Shown: positions 1 to 64,000 of the stretch, piece after piece | How positions within the stretch are numbered: the first letter of the stretch is position 1 | How the letters are laid out: every line of letters begins with the position of its first letter | Assembly: GCA_027022365.1 (NCBI GenBank) | Contig: JALVYU010000026.1 | Span: 1 to 64,000 of the forward strand | Reading direction: 5' to 3' | DNA length: 64,000 bases | Source: Desulfurococcales archaeon | GTDB lineage: Archaea; Thermoproteota; Thermoprotei_A; Sulfolobales; Desulfurococcaceae | Program-made: the position numbers and the translations under genes | Notes under the pieces: model-generated | What the model saw: only the letters and a program-made list of their open reading frames with translations | Told to the model about the DNA's origin: nothing | Database searches by the model: none

Positions 1-1126
1 CGTCCCTGTATATTATCTCGCCCATGCTGATAACTGTTTTAGGTTCTAGTCGTTGAAGGCTTGGAGACAAGACTATGTCGGCGAACCGGGCTGGCCCGAC
101 AACTCCAATGTGATCATCGATGTGCAGTCTTATCGCTGGTCCTATTGTTGCGAGTTGTATTGCCTTGACCGGGTCAACCCCTAACTCTACGGCTTCATTA
201 ATTATTCTATCCATATGACCTTTCTCATATAAGTCGATGACGTTTAAGTCGTCCGATACGAATCCACATAGTCTACAGTCGATCTTAGGGTTCTTAATGA
301 CTTCAACAAGAGCCTCAAGATCTTGCCATGCGCTCCCCTGCCTTATGAATAGATACATTCCCTTCCTCAACTTCTCTAGTGCTTCCCGCGGATTAGTCGA
401 TTCATGATCGCTCCATATACTTGCATCGATGTACGCGTCAAGCATTTCTCCGGTCAGTAGTGGAGCGTGTCCATTTATTACTAGGCCGAGATTATGAGCT
501 ATCCTGAGTTTTTCCAGTACATAGTCACTAGCGTTTGTCACACTGACAAAATCCATTACCTCGCCGAGACCATATACGCCTTCGAGCTCGCCTAGCTTAG
601 CGATGTCTTCAGGGCCTATTACCTTGTTTGTCGTTTCGAGGCCGAACGCCGGATCTGTTGCTGGTACACAGCTAGGTATGTCTATTAGGATTTTCATTGG
701 GAGATTCTGCGATTCTTCGATGAACAACTTGACTCCATCCACGCCTAAGACGTTTGCTATCTCGTGGGGATCCGCGACTACTGTTGTAGTACCGTGTTTA
801 AGGGCTAACATCGAGAAACCAGTGGGTGTCAGCAAGCTTGACTCGATATGTATGTGTGCGTCTATGAAACCCGGCATCGCATATTGACCATGACCATCGA
901 TAACCTTTGTTCTTAACCCTATGTATTTCTCCGGATCACCCTCTACTATGGAGGCTATGCGTCTACCGGACACAACTATGCTCATGTTCTCTAGGATCTC
1001 GCCTGTCGTGGTAGCCACGAGATCAACGTTTTTGATAACAAGGGTTGCGGGCTCTATAGCTCTTGCAGTTCGGATAAGTCTTGCTCTCTCCTCTTTCACG
1101 TAGCTGAATATCCGTGGGAGAACCAT
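1..1126 (-). CDS. ade: adenine deaminase, N-terminal part (runs off window start)
   Basis: Deaminates adenine to hypoxanthine and ammonia in purine salvage or catabolism; cytoplasmic metal-dependent amidohydrolase. The visible 375 codons start at an ATG at 1124-1126. Seen: the metal-binding D-A-H-I-H at about residues 89-93 after 'AMPGF', then 'IESSLLTP' and 'VVADPHEI', all typical of the Ade/AdeC family. The family is usually about 570-600 residues, so the C-terminal third lies beyond position 1. It is transcribed divergently from the aminohydrolase at 1267, and both may serve one purine pathway. No strong Shine-Dalgarno is visible; an AT-rich TATA-like box lies at 1175-1185. Confidence 0.93.
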   Translation of the reverse strand, partial: MVLPRIFSYVKEERARLIRTARAIEPATLVIKNVDLVATTTGEILENMSIVVSGRRIASIVEGDPEKYIGLRTKVIDGHGQYAMPGFIDAHIHIESSLLTPTGFSMLALKHGTTTVVADPHEIANVLGVDGVKLFIEESQNLPMKILIDIPSCVPATDPAFGLETTNKVIGPEDIAKLGELEGVYGLGEVMDFVSVTNASDYVLEKLRIAHNLGLVINGHAPLLTGEMLDAYIDASIWSDHESTNPREALEKLRKGMYLFIRQGSAWQDLEALVEVIKNPKIDCRLCGFVSDDLNVIDLYEKGHMDRIINEAVELGVDPVKAIQLATIGPAIRLHIDDHIGVVGPARFADIVLSPSLQRLEPKTVISMGEIIYRD

Positions 1127-1174
1127 TGTTTTATCCCGCCGTGAAGTGTTTTAGAATAATTTTTGTTGTCTTGC

Positions 1175-1185
1175 TATTAAATATT
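1175..1185 (-). promoter_or_regulatory. TATA-like box for ade
   Basis: AATATTTAATA on the minus strand, about 50 nt ahead of the ade ATG, inside the 140-nt gap between divergent genes. Position and composition fit an archaeal TATA box; no BRE is clear. Confidence 0.45.
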
Positions 1186-1266
1186 GACCCGTAAGCGTTC
1201 TCAGTATGATTATTTACTTCTATATACAGAGATTATCTCTAGAGAATACGCGGAGGTCCTATAGTA

Positions 1267-2670
1267 ATGGCTGATATATATGTGCGTGGCGGCTGGATAA
1301 TTACAATGGATTCTAAGAGGAGAATAATCAAGGACGGGGCAATCGCGATCGAGGATGGAGAGATAAGGGCTGTTGGCAAGGCCGAAGAGCTTGACAAGGA
1401 CTATAGATATCACAGTGATGTAGTTATCAACAATAATCCACACGATATCGTGATGCCTGGCCTGATAAATACGCATGTCCATCTAGCTCAAGGCCTACTC
1501 AGAGCATGCGCCGACTACCTACCACTCATTCCATGGCTTAAGGATAGGGTGTGGCCCCTACAGGGCAACTATAGGCCTGAAGAAGCCCTTGCATCGGCTA
1601 AGCTAGTAACCCTGGAAATGATAAAGACCGGTACAACAACCTTCCTCGAGACAGGGCTCGTGGGCAGATATGGCCCTGACAAAATAATCGAGTTCCTCCA
1701 CTCAAGCGGCATACGTGCAGCAGTTGCTAGACACGTTATGGATATGACGGGCTACGCACTCGAAGAAAACATTCTTCACGAGGGACTCGTAGAGCTGGGC
1801 GATAAAAGCTACAAAGACACGATCAGACTATACCACAAGTATCATGGATGGGACAACCGTATATGGATATGGTTCGGGCCAAGAACACCCGGTGCAGTCA
1901 GTGTAGAGCTGTACAGGAAAATGGCTGAGAAAGCTAAGGAGTTGAAGACTGGTATTACTATGCACCTAGCAGAGGTAAAGGCCGACGTCGAGTACACGAT
2001 GACAAAATTCGGTAAGAAGCCAGTAGAGTTCGCGCACTGGGTAGGCCTAACTGGGCCAAACGTAGTGCTAGTACACGTTGTATGGGCTACAGACGAGGAG
2101 ATAAAACTCCTAGCAGAAACCAAGACCACTGTAAGCCACAACCCATGCAGCAACATGAAGCTGGCCAGCGGAGCAGCACGTATAAGCGATATGCTGAAAG
2201 CAGGAGTAAACGTCGCTCTTGGAACAGATGGAGGGCCGAGCAACAACGACTACGACCTACTACGAGAAATGAAGCATGCCGCGCTCCTCCAGCCGCTAAG
2301 AACGCTCGATGCCAAGGTAATACGTGTCGAACAAGTCCTTGAGATGGCGACAATTAATGGTGCGAAGGCATTAATGATAGATCATATGGTCGGAAGCATC
2401 GAGCCCGGTAAGCGCGCCGATATCATTGTCGTTGACTTCAATAAGCCTCATCTAAAACCATTCAATAACCCATTATCACATCTAGTCTATAGCGCTACAG
2501 GCTATGATGTAAAGCACAGCATAATAGATGGCAAATTAGTAATGTTCAACGGCAAAGTATTGACTCTCGACGAAGAAGATATTCTGAAAGAAGCCGACAA
2601 AGCAGCTTACAGCCTCTACGAGAGAGCGGGTCTCTGCAAAGAGCCCGAGACCATCTGGCCTATTGAGTAA
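1267..2670 (+). CDS. metal-dependent aminohydrolase (MTA/SAH deaminase or SsnA-like)
   Basis: 467-residue amidohydrolase of the ATZ/TRZ group, which hydrolytically deaminates purine-like substrates. Seen: 'THVH' with His70 and His72, 'HLAE' with His233 and Glu236, a conserved His in 'SHNPCSNMKLASG', and 'GTDGG' with Asp321. That is the full metal and catalytic set, so it should be active. The ATG is preceded by GGAGGT at good spacing. Closest known families are 5-methylthioadenosine/S-adenosylhomocysteine deaminase and the guanine-deaminase-like SsnA; substrate cannot be read from sequence. Neighbours are adenine deaminase (divergent) and a YgeW-like carbamoyltransferase (150 nt downstream), which favours a purine substrate. 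Confidence 0.9.
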   Translation: MADIYVRGGWIITMDSKRRIIKDGAIAIEDGEIRAVGKAEELDKDYRYHSDVVINNNPHDIVMPGLINTHVHLAQGLLRACADYLPLIPWLKDRVWPLQGNYRPEEALASAKLVTLEMIKTGTTTFLETGLVGRYGPDKIIEFLHSSGIRAAVARHVMDMTGYALEENILHEGLVELGDKSYKDTIRLYHKYHGWDNRIWIWFGPRTPGAVSVELYRKMAEKAKELKTGITMHLAEVKADVEYTMTKFGKKPVEFAHWVGLTGPNVVLVHVVWATDEEIKLLAETKTTVSHNPCSNMKLASGAARISDMLKAGVNVALGTDGGPSNNDYDLLREMKHAALLQPLRTLDAKVIRVEQVLEMATINGAKALMIDHMVGSIEPGKRADIIVVDFNKPHLKPFNNPLSHLVYSATGYDVKHSIIDGKLVMFNGKVLTLDEEDILKEADKAAYSLYERAGLCKEPETIWPIE

Positions 2671-2693
2671 ATACTAGGTAATAAGCAAACCCT

Positions 2694-2716
2694 ATACTTT
2701 TTCTTCTTTCATCCCT
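2694..2716 (+). terminator. probable oligo-T terminator
   Basis: Pyrimidine- and T-rich run (CTTTTTCTTCTTTC) about 25 nt after the aminohydrolase stop. Archaeal termination often uses such tracts without a hairpin. Confidence 0.35.
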
Positions 2717-2843
2717 TCTGCTCATAATCCTGCATTATCCGTATTGATTTTCGGATACAGGTGTAATACTGAGAAATAAACTCATTAATTCTATCATCCT
2801 AATAGAAATATACGAGAGAAAAACTATGGGAGGAGTGAACTAT

Positions 2844-3899
2844 ATGAGACATCTAGTCCGTGATCTGAGTGGTAAAGACCTAATATCCACACTTGACTGG
2901 ACCGACGAGCAACTCGAGATCGCCCTCCGACTAGCTGAAGAGCTGAAATGGACAGCCCATTACTACGGCGTCGAGAAGATACCGCCTATCCTACAGAGAA
3001 AAGTGTTCTTCATGCTGTTCTTCGCACCATCAACTAGAACAAGAGCTGCATTCGAGGCAGCAATGGCTTATCTAGGCGGACACGCAGCCTACATCGAGGC
3101 AAAGACCACTAGAATGGCTTGGGGCAAGGAGGAGAAAGTAGGTGAAGCCGTTAAAGACGTAGCAGCAATGTACGACAGGTATGGCCATGGAATCGGTGTC
3201 AGAATCCTAGACAAGGCTATCGACTACATATACGGTAGAGGAAACTCCTACATTAGAGAGATCGCTAAGGCCGCGAACGTTCCAGTCATCAATATGGCCG
3301 ACGACATGTTCCACCCAACACAAGGACTAGCAGACATCTACACATTCAGAGAAAGATTCGGTAAGACTGAGGGCAAGAAATACGTCATCATGTGGGCCTA
3401 TAGTCCTGAGATCCGTGGATGGTGCAGCGTACAGGAAGACATGATACTATTCCCGAGATTCGGTGTTGATGTCGTCATCGCAAGGCCTCCGGGATTCGAT
3501 CTAGACCCCAAGCTGGTGGAGAAAGCCAAAGAGCTAGCAAAGGAGCATGGCGCGAGCCTAGAGATAACGGACAACTACAAGGAAGCACTTGAGGGAGCAC
3601 ACGCAGTATTCCCGAGGAACTGGGCTTCACCAAAACTCGTGGAACTAGGCTACAGCAAGTTCAAGGACGAAGAGTTAAAGATCTACGAGAAATACAAGGA
3701 CTGGAAAGTAACCAAGGAGCTCTTCGACATAATGGCCAAGGACGCAGTCCTAATGCACGTAATGCCTATCATGAGGAACTATGAAGCCGACGACGAGATC
3801 ATCGACGACCCCAAGAGATCAGTCCTATACGAGCAGGCAGAAAATGGTCTATGGACGAAGGCAGCGGTCTTAGCACTAACCATGTATGGAGTAAAGTAA
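2844..3899 (+). CDS. YgeW-like knotted carbamoyltransferase
   Basis: 351-residue aspartate/ornithine carbamoyltransferase-fold protein. Seen: carbamoyl-phosphate loop 'STRTR' near residues 63-67, 'HPTQ' loop, 'MWAYSPE...RGWCSVQED', 'RFGVDVVIARPPGFDL', and a C-terminal 'YEQAENGLWTKAAV'. The 'WAYSP' and 'P.GFDL' blocks are those of the YgeW group rather than plain ornithine transcarbamylase. The usual HCLP substrate loop reads 'HVMP' here, so ornithine specificity is doubtful. I place the start at the second ATG (2844), preceded by GGGAGGAGTG at good spacing; an ATG at 2826 would put that site inside the gene. YgeW genes of bacteria sit in anaerobic purine-degradation clusters, matching the two neighbours. 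Confidence 0.82.
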   Translation: MRHLVRDLSGKDLISTLDWTDEQLEIALRLAEELKWTAHYYGVEKIPPILQRKVFFMLFFAPSTRTRAAFEAAMAYLGGHAAYIEAKTTRMAWGKEEKVGEAVKDVAAMYDRYGHGIGVRILDKAIDYIYGRGNSYIREIAKAANVPVINMADDMFHPTQGLADIYTFRERFGKTEGKKYVIMWAYSPEIRGWCSVQEDMILFPRFGVDVVIARPPGFDLDPKLVEKAKELAKEHGASLEITDNYKEALEGAHAVFPRNWASPKLVELGYSKFKDEELKIYEKYKDWKVTKELFDIMAKDAVLMHVMPIMRNYEADDEIIDDPKRSVLYEQAENGLWTKAAVLALTMYGVK

Positions 3900-3925
3900 T
3901 ACGGTTCACACCCTATCTAAAAACA

Positions 3926-3956
3926 TCATCTTTTTCCTCTCTCCTCTTCTCTACAA
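3926..3956 (+). terminator. probable pyrimidine-rich terminator
   Basis: CTTTTTCCTCTCTCCTCTTC lies between two convergent genes, about 25 nt after the carbamoyltransferase stop. Confidence 0.35.
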
Positions 3957-3985
3957 AAATCATCTTACCGAGAACAACTATGGCT

Positions 3986-5089
3986 TTAGAATATTCTTCC
4001 CTTATCGAGTTCTGATAATAGATCATCAAACAACATCTTGCCGAATCCAACCATATAGTCGCCAGCACCATATGTTAGGAGTATATGGTCGTCAATCTTC
4101 CATGCTCCGCACGGGAATATAGTGTATGGTCTATCACCGAATATCTCGTAGGGCTGCTTGGGCTCCATTATATAGTTGGGTGTCACCGCATTAACAACCA
4201 CGTTATCCCTGTGGAACTCTAGCTCGACAGCGAATAAACGATAAACTTTGACATCTTTGTCAACGCCATGTAGAAACACAATGATCTTGTTAGAACCTAT
4301 GTTGATAGGGGGTGTTGACCATCCAACCTTATCTTCAAAGACCGGGGGCCTCATGACTTCGATATTATCTATTATCTCTATTTCTGTGATACCATCACTG
4401 CCTTTCCACTTGTTGCCCTCACTACCTATGGCTAGATAGAATTTTTCATCGCTCATATGTGGCCTGTGAAAGAAGTATCTCCTACCATTTATTTCCCAAA
4501 GGAACGCATCCTTGTTACTCACCATGTTGGATCTCAGTTCCTCGGGAAGATGATGCACATAAATTTTTCTCCAATGGCTCGCATCATTACGTCCCTCCAT
4601 AATAGCTGTAACAGGCAGTGTTCTCTCGATCCTTATTGAGGAGTTGAAGTAGTTGATTGTTCTCCCCGTGTACGTCATATAGACTTTGTCTCCAAGCTTA
4701 TATGTACGCGGATCCTCTGTACCCCATAGATCGTATCTTGTGGATGGATAGACAACTAGGCGTGCTGGGTAATAATTGAGATTAAGATTACCCGACTCAA
4801 TATCTTCTAATGGGATCGGTATCTCCACTATTGCTGAAACATACATGTAGTAACCAACGATTATTCTTGCATAAAGATATGCTGTGCCTCCATCAATAAC
4901 TAATGATGGGTTAAATAATGCTGAGGGATTGCTTATGGGGTAGTTATGGATGAATATTCTATTGGGAGATAACACTCCTATTCGATGAACGATGTCGTTG
5001 GTCTTCATTTTTCTGAGGCGGGGAACTTCTTCAAATCCTTCCGCTTTGCGGAACATGTGCTGGTATAAGTACTCAGAACGTAGTGTCAA
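3986..5089 (-). CDS. GH130-like glycosidase/phosphorylase
   Basis: 367-residue five-bladed beta-propeller protein of the glycoside hydrolase family 130 type, which acts on beta-mannosides by phosphorolysis or hydrolysis. Seen: 'FNPSLVIDGGTAYLYAR', 'GTEDPRTYKL' (the EDPR block carries the catalytic Asp of the family), 'NKDAFLWEINGRRYFFHRPH', 'GWSTPPI', 'IVFLHGV' and 'LLTYGAGD'. No signal peptide, so it should act in the cytoplasm. It stands alone: convergent with the carbamoyltransferase and separated by 120 nt from the gene upstream. Whether it is a phosphorylase or a mannosidase depends on phosphate-binding residues that I cannot place with certainty. Confidence 0.8.
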   Translation of the reverse strand: MTLRSEYLYQHMFRKAEGFEEVPRLRKMKTNDIVHRIGVLSPNRIFIHNYPISNPSALFNPSLVIDGGTAYLYARIIVGYYMYVSAIVEIPIPLEDIESGNLNLNYYPARLVVYPSTRYDLWGTEDPRTYKLGDKVYMTYTGRTINYFNSSIRIERTLPVTAIMEGRNDASHWRKIYVHHLPEELRSNMVSNKDAFLWEINGRRYFFHRPHMSDEKFYLAIGSEGNKWKGSDGITEIEIIDNIEVMRPPVFEDKVGWSTPPINIGSNKIIVFLHGVDKDVKVYRLFAVELEFHRDNVVVNAVTPNYIMEPKQPYEIFGDRPYTIFPCGAWKIDDHILLTYGAGDYMVGFGKMLFDDLLSELDKGRIF

Positions 5090-5212
5090 AGCTGAGGCCT
5101 AGCCTCCTTCCTATCTATAAATGCAGATGGAGTAATGGTTGGTTATTAAACCTTTGCTCCATATAGAGTGTTATACATATATAGAAACGGAATAGAGATA
5201 CATGAAATATCA

Positions 5213-5575
5213 TTATTCTAGATATTCCTTCATATCTACTTCCTTTCCGTGCTTAACAAACTTGATCCGTAGATCAGGTTTCACAGGGATGCCAAGCCTG
5301 TTCAGCAGAACTAGGGTGGTATAGCCATCAAGTTCTTTCAACTGCCCCTGCTGGATTAGGTATGCTAGAACGCGGATAGCGTACTCGTATCTTCCAGGAT
5401 ATAAGGCCTTGGCTTTGCGTATTAGCTCCTCCGCTTTCTCGTCTGATAACCGGCTCCATACAAGCTTCTCTGGATCAATCTGCTCATTCTTCTCGGACTG
5501 CTTGCTTTTCGCCATTGACGACATCATTTTCTTTAAAAGCTTAAGCTTAATGGATTCCGGTAGCTCATCGGCCAC
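5213..5575 (-). CDS. conserved hypothetical protein, possibly nucleic-acid binding
   Basis: 120-residue basic, helical protein. I take the GTG at 5573-5575 as start because GGGGAGGTG lies at proper spacing before it, whereas an upstream ATG at 5593 would contain this site. N-terminal 50 residues are Lys/Ser/Glu rich ('LKLLKKMMSSMAKSKQ'); the rest ('ELIRKAKALYPGRYEYA', 'LAYLIQQGQL') forms helices. The pattern of a helical core with 'LI..G.L' is faintly like the PDCD5 DNA-binding family, but not enough to assign it. It is the last gene in a minus-strand run behind marC, 78 nt away. Confidence 0.65.
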   Translation of the reverse strand: MADELPESIKLKLLKKMMSSMAKSKQSEKNEQIDPEKLVWSRLSDEKAEELIRKAKALYPGRYEYAIRVLAYLIQQGQLKELDGYTTLVLLNRLGIPVKPDLRIKFVKHGKEVDMKEYLE

Positions 5576-5653
5576 TGCCCTACACCTCCCCATGCCTATT
5601 TCAATCAGTATAATATGGTATCCCCTTATGAATTAATCTACGGAACTTAATGA

Positions 5654-6238
5654 TTAATGTGCGAAAGCCATTATTCCCTCACGGATCAATGCTATGGAGT
5701 ACGCGGCCAATAATATTGCCAGAACCTTACTGAGAACCATACTACCATGACGCCCCAACATGGATAGTAGTCTGCCACCGTTCTCCAGGAGTATCCAGGC
5801 TATAACCATGTTAATTGCGAGACTTGCTAATGCTATGAGGAAACCCATCGCGTACTTGATGTAGATAACGACGGTTATGGCTCCTGGCCCAGCAAGTAAC
5901 GGTGTTGCTAATGGAACTACCGCAAGGTCATCACTCGATACTTCCTCTGCTTCGGTATGACCCAGAATTCCGAGCACTGCATAAATGAAAAGTATGGAGC
6001 CTCCAGCTATCTTGAAGTCATCAACCGTTATTCCAAGATATTTGAGAACTAGATCTCCGGCTAGAATAAAGAAGAACAAAATACCTGTTGCAACGAGTAT
6101 GCTTTTCCTAATAGTCCGTATCCTCCTATCTAGCTCTAGATCCTTTGTGAAGAAGTAAAATAGCGGTGCATTGCCGGGAGCATCGATAACGACGAATAGC
6201 ATAAATGTGGCAGTAATTAGTTCTTCTAAACTCATCAT
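5654..6238 (-). CDS. MarC family integral membrane protein
   Basis: 194-residue polytopic membrane protein (UPF0056/MarC). Seen: about six hydrophobic segments, the N-terminal 'FVVIDAPGNAPLF' and the second-half 'LATPLLAGPGAITVVI', both hallmark Pro/Gly-rich motifs of the family. Function of the family is unknown despite its name. The ATG pair at the start follows GGTGAAAC at good spacing. It lies 29 nt behind the CitG-like gene and is probably cotranscribed. Confidence 0.88.
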   Translation of the reverse strand: MMSLEELITATFMLFVVIDAPGNAPLFYFFTKDLELDRRIRTIRKSILVATGILFFFILAGDLVLKYLGITVDDFKIAGGSILFIYAVLGILGHTEAEEVSSDDLAVVPLATPLLAGPGAITVVIYIKYAMGFLIALASLAINMVIAWILLENGGRLLSMLGRHGSMVLSKVLAILLAAYSIALIREGIMAFAH

Positions 6239-6267
6239 TGTTTCACCATTTTTATTCCCTCATTGTT

Positions 6268-7215
6268 TCACTTGTAGATCGTGTATGGATTGTTGTAGTT
6301 GCTTATTAACAATGTTGCTAATACAGCGACTATAATGTCCGCTGTTGATCCGGGACATATTTTTTCGCAGGCGAAGATCTGATCAAGCTTTGATACCTCT
6401 TTAACCCAATTATTACTATTAATTCTTACTATTTTTTCAAGTGTTCTTGACGCCGTCTTGGATGCTTTCAACGCAACATCGAGTCCTCTTGATCTAAGAA
6501 CCATTGTATCAATATTGTTTGACAGAATATAGAGATAGGTTTCCGAGATAGCGCGTCTAAAATCCTTATGTACGCTTAATCTGTGCTTAAAATATTCCAC
6601 AGACTTGCTAGTGATACCATATGATACTGCTTCACAAGCCACTATGTCTCTACTACACGTCTTCTCGAGAATGTATCCGAGGCCCTCACCTCTCAACAAT
6701 AATTTACTCTTATATTTTGGATCCCAGACGTTTACTTGTTCTCCAACATCATCTGTTTTCCTAATATATCCAGGCGATGCTAGTCTGACTGCTCTGTAGA
6801 ATTCTATTGCGTCATATACTGTTGAACTCATAACGGTTTCTCGTGCGATCCTGAGTATAGTATAATGTTCACCTAGATCTTTCCTCAAGCGGAGCATCCT
6901 ACCAGCTGAGTAAGCTATAGGCATGACTAGAAGTAGCGAGCCCAGACAAGTATTTGTTCCAGTCGTATCAATTACTGCACTGAGTGCTTTTCTCAGAAGA
7001 TCAGCAAAAACAGCACGTGTCCTCCATCGATAGAAACCCCTTTTAACACTCTTGGAAATATATGGTTGTATAATGGTTGATGTTAGTACGAAATCTTCAT
7101 ACGTCATATTATTACGCATACTAACATATGGATGTACATTGCCTGGTTTTAGTGCAAGAGGCTCAAGGGCGAATGCAGCGGATAATAGAGAGCTTACCTT
7201 ATCGAGTACTTTCAA
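6268..7215 (-). CDS. CitG-like triphosphoribosyl-dephospho-CoA synthase family protein
   Basis: 315-residue helical protein of the CitG/MdcB family. Bacterial members make 2'-(5''-triphosphoribosyl)-3'-dephospho-CoA for citrate or malonate lyases; archaeal members have no settled role. Seen: 'EPLALKPGNVHPY' at the N-terminus, 'GTNTCLGSLLLVMP' and the C-terminal 'CPGSTADIIVAVLATLL'. TTG start; its TTGA overlaps the sfsA stop by 4 nt, so translation is probably coupled. No citrate lyase gene is in view, so the bacterial reaction should not be assumed. Confidence 0.78.
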   Translation of the reverse strand: MKVLDKVSSLLSAAFALEPLALKPGNVHPYVSMRNNMTYEDFVLTSTIIQPYISKSVKRGFYRWRTRAVFADLLRKALSAVIDTTGTNTCLGSLLLVMPIAYSAGRMLRLRKDLGEHYTILRIARETVMSSTVYDAIEFYRAVRLASPGYIRKTDDVGEQVNVWDPKYKSKLLLRGEGLGYILEKTCSRDIVACEAVSYGITSKSVEYFKHRLSVHKDFRRAISETYLYILSNNIDTMVLRSRGLDVALKASKTASRTLEKIVRINSNNWVKEVSKLDQIFACEKICPGSTADIIVAVLATLLISNYNNPYTIYK

Positions 7216-7931
7216 AGCAGTATCGCCAGTTCAGGGTTTTCAAGCACTATGCTCTCGTCTCTAGCATTGTAGTACATCGATACGCCAGCTATTAATCCTC
7301 CGAGCCTCCGTATCTCTTTGAGAAGAGCCCTGAGCGATGGATCTATATCATCGTTAGGTGTAAAAAACTTGGTTTCCGGAATACCTGCAATAAATAATAC
7401 TCCGGCGCCGATCCCTTTCTTAATCAGCATAATTATTTCTTTTAAGTGTCTTCTTCCACGCATTGTCGGTGCATCCGGAAAGGTGGCTGTAAACTTGTCT
7501 TTGCGTTGAACGGCGCTCTTTATTTCTAGGAAAAACTCCTTATCAATGCAGGCGAGTTTGTAGTCCAGCACGCTTTCTCCAATTCTAGGATTACGTCTAA
7601 GGATCACGCATTTTCTGAAAATAGGAATGAGTCCTTGCTTTACAGCGTTTTCAAACCCCTTCATCTGTTCTCTTGTGTCTATGAGCGCATACCTATGATC
7701 CATAACACTCGGATCCTGTACGGCTATTAACCTGTACTGTGTCTTACCACCGTATTTCTCTGTACATCTGGCCAGAGCCCCCTTTCTGATAAAATCCTTT
7801 AGTCTACCTGTATTGTTGGTGTGCGCTAAGGCCTCTTGCCCATTTACCTTGATCCTGACTACGAATCTATTTAGTCTATTAATTACAACACACTCGATCG
7901 TTGGTAGAAAATATAGGGTTGAAGAGCGCAA
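7212..7931 (-). CDS. sfsA: SfsA family protein (sugar fermentation stimulation homologue)
   Basis: 239-residue SfsA family member: N-terminal OB-like domain that may bind nucleic acid and a C-terminal restriction-endonuclease-like fold. Seen: 'AHTNNTGRLKDF', 'YRLIAVQDP', 'LDYKLACIDKEFFLEIKSA' (D...E-x-K, the nuclease-like core) and 'ATFPDAPTMRGRRHLKEI'. All family landmarks are present and length is normal. Start is TTG at 7929-7931 with no clear Shine-Dalgarno. It follows iorB by 35 nt and overlaps the CitG-like gene by 4 nt. Biochemical role of archaeal SfsA is unknown. Confidence 0.9.
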   Translation of the reverse strand: MRSSTLYFLPTIECVVINRLNRFVVRIKVNGQEALAHTNNTGRLKDFIRKGALARCTEKYGGKTQYRLIAVQDPSVMDHRYALIDTREQMKGFENAVKQGLIPIFRKCVILRRNPRIGESVLDYKLACIDKEFFLEIKSAVQRKDKFTATFPDAPTMRGRRHLKEIIMLIKKGIGAGVLFIAGIPETKFFTPNDDIDPSLRALLKEIRRLGGLIAGVSMYYNARDESIVLENPELAILL

Positions 7932-7966
7932 AAGGATCAGCCGAGTAAGCGGGTTAAGCGGAAAAA

Positions 7967-8560
7967 TTAGGTCTGTTTTAAGCCCTCCTCATACCCTGCC
8001 TCGAACGCCTTCTTGTTAAGCTCTACGGCCTTGCCTTTGAACACCTTCTCTATTGCTTGTAGGAAGTGTTTTTTATCGAACAGTCTCTTCAGCCCCTCGT
8101 CAACCGCGTAGGCAAATCCTAGCATAACCATGTTCGCTGATATGACCGAGCCTACCACATCCTCGGATATCCTATTAGCGTCGATCATGTAAAGCTTTAC
8201 CCCAGTTTCTTTTATTTTGCCGATAACCTGCTCTAGGTCAGGATAGTCGACTAGAGGCGGTGGCCATAAGAACTTATTCATAGCTACCCTAGTGTTAGGA
8301 TTGGCATAGATTATCCTGCGCGCCGTCTCCAATACTTCCATTCCTATTACTAGGTCCGCAGCACCTCTGGGAATAAGGGGTGATTCTCCCTCACCAAGCC
8401 TTATCTGAACTATGAGGCTACCACCTCTCTGGGACAGGCCATGGGTCTCAGCTATTGTTGCATCTATACCCGCCAATATAGCCGCATTTCCAACTACTCT
8501 TCCTAAGGTTAGGAGACCCTGTCCTCCAACCCCCGTTACAAGTATATTATACCTGGCCAT
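7967..8560 (-). CDS. iorB: indolepyruvate:ferredoxin oxidoreductase, beta subunit
   Basis: Small subunit of the oxygen-sensitive enzyme that oxidatively decarboxylates aryl pyruvates (from Trp, Phe, Tyr transamination) to aryl-acetyl-CoA while reducing ferredoxin. 197 residues, usual family size. Seen: 'NILVTGVGGQGLLTLGRVVG' and 'AETHGLSQRGGSL', signatures of the gamma-type domain, with 'GAADLVIGMEVLE' after. ATG preceded by GGTGAAAC; starts 15 nt behind iorA, clearly one operon. Confidence 0.95.
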   Translation of the reverse strand: MARYNILVTGVGGQGLLTLGRVVGNAAILAGIDATIAETHGLSQRGGSLIVQIRLGEGESPLIPRGAADLVIGMEVLETARRIIYANPNTRVAMNKFLWPPPLVDYPDLEQVIGKIKETGVKLYMIDANRISEDVVGSVISANMVMLGFAYAVDEGLKRLFDKKHFLQAIEKVFKGKAVELNKKAFEAGYEEGLKQT

Positions 8561-8575
8561 CAGGTTTCACCCCCA

Positions 8576-10450
8576 TTATTTCCAGGCTTCTAGCCAGTTG
8601 GGTGATCCTTCTTTAAATATCTCAATTGCATTGAATGGACATACCTGTGCACATAATCCACACCCTACACATAGTTCAGTCAGGATCTTCGGTTTCTTGG
8701 CTCCTTTCGGCACTACTATGGCTGGGCATGCAAGCAGTTTGACACAGACCATACATCCCGTACACTTGTCCTCCACTATGTGGTAGACTGGTAGTCTGAT
8801 CCCTTCTTTCCTCGCCTTGCGTACTGCCTGTAGTGCACACTTCATTCTTGATACTATTGCTACCTGTTCTCCATCCTTGTACTTCTTAAGGGCCTCGGCA
8901 ACTATGTTTATTGATTCCTTCACGTTCATTGGGTTGATGACGTATGTCTTGTACCCCATGGTCTCCAATAGCTTCTCTATAGGCACTCTCACAGCTGGCT
9001 CACCCATAGCGGTTAGCCCTGTCCCGGGGTGTGGCTGGTGACCTGTCATCGCCGTATATTGATTGTCTAAGACGAGAACAACTGCGTGTCCCTTGTTGTA
9101 GACAATGTTGATGCTCGGCGGTAACCCGGCGTGATAGAACGTAGAGTCTCCTATGACTGCTATCACGGGCTCGTCAACCACCTTGCTCAAACCATGCGCT
9201 ACACCGATGCTTCCGCCCATCTCGAGGCTGGTCATCTGGGTATAGAATGGCGGCTCATAACCCAGAGTATAGCATCCTATGTCGCCGGTGAATATCGGGT
9301 CTTTTAATCCGGCCTTGTTAGCCGCTGTCTTTACGATGTAGTAGGTGTTCCTATGCGGACATCCAGCGCACATTACCGGAGGTCTCGCTGGTATCGGTGG
9401 CTCCAGCTTCAATGGCTCTAATGGTTTCCACGGCATTATTGGTTCTCTTCCCTCGAATGACAGTATTGATCTCGCGACGCTATCTAGGTCTAGCTCACCG
9501 TTTATAGGCACAATGTCTTTTCCACAAATCTTTGTTGTTACCCCGTTGTCATAGGCTATCTTCTTTATCTGCATCTCGAGGACAGGATCTAGTTCTTCAA
9601 CCACTAGGACTTCTTGTGCCTCTTTTAGAACCCTTAGGATAGGCTTATACGGTAATGGCACTGGAAGACTTACCTTGACAACAGTGTATTCATCCTTCTT
9701 TCCGAGGAGCTCGAGAGCCTCCATTACATGGCTGTAGGCGATGCCACTTGCTATTATTGCTTTCTTCATCCCCGGATTAATTATCCGTATGAACGGCTCC
9801 ACACCTTCATCTTCGGCTACCTTCCTCCATACCTCCATCATTCTCTTCTTTTGCTTCCTACCATGCGCTGGCACTAATACCCATCGCTCAATGTCTCTGT
9901 CAAATCTCCCCTTACACTTTTTCTCCACGGGAATGTCTTGCTCGAATATCACGGGCTGCCTTGTATGGCTAATACGGGTAGTTGATCTGAATAGTACTGG
10001 GTGTTTGTATTTCTCGCTGAGCATATAGGCGGCTTTAATGAGCTTATAGGCGTCCCTAGGGCTTGATGGCTCGACAACTGGTATATGGGCGTGCATCCCG
10101 TACCATCGGTTGTCCTGCTCGTTCTGACTGCTATGCTGTCCAGGATCATCGGCCGACACTATTACGAAGCCGGCATTCACGCCGGCATAAGCACTGCTCA
10201 TAAGGATATCGGCTGCAACGTTTACTCCAACATGTTTCATTGTCGTTAAGCTTTTGACGTAGCTCATAGCCGCCGCGTAGGCGGCCTCGAACGCTACCTT
10301 CTCGTTCGTGCTCCACTCAACATATATGCCAGCATCCTTCGCCACGGAGGCTAGTGCTTCCATTATCTCGGTACTTGGTGTCCCGGGATATGCCGCGGCG
10401 AAACATATGCCTGCCTCGAGAGCTCCACGAGCTATTGCTTCGTTACCCAT
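8576..10450 (-). CDS. iorA: indolepyruvate:ferredoxin oxidoreductase, alpha subunit (start uncertain)
   Basis: Large catalytic subunit of IOR, 624 residues from the first ATG. Seen: pyrimidine-binding domain at the N-terminus ('GNEAIARGALEAG', 'AAYPGTPSTEI'), TPP domain ('CAGCPHRNTYY', 'GDIGCYTLG', 'GDSTFYHAGL', 'DNQYTAMTG') and a C-terminal ferredoxin domain with two cysteine groups, the first degenerate ('CTGCMVCVKLLACP') and the second complete ('CVGCGLCAQVCP'). The beta-strand normally just before 'GNEAIARG' is encoded upstream (about 'KDLLSPKGSTVLL'), but that stretch, open back to a stop near 10525, has no ATG, GTG or TTG. So the true N-terminus extends beyond 10450 by a CTG start at 10481-10483, a frameshift, or a sequence error. 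Confidence 0.93.
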   Translation of the reverse strand: MGNEAIARGALEAGICFAAAYPGTPSTEIMEALASVAKDAGIYVEWSTNEKVAFEAAYAAAMSYVKSLTTMKHVGVNVAADILMSSAYAGVNAGFVIVSADDPGQHSSQNEQDNRWYGMHAHIPVVEPSSPRDAYKLIKAAYMLSEKYKHPVLFRSTTRISHTRQPVIFEQDIPVEKKCKGRFDRDIERWVLVPAHGRKQKKRMMEVWRKVAEDEGVEPFIRIINPGMKKAIIASGIAYSHVMEALELLGKKDEYTVVKVSLPVPLPYKPILRVLKEAQEVLVVEELDPVLEMQIKKIAYDNGVTTKICGKDIVPINGELDLDSVARSILSFEGREPIMPWKPLEPLKLEPPIPARPPVMCAGCPHRNTYYIVKTAANKAGLKDPIFTGDIGCYTLGYEPPFYTQMTSLEMGGSIGVAHGLSKVVDEPVIAVIGDSTFYHAGLPPSINIVYNKGHAVVLVLDNQYTAMTGHQPHPGTGLTAMGEPAVRVPIEKLLETMGYKTYVINPMNVKESINIVAEALKKYKDGEQVAIVSRMKCALQAVRKARKEGIRLPVYHIVEDKCTGCMVCVKLLACPAIVVPKGAKKPKILTELCVGCGLCAQVCPFNAIEIFKEGSPNWLEAWK

Positions 10451-10610
10451 AAGAAGGACTGTGCTGCCTTTAGGTGAAAGCAGGTCTTTGCGGGTTAAGG
10501 CTGACCACCCGGCATCCTTTCTATTGTTTTGCCACGTTTATTCAATTCGTATCCCACACATATATTTCTACAAGGTTCTCAGTGGGACGGAGCATCGTTC
10601 CACGATAGAG

Positions 10611-10649
10611 TTTATATATTAACAGTCCCACTAGTATATAGCGAGGTGA
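10611..10649 (+). promoter_or_regulatory. TATA box and ribosome-binding site of the winged-helix gene
   Basis: TTTATATATTA at 10611-10621 lies about 40 nt before the ATG at 10657, and GAGGTGA at 10643-10649 gives a strong Shine-Dalgarno site. Transcription should begin near 10645, giving a very short leader. Confidence 0.7.
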
Positions 10650-10656
10650 AAAAAGT

Positions 10657-11016
10657 ATGCCCCGCGACAAGAAGATTGTTTACGAGGACGCAGAAGTAAT
10701 CGTAGCGCTAGCACCGAGGGATGAAGAACTACCGGATATGGTACTGGAAACCATTAAGGAGAAAGGCCGCCCCATGACGTTCACTGAGCTCGTCAAGGAG
10801 TTCAGTGGTATCGCTGGAGAAGACAGGCTGAGACGAGCGGTTAACCACCTACTAGCGCTTGGTAAGCTCGTTGAGTTCCCAGATGGGAGCCTTGGACTCC
10901 CCGGTATGAAATATATACCACGTAGAACCAAGCGTAGAAGAAGAAGGAGAATGCCTAGGCTAATGACCGATATAGTTGGAGAGGAGAAAGTCTACTATAG
11001 GCCACCAATGCAGTGA
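10657..11016 (+). CDS. winged-helix protein with arginine-rich tail
   Basis: 119 residues, function unknown. Residues about 25-80 ('DMVLETIKEKGRPMTFTEL' onward, 'DRLRRAVNHLLALGKLVEF', 'GSLGLPGMKY') read as a winged helix-turn-helix with a beta wing. Residues about 88-98 are a run of Arg/Lys ('RRTKRRRRRRMPR'), fitting DNA or RNA binding. Strong promoter and Shine-Dalgarno suggest high expression. It stands alone on the plus strand between minus-strand genes. It could be a chromatin or ribosome-associated factor; nothing in the sequence decides. Confidence 0.8.
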   Translation: MPRDKKIVYEDAEVIVALAPRDEELPDMVLETIKEKGRPMTFTELVKEFSGIAGEDRLRRAVNHLLALGKLVEFPDGSLGLPGMKYIPRRTKRRRRRRMPRLMTDIVGEEKVYYRPPMQ

Positions 11017-11079
11017 TTTTCGAGGATAACACCTGCATATTTCTGCTATCCTAGCACTATTCTCTAATAACTACCAAGA

Positions 11080-11934
11080 TCATAGCTTACTAGACTTACA
11101 GTTTATTTCATCATTTTTTATTATAACACCGTATCTCTCTTGAAGCTCACAGAGAAAATCATCTGGGATAATCGCGACTGCCCCTCTGCTAGTCACAAGC
11201 TTATAGGCTTTAGGCAGTAGTTTAGATATAGTTGCTTCTTCAACTATCCAATCAACATATACAGGAGTTCTCGTCGTCCTAACAAATCCTCTCTGTCTCT
11301 TAAATCCGTACTTGTCCACGTATATTTCGCCAAGTCTTCTCCCATCAGTACATTTTCCACTACTATCACATTTCAGGAATTCATCGGTTAATCCCTTGTT
11401 TAGTATCTCATCGAGAACTCTACCAGTCGGAATTATGTTTGACCGTATAATGGATTGTTTTATCTCTTCATTCTTCTTTTCACCCGTTACGACGCGTGTT
11501 TTCTCCTTCTTAGCAAAACTGGTGGCCTTCTTTTCCTCAGCCTTGGGTTTAAAGCGGTTCTCCTTACTCTTTTCCTCTAGGGGATTTGATGTTTTCTTCT
11601 TATTATAACTAGGTTTTGTAAAGTTTGAGAACAACTCATCAAGTATGTCTAGCGGGCTTTTCGACGTATCGTTCGTTTTGGAAACGCTTTCTCGTTTCTC
11701 CGTCCCCTCTTTTTGCTCCTCCTTGATACTCGATTTGTTTTCAGGCGTTATTGTCTCTCTTGGGCCGTCAGGGTTAACTTTTGTTTGTATGTGTGAAGTG
11801 GAAGAACGGATCACGTTCTTTTCCTTCTTACTTTGGGTCTTACCACTACTTTTCTTCTGTGAACACAGAAACATATCCAGCGTTATTAGCCCCTTCTTTC
11901 TCACCTGCCTCTTTCTAGCCACCAATGCTAACAC
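11080..11934 (-). CDS. Lys/Glu/Ser-rich hypothetical protein with conserved-looking C-terminal domain
   Basis: 284 residues. Residues about 25-165 are low-complexity, strongly charged and probably disordered (Lys, Glu, Ser, Thr, few hydrophobics). Residues about 175-284 look folded: 'GRVLDEILNKGLTDEFLKC', a Cys pair, 'YVDKYGFKRQRGFVRT' and 'RGAVAIIPDDFLCELQERYG'. No family recognised. Start is GTG at 11934; a GTG at 11922 with GGAGTG upstream is an alternative. A TATA-like TTTATATC lies at about 11962-11970 on the same strand. The disordered basic arm suggests a nucleic-acid partner, which is inference only. Confidence 0.7.
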   Translation of the reverse strand: MLALVARKRQVRKKGLITLDMFLCSQKKSSGKTQSKKEKNVIRSSTSHIQTKVNPDGPRETITPENKSSIKEEQKEGTEKRESVSKTNDTSKSPLDILDELFSNFTKPSYNKKKTSNPLEEKSKENRFKPKAEEKKATSFAKKEKTRVVTGEKKNEEIKQSIIRSNIIPTGRVLDEILNKGLTDEFLKCDSSGKCTDGRRLGEIYVDKYGFKRQRGFVRTTRTPVYVDWIVEEATISKLLPKAYKLVTSRGAVAIIPDDFLCELQERYGVIIKNDEINCKSSKL

Positions 11935-12032
11935 TCCACAATCACTACTATATACGATCTGATATAAAGGGGATAATGACGATATGAGAACAAATTACCA
12001 AATCATTACATTGTTGAAAAACAGAGAAATTT

Positions 12033-12203
12033 AGCCCGCCCACGGGACACCGCCCCAGGTATTCCCCCAGCGGTGCCCCACCCGGGGAGCCGTCCCCGGG
12101 CATCGCCGGAGGGGGGTTCCCAGGTGCTTCTATTTGGCAGTTACCAGCCAAATATCATCTTGCACCCAGGAACCTGGCTCCGGCGATGTGGGCGGTTAGC
12201 CGC
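12033..12203. ncRNA. GC-rich, highly structured RNA candidate of unknown family
   Basis: A 170-nt GC-rich block in AT-rich surroundings, inside the 440-nt gap 11935-12374. It folds on either strand into a closed multi-branch structure: closing stem 12036-12042 with 12189-12195 (CCGCCCA/TGGGCGG); hairpin CACCGC 12048-12053 with GCGGTG 12070-12075; perfect 8-bp hairpin 12081-12088 with 12093-12100; an 11-bp perfect stem CATCGCCGGAG 12101-12111 with 12178-12188; inner stems GGTTCC/GGAACC and ATTTGGC/GCCAAAT. No SRP helix 8 motif, RNase P core or tRNA features found. T-rich runs flank both ends, so strand is undecided. The rest of the gap (12210-12374) is AT-rich with the aspS promoter. Confidence 0.7.
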
Positions 12204-12313
12204 ACCATTTATTTATTTAGTGATTTTATTCCTTATATATTTATAATTATAATTTCATGATATAGTATGCTCGTTACTAGATAGTGTTCATTATTTTTTC
12301 ACAATATAGAAGA

Positions 12314-12367
12314 CTATATTTATTTTTGTATATGTTATTGAAAACCTACTTAGTGACACCTAAGGTG
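12314..12367 (+). promoter_or_regulatory. aspS promoter and Shine-Dalgarno
   Basis: CTATATTTAT at 12314-12323 is a TATA-like box; AAGGTG at 12362-12367 sits 7 nt before the GTG start of aspS. This supports the short N-terminus chosen for that gene. Confidence 0.5.
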
Positions 12368-12374
12368 TTGATTA

Positions 12375-13628
12375 GTGCGGATCTGTGGCTGGGTTATCAG
12401 GAGAAAAACCATTGGCAAAATAGTTATTCTTGAGATAAGCGGAGATACTTCTTCAAAGCCTCACGTTATCGCGCTTAAGAAGGAGCGTGAGCCAGAGCTG
12501 TTTGAGCTCGCGAGGGATTTACCTGTCGGAACTGCTCTTTGTTTCGAGGGAGAACTAGCACCAGTACAGAAGAGTAGAAGAGGGGTCGAGTACATAGCCA
12601 AGGAAATCAAGATATATTCCAGACCTCTAGAACCACTGCCCGTCGACACCATTGGTAAGGTTCCAGCCCTGCTGGACACGAGGATCAGGTACAGATATCT
12701 TTTGTTGAGAAACCCAGCTGAGAAGGCAATCTTCAAGATCAGAGAATCGATACTGAGAGCCGCGAGAGAATATTTCATTAAGAACGGGTTCATGGAGATT
12801 CAGACCCCAAAGATCGTTGCTGCCGGTGCAGAGGGGGGTGCAACATTATTCCCTGTAAAGTATTTCGAGTATAATGCCTATCTGAGCCAGAGCCCCCAGC
12901 TCTATAAACAAATGCTCATGTCCAGTGTACCGCGTGTATACGAGATCACACCTTATTTCAGGGCAGAGAAATTCGATACGCCTAGACACCTTAATGAATC
13001 ATGGGGTATTGATGCCGAGATAGGTTTTATCGAGTCAGAAGAAGACGTCATGAATGTTCTTGAGAACCTGATCGCCTATATTGTCGATTATATAAGAAAA
13101 AACAATGTCGAAGAACTAGAAATACTGGGTGTAGAGCTAAAGCCTTTAACGGTGCCGTTCAAGCGCATAACTTTCAAGGAGGCTGTAGACATACTTAGTT
13201 CGGAAGGTGTCGAGATACCTGAAGGCGAAGACCTAACAGAGGCTGCGGAAAAGAAGCTCGGCGAAATAATGGCATCTAAGGGGTACGACATATTCTTCAT
13301 AACTAGGTTCCCATGGGAGGCAACGGGCTTCTACTACATGAGGAACGAGGACGGAACGACCAGGAAGTTCGACCTAGACTATAAGGGATTAGAGCTATCG
13401 AGCGGCGGACAGAGAGAGCATAGATACGAGAAACTAGTAGAGGCCCTAAGAGACAAGGGATTAAACCCGGAGGGCTTCAAGTTCTACCTTGAAGCCTTCA
13501 AGTACGGTATGCCGCCTCATGGAGGATTCGGACTGGGTGTTGAACGTCTATTGGTTAAGCTATTGGGACTTAGTAATGTGAGGGAAGCAATACTGTTTGT
13601 AAGAGACAGAAATAGGCTCATCCCATAA
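12375..13628 (+). CDS. aspS: aspartate--tRNA ligase (archaeal type)
   Basis: Charges tRNA-Asp (possibly also tRNA-Asn) with aspartate. 417 residues: N-terminal OB-fold anticodon domain ('CGWV', about 1-95), then the class II catalytic core with motif 2 ('PYFRAEKFDTPRHLNESWG') and motif 3 ('GFGLGVERLL'), plus 'SSGGQREHR'. Start is GTG 12375 with AAGGTG before it; an in-frame TGA two codons upstream bars extension. Archaeal relatives begin about 20 residues earlier (a 'RTH' strand before the OB fold), so this copy is shorter. The Trp used by discriminating archaeal enzymes after 'GWV' is Ile here, which may point to a non-discriminating enzyme. Confidence 0.95.
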   Translation: MRICGWVIRRKTIGKIVILEISGDTSSKPHVIALKKEREPELFELARDLPVGTALCFEGELAPVQKSRRGVEYIAKEIKIYSRPLEPLPVDTIGKVPALLDTRIRYRYLLLRNPAEKAIFKIRESILRAAREYFIKNGFMEIQTPKIVAAGAEGGATLFPVKYFEYNAYLSQSPQLYKQMLMSSVPRVYEITPYFRAEKFDTPRHLNESWGIDAEIGFIESEEDVMNVLENLIAYIVDYIRKNNVEELEILGVELKPLTVPFKRITFKEAVDILSSEGVEIPEGEDLTEAAEKKLGEIMASKGYDIFFITRFPWEATGFYYMRNEDGTTRKFDLDYKGLELSSGGQREHRYEKLVEALRDKGLNPEGFKFYLEAFKYGMPPHGGFGLGVERLLVKLLGLSNVREAILFVRDRNRLIP

Positions 13629-13709
13629 TGGTTTTCCAAGAATAACACGTTTTATCCTTTAAATGCATAGTTTCACTAACAAGAAAGACCAGATTATGGG
13701 TGCTCAACA

Positions 13710-14387
13710 ATGAGGATCATACTAATTGGTCCGCCTGGAGCAGGAAAAGGAACCTATGCCAAGTATTTCAGCAAAAAATACTGTATCCCCCACATAAGCA
13801 CCGGCGATATCTTCAGAGCAGAGATAGCTAACGAGACTGAGCTAGGCAAGAAGATCAAAGAATACGTTGAGAAAGGAATGCTTGTACCCGACGAAATAGT
13901 GATCGAGGTTGTTAAGAAGAGGCTGAGCCAGCCCGACACTCAGAAGGGATTCATACTAGACGGGTTTCCACGAACTATAAAGCAGGCGGAAGCACTCGAC
14001 CAGTTCGCTAAGATCGACGCCGCCATACATATCTATATTGATATGGAAGAAGCTGTACGGAGACTGAGCAACCGCTATGTATGCCCCAAGTGCGGGAGAT
14101 CATACAATCTATTGTTCAATCCACCAAAGAATGACCTGACATGTGATGATTGTGGAACCAAACTTATCAGGAGAAAGGATGACGAACCCGACATAATCAG
14201 GAAGAGATACAAGATCTACTATGAGACATTCCAGCCCATACTTGAATACTATAAGGCGAAGAACCTCCTGATAGAGATCGATAATACGCAGGGCAGTGAC
14301 AAAGGCATACCGCTTCTCGAAAAGATACTCAAAGAGAAAGGAATACTCAAGATCAAACCATGCAATCCCGACGTCTCAATAGTGTGA
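13710..14387 (+). CDS. adk: adenylate kinase, zinc-LID type
   Basis: Interconverts ATP + AMP and 2 ADP. 225 residues. Seen: P-loop 'GPPGAGKGT' at 7-15, AMP-binding 'STGDIFR' near 30-36, 'LDGFPRT' near 83-89, and a LID with four cysteines (125, 128, 145, 148; C-x2-C...C-x2-C) that binds a structural zinc. This bacterial-like short-chain type differs from the trimeric AdkA found in many archaea, which is worth noting. ATG preceded by GGGTG at good spacing. Follows aspS by 80 nt. Confidence 0.95.
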   Translation: MRIILIGPPGAGKGTYAKYFSKKYCIPHISTGDIFRAEIANETELGKKIKEYVEKGMLVPDEIVIEVVKKRLSQPDTQKGFILDGFPRTIKQAEALDQFAKIDAAIHIYIDMEEAVRRLSNRYVCPKCGRSYNLLFNPPKNDLTCDDCGTKLIRRKDDEPDIIRKRYKIYYETFQPILEYYKAKNLLIEIDNTQGSDKGIPLLEKILKEKGILKIKPCNPDVSIV

Positions 14388-14406
14388 CCGGAGGAATCAC
14401 CCACTA

Positions 14407-15345
14407 TTGATACCCCGCCTCATATATCTTCAATCAAAATTTTATTCAAAAACATATATTAGACAAGTAGGTCTCGACTCTTTTTTGAATAGAAAGGCAG
14501 AACCGCTTGAACTATTGAGATACAAGGTAATACTCAATGGTATAATAATTCAAGAGACTGGAACAACTCTTCTCCATATTGCATCTATTAACGACAAGAT
14601 CATGTTCAACAAGAGTTTTAACGAATATTGTCACTGGCACAACGGTCCGCTAGATAAGAAAGATAATCCGCTTGAAAGAATATACTGTATAAAACCAATT
14701 ATGAGTGAGCTCGGTTTTTGCAGGGAGCACCTACACAGCGATAGAGCCATATACATTAGGTGTTTCGGAACAGCTGGTCTAGAGAGCCTGAGGAACTGCG
14801 TCATGCTGGACAAAAAATATGATGAGAAAATAGAGTATTCCGTGTACCTGCTCAGCTATGGACAAGAATCAATAAAAGTCGGTACTACTCGTAGCTTCAG
14901 AATCTTTGAACGTATAGCTGAGCAACCCCATGTAGTTGCAACAATACTTTCAAAAACGAGGAATGCCTATGAGGCACGAGATATCGAAATTAGAGCTGGT
15001 AAACTACCATGGTCGACCGAGCGGCCTAGAAGAAGCCTGAAAACAGTGATATCTAAGCCGCTATCACCATCTCTATATAGACTGAAAAATTTGAGGGAGA
15101 AAACAGTACACGCTCTTGGCATTAATGATTCCGACCCTATGTTCTTCCAAGTCCTTCCCGTCGACGATATCAGCTATTATCTTAAAGCAAGAGAAGCTCA
15201 TTTGGAGGATCTTGAGGGAAAGAAGCTAGAGATACTTGGTTTCTGGGGAGGCTATCTATTATTGAGCGATACATCTACGAATAATTACCACATACTAAGA
15301 GCAAAGGAGATGCTTCACAAAGACACGACCAAGATTATTTCCTAG
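14407..15345 (+). CDS. DUF2797 family protein
   Basis: 312 residues, unknown function. Seen: a Cys/His cluster near residues 78-120 ('YCHWHNGP', 'YCIKPIMSELGFCREHLH', 'RCFGTAGLESLRNC') that probably binds zinc, then a GIY-YIG-like segment ('YSVYLLSYGQESIKVGTTR', 'RIFERIAEQPH', 'NAYEARDIE'), as in DUF2797. The GIY-YIG resemblance hints at a nuclease-derived fold, not at demonstrated activity. Start TTG 14407 with GGAGGAAT upstream, 20 nt after adk, so probably cotranscribed. The 3' end overlaps the convergent Lrp gene by 11 nt. Confidence 0.75.
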   Translation: MIPRLIYLQSKFYSKTYIRQVGLDSFLNRKAEPLELLRYKVILNGIIIQETGTTLLHIASINDKIMFNKSFNEYCHWHNGPLDKKDNPLERIYCIKPIMSELGFCREHLHSDRAIYIRCFGTAGLESLRNCVMLDKKYDEKIEYSVYLLSYGQESIKVGTTRSFRIFERIAEQPHVVATILSKTRNAYEARDIEIRAGKLPWSTERPRRSLKTVISKPLSPSLYRLKNLREKTVHALGINDSDPMFFQVLPVDDISYYLKAREAHLEDLEGKKLEILGFWGGYLLLSDTSTNNYHILRAKEMLHKDTTKIIS

Positions 15346-15889
15346 AATTCCTCTTCTTTAATCTAAGGACGGGTAGACAACCACTACAAAGCTGTAGATG
15401 ACGCCATATGCAGTCTAGGCAAGACGAATCGGGGTTCTTAACCGGAATTTTGAGATCCTTCGGTAATTCACCATACTCGATCTCATAGGCTACTAAGCCG
15501 TCATTATATAGTTGCTTCATCCGTTCAATAAAGAATATAATTTCCATCTTGTTTTTACCGTAAACCATTGCCACTATGTCGTGAGAATTGTTCTTCATAA
15601 TGCCAAGCACTCTATTACACTTACTTAATAACGTCATTAGTCTTTCAGGGTTATCCACGCTAAACCTAACATATGCGGCAACATTTCCCGAGAGCTTAAT
15701 CGAGACAAGAGGTTTTATTTCGAGCAAGCCCTTATCTATTAGCCTCTGGAACCTATTACGTATACTCGTGTAGCTTAGTCCTGTTAGTTCAGATAATTTT
15801 ACGAGGCTTATTCTTCCATCTTTCGACAGTTCTTTTATCAAGATAGCATCCATACTGTCAATGCTGTTGTTCGCCATAATCGTTGGCAC
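15335..15889 (-). CDS. Lrp/AsnC-type regulator with C-terminal cysteine cluster
   Basis: 184 residues. N-terminal winged HTH ('MDAILIKELSKDGRISLVKL', 'LTGLSYTSIRNRFQRL') followed by a ligand-binding-like beta-alpha domain. The last 35 residues carry C-x2-C-x7-C-x2-C ('CLDCIWRHLQLCSGC'), a likely zinc or metal knuckle that ordinary Lrp proteins lack. This suggests a metal-responsive or structurally stabilised regulator. It is the last gene of the minus-strand run priL-PAP2-nmd3-lrp, 43 nt behind nmd3. Confidence 0.8.
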   Translation of the reverse strand: MPTIMANNSIDSMDAILIKELSKDGRISLVKLSELTGLSYTSIRNRFQRLIDKGLLEIKPLVSIKLSGNVAAYVRFSVDNPERLMTLLSKCNRVLGIMKNNSHDIVAMVYGKNKMEIIFFIERMKQLYNDGLVAYEIEYGELPKDLKIPVKNPDSSCLDCIWRHLQLCSGCLPVLRLKKRNSRK

Positions 15890-15932
15890 CGTAAAAAGTG
15901 TTTCTAATAGACCCCTTATAACTCCACGGGTT

Positions 15933-16652
15933 TCACGCTGTTCTTTTTCTCAGGCTAATATGTAGCCGTGTTCTCTGTTTACCGCTACGGGTACCAGTGA
16001 TTTCATAGTTCTCCTTTATATTCATGCCCAGTCTATAACTTAGCCTTCTCGCGAGTTTGCGAGCTGCTCCATGACTATAAAAATATATATCCACACCGTT
16101 CTTTGTCTCTATAGCCTCAATGTAGTCACGGCCCAGTCTCGGCTCTTTAACGAATTCTTCCTCAAGTATTTTCTTGAGCTCCTTTACATGTATACCACGT
16201 ATCTGTACAAGTGCTTCATATTCTCTGCTATCATACATTATACATCTTGGGCACTTGGTTGGTCTAAAGTAAATCGTTATCCTCAGAGGGACTCTGAAAT
16301 CCGCTATACCATATTTGCCGGAAACAATGATATCGATATCAGTATGCCATGAAGGCGTTGTAACATAATCGTATCCATCTATCCTTAGTTCTCTGATACC
16401 TTTAGCGGGCTTTATTTTGTCGGGAATGAAGTTGTTTATTATATAATCAATAGCTGATTCAAAATCGTTGGTATCGATCCACCTGTATCCAACCTTTAGT
16501 GACCCGCAGACCTTGCATAGATCGAAATAATAGGTGTTCTGCTCTAAACGTACAAGTTCTCCTCTTTTTATCCTGCACCTTAGACACACCGAGTCTATCA
16601 CAGGGTTCTCCGGCGTATCGTTGCTTCCGCAGTATACACAGAATCTAGCCAA
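15933..16652 (-). CDS. nmd3: NMD3 homologue (ribosome biogenesis)
   Basis: 239-residue archaeal NMD3: N-terminal zinc-binding region with CxxC pairs ('MARFCVYCG', 'VCLRCRIKRGEL', 'LCKVCG' with 'YRWID') and a following RNA-binding-like domain; 'CPRCIMYDSREYEALVQIRG' in the middle. Eukaryotic NMD3 escorts the large ribosomal subunit; archaeal forms are thought to aid large-subunit maturation. I set the start at the TTG at 16650-16652 because it gives the family N-terminus ('MARFCVYCG') and has GGTG 8 nt upstream; a longer form from 16703 would overlap the preceding gene. Follows the PAP2-like gene by 11 nt. Confidence 0.85.
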   Translation of the reverse strand: MARFCVYCGSNDTPENPVIDSVCLRCRIKRGELVRLEQNTYYFDLCKVCGSLKVGYRWIDTNDFESAIDYIINNFIPDKIKPAKGIRELRIDGYDYVTTPSWHTDIDIIVSGKYGIADFRVPLRITIYFRPTKCPRCIMYDSREYEALVQIRGIHVKELKKILEEEFVKEPRLGRDYIEAIETKNGVDIYFYSHGAARKLARRLSYRLGMNIKENYEITGTRSGKQRTRLHISLRKRTA

Positions 16653-16663
16653 TACATGCACAC

Positions 16664-17284
16664 CTATGTAGCGAAACTTGTTAGGTAATGGTAGAGCATC
16701 CAAGATAATGTAGTAGTTGTTATAGCCGATATAAAACCAAGCGTTAATTGCATCAAATTATGTCTTCCCAGCACGTATCTGGAGTACATGATTATAAATG
16801 CTATGATGAACAGCACTATGGCGTCAATGTTTAGCCCCAGATAGTAGAGTGTTAATGCCGGGCCCACTGTACCAATTGTGTGTAGGCTTACCTTGGTCCA
16901 GAAGTTCAGCATGATCGCAACGACTCCATTCATTAGATATGCGAGACTGAGGAAGAAGGGATAATCCGGATAGTGTATCGAGAAGAATAATGTTGAAAAG
17001 AAATAGTTAAGGATCACGAGCAAGAAAGGCTTGAACCTCTGATTTTTCTCGGGATAATCCCACTCAATTCCATGACGTAACGCCCATGCAGTCGGAATGA
17101 TTAATGGAAAGATAGCCAGAGATAACACCATAACGATGAGCGTTAAATAATCTCCGCCGAGGTAAAGCCATGTTCTTATGGCGACATATAGGCCTACAAA
17201 GGGGGCCGAGAAGATCAGTGACAGATCTGTAGCAATATTCTTACTCATATCAGAGACCCGTGCCATCTCACACTTCTTGAACAC
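16664..17284 (-). CDS. PAP2-like membrane protein, catalytic Asp replaced
   Basis: 206 residues with about six hydrophobic segments. The C-terminal part resembles the PAP2 (lipid phosphatase) core: 'VSLHTIGTVGP' in place of PSGHT, and 'SRYVLGRHNLMQLTLG' matching S-R-x5-H-x3-, but the expected Asp is Gln. So lipid phosphatase activity is doubtful. Start is a GTG at 17284; an ATG at 17266 is an alternative. Sits between priL (11 nt gap) and nmd3 (11 nt gap), clearly one transcription unit. Confidence 0.75.
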   Translation of the reverse strand: MFKKCEMARVSDMSKNIATDLSLIFSAPFVGLYVAIRTWLYLGGDYLTLIVMVLSLAIFPLIIPTAWALRHGIEWDYPEKNQRFKPFLLVILNYFFSTLFFSIHYPDYPFFLSLAYLMNGVVAIMLNFWTKVSLHTIGTVGPALTLYYLGLNIDAIVLFIIAFIIMYSRYVLGRHNLMQLTLGFISAITTTTLSWMLYHYLTSFAT

Positions 17285-17295
17285 TTAGAACATAG

Positions 17296-18408
17296 TCATT
17301 TTTGTTCTTTACCGCCACCAGTACCTTTACGATACTTGTTCCTCAATATATTTCTCCTGTAAACGGCCAGAGGGTTCTTCGCACCACAATCACCCGCTAT
17401 CGGGCATAACCCTAGACTCTTCATAGTTTGGCAGCTGTAAGGCATATACTGTTTCCTGCTGCCCCGGAGTCCAGCAATATGCTCTATCTGGTATCGAGCT
17501 ATCTTCTCATTAAAGTCCGGCACATTTCTGAATAGCTCCAGTATTTCCTCGACATCCATGCCTATTCTTGCTAGAAAAGCCGTGATAGTAAAACGAGCTT
17601 GGTGTGATAGGTTCTCTCCTGCGCGGAGAGCCTCAATGATCTTAGACATGCACGGTGGAAACGCGTCGAAATCTATTATGTCTGTATCATGCACGCCTTG
17701 CTGCGCATGCCGCACTGCACGAACCCGGTGCCAATTTGCTTTATCAAGTATTTCCCGGGCTTTCTCTATTATGTGACCCATTTCTTCAGATCGTACCTGT
17801 AGTTCGTTAATCTGATTAATTATGTACATAGCTATAGCTTCTTCCAATATTCTTGGGAAAACCTCCTTGTCTAGATATACATACCCCCTATGGACTATTT
17901 GGTTTACGATCCTATACTTGGGTTCACCTGTCAGTCTAGCCGAGAATTTAAGATAGTCTTTAAAGTACATTGCAAAAGGCTTTGCGATAAAAGCAGGTGT
18001 TCCCCGTATCATTTTCACAGGTATTCTCGGCGGATTTTTTGCATGTAGTATATTTATACCTATTCTTTTGGCAATAGCTATCAATGTAGGGATATTTTCA
18101 TGTCTTAGTCTTTCATAAGCGTGTTTCGAGTACGCTATAGCTATACGGTTTATTAGTCGTCGATCTCCGAGGGTTTTGGCTATAGCTAGAACAATATAAT
18201 AGGCCGCGATCTCTTCTTCAGCGGTTAGTTGCCCCCGTCCGACATCTTTTCCCTTAACTATTCTTTCAAGTATTCCTAATGCTCTCCTACCTACGATCCC
18301 ATTAGGATCGGCGAGAGTGGCAAGTGTTGCTCCGGGCCATCGATACTCTATGATAGAATCAACATCGGCGATGAATGGGTAATAGGCATAATCAATTATT
18401 ACCGCCAT
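17296..18408 (-). CDS. priL: DNA primase large subunit
   Basis: Regulatory Fe-S subunit of the archaeal/eukaryotic primase, which with PriS makes RNA/DNA primers. 370 residues. Seen: C-terminal iron-sulfur domain with Cys253 ('FPPCM'), Cys326 ('YSCQTM'), Cys335 ('GLCP') and Cys341 ('GDCG'), plus 'NLSHQARFTITAFL', 'PDFNEKIARYQIEHIAG' and 'NPLAVYRRN'. All four cluster ligands are present. priS is not in this window. First gene of the minus-strand operon with PAP2-like, nmd3 and lrp; a TATA-like GCTTAAAATACT lies at 18431-18442, close to the start, so the leader must be very short. Confidence 0.95.
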   Translation of the reverse strand: MAVIIDYAYYPFIADVDSIIEYRWPGATLATLADPNGIVGRRALGILERIVKGKDVGRGQLTAEEEIAAYYIVLAIAKTLGDRRLINRIAIAYSKHAYERLRHENIPTLIAIAKRIGINILHAKNPPRIPVKMIRGTPAFIAKPFAMYFKDYLKFSARLTGEPKYRIVNQIVHRGYVYLDKEVFPRILEEAIAMYIINQINELQVRSEEMGHIIEKAREILDKANWHRVRAVRHAQQGVHDTDIIDFDAFPPCMSKIIEALRAGENLSHQARFTITAFLARIGMDVEEILELFRNVPDFNEKIARYQIEHIAGLRGSRKQYMPYSCQTMKSLGLCPIAGDCGAKNPLAVYRRNILRNKYRKGTGGGKEQK

Positions 18409-18430
18409 TAGGGATTACCCTTGAGAACTC

Positions 18431-18442
18431 AGTATTTTAAGC
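18431..18442 (-). promoter_or_regulatory. TATA-like box for priL
   Basis: GCTTAAAATACT on the minus strand, about 23-34 nt before the priL ATG. It directly follows the second RNA-like segment at 18443-18505. Confidence 0.5.
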
Positions 18443-18505
18443 TCAGTGGGGACGGATACCGCTCATCGCGTACGCTCGCCCGATGGCGTACACATCACTG
18501 CGACT
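18443..18505 (-). ncRNA. weaker second C/D-box-like segment
   Basis: On the minus strand GUGAUGU (18492-18498) resembles box C, CGAUGAG (18462-18468) a degenerate C', and CUGA (18443-18446) box D, with a 15-nt possible guide at 18447-18461. No D' box is visible, the terminal stem is only about 2 bp, and an inner hairpin GTACGC/GCGTAC is present. It may instead be part of one larger fold closed by TGGGGAC 18447-18453 and GTCCCCA 18606-18612. Confidence 0.3.
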
Positions 18506-18550
18506 AAACAATATTCTTTGATCACCAGATAAAGATTTGCAGATGTGATC

Positions 18551-18627
18551 GGCGATCAGCGCTTTGGCCCCACATCACCTTTCAGGATACCTCCCGGTTT
18601 GGGAGGTCCCCATTCATCATTTCCGCC
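18551..18627 (-). ncRNA. C/D box sRNA candidate with hairpin insert
   Basis: Read on the minus strand: terminal stem GGCG (18627-18624) with CGCC (18554-18551); box C AUGAUGA (18620-18614); a 28-nt segment holding hairpin ACCUCCC/GGGAGGU; box D' CUGA (18585-18582); spacer AAG; box C' GUGAUGU (18578-18572); a 12-nt guide (18571-18560); box D CUGA (18559-18556). The 12-nt D guide and K-turn-like stem fit archaeal C/D guides for rRNA 2'-O-methylation; the 28-nt first guide region is longer than usual. I could not name a target. It sits in a GC-rich 250-nt gap between priL and an unknown gene. Confidence 0.55.
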
Positions 18628-18659
18628 AGCTCATAATAAACTGATTCTAGGCCCTTAAA

Positions 18660-19184
18660 TTATTCTTTTATGTCGAAAACTATCTCCTCTCTCCCACCTA
18701 CGAGCGTTCCGGGTTTTACACGGAACCAGAGCCCTCTGCCGTTCGGGAGGATCTCGTATGGAACGCCGACCTCGGCCTTCACTACCCTAGCGTTTACAGG
18801 GAGAAACCAGTAGACAATGTATTCATACTCGGCTCTTTCCTCCTCGTAGATGTTAACATAACTATTTATTCCTTTACGTAATCTGCCGACGAACTCTATG
18901 TTGAAAACTATATAGGCGTATCTTCCCTTCTCCTTCACCCCAATATTAACGTCCACTACGCGTGGGTAAACTCTCTCATCATTGATATAGACCTCTTCCT
19001 GGTCCAGATAATACTGCATGTTTTCTCCTAGCATTTTCAGCTCTCTCGACAAGGCTACTGGTCTTCGTAGCAGACCGGCATAATATTTATCGGGGTCATA
19101 GTACTCAAAGATAACCTCTTGATCTACAAGACCAGTTTCATGCATGAAGAATAATCCATAAGCATAGATCGGTCGAGGCTCCAT
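18660..19184 (-). CDS. hypothetical protein, beta-rich
   Basis: 174 residues, no family recognised. Mainly beta-strand prediction with many Tyr, Glu and Val; 'MEPRPIYAYGLFFMHETGL' at the start, no signal peptide, no transmembrane segment, no cysteine motif. Ends 'GTLVGGREEIVFDIKE'. Lies 39 nt behind the membrane-anchored HTH gene on the same strand and is probably cotranscribed with it; that link is the only functional hint. Confidence 0.7.
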   Translation of the reverse strand: MEPRPIYAYGLFFMHETGLVDQEVIFEYYDPDKYYAGLLRRPVALSRELKMLGENMQYYLDQEEVYINDERVYPRVVDVNIGVKEKGRYAYIVFNIEFVGRLRKGINSYVNIYEEERAEYEYIVYWFLPVNARVVKAEVGVPYEILPNGRGLWFRVKPGTLVGGREEIVFDIKE

Positions 19185-19223
19185 AAGATCACCGCAAGAT
19201 TTTTACTTTAAAGCATTATCTCT

Positions 19224-20276
19224 CTACTGTTGTTTCTCCTCGTATTCCCTCTTTAGTTGTTCATAGATTTCACGTCCCTTATCGGTAAGCTTTATTATAT
19301 TATATTTACCAGCTCTAATTATCTCAACTATGCCCTCCTCCATTAATCTCTTGACCCTCCGGGATATCGTTGACTTCGGACGACCTGTAAGTGTGACTAA
19401 TCTGCTCTGCTTGATCCCTTTTTCTCCAGCGTCGCCGACGAGGAGAATTATGTGTTTCACCGTGTCATCGCTCAGTATATCGCCAGACGGCATGGTCTCT
19501 ATTTCTATTTTTCCTCCCCCTCTCCTCACATACAGAGCAACCACAGCTATTCCAAGAGCGGTAATCAATAAGCCTATAATTATACTCCACGGATTCATTC
19601 CGCCGGCACCCTGTTGTGCAACATTATTTCCATACGTAGTGCTTGTTTTTCCTGGAGAAACGACTGTGAGGCCAGGAGAAGAAGTGGTCTGTGTCGGGTA
19701 GACTATTTGCTGCGATACAAGTGTCACAACATACATCATCGGCTGATCAAGTTTTATGATTACACAATTAGTACCATTCTCAACCGATTCAGGGTTAGGA
19801 GCAACAAAGACTCTGTATTTTCCAAAAATCGTTACTGTCCCCGATAAAGAAGGTGCTGTGAAGTTCTCGAGATCTATTGTGACTGCGTAAACACCTATTG
19901 AGACTTCGTCACTTATACCTGAAACAACATACTCGATTGTAATATATGAGGTATTATAAGCCAAGACATCGAGTACTGAGTGTTTTTGGTCAAAGGTATA
20001 GGGTAATTCCTCATTGGCGCTACTCTTAACACTAACGATTGTTATGTTTTTACCCGGGATAAGAGGAGTTGTAATATTCGCCATTAATGGCCCCGTTAAT
20101 GGAGGATTCAATGTTATTGTCTCGACGACATAGGAGACATCGGTGACCGGATCTATGTTCATGGTAAAACTTATACGTGAAATATTAGTTGAAGCCGCAA
20201 AACATAGTGACGCCATCGATAAAGAGATAACCACCAATGATAACGCTATGATTGCTCGGCTTTGCATCTTCATCAC
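19224..20276 (-). CDS. membrane-anchored winged-HTH regulator with extracellular sensor domain
   Basis: 350 residues. Layout: signal/anchor peptide (about 5-28), a beta-rich exported domain (about 30-225) with several N-x-S/T sites, one transmembrane helix (about 231-253, 'WSIIIGLLITALGIAVVALY'), then a cytoplasmic winged HTH (about 265-345: 'GIKQSRLVTLTGRPKSTISR', 'RRVKRLMEEGIVEIIRAG'). This is a one-component transmembrane regulator: an outside signal would act directly on DNA binding. Preceded by a TATA-like box at 20321-20331. The secreted helical protein upstream (20418-21659) and the unknown protein downstream share its strand. Confidence 0.85.
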   Translation of the reverse strand: MMKMQSRAIIALSLVVISLSMASLCFAASTNISRISFTMNIDPVTDVSYVVETITLNPPLTGPLMANITTPLIPGKNITIVSVKSSANEELPYTFDQKHSVLDVLAYNTSYITIEYVVSGISDEVSIGVYAVTIDLENFTAPSLSGTVTIFGKYRVFVAPNPESVENGTNCVIIKLDQPMMYVVTLVSQQIVYPTQTTSSPGLTVVSPGKTSTTYGNNVAQQGAGGMNPWSIIIGLLITALGIAVVALYVRRGGGKIEIETMPSGDILSDDTVKHIILLVGDAGEKGIKQSRLVTLTGRPKSTISRRVKRLMEEGIVEIIRAGKYNIIKLTDKGREIYEQLKREYEEKQQ

Positions 20277-20320
20277 TGGTTTTTACTCGTCCTACATAAA
20301 GTTTTGATCCTTTATGTGCA

Positions 20321-20331
20321 TATTTAAGTAT
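20321..20331 (-). promoter_or_regulatory. TATA-like box for the membrane-anchored regulator
   Basis: ATACTTAAATA on the minus strand, about 45-55 nt before the ATG, within an AT-rich 141-nt gap. Confidence 0.45.
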
Positions 20332-20417
20332 AATTGATTAAAATTAAATTAAAGTAACTCTGTTTATAGTTTATAGAAACTGTATTGGTATAAAATAATG
20401 ATTAATTTTTCTGGATG

Positions 20418-21659
20418 TCATCTTCTAGGATGATGGTGATGCATTAATATATGCATGACTATTGTTGTTTTGAATAGATGCATTAGATCTATATGAGCGC
20501 CAGTAGTCTTGTTTATCTCACGGCTTAGCGTCGTAAGTACGATGTCGAGCAATTTAGTGCCTGTGGCGCCTGTCTTGTTGTACAATATATTTGTTATATT
20601 TCTAACATATTCATGTAACTTGATAGGATTCATTAGGTTCTTCTGTTCTCTCCACTTCATTACTGCTCTTGCTGTATCGGGATATCCACTGGCCATGATG
20701 AGCACTCCTGTAGCTATCTTAGCTATAGTGTTTATTGATGCATGGTTTATTTTCTCAGCCACTATCCTTGCTTCTCTGTGGATCGCAATCCTGATCTCAG
20801 CTATTCTTCTTTCCCTTATCATTGCCATAATACGTTCCCTTATTATCGAGGGTAGACGATCAATAACCTTTTTGATAATCATTGAGTTAATCTCGGCTCT
20901 GCGTATTAATGTAAATAGATCTACAGGATGCTTGAAGCCCATTTTTTCCGCAACAGAAGACACTATGATCAATCCATATATTTTGACGTAAGTGTTATAG
21001 GCTTTTATCGACTCAGTAAGCGCTGCTTTGACAAATCCGTTCTTGAGCAGCTTTAGAGCAATATCCGCTTCTCCTTCAGCTATTATAGTGCTAATCTTCA
21101 TTTCGGGTGGTAGGACAATACTGAAGTTTTCCGCGATTCTCGCGGCATTGGCTACTAGTTTTCTCATCTCACCTATTAATCGTAGGACTGCTATGACTGT
21201 CTGGTTAGTCACAGTCTTGTTTTCTCCCAAGTTATCATTGATCGTTTTCTGTAGTACAATGTATGCTGTAGCGGGCGCTAATCCATAGATTAGAGCAGCC
21301 CTTATAGCGAGGTGCTTAGCAACCGTTTGGTTTGTTGATGATACTTGTTTGGCCTGTTGGAGCAGCGCATCTCCTCTTTTTATGATCACTTTGGCTAGTG
21401 TGATATTGTACGATAATGCCCATCTAAGTATGGGTATGCTCTCGTTTTTGACGAGATAAGCTATCTGTATTGCTTTACTATACGTTACGTTCTCTGAGAG
21501 CAACTTATCTATGTTATTGTGAGGAATTACATTGGGTTGAGTGTTCAATTCGTTAGAGGCCATTGTCAGGGGTGCTACGGCCGCTGTTGTAAATGACAAT
21601 GCTATTATTGCTATGATCAGTAATCCTATAGGTTTTACCATGCCTTTCATACCGACCAC
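20418..21659 (-). CDS. secreted all-helical protein with His-rich C-terminus
   Basis: 413 residues, unknown function. Hydrophobic signal segment at about 7-33, then a long, almost entirely helical Ala/Ile/Lys-rich chain with many N-x-S/T sites typical of exported archaeal proteins. The final residues are 'MHILMHHHHPRR', a plausible metal-binding tail. No transmembrane helix after the signal. It precedes the membrane-anchored HTH regulator on the same strand with 141 nt and a TATA-like box between, so they are separate transcripts. Confidence 0.75.
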   Translation of the reverse strand: MVGMKGMVKPIGLLIIAIIALSFTTAAVAPLTMASNELNTQPNVIPHNNIDKLLSENVTYSKAIQIAYLVKNESIPILRWALSYNITLAKVIIKRGDALLQQAKQVSSTNQTVAKHLAIRAALIYGLAPATAYIVLQKTINDNLGENKTVTNQTVIAVLRLIGEMRKLVANAARIAENFSIVLPPEMKISTIIAEGEADIALKLLKNGFVKAALTESIKAYNTYVKIYGLIIVSSVAEKMGFKHPVDLFTLIRRAEINSMIIKKVIDRLPSIIRERIMAMIRERRIAEIRIAIHREARIVAEKINHASINTIAKIATGVLIMASGYPDTARAVMKWREQKNLMNPIKLHEYVRNITNILYNKTGATGTKLLDIVLTTLSREINKTTGAHIDLMHLFKTTIVMHILMHHHHPRR

Positions 21660-21741
21660 CAGTGGGCTTCTTTAAGTACCTGTTTATAAAAGGGATATGA
21701 TGGGACAATACATGGGTTGGTCTTTGTAACCTTGTGGAACG

Positions 21742-22389
21742 GTGGAACCATTGAATAATCTATCATATAGTTGGAGATATGACTGGCTTATTAGTTGTCC
21801 ACATGTAGTGTTTATGAGTACGGGACAATGGCACGGCCGTAGACTCTATGTAGGCATTCCTTTAATGAATTCTAGAACAAACATATTTGGGGTAAAAGGT
21901 AAAACTGTAGTCAAAGTAACTCCGTCAGTACATAGAGATCGTAAAATACTTTGTGAAAACCACTGTATGGAGATACTGAACAATTCTACTGGAATAATTG
22001 TTTCTCTCGAATCCCTCAAGATGAGTGAGGATCCAGTTATTAGAACGGCTTATTATGGCGGATATAATGTTTTCATAGATGGGGGCGAAAAAGAGATTGT
22101 GATATCAGAAATCGTGGCCGATAACATATATGTCTACCTAGATAGAGGACCAATTAGCTCATGCAAAATCATTAGCCCCGAGCTCGGCAATCTCGTTGTA
22201 CTAGCCATATCTCTGAGAAAAGGCGATCTCAGAAAGTATTGGGGAGCACCACTTGTTGGCTTAAGAGACGATATAACGGGCGAATTACTCGTTTTCAGCG
22301 AAAACATTATAGCTGGGAAGAGATTGTTTAAGGTCGACAATATCGGTATTAGACACGTAGTTAAATCAAATTTCGTTGGATGCAAGTAA
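21742..22389 (+). CDS. hypothetical protein
   Basis: 215 residues, beta-rich, not recognised. Contains five cysteines without a clear motif, 'GQWHGRRLYVGIPLMN' and 'KYWGAPLVGLRDDITGEL'. No signal peptide. Start ATG 21742. It ends 133 nt before the NAD(P)H-hydrate enzyme on the same strand. The 'GIP..NSRTNIF' segment has some flavin-reductase-like feel but I would not assign it. Confidence 0.6.
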   Translation: MEPLNNLSYSWRYDWLISCPHVVFMSTGQWHGRRLYVGIPLMNSRTNIFGVKGKTVVKVTPSVHRDRKILCENHCMEILNNSTGIIVSLESLKMSEDPVIRTAYYGGYNVFIDGGEKEIVISEIVADNIYVYLDRGPISSCKIISPELGNLVVLAISLRKGDLRKYWGAPLVGLRDDITGELLVFSENIIAGKRLFKVDNIGIRHVVKSNFVGCK

Positions 22390-22522
22390 TAGACATTTCT
22401 CAACGCCGATGATGATTCTCACAGCCATAATGGATAAGATGACAGAGGAGGTTTCGGCTGAGGACAAGATATACTATTTCTTTTCCATACAGAACATATA
22501 TAGTATAATCAAGGGTGATTAT

Positions 22523-24034
22523 ATGGCAATAACAGTCAAGGATATGAGGATAATTGAGCTTAATACTGTTTCCCTAGGCATACCACTAATAAGGCTCATG
22601 GAGGCAGCGGGTAAAAGTGTTGCCGAGGCCATAATCTCTAGGCTGAAGCCAGGAGAGGCCGGAAGAATAGTGGTTCTCGTGGGAAGGGGTGGAAACGGTG
22701 GCGACGGAATTGTCGCTGCAAGGTACCTGGATTCTTTCGGCTATAATGTTGAAATACTTCCCGCATATAGGGAAGAGCTCATAAATCATCCTGACACCCT
22801 TGAAAACTACTCCATAGTAAAGAGACTTACCACTATCAAGATCCATAGACCAGGTAGGCTCGACGTATTAGATGGTGCTGGCGTAATTATTGATGGTCTT
22901 CTCGGCACGGGTGTAAAGGGCGAGCTACGAGATCCTATAAAATCTATTGTTGAGAAAGCAAACAAGGTAAACGCAAAATTAAAGGTAGCAATTGATACAC
23001 CTACGGGTCTGAACCCAGATACAGGAGATATTCATGGAATAGCCTTTAAAGCAGATATAACAGTCACTTTCCACGATCTAAAGCCTGGCCTTCTAAAACG
23101 CAAAGATATAGCTGGAGAGATCATAGTGGCGGACATAGGGGTTCCTCGAGACGCTACAATCTATGTAGGTCCAGGAGACATAGTCTACAATGTTCCGGAT
23201 AGACCTAAGGATGCCCATAAGGGCAGCAGTGGCAGAATACTCGTTATAGGGGGAAGCAACAAATATACCGGAGCACCGGCACTTGCTGGTCTCGCTGCTC
23301 TGGCGGCAGGATCTGATCTAGCATTCATTGCATGCCCAGAATCCATCAGGGACATCATCGCGGGATATAGCCCCGAACTAATAACAATTCCTTATCCAGG
23401 AAAATACCTCAGCATAGAATCCCTCGACCATATTCTGAAGACCATAGAGGAGTATAGGCCCCATGTAATTATTGTCGGACCTGGCCTTGGGCGTCGCCCT
23501 GAAACGCTAGAGGCTGTTAGGAGATTGCTCGACAAACTAGTAGAAGAGAACAAGAGAATCGTTATAGACGCTGACGCCCTAAAAGCCATAGATTATGATC
23601 GAATGAAATTTAAAGGAAAAGCTGTCTTAACGCCTCATCGCGGCGAGTTCAAGTCAATTACAGGAAAAACGGTTGAACAGGGCCAAGAGGGAGCAGAGAC
23701 TGTGGCCGAAGCCGCACGTCGGCTCGAAGCCACTATTCTATTGAAAGCGCCGATCGATATTATAAGTGATGGAGAACGGCTAAAATACAATAGAACAGGC
23801 AACCCGTACATGGCAATTGGTGGAACAGGCGATGTGCTGACTGGAATAGTCGCAAGCATGTACGCGTTAATAGGAGATCCCTTTGTATCAGCATCTATTG
23901 CTGCATACATTAACGGCTTGGCGGGAGACTATTTGCTAAAGAATGGCGAGAAGGTCTCGCCCACTAATATAATCAAAGTTATAGACAAGGTTATTAAAGA
24001 TCCCCTTAATATCCATATTAATACTTATACCTAA
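22523..24034 (+). CDS. nnr: bifunctional NAD(P)H-hydrate epimerase/dehydratase
   Basis: Repairs heat- or enzyme-hydrated NAD(P)H: the YjeF_N domain (about 1-210) epimerises R/S-hydrates and the ribokinase-like C-domain (about 220-500) dehydrates S-NAD(P)HX using ADP. Seen: 'GRGGNGGDGIVAARYL', 'DGLLGTGVKGELR', 'AIDTPTGLNPDTG', then 'HKGSSGRILVIGGSNKYTGA', 'VGPGLG', 'DADALKAI', 'LTPHRGEF' and 'GGTGDVLTGI'. I place the start at ATG 22523, which gives the normal N-terminus ('MAITVKDMRIIE') and has GGGTGAT upstream. Length 503, as expected. Confidence 0.95.
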   Translation: MAITVKDMRIIELNTVSLGIPLIRLMEAAGKSVAEAIISRLKPGEAGRIVVLVGRGGNGGDGIVAARYLDSFGYNVEILPAYREELINHPDTLENYSIVKRLTTIKIHRPGRLDVLDGAGVIIDGLLGTGVKGELRDPIKSIVEKANKVNAKLKVAIDTPTGLNPDTGDIHGIAFKADITVTFHDLKPGLLKRKDIAGEIIVADIGVPRDATIYVGPGDIVYNVPDRPKDAHKGSSGRILVIGGSNKYTGAPALAGLAALAAGSDLAFIACPESIRDIIAGYSPELITIPYPGKYLSIESLDHILKTIEEYRPHVIIVGPGLGRRPETLEAVRRLLDKLVEENKRIVIDADALKAIDYDRMKFKGKAVLTPHRGEFKSITGKTVEQGQEGAETVAEAARRLEATILLKAPIDIISDGERLKYNRTGNPYMAIGGTGDVLTGIVASMYALIGDPFVSASIAAYINGLAGDYLLKNGEKVSPTNIIKVIDKVIKDPLNIHINTYT

Positions 24035-24103
24035 ATAGGGTGGTAGGTAAGCTAATTAAACTAATAAAGCCTTAAAGTGAGATAGTTGCTCAAGTGATAC
24101 GCT

Positions 24104-24229
24104 ATGAAGGAAAAGGATGAAAAGAAGTACTCTCTCGAAGACGAAGAAGAGCTAGACGTGGAGTTTCTCATAGACGAGTATTATTCTAGCTGTAGAATGT
24201 GCCCCTTTAGGGGCTTCTGCGGAACATAA
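24104..24229 (+). CDS. 41-residue cysteine-containing small protein
   Basis: Small ORF: ATG at 24104, TAA at 24227-24229. The first 27 residues are very acidic and basic ('KEKDEKKYSLEDEEELD'); the end reads 'SCRMCPFRGFCGT', i.e. C-x2-C-x5-C. Three clustered cysteines suggest a metal or Fe-S ligand set, perhaps completed by a partner. It lies 33 nt before the cysteine-cluster protein at 24263 on the same strand and has a GTGATACGCT segment 5 nt upstream as a weak Shine-Dalgarno. Real coding status rests on this context and composition. Confidence 0.6.
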   Translation: MKEKDEKKYSLEDEEELDVEFLIDEYYSSCRMCPFRGFCGT

Positions 24230-24262
24230 TCCAACAAAATCTTCGTTGTGCGGTGAAAAGGT

Positions 24263-24841
24263 TTGTCGTCAAGATACCTGGTTGTGAGAAAAGGCGAAAA
24301 AGTGAGAGTAAAGTGCCAGAGGAGCGGCAGATGCTGTACCTCCGGCCCTAATGTAGGATTGACAGCATTCGATGTATGCCGTATTGCCAAGTATCTTGGA
24401 GTAGATTGGAAGGAGCTTAGAGGAAAATACATAATCGCTATAGTGGCTGACGTGTTCGCTATACCTGCTCTCAGAGGCGTTGGGACGGGAAGGTGCGCAT
24501 TCCTCAAGTACGAGGATAGAGTACCGGTATGCAGTATTTATCCCGTTAGACCGTTGAGGTGCCGTTTATATCCGTTCTTGCCTGCTTCTCCAAGTGTTAG
24601 AGATAAGGTTTACGTGGACACTTTCTGTCCGGGAGTTGGAAAGGGCGAGGAAATTGAGCCTCCATGGAAGCTCCTAGATATCTACTATGATGAACAACGT
24701 AAACACTACGAGAGACTATTCGAGCTGGTGTTCAGGGAAGGGTATGAGCCTCTCGAGGCACTAGAAAAACTTATCGATGAAGTATGTGAACAATATAGTA
24801 CATCAAGTAATAAAATCGTCGATAAAGACTTAAACAAATAG
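24263..24841 (+). CDS. YkgJ family cysteine cluster protein
   Basis: 192 residues of the YkgJ/CxxxxCC family, thought to bind zinc or an Fe-S cluster; function unknown. Seen: 'CQRSGRCCTSGPNVGLT', 'GTGRCAFLKYEDRVPVCSIY', 'RPLRCRLYPFLP' and 'DTFCPGVGKG', the complete family pattern. Start is TTG 24263-24265 with GGTGAAAAGG upstream. C-terminal 60 residues are helical. Probably cotranscribed with the 41-residue cysteine protein just upstream. Confidence 0.85.
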   Translation: MSSRYLVVRKGEKVRVKCQRSGRCCTSGPNVGLTAFDVCRIAKYLGVDWKELRGKYIIAIVADVFAIPALRGVGTGRCAFLKYEDRVPVCSIYPVRPLRCRLYPFLPASPSVRDKVYVDTFCPGVGKGEEIEPPWKLLDIYYDEQRKHYERLFELVFREGYEPLEALEKLIDEVCEQYSTSSNKIVDKDLNK

Positions 24842-25037
24842 CAGTTCAAAAAAACTTGACAAGACGCATCGCATAGCCTAATCTTTTTCCGTACCGGGCA
24901 AAACATTCATATTATCTCCAGATATAGGTAAAAGTGTCAAAGCGCCCCTTCTACTGGCAACTCCGAATTCACTTGTAAAAATAGATGGGCTTCTTGAGTA
25001 CTGGAGTTCTCGAGTCAAGGGATCAAACGATCTATCT

Positions 25038-25826
25038 CTAAGTATTCTCCTCTAACCGTTCAAGTAGTTCTTTAGCCCTATTAACGAGGATCCTTACTTT
25101 TTTCTCATCGACCGGATTATATATTATTCCATTCTTCTTCAAATATGTGCCGACGATAACACCGTCAGCAATTGATATATATGAGCCTATATTATCCATC
25201 GTTACGCCACTGCCTACAATAACGGGTATGTTCTTCATGTATTTCTTAGCCAGGAATACTTTCGAAGGATCCGTCTTCCTACCAGTGGCGTGACCGGTTA
25301 CTATTACTGCGTCTGGATGTCCCCGTGCTCTAGCGTTCTCAAGTACATCAATGAATGGCAGTATTGGTTTACTATGTTTCACATTTATATCAACGTATAT
25401 TTTAACACCGGGAGAAACCTTATTCCTTATTCTAAGAAGCGGGTGGGCTACCGGGAACAAAAGGCCTTCTGGGGCCCATACTGGCTCAATATATGCGTTT
25501 ACCCTGATAAAGTCCGCTTTACATTCAGCAGCTATCTTGAGAGCATCTATACCTGCGTTTCTCAAAACATTGACGCCGATCTCTATTTCCGGATACTTCT
25601 CCCTCAACATACAGACTATCTTCTTCATAAAATCGATCGATTCCTGTGGAGGCCTAATAGCAAAGGGGGAGTCGCCATAGTTTTCGACAATAAAACCGTC
25701 AACACCGCCCCTAACCAGTTTATCAGCATCGTAAAGAGCACGCCTCAAAATCTTATCCCGACTACCACCGTAGAGGGGCGAGCCAGGAAGCGGTAATAGA
25801 TGAACCATACCATATATTTTGAACAT
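25038..25826 (-). CDS. BtpA/SgcQ family TIM-barrel protein
   Basis: 262 residues. Seen: 'GMVHLLPLPGSPLYGG' start, 'GGVDGFIVENYGDSPF', 'IGVNVLRNAGIDALKIA', 'DFIRVNAYIEPVWAPEG', 'VIVTGHATGRKTDPSKV' and 'VPVIVGSGVTMDNIG', a complete BtpA set. Cyanobacterial BtpA stabilises photosystem I, a role irrelevant here; the archaeal role is unknown and an aldolase or isomerase-like barrel is likely. Convergent with the YkgJ gene; the 196-nt gap between (24842-25037) holds nothing I recognise. Confidence 0.85.
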   Translation of the reverse strand: MFKIYGMVHLLPLPGSPLYGGSRDKILRRALYDADKLVRGGVDGFIVENYGDSPFAIRPPQESIDFMKKIVCMLREKYPEIEIGVNVLRNAGIDALKIAAECKADFIRVNAYIEPVWAPEGLLFPVAHPLLRIRNKVSPGVKIYVDINVKHSKPILPFIDVLENARARGHPDAVIVTGHATGRKTDPSKVFLAKKYMKNIPVIVGSGVTMDNIGSYISIADGVIVGTYLKKNGIIYNPVDEKKVRILVNRAKELLERLEENT

Positions 25827-25940
25827 TTCTACGAAACCCTCGTTTCACGGGTTCCAACACTACTTATCTTCGAAAATTATAGATTATTAACCAAACCATT
25901 ATCTGGGACAAAACAGTATGTATAGGGTGGTGCATAGTAG

Positions 25941-27047
25941 ATGAAGCGCGGGACGCTATTTATTTTGGGAGTATTTCTGTTTGTCTTGATAGTACTGTCC
26001 CCGAGAACATATAGTATACCGGAAAGAAACACCGAATACATTCCCGGAACAATAGGTGTTTCTGATCTGTCAACTTTTATCAAGAGTTTGGAAGAATTAA
26101 AAAATCTAAACGATCCAGTCGCTAATATGTACATAGAAGAGATAAAGTCCAGCATTAGTAGCGGGGACTATGACAAGGCAAACAAGCTATTAGCAGAGCT
26201 CCAGACTTATCTCAAGGAAAAGTATGGCAATAATCTCTCTGGCTTAGATCCAGAGCTCGCCAAAGATATAGCTTTCATAGAGTCCATTAAAGAAGTAAAT
26301 GAGCGGGGCACCATAGTAGATATATCAAAATACTTGAACGACCTGGCCGGTCTGATAAAGAATCCCGATGAGCTTAAGCAACTTCTTGATATTGCGAATA
26401 AGCTTGAAAATGGTTTGCCCTTATCCGATACTGAGAAAGCCTTGCTTGGAAAAATGCTTGAGGATTTCAACATCAAAGAGGCTGTTCCGAGCAATGTCTC
26501 GCTAAACGAACTAAGCAATTTATTCAATAATACAGGTGTAAATAATATAACCGTACCAAAGATATCAGTTCCATCGTCACTGAATATGTCACTACCCTCA
26601 TCTAATCCCTCAATTCCAAGCCTAGTCTCGCTGGGATCGCCAGGTAGTCTAGTACTACCTAGCATCCCGACCGAGTACCTAGCCGCTGTACTGATACCAG
26701 TTATTATAGCTTCCATGATTTATCTCGCCAGAGATCGGTTTTCAACAATAGACCTAATAATAAGAAAGAAGCTGGCCAAAGCCATAGCAACTACAATCTC
26801 TAGGATCAAACATATAGATGACCCCGTAGCTAGACTATACGGGATATGGCTAAGCCTGGCCAAGACATTCGGTTATCCACGTTATTCGTGGGAGACTCCA
26901 AGAGAACATCTGCAGAAGATCCGTGATGATATTCTTAGGAAACGGGGTTCGATTATCGTTAAGCTATACGAGATGAAATTCTATGGAATGAAGGAGCCTA
27001 GATCCGATGAAATAGAGAAGGCCAAAAAAGAACTAGAGGCGGAATAG
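25941..27047 (+). CDS. membrane protein with C-terminal DUF4129 domain
   Basis: 368 residues. Signal/anchor at about 3-25, an exported helical, Ser/Pro/Asn-rich region (about 30-245), a transmembrane helix (about 247-266, 'YLAAVLIPVIIASMIYLA'), then a cytoplasmic domain of the DUF4129 type ('DDPVARLYGIWLSLAKTFGY', 'YSWETPREHLQKI'). In other organisms DUF4129 is linked to transglutaminase-like proteins beside MoxR and DUF58. First gene of a six-gene operon; the next gene begins 2 nt after its stop. Confidence 0.8.
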   Translation: MKRGTLFILGVFLFVLIVLSPRTYSIPERNTEYIPGTIGVSDLSTFIKSLEELKNLNDPVANMYIEEIKSSISSGDYDKANKLLAELQTYLKEKYGNNLSGLDPELAKDIAFIESIKEVNERGTIVDISKYLNDLAGLIKNPDELKQLLDIANKLENGLPLSDTEKALLGKMLEDFNIKEAVPSNVSLNELSNLFNNTGVNNITVPKISVPSSLNMSLPSSNPSIPSLVSLGSPGSLVLPSIPTEYLAAVLIPVIIASMIYLARDRFSTIDLIIRKKLAKAIATTISRIKHIDDPVARLYGIWLSLAKTFGYPRYSWETPREHLQKIRDDILRKRGSIIVKLYEMKFYGMKEPRSDEIEKAKKELEAE

Positions 27048-27048
27048 A

Positions 27049-28485
27049 ATGAGGATGAAGCTAGTATTAGCGATTCTCATTATTATAGGCATAATCGCAT
27101 GTTTCTATATACCAGCCAAAGTTATAGAGTTCGCGACATCCGTGTACATGAACACAGCAAGCCCCTACTCCATGGGATGGATGGGGACTAGTATCCTCTA
27201 CAATACGCTCCAAGACGCGAACTTCACTGTTTATGTTGCTGAGGATGAGCAGCAATTTACCCAAGCACTTACTAAAGGAGGAACTGTCTTAATAATTGCA
27301 CCTGATCACCCGATACCCTATAGTCTAGCAGAACAAATTTTCAATGCATGGATTGCTGGAAAAGCAAATGTAGTGGTTTTTGATGAAAACACCACATCAA
27401 ATACGCTCCTACGTAAAATCGGCTTGTATATCGATGGGAGAGCTCTACTTTATCCCGGACTTACAAAAACACCAGGCTTTCCACCAGCAGAAATCATAGA
27501 AATCAATGGCTCGAGAATACTTGCGAGACTTAACTGGGCTAGCTTCATCGTGCCCAACAATATTACAAGCATTGTTGCAAGGTATGATTTCATCAGAAGT
27601 GCAAAAATAATCGGTGAAGCACTAGGTTCCATAGACATTAATGATAACGGAAAAATTGAACCCGGCGAAGAAAATATAGGCACGTATCCTGTTGGCGCCC
27701 TCATAACAAGCCGTGTCAATACGCTTTTCTTTGTGTTCACCGACAGCTATCCCGTCCTTAACGCAGCATTTGAGACAAATTATACTCTCTCACAAGTAAT
27801 GTTAGAATATATCGAAAAAATATCAAATAATACGAGTACAAAAACAATCATAATACCAAACTTTCTATACAACAGGGACTACTATAGACTTAAAGCACCG
27901 TTTCATCCCGCATTACTACTTGTATACGTAGCTAAATATACATCTATAGCAGACAATTATTTTGAAAGAATACTCGGCGTCTCAATCTACATCAAAACAG
28001 GTATTGCAACACTAATACTGCTCTTATCAGTTCTTGCATTTATCAGAATATTCGGGGGTATAAAGAGAGAAGACATCGAGCCGTCTCCACGCAGAGAATT
28101 AGTTTCCCTTATCGAAATACTTGGCCCGTCCTCGAAGATTCTAAAGGGGCATGAGAAAGACGTTATTGTAAGTATTTGGAAGTTTATTGATGAAGTATAT
28201 TATATGTTGTTTGATCTGCGCTTGGACGAGCTCATATATGAATCCGACAAAATACGTGATATAGCCAGTAGACTAGGCATGGATGAAAATAAGCTTAAGA
28301 CTACGCTGTACGAAATGTATAAAATATATAGAAAAGCCACTGGAGAATCCAGATTCCCAATAATAATTAATTGGAGAACAACAGTTAAGAAATTCATAAA
28401 CATGGGTGAAATACTTCTAGAACCCACAGGCTATACACTTATAGGGAGGAAAGGCTACCGTGACATCGCCTACTTTATCAAATAA
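27049..28485 (+). CDS. membrane protein with DUF4350-like domain
   Basis: 478 residues. N-terminal anchor (about 3-22), exported domain with 'SPYSMGWMGTSILYNTLQDA' and 'GGTVLIIAPDHPIPYSLAEQ' typical of DUF4350, which resembles a nucleoside/ThuA-like fold, a second transmembrane helix (about 316-338), and a cytoplasmic tail with charged helices and a winged-helix-like end. Also 'DINDNGKIEPGEENIGTYP', a short acidic loop. Second gene of the MoxR/DUF58 operon; its 3' end overlaps the MoxR gene by 26 nt. Confidence 0.78.
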   Translation: MRMKLVLAILIIIGIIACFYIPAKVIEFATSVYMNTASPYSMGWMGTSILYNTLQDANFTVYVAEDEQQFTQALTKGGTVLIIAPDHPIPYSLAEQIFNAWIAGKANVVVFDENTTSNTLLRKIGLYIDGRALLYPGLTKTPGFPPAEIIEINGSRILARLNWASFIVPNNITSIVARYDFIRSAKIIGEALGSIDINDNGKIEPGEENIGTYPVGALITSRVNTLFFVFTDSYPVLNAAFETNYTLSQVMLEYIEKISNNTSTKTIIIPNFLYNRDYYRLKAPFHPALLLVYVAKYTSIADNYFERILGVSIYIKTGIATLILLLSVLAFIRIFGGIKREDIEPSPRRELVSLIEILGPSSKILKGHEKDVIVSIWKFIDEVYYMLFDLRLDELIYESDKIRDIASRLGMDENKLKTTLYEMYKIYRKATGESRFPIIINWRTTVKKFINMGEILLEPTGYTLIGRKGYRDIAYFIK

Positions 28486-29434
28486 TATTGATCCCGGTTT
28501 TGCCCGCTCCGTCTCCGAGAGGATATTGAAGGAAGCGGGCAAAATAGTTGTAGGTAAAACAGATGTTCTAAAACATGTCCTTATATCAATGTATGTCGGC
28601 GGACACATCCTACTTGAAGGAGTCCCGGGCGTCGCTAAAACCCTTATCGCAAAAACCATCGCGAGAACGGTCAACCTCTCTTACTCGAGAATACAGGCAA
28701 CGCCAGATCTTCTTCCAAGCGATATCATTGGAACACTCGTCTACGATCCGCGCACAAACGATTTCAAGCCCCGGAAAGGACCTATTTTTGCGAACATAGT
28801 ACTTTTCGACGAGATAAACCGTGCAAGCCCGAGAACACAATCTGCCCTCCTCGAGGCAATGCAAGAGAAACAGGTTACAATGGAGGGAATAACTTACAAG
28901 CTACCCGAACCATTCATAGTGATTGCTACTATGAACCCTATAGAGATGGAGGGAACTTTCCCTCTACCTGAGGCACAACTTGACAGATTTTTACTGAAAG
29001 TTATCGTTGATTACCCGACTAGAGAAGAGAGTAAAGAGATCCTGAGACGAATTCATCGCATCGAGGAATTCGATATAAGGCCTGTTGCCTCGGGAGCAGA
29101 CATACTTATGATTAAAAACATGATAAAACAAGTAAGGATAAGCGATGAGCTTATCACATACATAATAGACCTTGTCGAAGCCACTCGTAAACACCCCCAT
29201 GTAAGGCTCGGCGGCTCCCCGAGAGCAATGATAAGCCTACTCCTCACCAGCAAGGCGAACGCCTTAATCGAGGGAAGAGACTATGTTATACCTGACGATA
29301 TCAAGTTCGTCGCTAAACCTGTTCTAAGGCACAGGATCATATTAAAACCCGAGGCAGAATTCGAGGGGATCAAACCAGATCAGGTAATAGATAACGTATT
29401 GCAGAAAACACCAGTCCCAACACCGGGTGTATGA
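28460..29434 (+). CDS. MoxR-type AAA+ ATPase
   Basis: 324 residues. Seen: Walker A 'GVPGVAKT' (54-61), 'QATPDLLPSDIIG', Walker B 'LFDE' (115-118) in 'NIVLFDEINRASPRTQSALL', sensor 1 'IATMNP', and the MoxR insert 'EGTFPLPEAQLDRF'. MoxR proteins act as chaperones that load cofactors or assemble membrane complexes with von Willebrand-type partners. GTG start at 28460 overlaps the previous gene by 26 nt; its stop overlaps the DUF58 start in ATGA. Catalytic set is complete. Confidence 0.95.
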   Translation: MTSPTLSNNIDPGFARSVSERILKEAGKIVVGKTDVLKHVLISMYVGGHILLEGVPGVAKTLIAKTIARTVNLSYSRIQATPDLLPSDIIGTLVYDPRTNDFKPRKGPIFANIVLFDEINRASPRTQSALLEAMQEKQVTMEGITYKLPEPFIVIATMNPIEMEGTFPLPEAQLDRFLLKVIVDYPTREESKEILRRIHRIEEFDIRPVASGADILMIKNMIKQVRISDELITYIIDLVEATRKHPHVRLGGSPRAMISLLLTSKANALIEGRDYVIPDDIKFVAKPVLRHRIILKPEAEFEGIKPDQVIDNVLQKTPVPTPGV

Positions 29435-30783
29435 CGAAATTGGAAGAGACAGGCGTCAAAGCTACTTCGAGGTTTTTAGGTCTAATTTTCATAATGGGAT
29501 TACTCGTCTCACTTGAGCTCATATTCCATAGGAAGATATCGAACTTTACGATTTATACTATAGCAGGCATAATCGGCTATATGATGGCTATGAGAATAGT
29601 TTTGGAACTGAGCCTAAGACAAGCCTATTTGATAAAGGCTGAGAGAATTTTCTTGGATCCATTGATAGAAGGCACCAATGTAAGAACAAAGCTAGTGATC
29701 AGGAATGACGGCCCAATACCGATCTTCTATGTAACGGTCAATGATCTTTATCCAGAGCTCTTTAGAAAAGTCTCAGGCCATAGCAGGACTACGTGTATGT
29801 TAATCCCGAAGAGCAGTGTAGAGCTGAATTATGTGATTAAACCAGTGCTGGGAAAGCATAGATATAGGGGTGTAGAGCTGATAATAAGGGATCCGGCAGG
29901 CCTCTTTAATTATAAGCTAGTCCTAAAGACTAAGCATGACATTGTCAGGGTCAAGCCTAAACCGCTCCCAATACCGAAAGGCATTGCTTATCCTATAGTT
30001 TCCAGAAGCCTAGGACTAGGGCGTTCTAGGATAAGAGGCATAGGCCAGGAATTCATGAGTCTGAGAGAATATGTTCCAGGCGACGACTATAGGTTCATTG
30101 ACTGGAAAAGCTATGCGAGACTCCATAAGCTCTACGTCAAAGAATTCGAGAAAGAAGCCTCGCTGAGCCTAGTAATAATAATAGATGCGTCCAGGGAGAT
30201 GATGAAAGGCCTCATGGGAACGACCGCAATAGAGCATGTTGCCAGGGCTACAGCTGGTATAGCGAAAAACGTTCTACACAGGGGAGACTGGATAAGCGTT
30301 ACGATCAGGAGCAGTAAGAACATATCCTCGGGGTACGGAAGAGGAAGGTATCATCTCTATAGGATTCTCGAGGCTATCTCAAGCATAGAGTGGCAGGACG
30401 AGAAGCCTAGATCAAGCCTTGGCGAAATTATTTTTGACGAAATAAAACGTATACCCCGTAGAACAAAAACAATATTCATACTGTTTACGATCCTTGAAAA
30501 TGAGAAACAAGCAGAGGAAATAATATCAATAGCGAATACACTCCGCCAACAACGCCATATCTTCATGGTTATACAGCCAGTTCCAGAACTTTTCGAGATA
30601 AAGAAGTTTAGGGGGGCAGAGGCAGGACTATACCTAGCACTCATGCGGGAAAAAATAAAGAGAGCAAGAAAATTCAGTGAGCATCTTATAAGAAATGGTG
30701 TTAGAACGGTTAATGTTGGCCCTGACGATCTTTTACCTATGACGCTCAAGCTAATCGATAGCCTACGCTCAGGTGCGATGTAA
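29431..30783 (+). CDS. DUF58 (vWA-like) membrane-anchored protein
   Basis: 450 residues. Two N-terminal transmembrane helices (about 17-34 and 40-60), a beta domain, then the DUF58 signature 'IGQEFMSLREYVPGDDYRFI' with 'DWKSYARLHKLYVKEFEKEA' and a vWA-like fold with 'VIIIDASREM' (D-x-S-x-x, MIDAS-like). Natural partner of MoxR. ATGA overlap with moxR and TAATG overlap with the next gene show translational coupling. Confidence 0.9.
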   Translation: MTKLEETGVKATSRFLGLIFIMGLLVSLELIFHRKISNFTIYTIAGIIGYMMAMRIVLELSLRQAYLIKAERIFLDPLIEGTNVRTKLVIRNDGPIPIFYVTVNDLYPELFRKVSGHSRTTCMLIPKSSVELNYVIKPVLGKHRYRGVELIIRDPAGLFNYKLVLKTKHDIVRVKPKPLPIPKGIAYPIVSRSLGLGRSRIRGIGQEFMSLREYVPGDDYRFIDWKSYARLHKLYVKEFEKEASLSLVIIIDASREMMKGLMGTTAIEHVARATAGIAKNVLHRGDWISVTIRSSKNISSGYGRGRYHLYRILEAISSIEWQDEKPRSSLGEIIFDEIKRIPRRTKTIFILFTILENEKQAEEIISIANTLRQQRHIFMVIQPVPELFEIKKFRGAEAGLYLALMREKIKRARKFSEHLIRNGVRTVNVGPDDLLPMTLKLIDSLRSGAM

Positions 30784-32024
30784 TGTTCAGAAGACTGAAT
30801 ATATCATCGGATAAGATCTACTCTCTAAGGGTAATAGTGATTTACGCGATCATTAATATGTACCCACTATACTCATTTATGTCGTCTGAGACACTGATAC
30901 CGGACGCCTACATTAGGCTTGCCCTCATGGCTTCATCTATTGTATGGTTATTTGGAGTCCTTAAGGCTAATCCGGTCCCGCTAATAGTTTACTATGTATT
31001 TAACGGCCTGTTACTGAATACCCTAATGCCCGTACAGAAACCATATGTTATGATGACTCTAATCTATAGCCTCTTAGCAATACATACTGATTTCATCGTT
31101 AAATATGTTGCAGGGTTAGGAACTAGAAAACATCATATCAGGATACCGTATTTAGTTGTAACAATTATAATGTTCATAGTGCTCGCAGGAATATTTATAC
31201 TGTCCAGTATCGGAATATCGATGATGCTGAATAATTATGTGGAAACAATTGTTGCTTCATCCGTAAATATCTTCCAGGTTTTCTTTCGAGAAATAATAAT
31301 GACTAGGATAGGTTCGATCATTCTATTCTTCCTCATTATGGGATTACTGTATGTTCTACTAAACGATTATATCGTATCACTGATATCCGACTTAATACTA
31401 CTCAATCCTAAATTTGCCGAGGAACGTATAAGGAACATTGTTTCCTACGAAGCGCATCAATTATTAGTAGGCAAAGATCCTATTGTCAACATTTACAAGC
31501 GCTCATCCCTATTTATTATTGGTCTTCTAGTATTCGTAGGCTTAGCACCAATCTATAATATATATATCAAGTTTTTCAATAATGAGTGGTATGGCTATAT
31601 AATAAGCTTCGTCATGTGGTCGGTGCTATCATGGGGGTTCTATAAAGCCTTCACAAACTATGTTGAGGGGGCTCTTGTCCGAATTGATAAAAGGGATCCT
31701 TTTGAGGAAGCTAAGAAGTTAGCCCATGCAAGAGCAGGCTTTGTCATTTCAATAATACTGCTAGCTGGATTTTTAGCACTAGTTGTAATCATACATGGAA
31801 ACCCATTGCTAATGTTAGAGAGAACATTGCTAGCCCCTGTATCCCAGTACCTAACACCGGGTTATACTATACCTCCTACGTACATGGATAGGGTATATTA
31901 TTATACAAACCTATTATCGAGCACCCTAGTTAAATATATGTACAACTATGTAGAACAAGTAGGGCAGACGTACTTGAACTTAATGAACATGATAAAGTAT
32001 TTGATAAATATCCTATGGGGGTAG
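30783..32024 (+). CDS. polytopic membrane protein of the MoxR/DUF58 operon
   Basis: 413 residues with roughly eight hydrophobic segments (clear ones near 16-30, 45-60, 95-110, 120-145, 170-195, 235-255, 275-295, 320-340). No family recognised; no enzyme motif. A long charged loop follows the fifth segment ('LNPKFAEERIRNIVSYEAHQ'). Start overlaps the DUF58 stop in TAATG, so its product is made together with DUF58 and is a candidate membrane partner of the complex. Confidence 0.75.
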   Translation: MFRRLNISSDKIYSLRVIVIYAIINMYPLYSFMSSETLIPDAYIRLALMASSIVWLFGVLKANPVPLIVYYVFNGLLLNTLMPVQKPYVMMTLIYSLLAIHTDFIVKYVAGLGTRKHHIRIPYLVVTIIMFIVLAGIFILSSIGISMMLNNYVETIVASSVNIFQVFFREIIMTRIGSIILFFLIMGLLYVLLNDYIVSLISDLILLNPKFAEERIRNIVSYEAHQLLVGKDPIVNIYKRSSLFIIGLLVFVGLAPIYNIYIKFFNNEWYGYIISFVMWSVLSWGFYKAFTNYVEGALVRIDKRDPFEEAKKLAHARAGFVISIILLAGFLALVVIIHGNPLLMLERTLLAPVSQYLTPGYTIPPTYMDRVYYYTNLLSSTLVKYMYNYVEQVGQTYLNLMNMIKYLINILWG

Positions 32025-32027
32025 CAA

Positions 32028-32249
32028 ATGGTAAAGGCACGGGATGTCGTTACACCCATAATAGGGTTTATACTCGTAGGTTTCAGTATCTATGTATTTC
32101 TATCGGCCATAAGACTCATGATAATCCGTGATGTCCCGAGCAGTCTACTAGCTACACTAATAGGCTTTGTATCGCTAAGTGGCGGTATTACGATGATACG
32201 CACATGGAGTCTTACAAGGTATCTTGCCGAGAAAAAAGAAGAGAAATAG
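32028..32249 (+). CDS. small two-helix membrane protein
   Basis: 73 residues with two transmembrane helices (about 8-30 and 38-60) and a charged tail ('LAEKKEEK'). Starts 3 nt after the preceding gene, ending the MoxR/DUF58 operon. Too short for assignment; likely an accessory subunit. Confidence 0.65.
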   Translation: MVKARDVVTPIIGFILVGFSIYVFLSAIRLMIIRDVPSSLLATLIGFVSLSGGITMIRTWSLTRYLAEKKEEK

Positions 32250-32394
32250 TCAGCCAGGGGTTCACTGCGCACATCACACCCCTGTAGCGGGGTGCTCGCC
32301 AGCGGCAGGGCCTCTTCATACCAGTGTAAGATATTAGTGGTGGGACTCTAATTTTTAACTCACATATTACCAGTTTAAAGTTAGGTGGAGTACA
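32250..32394. other. GC-rich intergenic segment with hairpins
   Basis: Between the operon and the next gene, 32251-32312 is GC-rich and can form CAGGGGT/ACCCCTG (7 bp) or the competing CACCCC/GGGGTG hairpin. It may be a terminator or a small RNA. The last 50 nt are AT-rich and hold AGGTGGAG, the Shine-Dalgarno site for the gene at 32395. Confidence 0.4.
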
Positions 32395-33453
32395 ATGGTT
32401 AGTGGCGAGTTACTGCAGTTCATGTCCCGAAGCATTAGCGGCGACATAATATATACTTCGACGACCCCGAATATCCGATTGGGCGGCTTCCACCCTTCTA
32501 GGGAAACTATTCCCTTAAGCCTCGTCCATCCTAAAAATGCTGAGCTAGACTGTGCACTCCTTGAGATAGGAGTTATTGTTCCGAGACCGGACGTTCACTG
32601 GAGGGTGAAGGTTAACGGCATATCTGTTACGAAGGAATTCAAACCGCATGTAACGGCCCGGCTTAAAACGGGTTTGTTTGCAAAACTTGTTTATGATATA
32701 ACCAGTATCCTGAAGACCCCGGAGGGCCTCCGTAGAAGGAGAGTCAATGTAACCTTTAAACAAGATGGTGGCGAACACATAGTAATCGATCACATAGGGA
32801 TACTGGCTCTATACAAAAGCGACGAAGCATACACGGACATCCTATACCTTAGCGGGGCACTAAGCATAGAGCCCGGAGAAGAATATTCTTCTGAACTAAG
32901 ATACCCTGGATCAACAGGTGTTTTCAGGAGCACGGTCTTCCTGCCAAGTAAATACGCTAGGGGCTCTATCGTGATCGATGATAATCTCTCAATACCTCTC
33001 GAAGGATTCCAAGGTTACGACGAGGTAGTATCTCAACTAGACGGCATAAGTCCCGGAGTCCGTGTCAAGATAATTCATGAAGAAACGTCGACTCAGTATT
33101 TCCCGAAGGAGATGAGGGTTTCGAACATACTGGTATACAACACGAGATACAAGCCCACTAAGCTGGAGCTCGTCGATGTAGCCTATAATAAGAAGGGGGC
33201 CGAGGATGTGGATTTCATCATCAAGCTCGCAAACACTGGAGAGACAAGACCTGATATGAATATGGTTGTAATAATGTATTTAGGGAATGTTGCAGCTAGG
33301 AAGATCTTCCAGCCAATCGAGCCTGGCCAAGAGCGTGAACTAAGAATATCAACTAAGCTCCCGAAAGGAGAATACGATATTGTTGTTCGCATCATATGGA
33401 GAAAATTATCAAAGACGTGGTTTGAGGATCGGAAACTACGCATAAAGGTCTGA
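32395..33453 (+). CDS. hypothetical beta-sandwich protein
   Basis: 352 residues, beta-rich, no signal peptide or transmembrane helix. The last 90 residues ('VDFIIKLANTGETRPDMNMV', 'IEPGQERELRISTKLPKGEY', 'IVVRI') look like an immunoglobulin-like CARDB adhesion domain; the first 200 form further strands ('WRVKVNGISV', 'ILYLSGALSIEPGEEY'). Absence of a signal for an adhesion-type fold is odd. Preceded by AGGTGGAG. Convergent with dtdA, 7 nt apart. Confidence 0.7.
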   Translation: MVSGELLQFMSRSISGDIIYTSTTPNIRLGGFHPSRETIPLSLVHPKNAELDCALLEIGVIVPRPDVHWRVKVNGISVTKEFKPHVTARLKTGLFAKLVYDITSILKTPEGLRRRRVNVTFKQDGGEHIVIDHIGILALYKSDEAYTDILYLSGALSIEPGEEYSSELRYPGSTGVFRSTVFLPSKYARGSIVIDDNLSIPLEGFQGYDEVVSQLDGISPGVRVKIIHEETSTQYFPKEMRVSNILVYNTRYKPTKLELVDVAYNKKGAEDVDFIIKLANTGETRPDMNMVVIMYLGNVAARKIFQPIEPGQERELRISTKLPKGEYDIVVRIIWRKLSKTWFEDRKLRIKV

Positions 33454-33460
33454 ATAGGTT

Positions 33461-34285
33461 TCAAACATAGTGTATCTCCAAATCCTTACCATCCACATAT
33501 TCTTCTATGAGTTTCCGATGTTCTCTTCTCGTGCCTTTCTTTTCGACAACAATGATCTCCGGTGGAGGAACTGTTTTCTCTACCATCATGTCGAGAGTTT
33601 CGAATGACAGATATGGCAATGCATACTTGGCCATGATGTGGCCATACGTATATTTTTGCTCGAGGGCTAGCCTAGTGTGTTTTCTAGGATAGTGTCCTCC
33701 GCCTATCCCAATTGCTACTCGTGTCTTTAGAGGCCCCTTCTCGAGGAATTCCACGACGGCTAGGCCAACTACTTCGTGGTTTGAGGCAAGGCTCCATTCA
33801 TCCAATGAGCTACCGATCTCGATGAAGCATAGAGGCTTCGAAACCTCTGTTGGCCCGTGATGCGTAGCTTCATAACTGACCTCGTATTCCCTACACTTAC
33901 CTTTTTCTTCACAATAATGTTTGAGGCCAAGCAATAATCTATGAGACGCTGTCGAGAAAGCTGGTGCCAGTCTGCTTGGTTTACCACCATATGGTGCTTC
34001 AGGCCCATAGTTCCCCGTATGGTGTACGGTGAAACTCTTAACTCGTTTAGCGCTTGAGTGCCGCGAGAGTATAATGTATCCATCCATGTTGCCTACCCGC
34101 TTATCCAGGAAGTCGAAGTAAATAGTGTCTTCGCTAAACCCCACTAAGACGAAGCGTTTTTCCTCAAAACATTCTTCTGCTCCAGATATCTGCTCGCTGC
34201 ATTTCCCTAGGCTAAAATAGTCTCTGATCCAGTATGCAATACCTTTCCCGGCAGGGTCTTTCAGACTATATATTAGGCCATACAT
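33461..34285 (-). CDS. dtdA: D-aminoacyl-tRNA deacylase, archaeal/GEK1 type
   Basis: Hydrolyses D-aminoacyl-tRNA, protecting translation from D-amino acids. 274 residues. Seen: 'ILSRHSSAKRVKSFTVHHTG', 'YEATHHGPTEVSKPLCFIEIG', 'VAIGIGGGHYPRKHTRLA' and 'GHIMAKYALP', all landmark blocks with the conserved histidines. Start ATG 34285 with GGTG upstream. Lies in a group of tRNA-related genes (taw3, thiI, tRNA-binding protein). Confidence 0.95.
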   Translation of the reverse strand: MYGLIYSLKDPAGKGIAYWIRDYFSLGKCSEQISGAEECFEEKRFVLVGFSEDTIYFDFLDKRVGNMDGYIILSRHSSAKRVKSFTVHHTGNYGPEAPYGGKPSRLAPAFSTASHRLLLGLKHYCEEKGKCREYEVSYEATHHGPTEVSKPLCFIEIGSSLDEWSLASNHEVVGLAVVEFLEKGPLKTRVAIGIGGGHYPRKHTRLALEQKYTYGHIMAKYALPYLSFETLDMMVEKTVPPPEIIVVEKKGTRREHRKLIEEYVDGKDLEIHYV

Positions 34286-34388
34286 GCTCGCAGCACCATC
34301 AAGGCAATCATGTTATACCAGTGTAAGAATAGATTATGAAATAATGCTATTTAGGATATAGTGCTCGGAAAGAAGAAAGGGATTAACA

Positions 34389-35084
34389 ATGTTTAGGATT
34401 AATGAGAGTGTTTGGCGAAGACGTAAGATTGAGTTCTGGCAGAGGCTGTGGGAAGATCTCGAGATAGGGTATCTCGACGAAGATCTAATGCCGATCCTCA
34501 TACTATTCTATACAGACAAGAAAATACATACCTTAAGCAGCTGTAGTGGAAGAATAATCGTTGCCGATTCAACGTTTCCATGGAGCAGGGAAGAGACTAG
34601 TGTTGTATATAAGAAGCACTCCCCCATCAGCGTGGATGAAGTAGAGGATATCTTAGAATATTCTCCGGTGAGACGATTATGGCTTAATGTTACGGGCCCC
34701 ATAATACATGTTTCCGCCTTAGATATGGGTACTGCAGAGAAAGTCCTAGTTATTGCGAGGAACTCGGGAATGAAGCACAGTGGTATCCTCTCCTTGTCCG
34801 AGAACAAGGGAATAGTCCTCGAGCTTACAACAGGTGTTAAACTTACACATTTACTAAGAACTCCGGGAACACTGATTACTGATTTGTCTAAATTAGACAG
34901 GCTTATTGACATTGCGAACCAAGTATTATTAGAGGGTAAAAAGATTCTCTGTAGACTATATGCGGCTCTGAAAAAATATATGCCATTCATACCCGACGAC
35001 GAAATAATCAGTGATCTCAGAGGCCACGGTCTGTCTTTGGAAAAACTATCTCCTCCAAATTATTGTCAAGAACTCTTGTTATAA
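34389..35084 (+). CDS. taw3: tRNA-Phe wyosine-derivative methyltransferase
   Basis: Methylates N4 of the 7-aminocarboxypropyl-demethylwyosine at position 37 of tRNA-Phe. 231 residues. Seen: 'TLSSCSGRIIVADS' and 'RNSGMKHSGILSLSENKG', the Taw3/TYW3 signatures, with 'KKHSPISVDEV' between. Its 3' 68 nt overlap the convergent thiI gene, so the two messages are complementary at their ends. Other wyosine enzymes are not in the window. Confidence 0.93.
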   Translation: MFRINESVWRRRKIEFWQRLWEDLEIGYLDEDLMPILILFYTDKKIHTLSSCSGRIIVADSTFPWSREETSVVYKKHSPISVDEVEDILEYSPVRRLWLNVTGPIIHVSALDMGTAEKVLVIARNSGMKHSGILSLSENKGIVLELTTGVKLTHLLRTPGTLITDLSKLDRLIDIANQVLLEGKKILCRLYAALKKYMPFIPDDEIISDLRGHGLSLEKLSPPNYCQELLL

Positions 35085-36201
35085 TATGATCGATTCTTTG
35101 CAACTCTTTTGAAAGAACGGACAGTTCTTTCTCCCCTATAGATATTGTTGGGTGCGATGGCCTCAGACGGCATTTTCCAACGTCAACGTTCAGCTCGTTA
35201 AACCCCATTCTCCTACCCAGCTCGATTATCTCTAGCTTATCCATGAAAGCAACAGGTCTGTACACTGGAATAGGCGAGAGCATAGTTAGGGCGGACATAT
35301 TATTTAGAGTTTGAGATGCAACCTGCCCTATCGATTCACCCGTGACTATTCCACGACAACCTATTTTTTGGGCTAACTTGAATGCGTATCTATACATTAT
35401 TGCTTTGCAGGCAATACACCTAATACCAGCGGGAATCTTAAGCTCTAGTAGAGGCTTTGATGCGTTCTTAATGATATAGGCCTTCATATCATACCACGGC
35501 ACCCACTCATATAGTAGTTTTAACGAGCGATGAGCTCTCATAATTGCCTTCTCCCCCCAGTACGGATATAAATCAACAAATAATGGAATAATCTTGACAC
35601 CCCGCTTCATTGCTAAGACTGACGCTACCGCAGAATCTACACCACCCGATACAAGCGATATGAGGCACCCCTCTACCCCGTACGGCAACCCGCCTGGGCC
35701 TGGTATTTCTTCGGTGTAGACGTATACTTTGCGCCGCCTTATCTCAACCCTGATCTCTATATCAGGCATATCTAGATCAATTCTCAATCCCGTCCTATAA
35801 GCTACTCTATCGCTAAGCTCCTTGGCTAGGCCACGCGAGGATATCGGAGCATCTCCTCGTATGACCCTTATAGCAAAACTATCTATATCGAGGAAAGAGA
35901 TTATCTCGATGATCGAATCAAGGATCTTTCTCGGAGAAAAATCTAACTGTATTGCCGGGCTAAAACTTGAAATCCCAAATACATGTCCAAGTATATCAAA
36001 TAGTCTATTGCTAGGTTCTGGATCGATAATTACTATCCTAGGTTCGTAAGCAACTATTTTTGTATCGAAACCTTCACGGACCAATCTTTTCTCTATGCTT
36101 TCCACTAGTCTATTAAACATATATTTTCGCGACCACGAGCCCAGTCTCACCATATACTCGCCGGGCCTTACAAGCGTGGTGTTCCATAGTTCATACGACA
36201 T
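35017..36201 (-). CDS. thiI: ThiI-type tRNA sulfurtransferase (4-thiouridine)
   Basis: Adenylates and thiolates U8 of tRNA. 394 residues from the ATG at 36201, chosen because GGTG lies 7 nt upstream. Layout: N-terminal ferredoxin-like domain, THUMP domain (about 60-165), PP-loop ATPase 'SGGVDSAVASVLAM', and 'RCIACKAIMYR' with a CxxC pair that in archaeal ThiI may hold an Fe-S cluster. No rhodanese domain, as usual in archaea. The 3' end overlaps taw3 by 68 nt. Confidence 0.92.
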   Translation of the reverse strand: MSYELWNTTLVRPGEYMVRLGSWSRKYMFNRLVESIEKRLVREGFDTKIVAYEPRIVIIDPEPSNRLFDILGHVFGISSFSPAIQLDFSPRKILDSIIEIISFLDIDSFAIRVIRGDAPISSRGLAKELSDRVAYRTGLRIDLDMPDIEIRVEIRRRKVYVYTEEIPGPGGLPYGVEGCLISLVSGGVDSAVASVLAMKRGVKIIPLFVDLYPYWGEKAIMRAHRSLKLLYEWVPWYDMKAYIIKNASKPLLELKIPAGIRCIACKAIMYRYAFKLAQKIGCRGIVTGESIGQVASQTLNNMSALTMLSPIPVYRPVAFMDKLEIIELGRRMGFNELNVDVGKCRLRPSHPTISIGEKELSVLSKELQRIDHIITRVLDNNLEEIVFPKTDRGL

Positions 36202-36276
36202 TATAAGCACCATCATAGGTGTTGAGGGTAGGAGTTTTATTACTGTTTATTACTTTTTTTGTTTAGGCGATATTAT

Positions 36277-36621
36277 ATGTCAGACGAAACAAAATATGTA
36301 TCTTATGAAGAGTTCATGAAGATAGATCTTAGGGTAGGCAAAGTTATCAGTGCCGAAAGAGTCAAGGGAAGCAAAAAACTGTTAAGACTAATAGTTGATC
36401 TGGGAGAGCTCGGCAAGAGGCAGATCATTGCAGGTCTAGGCAAATGGTATGAGCCAGAATACTTTATTGGAAAGAATATCATCGTTGTCGCCAATCTACA
36501 GCCAAAGAAGATCTTCGGACTAGAGAGCCAAGGAATGTTGTTAGCCGCCGATACTCCGGAGGGAACGCCTGTGCTCTTAACAACCGATAAACCAGTAGAA
36601 CCGGGCGCCAAGGTTAGGTAA
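36277..36621 (+). CDS. tRNA-binding domain protein (MetRS beta/CsaA-like)
   Basis: 114 residues: one EMAP/OB-fold tRNA-binding domain like the C-terminal part of methionyl-tRNA synthetase or CsaA. Seen: 'FMKIDLRVGKVISAERVKGS', 'LIVDLGELGKRQIIAGLGKW', 'NLQPKKIFGLESQGMLLAA'. Probably a trans-acting tRNA-binding subunit of MetRS. ATG 36277 is preferred over TTG 36259; a T-rich tract at 36236-36262 may contain the promoter. Convergent with the acyl-CoA synthetase gene. Confidence 0.9.
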   Translation: MSDETKYVSYEEFMKIDLRVGKVISAERVKGSKKLLRLIVDLGELGKRQIIAGLGKWYEPEYFIGKNIIVVANLQPKKIFGLESQGMLLAADTPEGTPVLLTTDKPVEPGAKVR

Positions 36622-36650
36622 AAGGCCTTTGTAGTTACAAACTTTATTCA

Positions 36651-38036
36651 TTACTCGATCTTTTTCCTATATTTCATATATTTTATCATTGCTGCAAGAC
36701 TGGCGACTGCTCTTTCCGGACTGGGATAAGCTGGTATACCGTTCCTATTGAGTATCTTCATAGCTTCATACGTGTCATATCCTCCAACAAAACCAGCAAC
36801 TATTGGTTTCTGCTTGTCCTTATGCTTATTCACGACATCTATAATCGCTCTCGCCAGGTATCTCGGGTCTAGGATCGCGGTCCTACAATATAGAACAACA
36901 ATATTATCAACCTCAGGACTCTCATAAGCAGTTTCCAGTGCTTTGACATAGTTCTCAACGCCAGCCTGGCCAGTAAGGTCTACAGGGTTCTTGGGGCTAC
37001 CGAACCACGGCATAGCTTTTCTTAGTTCTTCCTTTAACTGCTCACTAGGCACTATTAGCTCGACGCCGTGCTCCTCCGCCGCATCAGTTGCTAGGACTCC
37101 GACTCCTCCACCGTTAGTTATTATTATTGTCTTCTCTCCACGAGGTATCGGTTGCTCTGCAAACGCTCTTGCCCAATCAAACATCTCCTCCACGGTCAGA
37201 GCTCTTAGGATGCCTGCTTGTTTAAATGCCGCACTATATATCTGATCGCTACCCGCGAGGCTACCAGTATGGCTTGCAGCTGCCTGGGCACCTCTCTTGC
37301 TACGGCCTGCCTTGATCACTATGACTGGTTTCTTCTTTGTGATCTTCTTCATTTCTGTTATGAATCTCTGGCCCTGTCCCGGCTTGAGTCCTTCGAGATA
37401 AATTGTTATTACGCGGGTGTTGGGGTCATCGGCTAGGAAGTGTGATACGTCTACTGGGTCTATATCGCACATATTACCCATGCTCACGATTGCCGATATC
37501 CCTATCTCCTCCATTATAGTCCAGCCCATGAGCGCTATGCCTAGGGCCCCGCTCTGAGTAATGAAGGCTATTGGGCCCGCTCTGAGGTCTTTGGGGCCAA
37601 ATGTGGCGTTCAGATTGGCTGGAGTATATGCTATACCGAATATGTTTGGCCCTAGAACCCTCATACCATATTTTCTCGCGATTTCAACGAGCTTCCTCTC
37701 AGCCTCTACATTCCCTACCTCACTGAATCCTGATGTGATTACCACTAGTACTTTTACTCCTTTCTTACCAGCCTCTTCAGCTACTTTTAGTACGACTGGC
37801 TCGGGAACAACGATTATCGCCATATCGACCTCGTCCGGTATCTCTGTAAGGGATTTATAGGCCTTCAATCCCAGGATCTGGTCGGCCTTCGGGTTTACTG
37901 GATATATCTTGCCTTTGTAACCACACTCTATGATGTTCTTGAGAATCGTATAACCTATTTTGCCGGGATGTCTGCTGGCCCCGACGACAGCTATGCTTCT
38001 CGGCTTAAAAAGAGCCTCAATATTTGGATCTACCAT
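36651..38036 (-). CDS. acdA: acyl-CoA synthetase (ADP-forming), alpha subunit
   Basis: Converts acyl-CoA + ADP + Pi to acid + ATP + CoA, the main ATP-forming step of peptide-fermenting archaea. 461 residues. Seen: CoA-binding domain 'SIAVVGASRHPGKIGYTIL', ligase domains with 'GVKVLVVITSGFSEVG', 'TQSGALGIALMGW', and the phosphorylated His in 'AASHTGSLAGSDQIY'. ATG 38036 with GGTGGTGC upstream. The ATP-grasp beta subunit that completes the enzyme is not adjacent; none of its expected sequence is in this window except the SucC protein at 50934, which is a different family branch. Confidence 0.92.
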   Translation of the reverse strand: MVDPNIEALFKPRSIAVVGASRHPGKIGYTILKNIIECGYKGKIYPVNPKADQILGLKAYKSLTEIPDEVDMAIIVVPEPVVLKVAEEAGKKGVKVLVVITSGFSEVGNVEAERKLVEIARKYGMRVLGPNIFGIAYTPANLNATFGPKDLRAGPIAFITQSGALGIALMGWTIMEEIGISAIVSMGNMCDIDPVDVSHFLADDPNTRVITIYLEGLKPGQGQRFITEMKKITKKKPVIVIKAGRSKRGAQAAASHTGSLAGSDQIYSAAFKQAGILRALTVEEMFDWARAFAEQPIPRGEKTIIITNGGGVGVLATDAAEEHGVELIVPSEQLKEELRKAMPWFGSPKNPVDLTGQAGVENYVKALETAYESPEVDNIVVLYCRTAILDPRYLARAIIDVVNKHKDKQKPIVAGFVGGYDTYEAMKILNRNGIPAYPSPERAVASLAAMIKYMKYRKKIE

Positions 38037-38134
38037 AAGCACCACCCAAAGCACGTATATACGCGTGTTTTTCTACGTAGACTTCAATATACACTGATTC
38101 GGATATGTAGGTAATAAGGATTAATCTTTAAAAT

Positions 38135-38746
38135 TTACAATGAAACGCTCAGATAATTGTGAATATTCCTTAGGAACCCGATTATACTCTGATTAACACA
38201 GATATCTGCTATTTCACAGTAGGGATTATAAGAGCTATCAACAACTACGAGTCGGACATCTTTAATCTTCGGTACAACAATCATGATGTTTATGGGGCTA
38301 AGATAAGGTGATACGCCCAAAACAACTATTGTGTCTGAAGCCATTAAGTCCAGAAGCATATCTCTGTATTTTTCATAACTTAGACACGATCCTGTAGTTA
38401 TAAGCTTTTCATCTTCATCGTCGTATAAAAGACACAATACTTGTTCCCCCATGTAGCATTTTGTTAGACAATAAGGTGATACGTCGATCAAATGATCTAT
38501 AAGTCCACGATCATATAACGCCTTTATGTTCTGTAGCATCCCAGCAGCGTCTTCAACAATATCTTTACATCTATTGTTCCAGCTGAGATCAGTAGCAATG
38601 ATTTCTTCCTTATCAATAAAACTATATCTGTATGGTTGGTAGTCGTGGTAAGGGTGATATCCTAGCTCTTTATAGAAACCACTTCCAAGAACTACTGTAG
38701 TCTCGTAGTCTCGCATAAGCCTTATGATCTCTGAATAATTATTCAT
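38135..38746 (-). CDS. Sir2-like Rossmann-fold protein, divergent
   Basis: 203 residues from the ATG at 38746 (8-nt overlap with the helicase stop). The C-terminal half resembles Sir2: 'LLDLMASDTIVVLGVSPYLS' (compare aD-lviGTSL-V-P), 'VRLVVVDSSYNPYCEIADIC' (compare the closing NAD strand), and a cysteine pair 'SPYCLTKCYMG'. N-terminal 'TTVVLGSGFYKELGY' could be the NAD loop. The catalytic His of sirtuins is not evident, so deacylase activity is unlikely; an NAD-binding or NADase role is only a guess. Confidence 0.5.
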   Translation of the reverse strand: MNNYSEIIRLMRDYETTVVLGSGFYKELGYHPYHDYQPYRYSFIDKEEIIATDLSWNNRCKDIVEDAAGMLQNIKALYDRGLIDHLIDVSPYCLTKCYMGEQVLCLLYDDEDEKLITTGSCLSYEKYRDMLLDLMASDTIVVLGVSPYLSPINIMIVVPKIKDVRLVVVDSSYNPYCEIADICVNQSIIGFLRNIHNYLSVSL

Positions 38747-40529
38747 TCCTTTCCCCTGGCAAGAACTTCTGGAAATGCTGAACTGAAAAGGCGTTGTCAC
38801 ATACTAGTTTCAATGCTTTTTCATTAAATATAGTGAAAGTATAGTTTATGTTTACTAGTTTTAGTGAGCCTATTGGGAGGGGGATCTCGAAGGTAAATGT
38901 CAATCGTTCTATTTTACCGTTTTTCTCGAGTATTTTACGGAGTTTAGAGAGTATTTTACTATAGGTTCCCGAGACAGCCCTTGATGATTTTTGGACAACA
39001 TATTTTGCTTTACCATGTAGTCTGAGATCAGGTTTTAGATATTCTTGATATTCTTCGTAGAGGATATCGATATCGTCTGGGACGGCATAGACTTTGCCTA
39101 GGTGTGTGTAAATATAGAGGATTTCCCCTCTTTCCATTAATTTTCTAAGAGCTTTAGCCACAATGTCGTAAGGCCATCCGATCGCTTCTGCGATCCATTC
39201 TAAGGGCATAGGACGGCCTTCAAGGATCGAAAGTATCTTATCACGTGTTGTTCTTCGCCACAGCCTTTCTAGAACTTCTTCATCGACTGGTATGTCGATA
39301 CCGCTCTTCTTAGCAAACTCAAGAGAATCAACAAGGCTATCCATATCCGGTGTATCAGGCGTCACAATGTATGCTACGAACTTCAGTCCCTTTCTGCCCG
39401 TTAGCCTGAGGATACGTCCATGCCGTTGAATGAATCTTAGAGGGCTTGCGACATTGCTCCAGATAACCAGAAGGTCGGCCATCGGAAGATCAAGGCCCTC
39501 CTCGCCCGCCGAAGTAGAGATTACTACTTTTGTTTGTTCACTATGTGCTCTATGCAGTACCTTTCTTACATCTTCTTTCATCTTTGCCTTGCCATATATC
39601 GCAACTGCCCCATACTGCTTAGATAATATCTTCTCGAGATACTTCGCGATAATGACTCTATCGACAAATACTATAGCTTTATTGAAATCATGGTCCCGCA
39701 GTATACGTAGTAGAGCATCTAGCTTATGTGCAGGCCTGATCCCAGGCTTATCAAGATACGGCCTTATAGGTGATAATATGAATGACAGGCGCGACTCTTT
39801 ATCTATACTTTCCTTAAGTGCTAGTGCACCGTCTCTGACAAACCATCGTATGGCTAGATTAACTAGTCCCCGATCGCGACCCGAAAGATCTAGTCTGAGA
39901 TCTTCTAGTCTCTCCAGCAAGGATTTTTCTTCATTGTTTAGCTCAGCCTCATAAATTTCTCCGATCCATGGTGGGACATATTTCTTTATTCTCTCATCGT
40001 TCCAGCTCCATCTCCTGATAGGGCCTATATATCTAGTTATCTCCGGCTCTCGAGCACGAGGTATATGGGCGGAAAGCCCCAGCCTTCTATCGAACTTCAT
40101 CTTCTTCATGAATTCTGCATATGCATCCTTGCCCGTGGTATGGTGGCACTCATCAACAACTACGACATTGTATCCGAGCGAAGCTATTATCTCGTGGTCG
40201 CTCAAAGCAGTCTCAGGGGTTGCGACAGCTATCTTTGCACGCATCCACAAGCTTTTTCTCTTATTCTTCGGATACTTACCATGAATTGGAAGCGCCTTTA
40301 CGCCTAGAACTTTATTTATATAGGACGCTACTTGTTCGACGAGAATTCTCGAAGGCTCTAGGAAAATTATTCTTCTAGCCTCACCTGTTTCCATGAGTTT
40401 CTTAGCCCAGAGAATAGCTATCAGGGTTTTACCTGAGCCCGTAGGCATAACTACGACTGCGCCCTTACGTTTTAGAGCCCATTCAGCGGCTTCTATCTGA
40501 TAGTCTCTAGGCTTTATCTTAAGCCTCAA
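38739..40529 (-). CDS. SF2 helicase, Hef-like
   Basis: 596 residues. Seen: motif I 'MPTGSGKT' (29-35), Ia 'FLEPSRILVEQV', motif II 'VVDECHH' (DECH), III 'LGLSAHIP', motif V 'STSAGEEGLDLP' and motif VI 'RFIQRHGRILRLTG'. An insertion after motif III (about 190-270) resembles the Hef/FANCM thumb. C-terminal 200 residues contain a winged-helix segment ('MPLEWIAEAIGWPYDIVAKA') and an unrecognised domain; no XPF nuclease is fused. The stop overlaps the Sir2-like gene by 8 nt, so the two are coupled. Confidence 0.88.
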   Translation of the reverse strand: MRLKIKPRDYQIEAAEWALKRKGAVVVMPTGSGKTLIAILWAKKLMETGEARRIIFLEPSRILVEQVASYINKVLGVKALPIHGKYPKNKRKSLWMRAKIAVATPETALSDHEIIASLGYNVVVVDECHHTTGKDAYAEFMKKMKFDRRLGLSAHIPRAREPEITRYIGPIRRWSWNDERIKKYVPPWIGEIYEAELNNEEKSLLERLEDLRLDLSGRDRGLVNLAIRWFVRDGALALKESIDKESRLSFILSPIRPYLDKPGIRPAHKLDALLRILRDHDFNKAIVFVDRVIIAKYLEKILSKQYGAVAIYGKAKMKEDVRKVLHRAHSEQTKVVISTSAGEEGLDLPMADLLVIWSNVASPLRFIQRHGRILRLTGRKGLKFVAYIVTPDTPDMDSLVDSLEFAKKSGIDIPVDEEVLERLWRRTTRDKILSILEGRPMPLEWIAEAIGWPYDIVAKALRKLMERGEILYIYTHLGKVYAVPDDIDILYEEYQEYLKPDLRLHGKAKYVVQKSSRAVSGTYSKILSKLRKILEKNGKIERLTFTFEIPLPIGSLKLVNINYTFTIFNEKALKLVCDNAFSVQHFQKFLPGERNE

Positions 40530-40577
40530 TTCTATTGACCATAGAATAGTGTTGTTGATTTATGGTAAAAAATTAGA

Positions 40578-41459
40578 TTAAAGATATCGCGCCGCACGCT
40601 TCATGATCTCTGCATAGAGAGTTATTGTATCCTCGTACTTTGTCTCTGGTGGGCCAGTATATATTATATGCATTCTCAGCGAGAAACCTCTCTCCTTAAC
40701 TTCTTTAATCATGAACCGTGCTATAGCCTCCGCTAACGGGTCTAGGCTCGGGTATCCCTTGCCCAGCGGGACTCTCTTCTTCAGTAGTCTTCTGCCAAAG
40801 TACACACCGGTTACCTGGCTAAATCTCAGGCTTAGGAAACCATTGCTCAGGGTTAGTCCTCTTCTCAGTACTCTCATCCAGAAATCAACCGTTGCCTCCT
40901 TGTCCGCAGCGATGAAGTTTCCATGCTGATCTATCCTTGTCTCATACATGAACACGTTCTCGAGCTGTAGGCTCGGTATTACTCTATCGCTCCCCACAGC
41001 CTCTATGATCGCTTTTATTTCATCTAGGCTTCCGAGCTGTCTTCGTGTATAAGTCGTTTCTAGACTGATATACATGTTCTCGGGAGCAGCTTCGAGAAGC
41101 TTCTTGACTACTTCGACCACTGCATCTATATCTCTCTGATCCATGAACACCCTCCAGCCTATGTGGAGGTTGAATACCTCAGCTCCAGTAATTGCTGCCT
41201 TCTTGATGGCTGCAACTAATGCCTTCTCAATTCTTTCCTGAATATATTTCGAATCTGTCACCAGATTATAGTATGGTCCGTGAGCTACTATTGTCGTGAA
41301 CGCTTTCTTCGCAAATTCGCCGTAGGCTTCAAAGTATTCTTTTCCACGGCTCTTCCTCGAGAAATCCCATGGTGGTATCTCGGTTAGCCTCATTCCCAAT
41401 GCCGCTGCTTTTGTCGCGGTACTAAGGGCGTTATATGTTCCCCAGTCGAAGAGTATCAT
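40578..41459 (-). CDS. endonuclease IV/xylose isomerase-like TIM-barrel protein
   Basis: 293 residues of the AP endonuclease 2 superfamily. Seen: 'FTTIVAHGPYYNLV', 'TGAEVFNLHIGW', 'NMYISLETTYTRRQLGSLDE' (compare ENTAGQG of endonuclease IV), 'LSNGFLSLRFSQVTG', 'RMHIIYTGPPETKYED'. The Glu-x-T-T and His ligands suggest metal binding, but several endonuclease IV metal residues cannot be matched, so DNA repair versus sugar isomerase is open. GGGGTGA precedes the ATG; TATA-like ATTTATAT at 41484-41491. Confidence 0.75.
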   Translation of the reverse strand: MILFDWGTYNALSTATKAAALGMRLTEIPPWDFSRKSRGKEYFEAYGEFAKKAFTTIVAHGPYYNLVTDSKYIQERIEKALVAAIKKAAITGAEVFNLHIGWRVFMDQRDIDAVVEVVKKLLEAAPENMYISLETTYTRRQLGSLDEIKAIIEAVGSDRVIPSLQLENVFMYETRIDQHGNFIAADKEATVDFWMRVLRRGLTLSNGFLSLRFSQVTGVYFGRRLLKKRVPLGKGYPSLDPLAEAIARFMIKEVKERGFSLRMHIIYTGPPETKYEDTITLYAEIMKRAARYL

Positions 41460-41483
41460 CGGTGTCTCACCCCATTATAGCTC

Positions 41484-41491
41484 ATATAAAT
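41484..41491 (-). promoter_or_regulatory. TATA-like box for the endonuclease IV-like gene
   Basis: ATTTATAT on the minus strand, about 25-33 nt before the ATG at 41459, followed by a GGGGTGA Shine-Dalgarno. Confidence 0.5.
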
Positions 41492-41565
41492 TGTATCGGT
41501 TTACTAATTATTTTCTACAATACAATACTATTTTAATTGCTAAATATAATTGTTTCTTCAATGCT

Positions 41566-42159
41566 CTACCTGTACGAGATTATTCTCAGTTTTTCAAGAT
41601 CATATTCGAGCAATATATATCCTCCACGATAACATGGCGATGGCGACAAATAGAGGATATCGTTCTTCTCAATGATGACGGGGGCCTCATAGCTCAGACC
41701 CACCACAACGAGTGAAGGAGAAGCCGACTCTACAATTTTGTCCAGGAACCCATAGCCGACACAATAGCGTCCCATGAATTTGTTTCCGAGAAGCAAAGGG
41801 GGATAATAGGTCACGAATATATCGTAGTCGTCTTCGCGGAGCCTATCCACTACTTCCTGGTTTACATTAACTCCTAGGCCTGCAAGCTTTATTCTTTCAG
41901 AACCTATGCTGAGCGCCAATGTTTTGCCGTCCAGGAGAACACCTCTCGTCTTCAACCATTTGGAAATAGAGGGATCATCGTTTTCACCTATCACTCCCAC
42001 GATATACCGTGATAAATGCGACAGGAAATCAAGGATTTCAGGCGAAGAGATATCACCTGCCGAAATAATAATGTCGGGCCGAACCCTTATCTCTGCAAAT
42101 ATACTATGGACGGTGGCCTCGTTGCACAGGCATTTCCTGATACAGAGAATCAAGGCCAA
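41566..42159 (-). CDS. degenerate calcineurin-like phosphoesterase
   Basis: 197 residues with the shape of an MJ0936/YfcE-like metallophosphoesterase. Seen: 'DIIISAGDISSPEILDFL' (GD motif), 'VIGENDDPS' (compare GNND), 'FVTYYPPL' (compare hHPP) and 'VVVGLSYEAPV' where GHTH should be. The N-terminal D-x-H is missing ('LCIRKCLCNEA'), and the GHTH histidines are gone, so it is probably not catalytic. Starts 2 nt after the nucleotidyltransferase gene and is likely its partner. Confidence 0.75.
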   Translation of the reverse strand: MALILCIRKCLCNEATVHSIFAEIRVRPDIIISAGDISSPEILDFLSHLSRYIVGVIGENDDPSISKWLKTRGVLLDGKTLALSIGSERIKLAGLGVNVNQEVVDRLREDDYDIFVTYYPPLLLGNKFMGRYCVGYGFLDKIVESASPSLVVVGLSYEAPVIIEKNDILYLSPSPCYRGGYILLEYDLEKLRIISYR

Positions 42160-42161
42160 CC

Positions 42162-43172
42162 CTATATCACCGGCACCAGTTTACCTCTGTGCTCATATAC
42201 ACCTAAGACGATCCTGTAATCTCCATACCACGAGCTCCTCTGAAGTAATCCTTCGACAATAGCGCATCCACCCTCATATAGAAACGGTATATATAGTGCT
42301 TCGAAAGAAGTAATTTTTCTGAGTTTATATTCCTTGCCTTGTAGAAACTCGTACTTGTTTATCAAGGCCTCCGATGGATAATTCAGGGCACTTAATTGGT
42401 GGTTATCAAAACATATTTTTACCTTAACGTATCCTGTGTTTCGCCATGGCTCCATTAAATCAAGGGATCTCGCTATACCATCATTATATATTATCGAATA
42501 ATCGATACCTTCTATCTTGCCTCGTCTCCAGGGCCTGTAAAAGTATTTACGTATAGTTTCTCTACTTATCCCTAATCGTTCTTCTAATCGTTTACTCCAT
42601 AAAGCTAGCTCATACTCATTAAACGTCCTAACAATACCCCTTCTTCCAACTGTCTCGCTGAGAGCTTCTATAACTTTTAGCGAGTCACGCCATCCGTACA
42701 CCGTAAGGTCTATATCGCTCGTGCCGGGCACATGGATGCCCACTAGAATTGAGCCGGTAATGCCTATGCTTACCTTGCCAGTATACATTTTTATAGTGTC
42801 AATTAGTTCTAGCGCAATAACTTCAAGACGATCTCTAGGATGGCAGATCAAGCTATATGTTCGTTGAATAGGGTCATATACCGCCATGATCTTATCACGA
42901 GGAATAATCGGGGATGAGCATCCATAGCTATGTATGTAAATCCTCCAGGGTGTGCTTCCATGTACCACTATGGGATCATATACAGGGACAAGTCTACGGT
43001 ACCTATATAGAGAGTCGTGCCAAGGACCAACTTGTCTCGAACCAGCACAATATTTTTGATAACCAACAACATATCCAGCTGAATGCGCATTACCAACAAC
43101 AACAGCATAACAATTATTTCTTAGCTTCAGATAATAGTGGTCAAGAACATCAATGTCTAACACATGGTTCAC
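42162..43172 (-). CDS. predicted nucleotidyltransferase
   Basis: 336 residues, Pol-beta superfamily. Seen: 'GITGSILVGIHVPGTSDIDL' (G-S-x10-12-D-x-D) at about 137-156, then 'TVYGWRDSLKVIEAL' and a helical region. A third acidic residue may be in 'GIDYSIIYND'. The N-terminal 130 residues ('YAVVVGNAHSAGYVVGYQKY', 'GSTPWRIYIHSYG') are a separate beta-rich domain I do not recognise. Two-gene unit with the degenerate phosphoesterase. Confidence 0.82.
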   Translation of the reverse strand: MNHVLDIDVLDHYYLKLRNNCYAVVVGNAHSAGYVVGYQKYCAGSRQVGPWHDSLYRYRRLVPVYDPIVVHGSTPWRIYIHSYGCSSPIIPRDKIMAVYDPIQRTYSLICHPRDRLEVIALELIDTIKMYTGKVSIGITGSILVGIHVPGTSDIDLTVYGWRDSLKVIEALSETVGRRGIVRTFNEYELALWSKRLEERLGISRETIRKYFYRPWRRGKIEGIDYSIIYNDGIARSLDLMEPWRNTGYVKVKICFDNHQLSALNYPSEALINKYEFLQGKEYKLRKITSFEALYIPFLYEGGCAIVEGLLQRSSWYGDYRIVLGVYEHRGKLVPVI

Positions 43173-43242
43173 CGTATTGTAGGTATTACACCTACACTAA
43201 CTATGTAGTTATGTGAAGAAATAATAAGCGGTGATTCAAAGA

Positions 43243-43917
43243 ATGGTGAAAATAATCTCATTCGATATTGATGGAACTCTTCTCGATAGCTATACTGGAA
43301 TACCGTTATTCTACAAGGACTTATTCATAAAGGAAAACAAATTGCTTACAAGGAGAAAAAACATAGATTTCCGAATGGTCTGTAGAGCAGAAGGTATGGC
43401 GGACGAGCTCGGGTTACTAAGAGATGAATGGTGGAGTAAAATACTTGGTATACGTGATCGAGTGCTATTTACGGAATTATTGGTCAGGTATTGGAAGTAT
43501 AGGATAGAGCATTCCAAACTACTGCCCGGCGCGCTCAAGGTATTGTTGGGCTTCAGAAGAGCCGGGTTTAAAGTTATAAGCATAAGCTACGGCGACGACA
43601 TATTAGGTCTTAAAAGATATAGGATTGCACTCTATGGACTGGAAAGATTTTTCGACGAAATAATAATAATAAATGACGACGTACCCACAAGGTCAGAAGC
43701 CATTAAGTATATTCTATGGAAGTATAGGCCTGAGAAGCTCGTCGTTGTAGATGACAAATGCAGAGTGCTTGAAAGCATTAAGTCTGAATCGGAAATTATT
43801 GAGACTGTCCACATGGTCTTTCCCTACCCCGAATGTATGGGGATACAATATAGAAGATGCGGTGATACAGAGGTCTATAATCTCTATGAGCTAAGAAAAG
43901 AATATGGTGTAATATAG
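43243..43917 (+). CDS. HAD-superfamily hydrolase
   Basis: 224 residues. Seen: motif I 'FDIDGTLLDS' with the nucleophile Asp, motif III/IV region 'KYRPEKLVVVDDKCRV'; motif II as 'VISISYGDD' is loose. Cap domain inserted after motif I (helical). Start ATG 43243 with GGTGATT 8 nt upstream, preferred over GTG 43231. Substrate cannot be predicted; monocistronic between two minus-strand runs. Confidence 0.85.
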   Translation: MVKIISFDIDGTLLDSYTGIPLFYKDLFIKENKLLTRRKNIDFRMVCRAEGMADELGLLRDEWWSKILGIRDRVLFTELLVRYWKYRIEHSKLLPGALKVLLGFRRAGFKVISISYGDDILGLKRYRIALYGLERFFDEIIIINDDVPTRSEAIKYILWKYRPEKLVVVDDKCRVLESIKSESEIIETVHMVFPYPECMGIQYRRCGDTEVYNLYELRKEYGVI

Positions 43918-43955
43918 TGTCAGGCTAGGGCTCGGGCCTCTACTCGTGACCGATG

Positions 43956-45131
43956 TTATACAGGTGTCGGTTCGTCAACCTCCTTGAGTTGCTCGATAAC
44001 ATATTTCCTTATCTCTTCAAGGCTGGGGAGCCGCCGGACTATATTACCGTTCTCAATATACTTGACCAGAAGGGGCTCGTAGCCCTGCGGAATACATCCT
44101 TTCTCGAATGGCTTTACTATATCGTTTAATCCGGGTCTTCTTCGAAGCAGTTGCTTGGCTCCAGGTAGCTTACCTCTCTTCGTGAATGGCACCCATTTCC
44201 CGTTTTCTTCGACCTCGACTATGTCGGCGCTGATATCGATTGAGGGCGGAAATGATACGCTTGTTCCTATTCCGAATGCGTCAACGATGTCTCTTAGTTC
44301 TACAAGGCTTTTCTCGTCAATGCCTCCGCTAACCACGATTTTTACATGTTTGTAGCCGTGGAGATCTAATGTCCATCTAACTTCTTCGACTATGGCCCTC
44401 ATATTACCTCTGCGACTACTAGGAGTGTCCAGTCTGACCCCATATAGTTTGTCTCCGAGGGTTTCAGCCGCCATGAGCGATTCTATGCGTTCATCATATA
44501 GTGTGTCGACGAGCATTATCCTTGGAACGTTTTCTTCAACTATTTCATCGAATGCTTTCCAGGCCTTCACCTGGTCTCCAAATACGAGTATGAGTGCATG
44601 GGGCATTGTACCGACTGGTCTTAACCCTAAATATTTTCGGCTTATTGTTCCAGAGACTGCGTCCATTCCCCCAATATAGGCGGCTCTATCCGCCATCGGT
44701 GCGAGGGCTGGGTGAAGAGCCCTTAGGCCGAAGAACAATAGTGTTTTATTCATTGCGAGTCTCTTCATCCTGGCTGCTTTAGAAGCTATGCTCGAATAAT
44801 GACGGAGTATTCCAAGGAGAGGAGTTTCGTAAATGGAGAAATCATCGTAATAACCTTCAATTATCATGAGGGGCTCTCCGGCTTTAAACAATGTACCCTC
44901 TAGTAAAGCATATACAGTGAGGGGTTTACCTTCAAGGAGCTTTAACGCCTCTTCCAGCCCTGCAAACACTGCCCATTCATAGCCTCTAGGCAACTTGTTC
45001 ACATGAAGTTCTATCCTGACTTTTTTCCTAAGGTTTTTTGCCCGTAGGATTTTACGTGTCCTTACAAAATAGATATCCGTTACCTCACCATCATAGATTT
45101 CCTTATCTGTCGCAATGTAGAAACGACGCAT
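43956..45131 (-). CDS. pncB: nicotinate phosphoribosyltransferase
   Basis: Makes nicotinate mononucleotide from nicotinate and PRPP, first step of NAD salvage. 391 residues from the ATG at 45131, matching the family N-terminus ('[15 protein letters not shown]'). Seen: 'DIYFVRT', '[20 protein letters not shown]', '[13 protein letters not shown]', '[16 protein letters not shown]', '[14 protein letters not shown]', 'DAFGIGTSV'. Resembles the archaeal Thermoplasma-type enzyme. A C-terminal extension includes '[13 protein letters not shown]'. Cotranscribed with yjbQ. Confidence 0.9.
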
Positions 45132-45150
45132 AATATTTTCTCCCATCGGT

Positions 45151-45567
45151 TCACTCACCCATCACCATGACTATCACATGCCTCAACGATCTCGGTCCAT
45201 CCATTTCAACAACAAATATGTTCTGCCAAGTACCCCTCACAAGCCTGCCGTTTATCACCGGGAATACTCTATCGGCTCCGATCAATGCTGAACCTATATG
45301 AGCATGTGCATTATCATCTATAATGTTGTGTCTCCACTTACTACTGCCAGGCTCGGTTAGCTCCTTGATCTTCGCCAGTATATCGGATATAAGTCCGGAT
45401 TCGTGTTCATTAGCGATTATAGCCGCAGTTGCATGGGGGGCGAATACGAGGCACATACCGTTCTTAATACTGCTCTCCTCCACGATCTGCTCAACTTCAT
45501 GAGTGATATCTATGAGCTCGAACTTGTTATGAGTGGAGATTCTTATTTCACGGTAATAGACTTTCAA
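45151..45567 (-). CDS. YjbQ/UPF0047 family protein
   Basis: 138 residues. Seen: '[18 protein letters not shown]' and '[20 protein letters not shown]', '[20 protein letters not shown]', the complete UPF0047 set with conserved His and Glu. Family members have a weak thiamine-phosphate synthase activity when overexpressed; physiological role unclear. TTG start at 45567 with GGGTG 6 nt upstream is preferred over GTG 45576. Upstream of pncB, 19 nt gap. Confidence 0.9.
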
Positions 45568-45618
45568 AGCATGCACCCAAGTCTTTTTTCAAACCGAATA
45601 ATTTAGATATAAGGAAAT

Positions 45619-46290
45619 TTATACCGCTCGATACACAAGCACTACTTCGCCAGTCATATGATCTACTTGTATTGATTCCAGCTTTAGTTCAATTATTCTA
45701 TTTAGCTCAATATTTATTGAAGGTGTGCCATTGAGTCCTATTATTTTCGGGGATAAACTCACGATCAACTCATCAACTAATCCCTTGATAATAAGTTCTC
45801 CGATCAATCTTCCACCGCCCTGCACGAGTACTTTGTCTACATGGTATTTCTTGTAGAGTACCTCGAAGGCCTCGGCAAGATCAATCCTATTTGTTTCGTC
45901 AAGGGGCTCAAGAAACTCTAATAGGACATTATTTTCAAACAATTTTCTTGCTTTAGAAGTTCCTAAGAATTTTGATGACGTGAATATTATCGTTGGTAAT
46001 ATCCTTGTGTCTAATACTTTAGCGCTTAAAGGTATTGTTAGATTGCCGTCAATAATTACCCGGTATGGTTTCTTCGGGGCACTGTCCAATGGCCTGGGGG
46101 CCAGAATGGGATCATCAACCACTACTGTATTAGCCCCTATAACTACAGCATCGACATTTCTGCGAAGATAATACATTCTCTCCAAATCCCTATAAGAACT
46201 CAGGAGAGTCCTCTTCCCTCTAAATCCGATCCGACCATCAACTGTTTGTGTAACAAATACTATGATATACGGTCTAGTATAGGTCTTCAT
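45619..46290 (-). CDS. arfC: 2,5-diamino-6-ribosylamino-pyrimidinone 5'-phosphate reductase
   Basis: Third step of archaeal riboflavin/F420 synthesis (RibD C-terminal reductase family). 223 residues. Seen: 'FVTQTVDGRIGF', 'RNVDAVVIGANTVVVDDPIL', 'PYRVIIDGNLTIP', 'VDKVLVQGGGRLIGELI', 'DELIVSLSPKIIG'. The N-terminal deaminase domain of bacterial RibD is absent, as in archaea. Gene stands upstream of yjbQ by 51 nt on the same strand. Confidence 0.92.
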   Translation of the reverse strand: MKTYTRPYIIVFVTQTVDGRIGFRGKRTLLSSYRDLERMYYLRRNVDAVVIGANTVVVDDPILAPRPLDSAPKKPYRVIIDGNLTIPLSAKVLDTRILPTIIFTSSKFLGTSKARKLFENNVLLEFLEPLDETNRIDLAEAFEVLYKKYHVDKVLVQGGGRLIGELIIKGLVDELIVSLSPKIIGLNGTPSINIELNRIIELKLESIQVDHMTGEVVLVYRAV

Positions 46291-46382
46291 TATACCATTT
46301 ACACCTAAGAACCATAGTATAATTAGTGAGTTTTTACTCTATTTTGTATTGGGTATTAGAGGAACGCGTTGAGGTGATCTAT

Positions 46383-46949
46383 ATGGAGGACTGGGAGAAG
46401 AGAAGGAAGGATAGAGAGTACCGAGATATATTCAGCATGATCGACGAGTTCATCCGAGAGATCGAGAGAGAATTCTACAGGTTCTTCAATGAAATAGAGT
46501 TCTCACCATTTACACCTCTATCGCTCGGCAAAGAAGGCGAGTACAAGATCATGGGCCCCTACGTATACGGTTTCAGAATAACAATAGGTCCTGATGGGAA
46601 ACCGATAATTGAAGAGTTCGGTAATGTAAGACGAGTACGCGGAAAGCCTAAGATCAGTGAGGAGCGCGAACCACTGGTAGACGTATTTGAAAACGATGAC
46701 GAGATAATTGTGGTGGCGGAGATACCCGGCGTCGAGAAAGATAACATAAAGGTAGAGGTTTCCGACGACAGGAAAAGGCTTATCATAAGGGCAAGCGATG
46801 AGAAAAGAAAGTACTATAAAGAGGTAGAACTACCAGCAGAAGTTGACCCGGAGAGCGCTAAAGCAAACTATAAGAACGGCGTTCTCGAGGTTAGGCTCAA
46901 AAAAATCAAGAATAAACAGAAGAAAACATATGAGATCAAAGTAGAGTGA
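46383..46949 (+). CDS. small heat shock protein Hsp20
   Basis: ATP-independent chaperone. 188 residues from ATG 46383, preceded by GAGGTGATCT. N-terminal 60 residues charged and helical ('RDIFSMIDEFIREIEREFYR'), then alpha-crystallin domain with 'PLVDVFENDDEIIVVAEIPG', 'VEKDNIKVEVSDDRKRLIIR', and the terminal beta-strand 'GVLEVRLKK'. No 'GVL' alteration: family pattern complete. C-terminal tail is Lys-rich. Confidence 0.95.
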   Translation: MEDWEKRRKDREYRDIFSMIDEFIREIEREFYRFFNEIEFSPFTPLSLGKEGEYKIMGPYVYGFRITIGPDGKPIIEEFGNVRRVRGKPKISEEREPLVDVFENDDEIIVVAEIPGVEKDNIKVEVSDDRKRLIIRASDEKRKYYKEVELPAEVDPESAKANYKNGVLEVRLKKIKNKQKKTYEIKVE

Positions 46950-47008
46950 TTTTTTCCATAACAGGATAAATCTCTTCATAAAACCCAAATTAGGGGTGTT
47001 AAATATCT

Positions 47009-47536
47009 ATGCATTTGATTGTATTAAGCGATACACACGACAATATGCCTGTCATAAAGAAGCTCGTAGAAATTATTAACTCGAAGTACAAGGGCGATAA
47101 AATAATTGTGCATTTGGGTGACATGATAAGCCCCTTTGCTGCCCGCTACTTAGTTGAAAATCTTGAAGATATCGCGAGAGGTGTTTTTGTCTTTGGGAAT
47201 AATGATGGCGATAAGATATTACTGTCCAAAATACTTGGTAAAGCTGGATGGGAAGTATATAACGGTCCATCAATCATTGAAATCTTCAACAAGAAGGTAC
47301 TTGTGATGCACGGTTTTGACGGCCCAGAACATACCACGATGATCGCCGACACCCTATCACAGGCTGAGAATGTAGATGCTGTATTCTATGGTCATACACA
47401 TAGATTAGACTATAGGATCATTAAGGGAAAAATAATAGTTAATCCCGGCGAAGTATGCGGTTATCTAACAGGTAAGTCAACGTTCATGGTTCTCGACAAG
47501 GATACCTTTAAGCCGGAAATAATAGAAATACAGTAA
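47009..47536 (+). CDS. YfcE/MJ0936-type phosphodiesterase
   Basis: 175-residue calcineurin-like phosphodiesterase with all metal ligands: 'SDTHDNMP', 'VHLGDMISP', 'FGNNDGD', 'VMHGFDG', 'YGHTHRLD', 'NPGEV'. Acts on model phosphodiesters or cyclic nucleotides in studied homologues. Intact, in contrast to the degenerate relative at 41566. Starts at ATG 47009 with GGGGTG near 46993. Confidence 0.92.
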   Translation: MHLIVLSDTHDNMPVIKKLVEIINSKYKGDKIIVHLGDMISPFAARYLVENLEDIARGVFVFGNNDGDKILLSKILGKAGWEVYNGPSIIEIFNKKVLVMHGFDGPEHTTMIADTLSQAENVDAVFYGHTHRLDYRIIKGKIIVNPGEVCGYLTGKSTFMVLDKDTFKPEIIEIQ

Positions 47537-47625
47537 ATCACCGTACAAACAATCAGTAGGTTTAAGAAAAACCAGGAATAGTTTATTCATAAGCACGTTT
47601 CTAAGGTTATGAATGGTGATCTATT

Positions 47626-48492
47626 ATGTTTGAGGGCAAAAAACTGAAAAGCGCGAGCATTCCCGAGGATGAATCAAAGAGACAATACCATATAATGGCT
47701 AAACCCGGTGATGTCAGCAGATATGTGCTTCTACCCGGAGACCCTGGCCGTGTGAGAAAAATCGCTTCTTACTGGGAAAAATCATGGGAGGTGGCCTCCC
47801 ACCGCGAATACCTCACATACAGCGGCTACTACAAGGGTGTATTTATCTCAGCCACTAGTACTGGAATAGGTTCTCCATCTACCGCCATTGCGGTCGAGGA
47901 ACTCGCCAGAATAGGTGCAGACACATTTATCAGAGTAGGAACAACAGGTGCTCTCAGAAAAGATGTCCGGGTAGGAGACCTGATAATATCAACCGCCGCT
48001 GTTAGACTGGAAGGAACAAGCAAGGAATACGTTATCCCAGAATACCCGGCATCAGCATCCATAGATGTCGTCATGGCCTTAATAGCCGCTGCCGAGGAGC
48101 TCGGGGTGAGATACCACCTAGGCATTACAGCCAGTACCGATAGTTTCTATGTGGGCCAAGAAAGACCTGGTTTAAGAGGTTATCTCCCACCCTTCAAGAA
48201 GGGATTGGTTGATTTCCTTCGCTCAGTAAATGTACTGAACTTCGAGATGGAGGCAGCGACGATATTCACACTAGCAAATATTTATGGGTTAAGAGCAGGG
48301 GCTGTATGCGCAGCAATAGCCAATAGGGAGACAGAAGAATTCGTTATGGAGGCTGGTGTTGAAGATGCTGTAAAGGTTGCAAACGAGGCCGTCAGGATAT
48401 TGTGCGAATGGGATGAAGAAATGGAGAAGCATGGCAAAAAGAACATAACGCCAGACATAATACGCGATTGGTTATCCAAGATAAGAGGTTGA
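47626..48492 (+). CDS. uridine/purine nucleoside phosphorylase
   Basis: 288 residues, NP-I family: phosphorolysis of nucleosides to base and (deoxy)ribose 1-phosphate. Seen: 'VLLPGDPGRVRKIASYWEK', 'SHREYLTYSGYYKG', 'STGIGSPSTAIAVEELA', 'RVGTTGALRKDV', 'NFEMEAATIFTLANIYGLRA' and 'DSFYVGQER', closest to uridine phosphorylase. Its 3' end lies 5 nt before the PfkB kinase start, so the two are one unit. Confidence 0.9.
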   Translation: MFEGKKLKSASIPEDESKRQYHIMAKPGDVSRYVLLPGDPGRVRKIASYWEKSWEVASHREYLTYSGYYKGVFISATSTGIGSPSTAIAVEELARIGADTFIRVGTTGALRKDVRVGDLIISTAAVRLEGTSKEYVIPEYPASASIDVVMALIAAAEELGVRYHLGITASTDSFYVGQERPGLRGYLPPFKKGLVDFLRSVNVLNFEMEAATIFTLANIYGLRAGAVCAAIANRETEEFVMEAGVEDAVKVANEAVRILCEWDEEMEKHGKKNITPDIIRDWLSKIRG

Positions 48493-48497
48493 ACGTT

Positions 48498-49445
48498 TTG
48501 AGGAAAAACAGACCCTTACACATAAGTGTGGGTAATCTTAACATAGACATATCTATGTATGTACAGTCTTTCCCCGGCCCGGATGAAAGCGTGATCGCAG
48601 ACGATGCGTTAATCTCCTGCGGGGGCTCAGCAACCAATTATGCTGTTGCTGTTACGTATTACGGGCACAAAGCCACCCTTATTGCGAGCACTTCGCAGAT
48701 CGGCTTCATAGATTATCTCCTAGAGGATCTAGAGAGGATAGGCGTGGATATATCATATATTAAACGTGTTCAAGGACCTCCTGGCATCGTATCAGTTATA
48801 GTTAGCAAGGATGGCGAGAAGATAATGATAAAGCACCGAGGGGCAAACGAGTTCCTAAGCCCTAACGATATACCAAGACAACTAATCAGTAGGGCAAACA
48901 TTGTTCACCTCGCAAGTATCCCTCCCTCAATAGCGGTAGAGATAGCTAAGAGAGCTAGCGGACTAGGAATACTTGTGAGCTATGACCCGGGCAATTACGC
49001 TCTATCGCTGCCAGCCGAAGTACGTGAAGTAATACCTTACCTATCCATACTCTTTGTCAACAGGAGAGAAGCTAAGGCCCTAGGAGGCACAAACATAGAT
49101 AAGATCGCTAGGCTAGGCCCTCAATACATAGTCGTTAAGAAGGGGCCTGGCGGAGCATTTGTCATAACACCAGGACGCCTCATATACTACGGTGTGACAA
49201 AACCTATTAGGCCCCCAATAGACTCTACCGGGGCAGGAGACGCGTTCGACGCATTCTTCAACGCGGTAATACTGGACTCAAAGGATCCGGGAAAAGCACT
49301 CATGTATGCTATCGCTGCAGGAGCACTGAAGACCACGTGCCGGGGAAGCAGGCTATGCTATGATAGGGCGTTGTTCAATCAACAACTATCCGAAACTAGT
49401 GTTGAAGCCCTCAAAAACCCTGAGGAATGGATCATAGAAGACTGA
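48498..49445 (+). CDS. PfkB-family sugar or nucleoside kinase
   Basis: 315 residues, ribokinase fold. Seen: 'VGNLNIDISMYVQSFPGPDE', 'SCGGSATNYAVAVTYYGHKA', 'VKKGPGGAFVI' and the anion hole/catalytic 'DSTGAGDAFDAFFNAV' with the Asp base. TTG start at 48498 chosen from AGAGGTTGA upstream. Placed behind a nucleoside phosphorylase, a ribose-1-phosphate kinase (as in the Thermococcus nucleoside pathway) is a good guess; a nucleoside kinase is the alternative. Confidence 0.88.
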   Translation: MRKNRPLHISVGNLNIDISMYVQSFPGPDESVIADDALISCGGSATNYAVAVTYYGHKATLIASTSQIGFIDYLLEDLERIGVDISYIKRVQGPPGIVSVIVSKDGEKIMIKHRGANEFLSPNDIPRQLISRANIVHLASIPPSIAVEIAKRASGLGILVSYDPGNYALSLPAEVREVIPYLSILFVNRREAKALGGTNIDKIARLGPQYIVVKKGPGGAFVITPGRLIYYGVTKPIRPPIDSTGAGDAFDAFFNAVILDSKDPGKALMYAIAAGALKTTCRGSRLCYDRALFNQQLSETSVEALKNPEEWIIED

Positions 49446-49451
49446 CAAGCT

Positions 49452-50144
49452 ATGAATGGATCACCGGATAGAACAGTGAAAACCATTAAAGATCACCATA
49501 GCGAAGAAAACGGTTCAACCGGTAATTATAGTAGGATATTTTTTCATCGGGAATTACTCCTTATATATCCTATAATAACAATAGATCAAGTACGCACGCT
49601 TATTCGATGCCAAGAGACATTTAAGGAAATCATTTCGAGTCTTGAGAAAGTAAAAATGCTTGTTATCATAAATGATAGAAACAAGGAGATAAACACTCTT
49701 TTAAAAATAATGTCAGCAGCAGTTGTGCGTGAACCCGAGCATTTAATCGAGATAGCCGAGAATATTTCAACTCTATTGGGATCCAGTAGCTTGAGCGAAA
49801 AAGAGCACGCTCTATACGAGCTATCATATTACAAGGAGATTTACGGCGAATTACTAATACTCGAACTGATCAAGGTTTGCAAAGACACTGGAATTCAAAC
49901 CATGCAGAAGGAAGAGACGAAGAGGCTATTCGGAGAAATATTTGCAGACAGATTAGATAAAAGGATGACTATAACGTTTATCTCTGAATATACTATCTGC
50001 AGGGACAGGGACAAATTAGTAGATATTTTAAAATGTATTGTTAGCCCGTTGAGCAAAAGATATACCATAACGTTTCTGTTACCGCAAGAACTATTGTTTC
50101 TAAAGAAACTAATTCCATGCAAACCAATTATTATACAGTGCTAA
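49452..50144 (+). CDS. hypothetical protein
   Basis: 230 residues, mostly helical with a beta segment at the end, not recognised. N-terminal 30 residues are polar and likely disordered ('DRTVKTIKDHHSEENGSTGN'); hydrophobic positions alternate as in a soluble globular domain. Four cysteines without pattern. Starts 6 nt after the kinase stop and is followed 21 nt later by another small unknown, so it belongs to a plus-strand run. Confidence 0.6.
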   Translation: MNGSPDRTVKTIKDHHSEENGSTGNYSRIFFHRELLLIYPIITIDQVRTLIRCQETFKEIISSLEKVKMLVIINDRNKEINTLLKIMSAAVVREPEHLIEIAENISTLLGSSSLSEKEHALYELSYYKEIYGELLILELIKVCKDTGIQTMQKEETKRLFGEIFADRLDKRMTITFISEYTICRDRDKLVDILKCIVSPLSKRYTITFLLPQELLFLKKLIPCKPIIIQC

Positions 50145-50165
50145 AATGTAGAAGAGGATATCATA

Positions 50166-50492
50166 ATGACTAAGAGGGAGGATCTAAAAATATATCGGAA
50201 CGAAGATGTGCTCGAGATAATCGCTGCTATACCTCGTGGGCATTACCATACGAGGTTTTTAATAAGATTTAAAGATCAGGAAATCCTATTACAAGAGGCA
50301 ACCATAGCAGCGATTGTTCGGGCTTATGCGTTGGTCTCCCTCCATCCTTTAAGAAGGGGGGTAATCCTAAGGAATAAGTCATTAAAGAAACATGAAAAGA
50401 AAATAGGCTTCGCCTACAACCAGTTAATCGAGATACCCGGTTCCGAGGAAGAAGCCTTAGACATTATTTCGTCGATCGTTGGTGATAAGTGA
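50166..50492 (+). CDS. hypothetical small protein
   Basis: 108 residues, alpha/beta. Seen: 'AIPRGHYHTRFLIRFKDQEI', 'LQEATIAAIVRAYALVSLHP', 'RRGVILRNKSLKKHEKK' with conserved-looking Arg/His. Family not assigned. GAGGATATC precedes the ATG. Only 3 nt separate it from the metallopeptidase-like gene downstream. Confidence 0.7.
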   Translation: MTKREDLKIYRNEDVLEIIAAIPRGHYHTRFLIRFKDQEILLQEATIAAIVRAYALVSLHPLRRGVILRNKSLKKHEKKIGFAYNQLIEIPGSEEEALDIISSIVGDK

Positions 50493-50495
50493 GAA

Positions 50496-50912
50496 ATGGC
50501 TAGGATTAAATATGTTCCCGACCAGAAAATCAAAGAGATCGTAGATACTATAGTGTCCTCTATACCAGAATATTTTAGCCATATAGATACTGCTAGAGTG
50601 TTCGTTTACAGAAGCTACAATAGTAGGAGCGGAGTAATAGCTAGGATCCATGGTTTTCCAAGGATATGGCAACTGGCGCTTGGAAGCAGGCCAGCCTATA
50701 TTATTGAGATTATAAGTGAGAACTTCGATCTTCTCCAATGCCATGACAAGATCAGAACAATAATTCACGAGCTCCTTCACATACCTAAAACGTTCAGTGG
50801 CGGTCTTCGTCCTCATGGTAGATACGTTAATCCACAGATAATAAACAGGGCCTTCCGTATTTTGTCCAGTAGACTGGAGATAGAGGATTTATGTAATAGG
50901 TTTGGGTGTTGA
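50496..50912 (+). CDS. putative metallopeptidase (HELLH)
   Basis: 138 residues. Contains the zinc-protease motif HELLH in 'IRTIIHELLHIPKTFSGGLR' followed by 'PHGRYVN', where a third His ligand could lie. The first half is beta-rich ('TARVFVYRSYNSRSGVIARI') and 'PAYIIEIISENFDLL' precedes the motif, as in the putative phage-type metallopeptidase family. No signal peptide, so cytoplasmic. Substrate unknown. Precedes sucC by 21 nt. Confidence 0.75.
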   Translation: MARIKYVPDQKIKEIVDTIVSSIPEYFSHIDTARVFVYRSYNSRSGVIARIHGFPRIWQLALGSRPAYIIEIISENFDLLQCHDKIRTIIHELLHIPKTFSGGLRPHGRYVNPQIINRAFRILSSRLEIEDLCNRFGC

Positions 50913-50933
50913 AATATATCTTGGTGTTAGGAA

Positions 50934-52061
50934 TTGAAGCTCTACGAGTTTGAGGCAAAGAAGATTGTTAGGGACTATGGCATACCCGTACCAGATGGAA
51001 TGCTTGCGAGGAATATCGATGAAGCTGTAGAGGCCGCGAAGAAAATCGGGGTTCCCGTCGTCCTCAAATCCCAAGTACTCGTTGGTAGGAGAGGTTTGGC
51101 AGGAGGCATCAGGATTGCTGAGACGCTAGAGGATGTTGCTAGAGAGGCGGAGAATTTGTTTAATACTAGGATAAGGGGAGAAGAAGTAAAGTACCTCCTG
51201 GTCGAGAAGAAGATCGATTTTAAGCGCGAGCTTTACTTATCTCTCACAATAGATAGGGCCGCCAGGAAATATGTGTTCCTAGCATCTCCCCTTGGCGGTG
51301 TTGAAATAGAGGAGCTGGTTAAACAGTATCCTGACAAGTTATTGAAGCTTTACATAGACCCGGCTACTGGTTATTCGCCATACATGTCTAGAACAGCCGC
51401 CAAATTCTTGGGGTTGTCTAAGGAGACGTGGAAGGACCTGCATAGTATTATGAATTCTATGTATAAATTGATGATAGAGCTCGATGCTGAACTAGTTGAG
51501 TTTAACCCATTAGCCGTTACAGACAAGGGACTTATAGCGCTCGACGCGAAGATCAGGATTGATGATAATTCTCTATATCGTCACCCGGAGCTGCAGGACA
51601 AGGCCTTAAGAGAGCTATCCCCTAGAGAACAGGTTGCTAAGAAGTATGGCTTCTCGTATGTTGAGCTAGACGGTAATATAGGGATAATATGTAATGGTGC
51701 TGGATTAACTATGGCTACAATGGATCTAGTGGCATATTATGGTGGTAAACCTGCAAACTTTCTCGATATAGGGGGAGGCGCGACAAGAGAGCGTGTCAGA
51801 GAAGCCACTAAGCTTATTCTCACGCACGAAAGAGTAAAGGTAGTTCTGATCAATATTTTTGGAGGAATTACAAGGTGCGATGAAGTGGCACGAGGGGTGA
51901 TCGAAGCCGTTGAAGAGACAGGAGCACATAAACCCATAGTGGTAAGAATGCTTGGAACAAACGAGGAGGAAGGCAGGAGAATCTTGGAGGAATACGGCTA
52001 CAAGGTTTTCTCTGAAGCAGACGAGGCTGTGAAAAAGGCCGTAGAACTTGCAAGGAGGTGA
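50934..52061 (+). CDS. sucC: succinate--CoA ligase, beta subunit
   Basis: ATP-grasp subunit, 375 residues, TTG start with GGTG upstream. Seen: '[20 protein letters not shown]', '[19 protein letters not shown]', '[10 protein letters not shown]', '[18 protein letters not shown]' and the C-terminal '[16 protein letters not shown]'. Operon with sucD, 6 nt apart. Could run in either direction, linking succinyl-CoA to ATP. Confidence 0.93.
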
Positions 52062-52067
52062 AAAAGT

Positions 52068-52940
52068 ATGGGCATACTCGTGGATAGAAACACTCGTGTA
52101 TTGATCCAAGGAATAACCGGAAGAGAGGGCTCCTTCCACACGAAGCTCATGCTGGAATATGGTACAAAGATAGTTGCAGGAGTTACCCCTGGTAAGGGCG
52201 GTCAAGTGGTACATGGGATCCCGGTATATGATACCGTCAAAGAAGCCGTTGAACACGTTGGCTCAATCGATGCATCCGTTGTCTTTGTCCCATCCCGTTT
52301 CGCCAGAGACGCTGTTCTAGAGGCGATTGATAATGGTATAAAGATCGTGGTAGTTATAACTGAGGGCATATCCGTTCACGACGAGGTCGTAATGGTTAAC
52401 CATGCAAAACATAATGGAACGATAATGATAGGGCCCAACACACCCGGCGTATTGACAGCAGGCGAAGCAAAGCTAGGGATCATGCCTGCACACGTCTTTA
52501 AGAAAGGATGCATAGGGGTTATCTCGAGGAGCGGGACTCTAACCTACGAGATAGCCAGGGAGCTAGGCAAAAAAGGATATGGCGTCTCAACAGTGGTGGG
52601 CATGGGCGGAGATCCTATTATCGGCATGAATTACATAGAACTATATGATCGCTTCGTTAGAGATCCTGAAACAAAAGCACTAGTAATCATTGGTGAAATA
52701 GGCGGTGATGCCGAGGAAAGATTCGCAAAATACTATGTGGGTACTGGGAGAGAAAAACCGATTGTAGCATATATTGCCGGAAGAACAGCGCCTCCGGGAA
52801 AGAGAATGGGGCATGCAGGTGCTATTATATCGATGGGGCTAGGAGACTATAAGTCCAAGAGAGAAGCATTAGAAAAAGCAGGCATACCTGTGGCCGATAA
52901 GCCGTCTGATGTGCCTAGGCTTCTAAGCGAAATACTATAA
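52068..52940 (+). CDS. sucD: succinate--CoA ligase, alpha subunit
   Basis: 290 residues. Seen: '[20 protein letters not shown]' (CoA-binding GITG), '[11 protein letters not shown]', '[14 protein letters not shown]', '[20 protein letters not shown]', '[18 protein letters not shown]' and the phosphohistidine in '[15 protein letters not shown]'. Strong AAGGAGGTG precedes the ATG. Complete catalytic set. Confidence 0.95.
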
Positions 52941-53007
52941 ACACGGTTAGCTAATCACACAAGTTTTATTTTTCACGAGACATAACTATTCTTTCAGGTG
53001 GAATATC

Positions 53008-53427
53008 ATGTCTGCAGTAGTGAAGGAGTTCGGCTCCTTCGGGGATCTATTAAAATCGATAGACAACGAATTAGCAGCTCTCCGTCAGCAGTTAGGCGAG
53101 TATTTAAGGAGACTAGAAGACATTAGGGCAAAAAGTGAGCAGGAAAGAAAGCTTAAGGAGCTATTGAAGAACCTCACCGGTGAAGAACCCAGCGGAAAAG
53201 GCAAGATAGTTGACCTCAAAGAATGCAAACTAATCATTAACCCCGACGCTGAACAGGAAGCAAGTGTTATGGAAGAATTGATCGACAGGATAAATAAGGC
53301 GATTCAGAACCTTCAGAGTATAAGGAAGGCATTAGAGCCTCTCTCAGGCGTAGAGGTCGAAGCAAAAATAGTCGTTATATATAAAGAAGGCGTCCCAACA
53401 ACAATAATGCTGAAACTAGCGTCCTAG
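53008..53427 (+). CDS. hypothetical coiled-coil protein
   Basis: 139 residues. Residues about 10-60 form a coiled coil ('DNELAALRQQLGEYLRRLED', 'KSEQERKLKELLKNL'), then a short strand and another helix pair ('ELIDRINKAIQNLQSIRKAL') and beta ending 'VVIYKEGVPTTIMLKL'. No family recognised. AGGTGGAAT precedes the ATG; a T-rich box (GTTTTATTTTT) lies upstream. Between sucD and ppa but with its own leader. Confidence 0.7.
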   Translation: MSAVVKEFGSFGDLLKSIDNELAALRQQLGEYLRRLEDIRAKSEQERKLKELLKNLTGEEPSGKGKIVDLKECKLIINPDAEQEASVMEELIDRINKAIQNLQSIRKALEPLSGVEVEAKIVVIYKEGVPTTIMLKLAS

Positions 53428-53507
53428 TCTGACCACTAGCTATTGTTAATGCCATTGAATACATAAACTAGAAAGATTTTGTGGAATTCTCTTGTCAATT
53501 CTCAACA

Positions 53508-53518
53508 ATTATTTAAAT
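53508..53518 (+). promoter_or_regulatory. TATA box of ppa
   Basis: ATTATTTAAAT, about 36-46 nt before the ppa ATG at 53554, with AAGGTGGTC as Shine-Dalgarno. A start near 53545 would give a short leader. Confidence 0.55.
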
Positions 53519-53553
53519 CCGCCATTATCAATACTTCTAAAAAGGTGGTCCTC

Positions 53554-54087
53554 ATGGTTCTAGATAAGCTAGGCCCTGGCAAAAAAGCACCTGAAGAAGT
53601 AAATGTATTTATCGAAATACCTATGGGTAGCAATGTAAAATATGAGCTGGACAAGGAAACGGGGCTCATAAAGGTCGATAGAATACTATTCACAGCAATG
53701 TATTATCCATTCAACTATGGATTTGTTCCAGGCACTCTCGAGGAAGACGGTGATCCCGTCGACATACTGGTGATCTGTTACACACAGCTTCATCCAGGGG
53801 TAATCCTAAAAGCTCGCCCGATCGGCGTACTCCTAACAGAAGACGAAAAAGGCAAAGATGCTAAAATAGTTGCTGTACCTGTATCCAAGATCGATCCAAC
53901 ATGGGACAAAGTTAAAGACATTAATGATCTCCCAGCAATCATAAAGGAAAAGATCGCCCACTTCTTCGAGCACTACAAGGAACTTGAGAAAGGGAAGTGG
54001 GTTAAAGTAGTCGGATGGGAAGGAAGAGAGGCCGCACTAAAAAGAATAGAGGAAGCCATCAATAGGTATAACGAGTCTAAAAAGTGA
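53554..54087 (+). CDS. ppa: inorganic pyrophosphatase, family I
   Basis: Hydrolyses pyrophosphate, driving biosynthesis. 177 residues from ATG 53554 (AAGGTGGTC upstream). Seen: '[19 protein letters not shown]', '[20 protein letters not shown]' and '[14 protein letters not shown]', '[20 protein letters not shown]', 'KVKDINDLP', '[17 protein letters not shown]'. All catalytic Asp, Lys and Tyr positions present. Confidence 0.96.
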
Positions 54088-54094
54088 TCTACAA

Positions 54095-54757
54095 ATGATT
54101 CCTACGCATACTAAACTACTTGTTTTTACCATCGTCCTGATATTATCTTCATTATCGCTAAGCACAATTAGTTATAGCTCGATCACATCTTATACTGGCA
54201 CGCTTTACTATATAGTACAATTAAGTATTAACTCAAACAACGGGTTTTCTATCCCAGTAGAATGTGTGATCAAGGCTAGTGTTGTTAGGGATGAAATAAG
54301 ATCCGTAGAGATCATTAATCTGAACTATCTCTCAACATTTAATCTACCACCCGACATCCTCAAGATAATAGAGTATAGCTTGAAATACTGGCTAGGAAAC
54401 ATTGAGTTATTCTACCACGTTAGATCCGGTACAGAGACCTACGTGAGTATTGAGGGCAAAATTGTTAGGGCATACGTTATCACTCTAGGTAGGACAATAC
54501 AGTATAGAGAAGCTAATACTGGGTTCTATCTGGGCGGAATAATTAATGATATACCCTATAGAGGCGCAACAGGGACATATAGAATAAGCCTCATATCATA
54601 CTTGTATAAACTTAGTCCAGATATTATATTGAAGCAATTCGCCGTTATAAAGCCACCACGTGAACAGGTAATAGTATTCGGAACAATAATATTGCTGATA
54701 ATTATCGGAGGAGTAATACACACGTTTTATCGTTGGAAAGATTATAGATTAACATAA
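54095..54757 (+). CDS. single-pass exported membrane protein, hypothetical
   Basis: 220 residues. Signal segment (about 8-30), exported beta-rich domain, C-terminal transmembrane helix (about 186-207, 'VIVFGTIILLIIIGGVIHTF') and a short basic tail. No family. Starts 7 nt after ppa with GTGATCT upstream, so it may share that transcript. Confidence 0.72.
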   Translation: MIPTHTKLLVFTIVLILSSLSLSTISYSSITSYTGTLYYIVQLSINSNNGFSIPVECVIKASVVRDEIRSVEIINLNYLSTFNLPPDILKIIEYSLKYWLGNIELFYHVRSGTETYVSIEGKIVRAYVITLGRTIQYREANTGFYLGGIINDIPYRGATGTYRISLISYLYKLSPDIILKQFAVIKPPREQVIVFGTIILLIIIGGVIHTFYRWKDYRLT

Positions 54758-54853
54758 AATAATCAGAACGGCTCTTCTTCATCATCCTTCTATCAGTTCA
54801 GTTTCGCAGGCGTTCCTCATCAAGTTAATAGCATTATGTGTTGAGGATAATCA

Positions 54854-56008
54854 TTATTTCTTCGATAACATATAATACACAAGCCTAGTATAGGCTGATA
54901 TTTCTTTGTGGAAACGAGTTCTGTCGAAGAATAATGAGCGTTTATGCCCATTCTGGCTAAGGGTTAACCATATATCATGGTTCATTATTACTTGTTTTAT
55001 CTTATACTTAAGATCTCGTGGTCCTTTATAGGGGAGACCTATGTTTATGTTTTTGGATAATATATCGGTCCAAGAACCACTGTTTATAGGTACGATAACC
55101 GGCGTGCCCGCAGCCATTGCCTCCACTATGCTTATTCCGAAATGTTCTCTCTCGGTGGGATGAACATATAGCATCGCCTTCCTATATAATTCTATAAGTT
55201 CTTCTCTCGAAGGATTTACGCGAATATCTAGGTAGTCCTCGACACCATATTTATCAGCGTATTCCATGAGTCTCTTCATCACTATTTTACTATACTTGCC
55301 TATGGCGCCTGCGAGTACAACCCTGTAACGGGTGAGGCCTAGTTGTTTCAGTATTTTTGCGACGAGAATAGCCTTTTCGGGCTGTTTTTCATATGATATC
55401 CTTGACACCATTAATACATAGGTATCCCTCTCCTCTCTCGGTAGAGGATTGTTTTTGAGCCCATTGAGATTAACGGGGGGATAGACTATGACTGGTCTTC
55501 TAAAGAGCATCTTTTCAACGAGCATTGCTGTGAAGCTGGAGTTAGCAAGTATTAGCTTTACTCTTTTAAGGCTGATCGGGGTGACCAACCTGTTAAAGAA
55601 TGAGTAGATATAGCCGCTTATCTTCAAAAGACCGCGTATCCCAGAGTAATAGATATCTGTTCTCAAACTGCTGGGAAAGTGAAAATAAATAATATCGGCT
55701 AGGCCGCTCAGCACATCACCACTGGTGTTGAATATTATGTCGGGATCACTGCAGTCTCCCAGACCAAACCTGAGATCCTCCAGGTGTATTCCATAGAATT
55801 TTGCCAGCCGTACAAGCTTATGTGGCGTATCGAGGGTCAAGCCGTGGAGATATACTCTAAAACCGTTCTTAGATAGAGCGATAGCGGTTTCGAGAGCCGT
55901 ATATTCCGCACCACCCATACCCATTAGCATGTATCCCGTCATATGGTGTCTAACGAGCACAAGTGGTTTTGATCGCAAGACCATGCACCGCTCATTCAAA
56001 TATGTCAT
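54854..56008 (-). CDS. GT4-type glycosyltransferase
   Basis: 384 residues, GT-B fold. Seen: N-terminal 'GMGGAEYTALETAIALSKNG', 'LILANSSFTAMLVEKM', 'SRISYEKQPEKAILVAKIL' and the donor site 'HPTEREHFGISIVEAMAAGT' with E-x7-E. Transfers a sugar from NDP-sugar or similar to an unknown acceptor (glycan or lipid). Start overlaps the MBL nuclease gene by 17 nt, so translation is linked, though a functional link is not obvious. Confidence 0.88.
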   Translation of the reverse strand: MTYLNERCMVLRSKPLVLVRHHMTGYMLMGMGGAEYTALETAIALSKNGFRVYLHGLTLDTPHKLVRLAKFYGIHLEDLRFGLGDCSDPDIIFNTSGDVLSGLADIIYFHFPSSLRTDIYYSGIRGLLKISGYIYSFFNRLVTPISLKRVKLILANSSFTAMLVEKMLFRRPVIVYPPVNLNGLKNNPLPREERDTYVLMVSRISYEKQPEKAILVAKILKQLGLTRYRVVLAGAIGKYSKIVMKRLMEYADKYGVEDYLDIRVNPSREELIELYRKAMLYVHPTEREHFGISIVEAMAAGTPVIVPINSGSWTDILSKNINIGLPYKGPRDLKYKIKQVIMNHDIWLTLSQNGHKRSLFFDRTRFHKEISAYTRLVYYMLSKK

Positions 56009-57047
56009 CGATTACTTTTGGGCCCGGAAGCACGAGTGCTCTAAATCCTCTGGCTTTCAGCTCTGCGGCAAGCTTATACGGTTCTCCCTGACGACCAGCC
56101 TCGACAACAACCAGTTTCGGTCTTGCTCGCTCTACATACTCTACAAGCTCATCGAAATCTGCGTGATCACTTAGGGCTACCAGCCAGCTGTAGGGATCAA
56201 GTCTCTTAATCGGATCGTTAAACTCCCATCCACTCAATATTACGTAGTAGTAGTCACCATTTAGTTTCCTGTACTTCGCCCTCGACATATGTTGAAACAT
56301 GATATATCTACCGCTACTCTTGATCATATATCCCTTATTAGTTCTTAAACTATAGTATTCACCTATATCATAACCGTGTTTCTCAGCGATCCTCGTTACC
56401 CTATAGATTCTCTCAGGCATGAGGAAAGGCTCATTAACCCCATATTTTCTCAGTATTCTCATAGCCTCCTGCAATTTGCCGTGGTACCCGTATATTATGA
56501 CTGGCCCCTTGCGCAGCAGATCTGAGACCTGATCAACGAATAATTCCTCAATATCGTCCTTGAAAGGGCGACGATATTTTGGATCACCATATGTTGACTC
56601 AATAACAAGTACGTCGAGACCTCGCATTATCTCTGTTTCACCGCCAAGCTTAAAGTCTCCTGTATATCCTATCTTGTAGCCATCAACCTCAACAAGAACC
56701 TGACAGGCACCAATAATGTGTCTAGCGGGAATGAGTTTTATCTTCTCGTCCATGAACTCGACTTCTTTGTTATAGGGTAGAGGGACAACTTTGTTTTTGA
56801 AGATACTTCTATATTTTCCACGGACATATCCTAGCTCTAATAACAGATCAACTGTTGCTTGTGTGGCTATAATTGCCGATGAATGAACAATACTCTCGTT
56901 CAGCCCCACGACGTGGTCGTAATGAGCGTGTGTTATAACACGAACTAATCTCTTCCCAAACCCGTCGACCTCATATATTCTCCCAAGGAGAACAGCGCCT
57001 GTATCAAGTACGTTGACATATTTCAGCAGAGCTGCTAGCTGCGCCAC
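55992..57047 (-). CDS. MBL-fold nuclease (CPSF/SNM1-like)
   Basis: 351 residues. Seen: 'THAHYDH' (His40, His42, Asp44, His45), 'ARHIIGACQVLVEVDGYKIG' with 'YTGDFKLGG', 'VLVIESTYGDPKYRRPFKDD', and C-terminal 'LSDHADFDELVEYV'. These are the metal motifs of RNA/DNA-processing exonucleases of the CPSF73/SNM1 type; the beta-CASP insert is reduced. Probably acts on RNA ends or damaged DNA. Follows the ribbon-helix-helix gene by 43 nt. Confidence 0.88.
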   Translation of the reverse strand: MAQLAALLKYVNVLDTGAVLLGRIYEVDGFGKRLVRVITHAHYDHVVGLNESIVHSSAIIATQATVDLLLELGYVRGKYRSIFKNKVVPLPYNKEVEFMDEKIKLIPARHIIGACQVLVEVDGYKIGYTGDFKLGGETEIMRGLDVLVIESTYGDPKYRRPFKDDIEELFVDQVSDLLRKGPVIIYGYHGKLQEAMRILRKYGVNEPFLMPERIYRVTRIAEKHGYDIGEYYSLRTNKGYMIKSSGRYIMFQHMSRAKYRKLNGDYYYVILSGWEFNDPIKRLDPYSWLVALSDHADFDELVEYVERARPKLVVVEAGRQGEPYKLAAELKARGFRALVLPGPKVIDDIFE

Positions 57048-57090
57048 TTCTATGACACCAAATCAGCCTCTAGGCCAGAAGATATAGTTG

Positions 57091-57807
57091 TTAGCCGATA
57101 AGACTCTTATCCACGGGTCTCCATCTCTGCTGGCTCGAGTCATAATATATTAGCCCGCTCCTCTTCAGCCTCTGAAATATCTCGTAGCCTATTGGGTCCA
57201 GAATCTTTTTGATCTCATCATCGATATTGGTACTTATCTCTTCGAATATCCTACGTTTTAGTTCAACCCAGTACTCCCTGTCTATAGCGACCCTCTCACC
57301 ATCGAGTACGATGACCTTTGCTCCTTCTCTTTCTAGATATTTGAAGAAACTATCCCTGTTCTTTAGCCCACGAAGACTGCTTTCAAACAATACTTTTTCT
57401 TCTCTGAGCCTTTCAATTCCTGATTTTCTCTGTCTCTTCGAAGGCTGTCTAGTGGGTTGATAGTACTGGTATCTCGCTGTTTGTTTGGATAACTTTGATT
57501 GTAACTCATTTATCCTGGTTTCGAGATTCTCGATTCTCTCGATCAATTCCGCATATTTTCTCTTCAGATCCTCTATGACAGAGACATACTGATTAATAAC
57601 ATCCTGCGTTATCCTAGCAACCATTGATTTTAGCTTAGCCCTATCTATTCCTTGTTGGACAGGTCTTCCTAGAGTCGAAAGCACTAGATCCCTTACATAC
57701 GAAGATAATAGTTCATATCCTTCCTCGGCGGCCTTCTCCTTCAAAGCCTCGTAGGTCTCCTCGTCAATCGTGAAAGCAACTATTCTCCTTTTCTTGGAAG
57801 ACGTAAT
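57091..57807 (-). CDS. ribbon-helix-helix plus coiled-coil protein (non-standard start)
   Basis: About 238 residues. N-terminus: ribbon-helix-helix DNA-binding domain ('SSKKRRIVAFTIDEETYEAL', 'KEKAAEEGYELLSSYVRDLV'), a coiled coil (about 85-130, 'LKRKYAELIERIENLETRIN'), a basic linker and a C-terminal helical domain ending in a winged-helix-like piece ('LIYYDSSQQRWRPV'). A start at TTG 57744 would cut off the ribbon strand. The only start that keeps it and has a Shine-Dalgarno (GGAGGGTG) is ATT at 57805-57807; no ATG, GTG or TTG lies in frame upstream to 57855. Confidence 0.7.
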   Translation of the reverse strand: MTSSKKRRIVAFTIDEETYEALKEKAAEEGYELLSSYVRDLVLSTLGRPVQQGIDRAKLKSMVARITQDVINQYVSVIEDLKRKYAELIERIENLETRINELQSKLSKQTARYQYYQPTRQPSKRQRKSGIERLREEKVLFESSLRGLKNRDSFFKYLEREGAKVIVLDGERVAIDREYWVELKRRIFEEISTNIDDEIKKILDPIGYEIFQRLKRSGLIYYDSSQQRWRPVDKSLIG

Positions 57808-57850
57808 ACCACCCTCCTCTATGAATAAATCATATAGCCAACTATATTTG
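57808..57850 (-). promoter_or_regulatory. promoter and Shine-Dalgarno for the ribbon-helix-helix gene
   Basis: CAAATATAGT (57850-57841) is a TATA-like box on the minus strand; GGAGGGTG (57817-57810) is a strong Shine-Dalgarno only 2-5 nt before ATT 57807. A message beginning near 57822 would have room for no other start. Confidence 0.5.
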
Positions 57851-57940
57851 ATAGTTTGGCAGGAGAAACAATATCAATGATAAGGTCCCTACCCGTTTAG
57901 CCGCTATAGGTTCCTCCATAAAGACTGGGGTGACACTGCT

Positions 57941-58789
57941 ATGCTATATAGTGATGCTCATCTTCATTCTAACCCTATATCCGGGCTTGGTGCTGAAAAA
58001 ATCGGGAAGAAAATGAGGGAAACTGGTGCATGGTTTGCATGCCTAGTTAGCCTCCCACCATACCATTATGGGTTTGGATTATCGGTAGACGATTACAGGA
58101 GATCAATAGATATGCTGGTGGGCGAGGCGAAGAAGCTTAGGGAGGCGGGGCTTAAGGTAAGAGTTCTTGCCGGGTTTCATCCGGCTGAGATAGATGAGCA
58201 TATGCGGCATGGACGTAGCCCGGAGGAGATCATAGATCTCGCGGAAAAGGTCTTCAAAATAATAGTTGAAAAGTTCAAAGAAGGAATCATCGATGGTATC
58301 GGTGAGGTTGGAAGACAGCATTACAGCACTGCTCCCAGTAGGATCGTCTTGTCGGAGCTCATAATGATCAGGGCTTTCGAGATAGCAAGAGACCATGGCA
58401 TGATCGTGCATCTTCATCTCGAACAAGGAGGATACACAACTGTTAAATCCATAGAAAGACTCGTTGATTTCATAGGGCTAAGGGAAGACACTGTTTTTCT
58501 ACATCACGTGACCTATAACGAGGCGGTGTACGCAGAGAAAACAAATATGAACTACACTGTTCCTGCAAAGTATAGATCACTCAAAAAAGTCTTCGGCTCA
58601 AACCTATCAAGGCTCCTGATAGAGTCGGACTTCATAGATGACCCTAAGAGACCCGGCGTATCATCTTATCCGTGGGATATACCTAGGAGGGTGGCCAAGC
58701 TGATCGAAGAAGGAATAATTGATGAAGAACAAGCAAACAAGGTTTTCATCGATAATACTGTGAAAGCCTATCGGGTCGAGCCTCCCTAA
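57941..58789 (+). CDS. TatD-related metal-dependent hydrolase
   Basis: 282 residues. Seen: 'DAHLHSNPISGLGAEKIGKK' (His7, His9), 'GEVGRQHYSTAPSR' with catalytic Glu, 'MIVHLHLEQGGYT', 'FLHHVTYNEAV', and Asp in 'LIESDFIDDPKR'. TatD proteins are 3'-5' exonucleases or DNases; this archaeal branch is diverged. ATG 57941 preceded by GGGGTGAC. Divergent from the ribbon-helix-helix gene. Overlaps the small minus gene by 44 nt. Confidence 0.85.
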   Translation: MLYSDAHLHSNPISGLGAEKIGKKMRETGAWFACLVSLPPYHYGFGLSVDDYRRSIDMLVGEAKKLREAGLKVRVLAGFHPAEIDEHMRHGRSPEEIIDLAEKVFKIIVEKFKEGIIDGIGEVGRQHYSTAPSRIVLSELIMIRAFEIARDHGMIVHLHLEQGGYTTVKSIERLVDFIGLREDTVFLHHVTYNEAVYAEKTNMNYTVPAKYRSLKKVFGSNLSRLLIESDFIDDPKRPGVSSYPWDIPRRVAKLIEEGIIDEEQANKVFIDNTVKAYRVEPP

Positions 58790-58976
58790 GTAATCCGCTA
58801 AAAACAACTCCCTGATCGACATATTTTCTCTCCCGTCTCGCCAATATATGAACGTATGTCCTTAATTTTTCGTCACAGATGCTTCTTAAGGATCGGAATA
58901 TTTTATCTAGTTCCTGTATATTATCGACATCGACTATTATATCAGCACATTTCACGACTTTTATACGAAAAAACAT
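58746..58976 (-). CDS. small hypothetical protein
   Basis: 76 residues, alpha/beta ('MFFRIKVVKCADIIVDVDNI', 'QELDKIFRSLRSICDEKL', 'YVHILARRERKYVDQ'). ATG 58976 is preceded by GGTGAGCC at ideal spacing, which is the main support, together with good amino-acid composition. It would fill the otherwise empty 233 nt between tatD and the zinc-finger gene. Its end overlaps the tatD 3' end. Confidence 0.55.
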   Translation of the reverse strand: MFFRIKVVKCADIIVDVDNIQELDKIFRSLRSICDEKLRTYVHILARRERKYVDQGVVFSGLLREARPDRLSQYYR

Positions 58977-59055
58977 ATGGCTCACCAACACCGTTTGAGT
59001 AGCCAAAATAAATTATGCATTATTGGTTATACGTTATTTTGCCGGGTGCAGAACA

Positions 59056-59340
59056 TTGGAAGCATCTAGCGACGTATGTGACATATGTGGCGAGCCTGGG
59101 GCACACCATGTTTGTAGGAGATGTGGAAGAAGAGTCTGTGATTTAGACTATGATGAAAATACGGGTTTGTGCAGAATATGTCTCGAAACTAATTGCGAGA
59201 TATGCGGTAAATACCCGGCAATCGGATACTGTATGGTTTGTGGTAGAGTAGGGTGTGAAGATTGCCTAGTCCAAATATCCACAGTTGCTTACGTCTGCAA
59301 AGAATGTATTAGGAAGGGGATGTACAGTCTTGATAAATGA
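59056..59340 (+). CDS. zinc-finger protein, B-box-like
   Basis: 94 residues from TTG 59056 (GGGTGC upstream). Twelve or more cysteines in tandem CxxC groups: 'VCDICGEPGAHHVCRRCGRR', 'VCDLDYDENTGLCRICLETN', 'CEICGKYPAIGYCMVCGRVG', 'CEDCLVQ', 'VCKECIRKG'. Resembles cross-braced zinc fingers of the B-box/HIT kind, a fold used for protein contacts. Overlaps the start of the AIR-synthase-like gene by 11 nt, so a common function is suggested. Confidence 0.82.
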   Translation: MEASSDVCDICGEPGAHHVCRRCGRRVCDLDYDENTGLCRICLETNCEICGKYPAIGYCMVCGRVGCEDCLVQISTVAYVCKECIRKGMYSLDK

Positions 59341-60361
59341 TAAAAACTACTTATCAGAGGGTAAGCTTCCCTGGAGATTATTATCCGAGCTACTCGAACT
59401 CCTTCCCTCAGAGGACGTGGATCTAGTTATGGGGCCCCGCATCGGAGAAGATGCAGCAGTAATAAGGCTTAAAGATGGTTTTCTTGTAGCACACGCTGAC
59501 CCTATCACCACAGCTACAGCTATGATTGGCTGGCTTGCCGTACATGTCTCGGCAAATGATATCGCTGTCAGGGGTGTAAAGCCTAGATGGTTCATTCCCG
59601 TCGTTATGATCCCTGCTAAAACAAGTATTGAAACAATGAAGAAGATATTCATGGATATGGCCGAGGCTCTCAGAAGCATAGGGGGAATTGTTATAGGTGG
59701 ACATACAGAAGTTTCACCCGATCTTTCACACCCAATCATATCGATGACTGCAATAGGTTATACGCGGGGCAGAGTTATTTTTACAAGAGATGCTGAGCCT
59801 GGCGATAGGGTTATTGCCATAGGTCCCATAGGAGGTGAGGGAGCAGCCGTCATTGCAACTGATTTTGAAAAGGTTCTCATTGATAGAGGCGTCGAACCAG
59901 GTATCATCGTAGAGGCAAGAAAATATATCAAGGAGATAAGCGTAGTTGATAAAGCTTTGAGAATAAAAGACTATGTCAGCGCTATGCATGACCCGACAGA
60001 AGGCGGTGTTCTCCAGGCTTTAAGAGAAATAGCATTGGCGAGTGGGAACGACATAATTGTTGATAAGCGTAAATTCCCTATCGACAGCACGGTGAAGAAA
60101 ATCACAGATGCGCTAGGTCTTGACCCATTGAAACTATTAAGCAGTGGCGCTTTGATCGCTACTGTTCCTCCGAGATACTTGGAAAAAATAGAGAGCATCC
60201 TACAAGATCTAGGCGAGAAGTACAGTGTTGTCGGCGAAGTCGTTGAGGGTAAAGGAAGGCTGCTACTTGTAGACGATGAGGGAGAAACACTCATTGACAA
60301 TGACATCGTTGACGAGATATACATGGTCTGGAAAAACAATTTATTCCAACAACAACTCTAA
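59330..60361 (+). CDS. AIR-synthase/HypE-like ATP-binding protein
   Basis: 343 residues, PurM fold. Seen: 'GPRIGEDAAVIRLKDGFLVA' with the metal Asp, 'HADPITTATAMIGWLAVHVS', 'ANDIAVRGVKPRWFIPVVM', 'IGGIVIGGHTEVS', 'GDRVIAIGPIGGEGAAVIAT', 'AMHDPTEGGVLQALREIA'. Closest to HypE-like AIR-synthase-related proteins. In HypE the C-terminus ends in a cysteine; here it ends 'NNLFQQQL', so it is not HypE. TTG 59330 is the likely start. Function unknown. Confidence 0.85.
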   Translation: MINDKNYLSEGKLPWRLLSELLELLPSEDVDLVMGPRIGEDAAVIRLKDGFLVAHADPITTATAMIGWLAVHVSANDIAVRGVKPRWFIPVVMIPAKTSIETMKKIFMDMAEALRSIGGIVIGGHTEVSPDLSHPIISMTAIGYTRGRVIFTRDAEPGDRVIAIGPIGGEGAAVIATDFEKVLIDRGVEPGIIVEARKYIKEISVVDKALRIKDYVSAMHDPTEGGVLQALREIALASGNDIIVDKRKFPIDSTVKKITDALGLDPLKLLSSGALIATVPPRYLEKIESILQDLGEKYSVVGEVVEGKGRLLLVDDEGETLIDNDIVDEIYMVWKNNLFQQQL

Positions 60362-60388
60362 TCTTTATGGAAACATAAGGTGATCGTC

Positions 60389-60913
60389 GTGTCCAGGAAA
60401 GATTTACTAATAGAGGCAAAGAACGTGGCTGACTTATTGGCGAAAAGAGTAGATGATCGAGTATTATCAAAAGCAGCTCAACTGAAACCATCAATAATAA
60501 GTATTGCTCAAAGAATCTATGACCTAACAACATATCTATCGGCAATATTCAATAGTCTTGCGGAAAAGCTCGGAGGAGAAGAGCGCCCTGTAACGTCAAT
60601 AGGGCCCCATCTATACCTAGTGCTCACGGATGATAAGGTAGTTCTCATTAGGAGCAGGCCATACAGTATTGTTGTATCTTATGATAAGGGTAGGGACGAG
60701 ATAACGGTCAAAACTAGAAACGGCTATGCGGTATTCTCTCCGGGAAGAGTAGTGTTACAGAAACTGAACATGAAGATAGAATTCGATCCTACAGACGTTA
60801 TCGAGATAAGTAATAAGTATCCAGAGATAAAGTATCTGCTACGATTTATTGGCAAAACAATAGAGTTCACACTAGTACCTCTTCTAGAGAAGAGGATCGG
60901 TCTTAGCATCTAA
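60389..60913 (+). CDS. hypothetical protein
   Basis: 174 residues. Helical N-terminus ('DLLIEAKNVADLLAKRVDDR') and a beta-rich C-terminal half ('HLYLVLTDDKVVLIRSRPYS', 'DEITVKTRNGYAVFSPGRVV'). No family. GTG 60389 with GGTGATC upstream is chosen. 27 nt after the AIR-synthase-like gene and likely cotranscribed. Confidence 0.7.
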   Translation: MSRKDLLIEAKNVADLLAKRVDDRVLSKAAQLKPSIISIAQRIYDLTTYLSAIFNSLAEKLGGEERPVTSIGPHLYLVLTDDKVVLIRSRPYSIVVSYDKGRDEITVKTRNGYAVFSPGRVVLQKLNMKIEFDPTDVIEISNKYPEIKYLLRFIGKTIEFTLVPLLEKRIGLSI

Positions 60914-61083
60914 GAAGACCATAATATAATCGAATTTTTACATGTTTAAAACTTATTTTCCATTATATTGTTTATGGAGAATCACGATGTTGTACAAAAA
61001 TCTATTTTATTTTTCAAAAACTAATCAGCTACGTCACTATTATCTGTTTCAATGTTTTCGTATTTAATGTAATTAAAATCTAT

Positions 61084-61734
61084 TTAGGGAGAAACCTCCC
61101 CAGCTTTTTCTTCTTCAGCGCCGACATTCAGTAGTTTCGGTAATTCTGCATACTTCTCCTTCATCTTCTGCTCCGCAACAACCTTTGCTTCTTCGAATAT
61201 CTTTCTCGCCTCGCTGTCTAAGCCTACATCGAACTGTGTGCTTATATCAGCTACTCCTGCACCTAGTGATGCTTCTAGTTCTCTCATAGCATATTGGAGG
61301 TCGATCCATATATCGGGCGCTACACTCCTTAGTACTCCTACGGCTTGTTTCATGACTGCGAGTACTGGCTTTAACTCGGTTATTGCTCCACCAAATATCA
61401 TAAAGGTCTCAAGTTTTATAGCAGCGTGTTCAAGTACATACTCTACCATTAGTAGTTGTTTAGATATCTTCCTTATCTCTGAGACTTCCTTCGCATACAT
61501 TTTAGCTCTAGCTTCATCCCTCTTCATGAGGGCCTCTACTACACGCTCGAAGAGCTCTCTGTCCTTCTGGCTGAGTCTATCAATGTAGCTCCTAACGCGG
61601 CCGATAGCCGTCTTTATCCTGTAGTGAGCCATTATAGCCTTCTTCTCTAGGGGCTCCTTATCGTTTTTGAAGAAGCTCTTTATCTTCTCCCCAACAGTTG
61701 GTTCACGCGTACCAAAGAGGTCGAATTGAGCCAT
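61084..61734 (-). CDS. cdvB: ESCRT-III (CdvB paralogue)
   Basis: 216-residue Snf7-family protein: forms membrane-bending filaments in division and vesicle release of Thermoproteota. Seen: basic helix region, 'MAHYRIKTAIGRVRSYIDRL', 'MYAKEVSEIRKISKQLL', 'ISTQFDVGLDSEARKIFEEA'. It has the helical core but, at 216 residues, no C-terminal winged helix or clear MIM2 that the CdvA-linked CdvB has, so it is a CdvB1/B2/B3-type paralogue. cdvA and cdvC are not adjacent. Preceded by a 170-nt AT-rich gap (60914-61083) lying downstream of its stop, which holds nothing I recognise. Confidence 0.88.
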   Translation of the reverse strand: MAQFDLFGTREPTVGEKIKSFFKNDKEPLEKKAIMAHYRIKTAIGRVRSYIDRLSQKDRELFERVVEALMKRDEARAKMYAKEVSEIRKISKQLLMVEYVLEHAAIKLETFMIFGGAITELKPVLAVMKQAVGVLRSVAPDIWIDLQYAMRELEASLGAGVADISTQFDVGLDSEARKIFEEAKVVAEQKMKEKYAELPKLLNVGAEEEKAGEVSP

Positions 61735-61872
61735 TACTATTCAGCCTCCAACGATGTATGTATCCGTTCCATAGATGGCAAGTCTTCTGCTTAAAAAAGA
61801 AAGGACTATTTGGCCTGATGACATACACATTTATATTTCCAACATTGACTGATAGAAAGACAGGTGATTATC

Positions 61873-62244
61873 ATGACGACCGGTAGACAAATATTCATGA
61901 TAAAAAAGATAGTGAAACGATACGGTTTAATAGGCAAAGTAGCAGCACGATATGTCGCCGCAGGCTATGATGTAACAGTTAAACCTCCTATAAAAAGTGT
62001 CGACTTCATAGCATCAGGCCAAGGAAAGAGGTACGGGGGATTCATTGTTGCTGGGAAGACAAGCATAACCGCGGAAAAGATTGAGGAATTATCGAGGATT
62101 GCAAAATCTCATGGACTAGAGCCTTTAGTGATACTTTATGGACGGGGGGTAACAATTACTGCCGAAGCTCTGGAAAAAGCCAAAGAACTAGGTGTGAAAA
62201 TTAGAAGAGTAAGGCCTAGCAGACTGAGTATCAGGATTAAGTGA
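61873..62244 (+). CDS. hypothetical protein, possible PD-(D/E)xK-like fold
   Basis: 123 residues from ATG 61873 with GGTGATT upstream. Basic N-terminus ('QIFMIKKIVKRYGLIGKVAA'), then 'AGYDVTVKPPIKSVDFIASG' and 'YGGFIVAGKTSITAEKIEEL', a strand-rich core with an Asp and Lys that could match the D...(x)xK of resolvase-like nucleases. The match is weak. Ends in basic 'IRRVRPSRLSIRIK'. Confidence 0.65.
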   Translation: MTTGRQIFMIKKIVKRYGLIGKVAARYVAAGYDVTVKPPIKSVDFIASGQGKRYGGFIVAGKTSITAEKIEELSRIAKSHGLEPLVILYGRGVTITAEALEKAKELGVKIRRVRPSRLSIRIK

Positions 62245-62353
62245 TCAGGAAACACTATTTTAGCAATCTAAACACTACTTTAACGTTGTAAGAAGAATAA
62301 ACAAGAATATTTTATCAAATCTATCCACTATAGATCGGAAGAGATGACAACCA

Positions 62354-62650
62354 ATGAACAAAGAAATAATTGATCAATATATTATCTGTAGGGATAATTG
62401 CCCACTAAGATTCATTGAAGCGCTCGCTATGAATGGCTTCACAAAAGAAGCACGTGTTGAAAACTGCGATAAACCACACTATCAGAAAATCGTTGTAAGG
62501 TTAATTAATGATATGACAGTAGCTAGTGAATGTAGATTTGACGAAGAAGTAAGACAAAGCATGAAAATTATTGGTGTGTACATAGAACTGGCCCGAAAGA
62601 ATCGCGCGGCAGAACAGCTAGAAATTCTACGGAAACCAGCAATCGATTAA
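62354..62650 (+). CDS. hypothetical protein
   Basis: 98 residues, alpha/beta, four cysteines (Cys12, Cys16, Cys38 and one later) and acidic patches. ATG 62354. Seen: 'IICRDNCPLRFIEALAMNGF', 'HYQKIVVRLINDMTVASECR', 'MKIIGVYIELARKNRAAE'. No family recognised. Located before the C/D sRNA, with about 115 nt of AT-rich sequence between. Confidence 0.62.
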   Translation: MNKEIIDQYIICRDNCPLRFIEALAMNGFTKEARVENCDKPHYQKIVVRLINDMTVASECRFDEEVRQSMKIIGVYIELARKNRAAEQLEILRKPAID

Positions 62651-62760
62651 TGCAACAATGTTTTATATCAATCTCTTAGAAATATCAATACATTAATTCT
62701 AGGGTTCCTAAGATAAAAACTTGAAGGTAAAGCTTGAAAACAATGAATAAAGAATACTAA

Positions 62761-62828
62761 TTTTAGTGATGAATGGTATTACCGGCGACCAATTAAAGGG
62801 ATGAGCGGGCCCCATTTACTGAATAAAG
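62761..62828 (+). ncRNA. C/D box sRNA with guide to the 16S rRNA 530 loop
   Basis: Elements in order: terminal stem TTTTA (62761-62765) with TAAAG (62824-62828); box C GUGAUGA (62766-62772); guide AUGGUAUUACCG (62773-62784); degenerate D' GCGA (62785-62788); 9-nt spacer; C' GGGAUGA (62798-62804); second guide (62805-62818); box D CUGA (62819-62822). The first guide is complementary over 11 nt to CGGUAAUACCA, the highly conserved 530-loop segment of archaeal 16S rRNA. By the N+5 rule the target would be about A532 (E. coli numbering), shifting by one or two if D' is read differently. The second target is unidentified. Confidence 0.75.
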
Positions 62829-62867
62829 TGTCCATAAAACATGCAATAATCAAGAAATTTTGTACTG

Positions 62868-64000
62868 GTGATTGGCCTGCGTACCCTTACTGCTGGTATG
62901 ATGTTCATTATTCTTGTAGCATTTTTACTCAATACGAGCCTAAATTATGCAGTTGGTCATGAATCTATAGCTATCCATGTAGAACTACTTGATGGTACAC
63001 CATTACCGAATGCAACTATATCGCTTATTCCCAGTAGTGATATTATGCATATCTACACAAACACTACCAATGCATCTGGTGTCTCAGTCTTCAATATACC
63101 GTCACCATTATCGGGTAACCTCAAGATCCATTTAACGATAGAATATAATGTATATGGGATCATCTATGACGGCGAGAAGACTATCGATACTATAACGCAA
63201 AGTAAACATATCATCAATATCATCCTCCCATACACAGTACTTAGCAAGGAAATAAGAATTACTGATGAGTACGGTGAAAACGTATCTGGCCATATAGCTC
63301 TATTATTTAATCATGTACGATTACTTAACGTAAACTTCAGTAATGGCGTAGCATTGATAAGTGGTAGAATGGGTAAACATGTACTCTTATGGTCGAACAA
63401 TACATTGTTTCAGAAAAGATATATGTTATATGTTACTGTCGGCAATACCTCAACAGGCTTTGAAGGAATACCCAGCAATATACATATCGATATAAGGCCT
63501 CCGAGAATTAAGGTGCTAGGAACCACGGGGAGATATTATCCTTCGCTCGGGATAATCCATGTGGAGCTTAAGCTGATTATCAGGGATGGGGTGACAACGT
63601 CTAAGGATACGGTTAAGGCAATAGTATTGTTGAAGCATTGTAGCATGGATGAATGCATATTTAAACCGGGAATCAAAACCTCGTTGGGTGGTCATTATTA
63701 TTCACAGTATATGAACGTCACCATATGGTACAATATTCAGCAAGCATACTTCGCAGGGGAAAAAGTGGCTAACATTAGCTTTATAGTATCAGTAGAGGAT
63801 CCGGGTAATCACTGTGTAGACATCGTTAGACATATTGTTGTACCTTTAAATATGGCTACGTCATCAAATACTTTAAGCTCAGCGAGTCCCCCAATGAGCA
63901 TTCAGAATGGCTCGGCTACTATCATAAGAACAATTAGTGGAGAAAAAGGAACTATAGCTAGTAATGCCAATCTTCTAAACTGGATTATCAGGAACACAGG
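62868..64000 (+). CDS. exported beta-rich protein, N-terminal part (runs off window end)
   Basis: 377 codons visible, open to the edge. Starts at GTG 62868 or ATG 62898; the GTG gives a clean signal peptide with 'MMFIILVAFLL'. Exported part: Ig-like or carboxypeptidase-regulatory-like repeats ('HVELLDGTPLPNATISLIP', 'TNASGVSVFNIPSPL', 'ITDEYGENVSGHI'), many N-x-S/T sites, and a region 'SMDECIFKPGI' with two cysteines. Looks like a surface or S-layer-associated protein. C-terminal anchor not in view. Confidence 0.8.
   Translation, partial: MIGLRTLTAGMMFIILVAFLLNTSLNYAVGHESIAIHVELLDGTPLPNATISLIPSSDIMHIYTNTTNASGVSVFNIPSPLSGNLKIHLTIEYNVYGIIYDGEKTIDTITQSKHIINIILPYTVLSKEIRITDEYGENVSGHIALLFNHVRLLNVNFSNGVALISGRMGKHVLLWSNNTLFQKRYMLYVTVGNTSTGFEGIPSNIHIDIRPPRIKVLGTTGRYYPSLGIIHVELKLIIRDGVTTSKDTVKAIVLLKHCSMDECIFKPGIKTSLGGHYYSQYMNVTIWYNIQQAYFAGEKVANISFIVSVEDPGNHCVDIVRHIVVPLNMATSSNTLSSASPPMSIQNGSATIIRTISGEKGTIASNANLLNWIIRNT

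Follow-up and report, generated by a model that had tools for sequence, protein, structure and literature searches.

Many archaeal RNAs are bound by L7Ae at kink-turns (PMC5539422), and a '10/5/9' fold has been described for H/ACA RNAs (PMC4652768). Structured RNAs that stand alone and contain kink-turns, junctions and pseudoknots form an already known kind, and what is new in the RNA described here is the assembly of these parts. Among named families it can be set beside the Pyrococcus HgcG or Pab40 RNA (RF00064, H/ACA type), likewise a structured, GC-rich RNA of a hyperthermophile whose DNA is AT-rich. Unlike HgcG, it has no ANA box, and its junction and predicted pseudoknots differ. No Rfam 15 family fits the RNA, and we found no description of it in the open-access literature. 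It lies in a 64,000-nt stretch of archaeal DNA, the whole of which is referred to below as the window.

Location, strand and secondary structure

The RNA block (12032-12201) has a GC content of 67%, whereas the window averages 43% and the sequence on either side of the block 23-30%; of all 170-nt segments of the 64 kb, the one at position 12034 is the richest in GC. The block is located inside a 440-nt gap between the start of a minus-strand ORF (11934) and the start of aspS (12375), which are divergent genes. A first-pass annotation made from the sequence had reported a GC-rich block at this place in a gene-free gap of 440 nt, and our measurements agree on both points. The minus-strand ORF (11080-11934) encodes a 284-aa protein that was assigned to no Pfam family above cut-off; in several genera the C-terminal half of this protein is conserved next to the RNA or next to aspS. 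The minimum free energy (MFE) was -102.3 kcal/mol for the plus strand (z -7.0) and -116.9 kcal/mol for the minus strand (z -8.3), and neither value was matched by any shuffle.

In an alignment of 17 sequences, 94.4% of the structural cells were paired, and changes on both sides were observed in 49 of the 63 pairs. The covariation score was 0.657; shuffled controls gave 0.181, and slid partners never exceeded 0.120. Fitting the alignment to the model biases it toward the structure, although the margin is large. Compensatory changes beyond these controls indicate a conserved structured RNA. When read on the minus strand, the alignment contains 58 G-U cells and 6 A-C cells. Because G-U cells far outnumber A-C cells there, the RNA strand is the minus strand.

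Helix P1 joins the two ends of the RNA, and P2, P3 and P4 meet P1 with zero unpaired bases at the junction (Table 1). The first-pass annotation had proposed a multi-branched RNA of unknown family closed by a 7-bp outer stem, and had suggested aligning it with relatives to look for compensatory change. Such change proved to be massive among the homologues. The multi-branched form and the closing stem were both recovered; the outer stem has 8 bp rather than 7, with 3 more bp beyond a bulge, and the stems were refined to four junction helices together with two predicted pseudoknots that had previously gone unseen.

Table 1. Features of the RNA and its surroundings. Coordinates refer to the window unless a locus is named. 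The ends of the RNA (5', 12201; 3', 12032) were set by homology.
Feature	Coordinates	Strand	Basis
Whole RNA, 170 nt, 5' GGCUAACCGCCCAC ... GUGGGCGGGCUA 3'	12032..12201	-	full-length covariance-model matches in 12 genera; covariation
P1, 5' strand, bulge UAA, consensus 5' GGCYAR	12188..12201	-	covariation
P1, 3' strand, consensus GGCYA at 3' end	12032..12043	-	covariation
P2 lower stem, 5' strand	12178..12187	-	both-side changes in 10/10 pairs
P2 lower stem, 3' strand	12102..12111	-	covariation
P2 upper stem, 5' strand	12162..12170	-	covariation
P2 upper stem, 3' strand	12119..12127	-	covariation
P2 apical hairpin, above kink-turn-like motif	12131..12154	-	covarying pairs
P3 hairpin, absent from genus g5	12080..12101	-	covariation
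P4 hairpin, apical loop with both predicted pseudoknot strands	12044..12079	-	covariation; genus-swap tests
Predicted PK1, 5' strand CCAGGU, P2 internal loop	12172..12177	-	genus-swap tests
Predicted PK1, 3' strand ACCUGG, P4 apical loop	12055..12060	-	genus-swap tests
Predicted PK2, strand CCCCC, P2 internal loop, 3' side	12112..12116	-	genus-swap tests
Predicted PK2, strand GGGGG, P4 apical loop	12064..12068	-	genus-swap tests
Kink-turn-like motif, strand 1 (AA-GAU-GA)	12155..12161	-	sequence
Kink-turn-like motif, strand 2 (GA-A)	12128..12130	-	sequence
TATA-like promoter element AAATATATAAGG, ending 30 nt before first conserved RNA base	12231..12242	-	sequence
T-rich stretch after 3' end (AATTTCTCTGTTTTT), possible terminator	12017..12031	-	sequence
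L35Ae gene, locus L008	1712-1981		Pfam
L35Ae gene, locus L041	1745-2017		similar by eye

Homologues, promoter and gene neighbourhood

A DNA search detected copies in four further genomes of the same genus (one cut by a contig end) and in two genomes of another genus. A first covariance model was built from four full-length same-genus sequences and was followed by two refined models. With these, homologues were found in 12 of the family's 16 genera, at one copy per genome, and homologues missed in the strict genome searches were confirmed next to aspS. E-values from these models are rough because calibration used short random sequence, and several of the genomes compared are metagenome assemblies. 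The thirteenth genus, g8, has a reduced form of about 120 nt upstream of aspS (L077 and L078 found by the model, L076 by eye); this form retains the termini, and its pseudoknot is either missing or very short. No copy was detectable in genera g6 and g13, and g11 was left out of the presence/absence judgement because its aspS is only a fragment. Two of the homologues are in genomes matching Staphylothermus hellenicus (G018; PMC3236042) and S. marinus (G026; PMC3035234) in size, the S. marinus copy lying at 312007-312182 on the minus strand, and the family also includes a genome matching Desulfurococcus mucosus in size (G032; PMC3111991).

Outside the family, strict-filter searches of the order, the class and 398 phylum-wide genomes yielded no convincing homologue, and neither did 22 order relatives searched again with laxer filters. 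A match in genome G022 (L045) was attributed to chance, as its sequence context looks like large-subunit rRNA, and matches in G047 and G112 resemble small-subunit rRNA and tRNA. The plasmid search gave no match to the RNA. A motif search of viral contigs returned 93 loose pattern matches, and none of the 80 loci fetched fits the model. As far as these searches reach, the RNA occurs in a single family of hyperthermophilic archaea and nowhere else.

Upstream of nearly all homologues, at about -22 to -30, there is an A/T-rich box ending in AAG(G), which was read by eye, a simple scoring matrix having not always picked the box with this ending. The TATA-like box at a near-constant distance suggests that the RNA is a stand-alone gene, and the conserved promoter together with the structure suggests that it would be transcribed from its own promoter. 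Runs of T were found 3' of some homologues, not all.

The RNA always adjoins aspS (13 genera). In the window it points away from aspS, and in genome G014 it follows aspS, with both on the same strand. The downstream neighbour differs between genera, being an unknown protein of 260-306 aa, L35Ae or a converging P-type ATPase. Two genera, neither of them that of the window, have the L35Ae gene placed between the RNA and the gene of the unknown protein. We did not find the conserved same-strand downstream gene expected for a cis-regulatory leader, as the gene in this position varies or converges. The varying downstream gene and the arrangement in G014 argue for an independent gene.

Pairing between the P4 apical loop and P2

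The weakest-supported nested pairs were those across the P2 internal loop (alignment columns 34-37). A nested extension of P2 across this loop (GGUU/AACC), present in the MFE structure of the window sequence, showed no covariation and was rejected. Each strand of the internal loop has its complement in the P4 apical loop, and the partner sequences co-vary. The pairs CCAGGU/ACCUGG and CCCCC/GGGGG of the window correspond to CCAGAU/AUCUGG and GGCCCA/UGGGCC in genus g15, and counterparts were read in g5 (CCAGAC/GUCUGG), g7 (CCCCGG/CCGGGG) and g12 (CCCCGCA/UGCGGGG). When genera were permuted, the observed own-genus complementarity was reached in 0 of 20,000 permutations for PK1 and 2 of 20,000 for PK2. 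The nested alternative (L2a x L2b) gave no signal (8530 of 20,000). Related genera are not independent of one another, and these fractions cannot be taken as exact probabilities, but both pseudoknots stand in clear contrast to the nested control. Loop borders were taken from fixed alignment columns in these tests and had been set by hand in an earlier run. The P4 apical loop is thus predicted to pair with both strands of the P2 internal loop, forming a double pseudoknot.

A GA/GA kink-turn-like motif is located above the P2 loop in 7 of the 12 genera and is absent or degraded in the other 5, according to a table made by hand. Because L7Ae binds such motifs, the RNA is likely to form an RNP in genera that have the motif, and it is probably bound by L7Ae. 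With the motif missing or degraded in 5 genera, L7Ae binding cannot be the universal function.

P2 resembles archaeal H/ACA guide RNAs in its lower stem of 9-11 bp, its two-strand pocket and the bipartite pairing predicted across this pocket. In genera g1, g14, g15 and g16 about 10 layers lead to the sheared G-A (hand count), as in the '10/5/9' H/ACA fold. Unlike in the guides, whose two strands pair around an unpaired UN of the target, the paired strand is in cis, P2 is embedded in a four-way junction and the U before PK1 is not conserved. An H/ACA guide carries its ANA box directly 3' of the lower stem, 14-15 nt from the upper (GA) stem. No ANA box was seen there in the sequences read, in which P3 begins immediately after the P2 lower stem, and membership of the H/ACA guide RNAs fails because of this absence. 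The first-pass annotation had seen no obvious H/ACA frame; this is correct for a canonical one, although the shape of P2 is H/ACA-like.

Proposed role and comparison with known RNAs

We consider it rather probable, with room for doubt, that the block encodes an independent, trans-acting RNA that serves as the scaffold of a small RNP. On the minus strand, the transcript would begin at GGCYAR or a few bases upstream of it, driven by its own TATA-like promoter, and would end near GGCYA. Its four helices (P1-P4) would be arranged around a junction without an unpaired base, with P2 and P4 side by side and the P4 apical loop inserted into the P2 internal loop. PK1 and PK2 pairing would then give a rigid closed core. 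L7Ae would bind the kink-turn-like motif above the P2 loop, and the RNA would act in trans as a small RNP scaffold and not as the leader of a neighbouring gene.

The strict adjacency to aspS in 13 genera leaves room for a local regulatory role, and the block might act in cis on aspS, through a shared divergent promoter, or on the downstream gene; the L35Ae gene begins 30-75 nt downstream of the RNA in two genera. We regard a cis-acting element as unlikely, since the RNA points away from aspS, or lies after it in G014, the downstream genes differ and are on the opposite strand in some genera (L062 and L064, by eye), and a promoter of its own and a closed terminal stem are typical of an independent RNA. 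The covarying loop-loop pairing fits pairing in trans equally well as in cis, so that the P4 loop of one copy might pair with the P2 internal loop of another to form dimers or larger RNA-only assemblies. We give such homo-oligomers very little weight: short distances and the lack of a linker at the junction speak for pairing in cis, and no relative of such architecture is known. Parts of the block are near-palindromic, so that each strand partly matches the other, as might be seen in a recombination site, a mobile-element end or a chance palindrome. A DNA element of this sort has almost no credence and was excluded as the main explanation by the single copy, the promoter, the pseudoknot covariation and the G-U pairs on one strand only.

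The resemblance of P2 to an H/ACA hairpin allows the RNA to be read as H/ACA-derived, its 'target' being its own P4 loop, with an H/ACA-type RNP sitting on or modifying the RNA in cis. The two strands of the pocket pair with stretches of a single loop that lie 0-4 nt from each other and run in guide/target polarity, the lower stem, layer count and kink-turn are as described above, and a U is first in the dinucleotide preceding PK1 in 8 of the 12 genera. Even so, we find this derivation quite unlikely: the ANA box is absent after the lower stem, 4 genera lack the U, and its presence shows no significant association with the kink-turn (Fisher p 0.22). The best permissive Rfam match in the gap, weak and on the right strand, is HgcG, itself an H/ACA RNA, but its 16.7 bits fall far short of the 77-bit gathering score and the match came back only within the genus of the window (15.5 bits in L003; not listed in ten other homologous loci scanned), and identity with HgcG was rejected. 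A more specific proposal, which we judge improbable, is an H/ACA-type RNA carrying its own substrate, in which the P2 pocket would be permanently filled by the P4 loop, an L7Ae/Cbf5-type RNP would modify the RNA or be sequestered by it, and the four-way junction would replace the ANA-box anchor.

The scaffold RNA that we favour would add a well-supported orphan family with an unusual, covariation-backed double pseudoknot predicted in a four-way junction. Two of its homologues are in genomes matching cultured, completely sequenced Staphylothermus species, whose RNA is open to direct probing. In view of the likeness to a self-occupied H/ACA pocket, how guide RNPs yield new RNAs becomes a question that can be tested.

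Rfam gave no match at gathering score in the whole window, and the strong match that would have removed novelty from the first-pass reading did not appear; nor did the lack of covariation that it had named as counting against an RNA. That reading had also set the block apart from SRP RNA, RNase P RNA and tRNA, and here too it is borne out. ARAGORN gave no tRNA or tmRNA match. A C/D sRNA was rejected, as there is a single GA/GA motif within a long hairpin in place of C, D, C' and D' boxes flanking guides, and no C/D family match at the RNA. Elsewhere in the window there are two sub-threshold C/D sRNA matches on the minus strand, to sR5 at 54762-54823 (27.4 bits, gathering 40), a possible C/D guide RNA, and to sR3 at 18554-18624 (21.3 bits, gathering 41). 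The RNA resembles archaeal RNase P and SRP RNAs in being apparently stand-alone, GC-rich, kink-turn-containing and closed at its 5' and 3' ends, but it is neither of them, as both exist above cut-offs elsewhere in the same genome (RNase P RNA, RF00373, G000:C26:398802-399134, 165 bits; SRP RNA, RF01857, G000:C26:448027-448370, 125 bits). Unlike the known orphan structured RNAs that came from GC islands and comparative genomics, it is without any Rfam 15 family match; like them, it combines strong covariation with what appears to be an independent gene.
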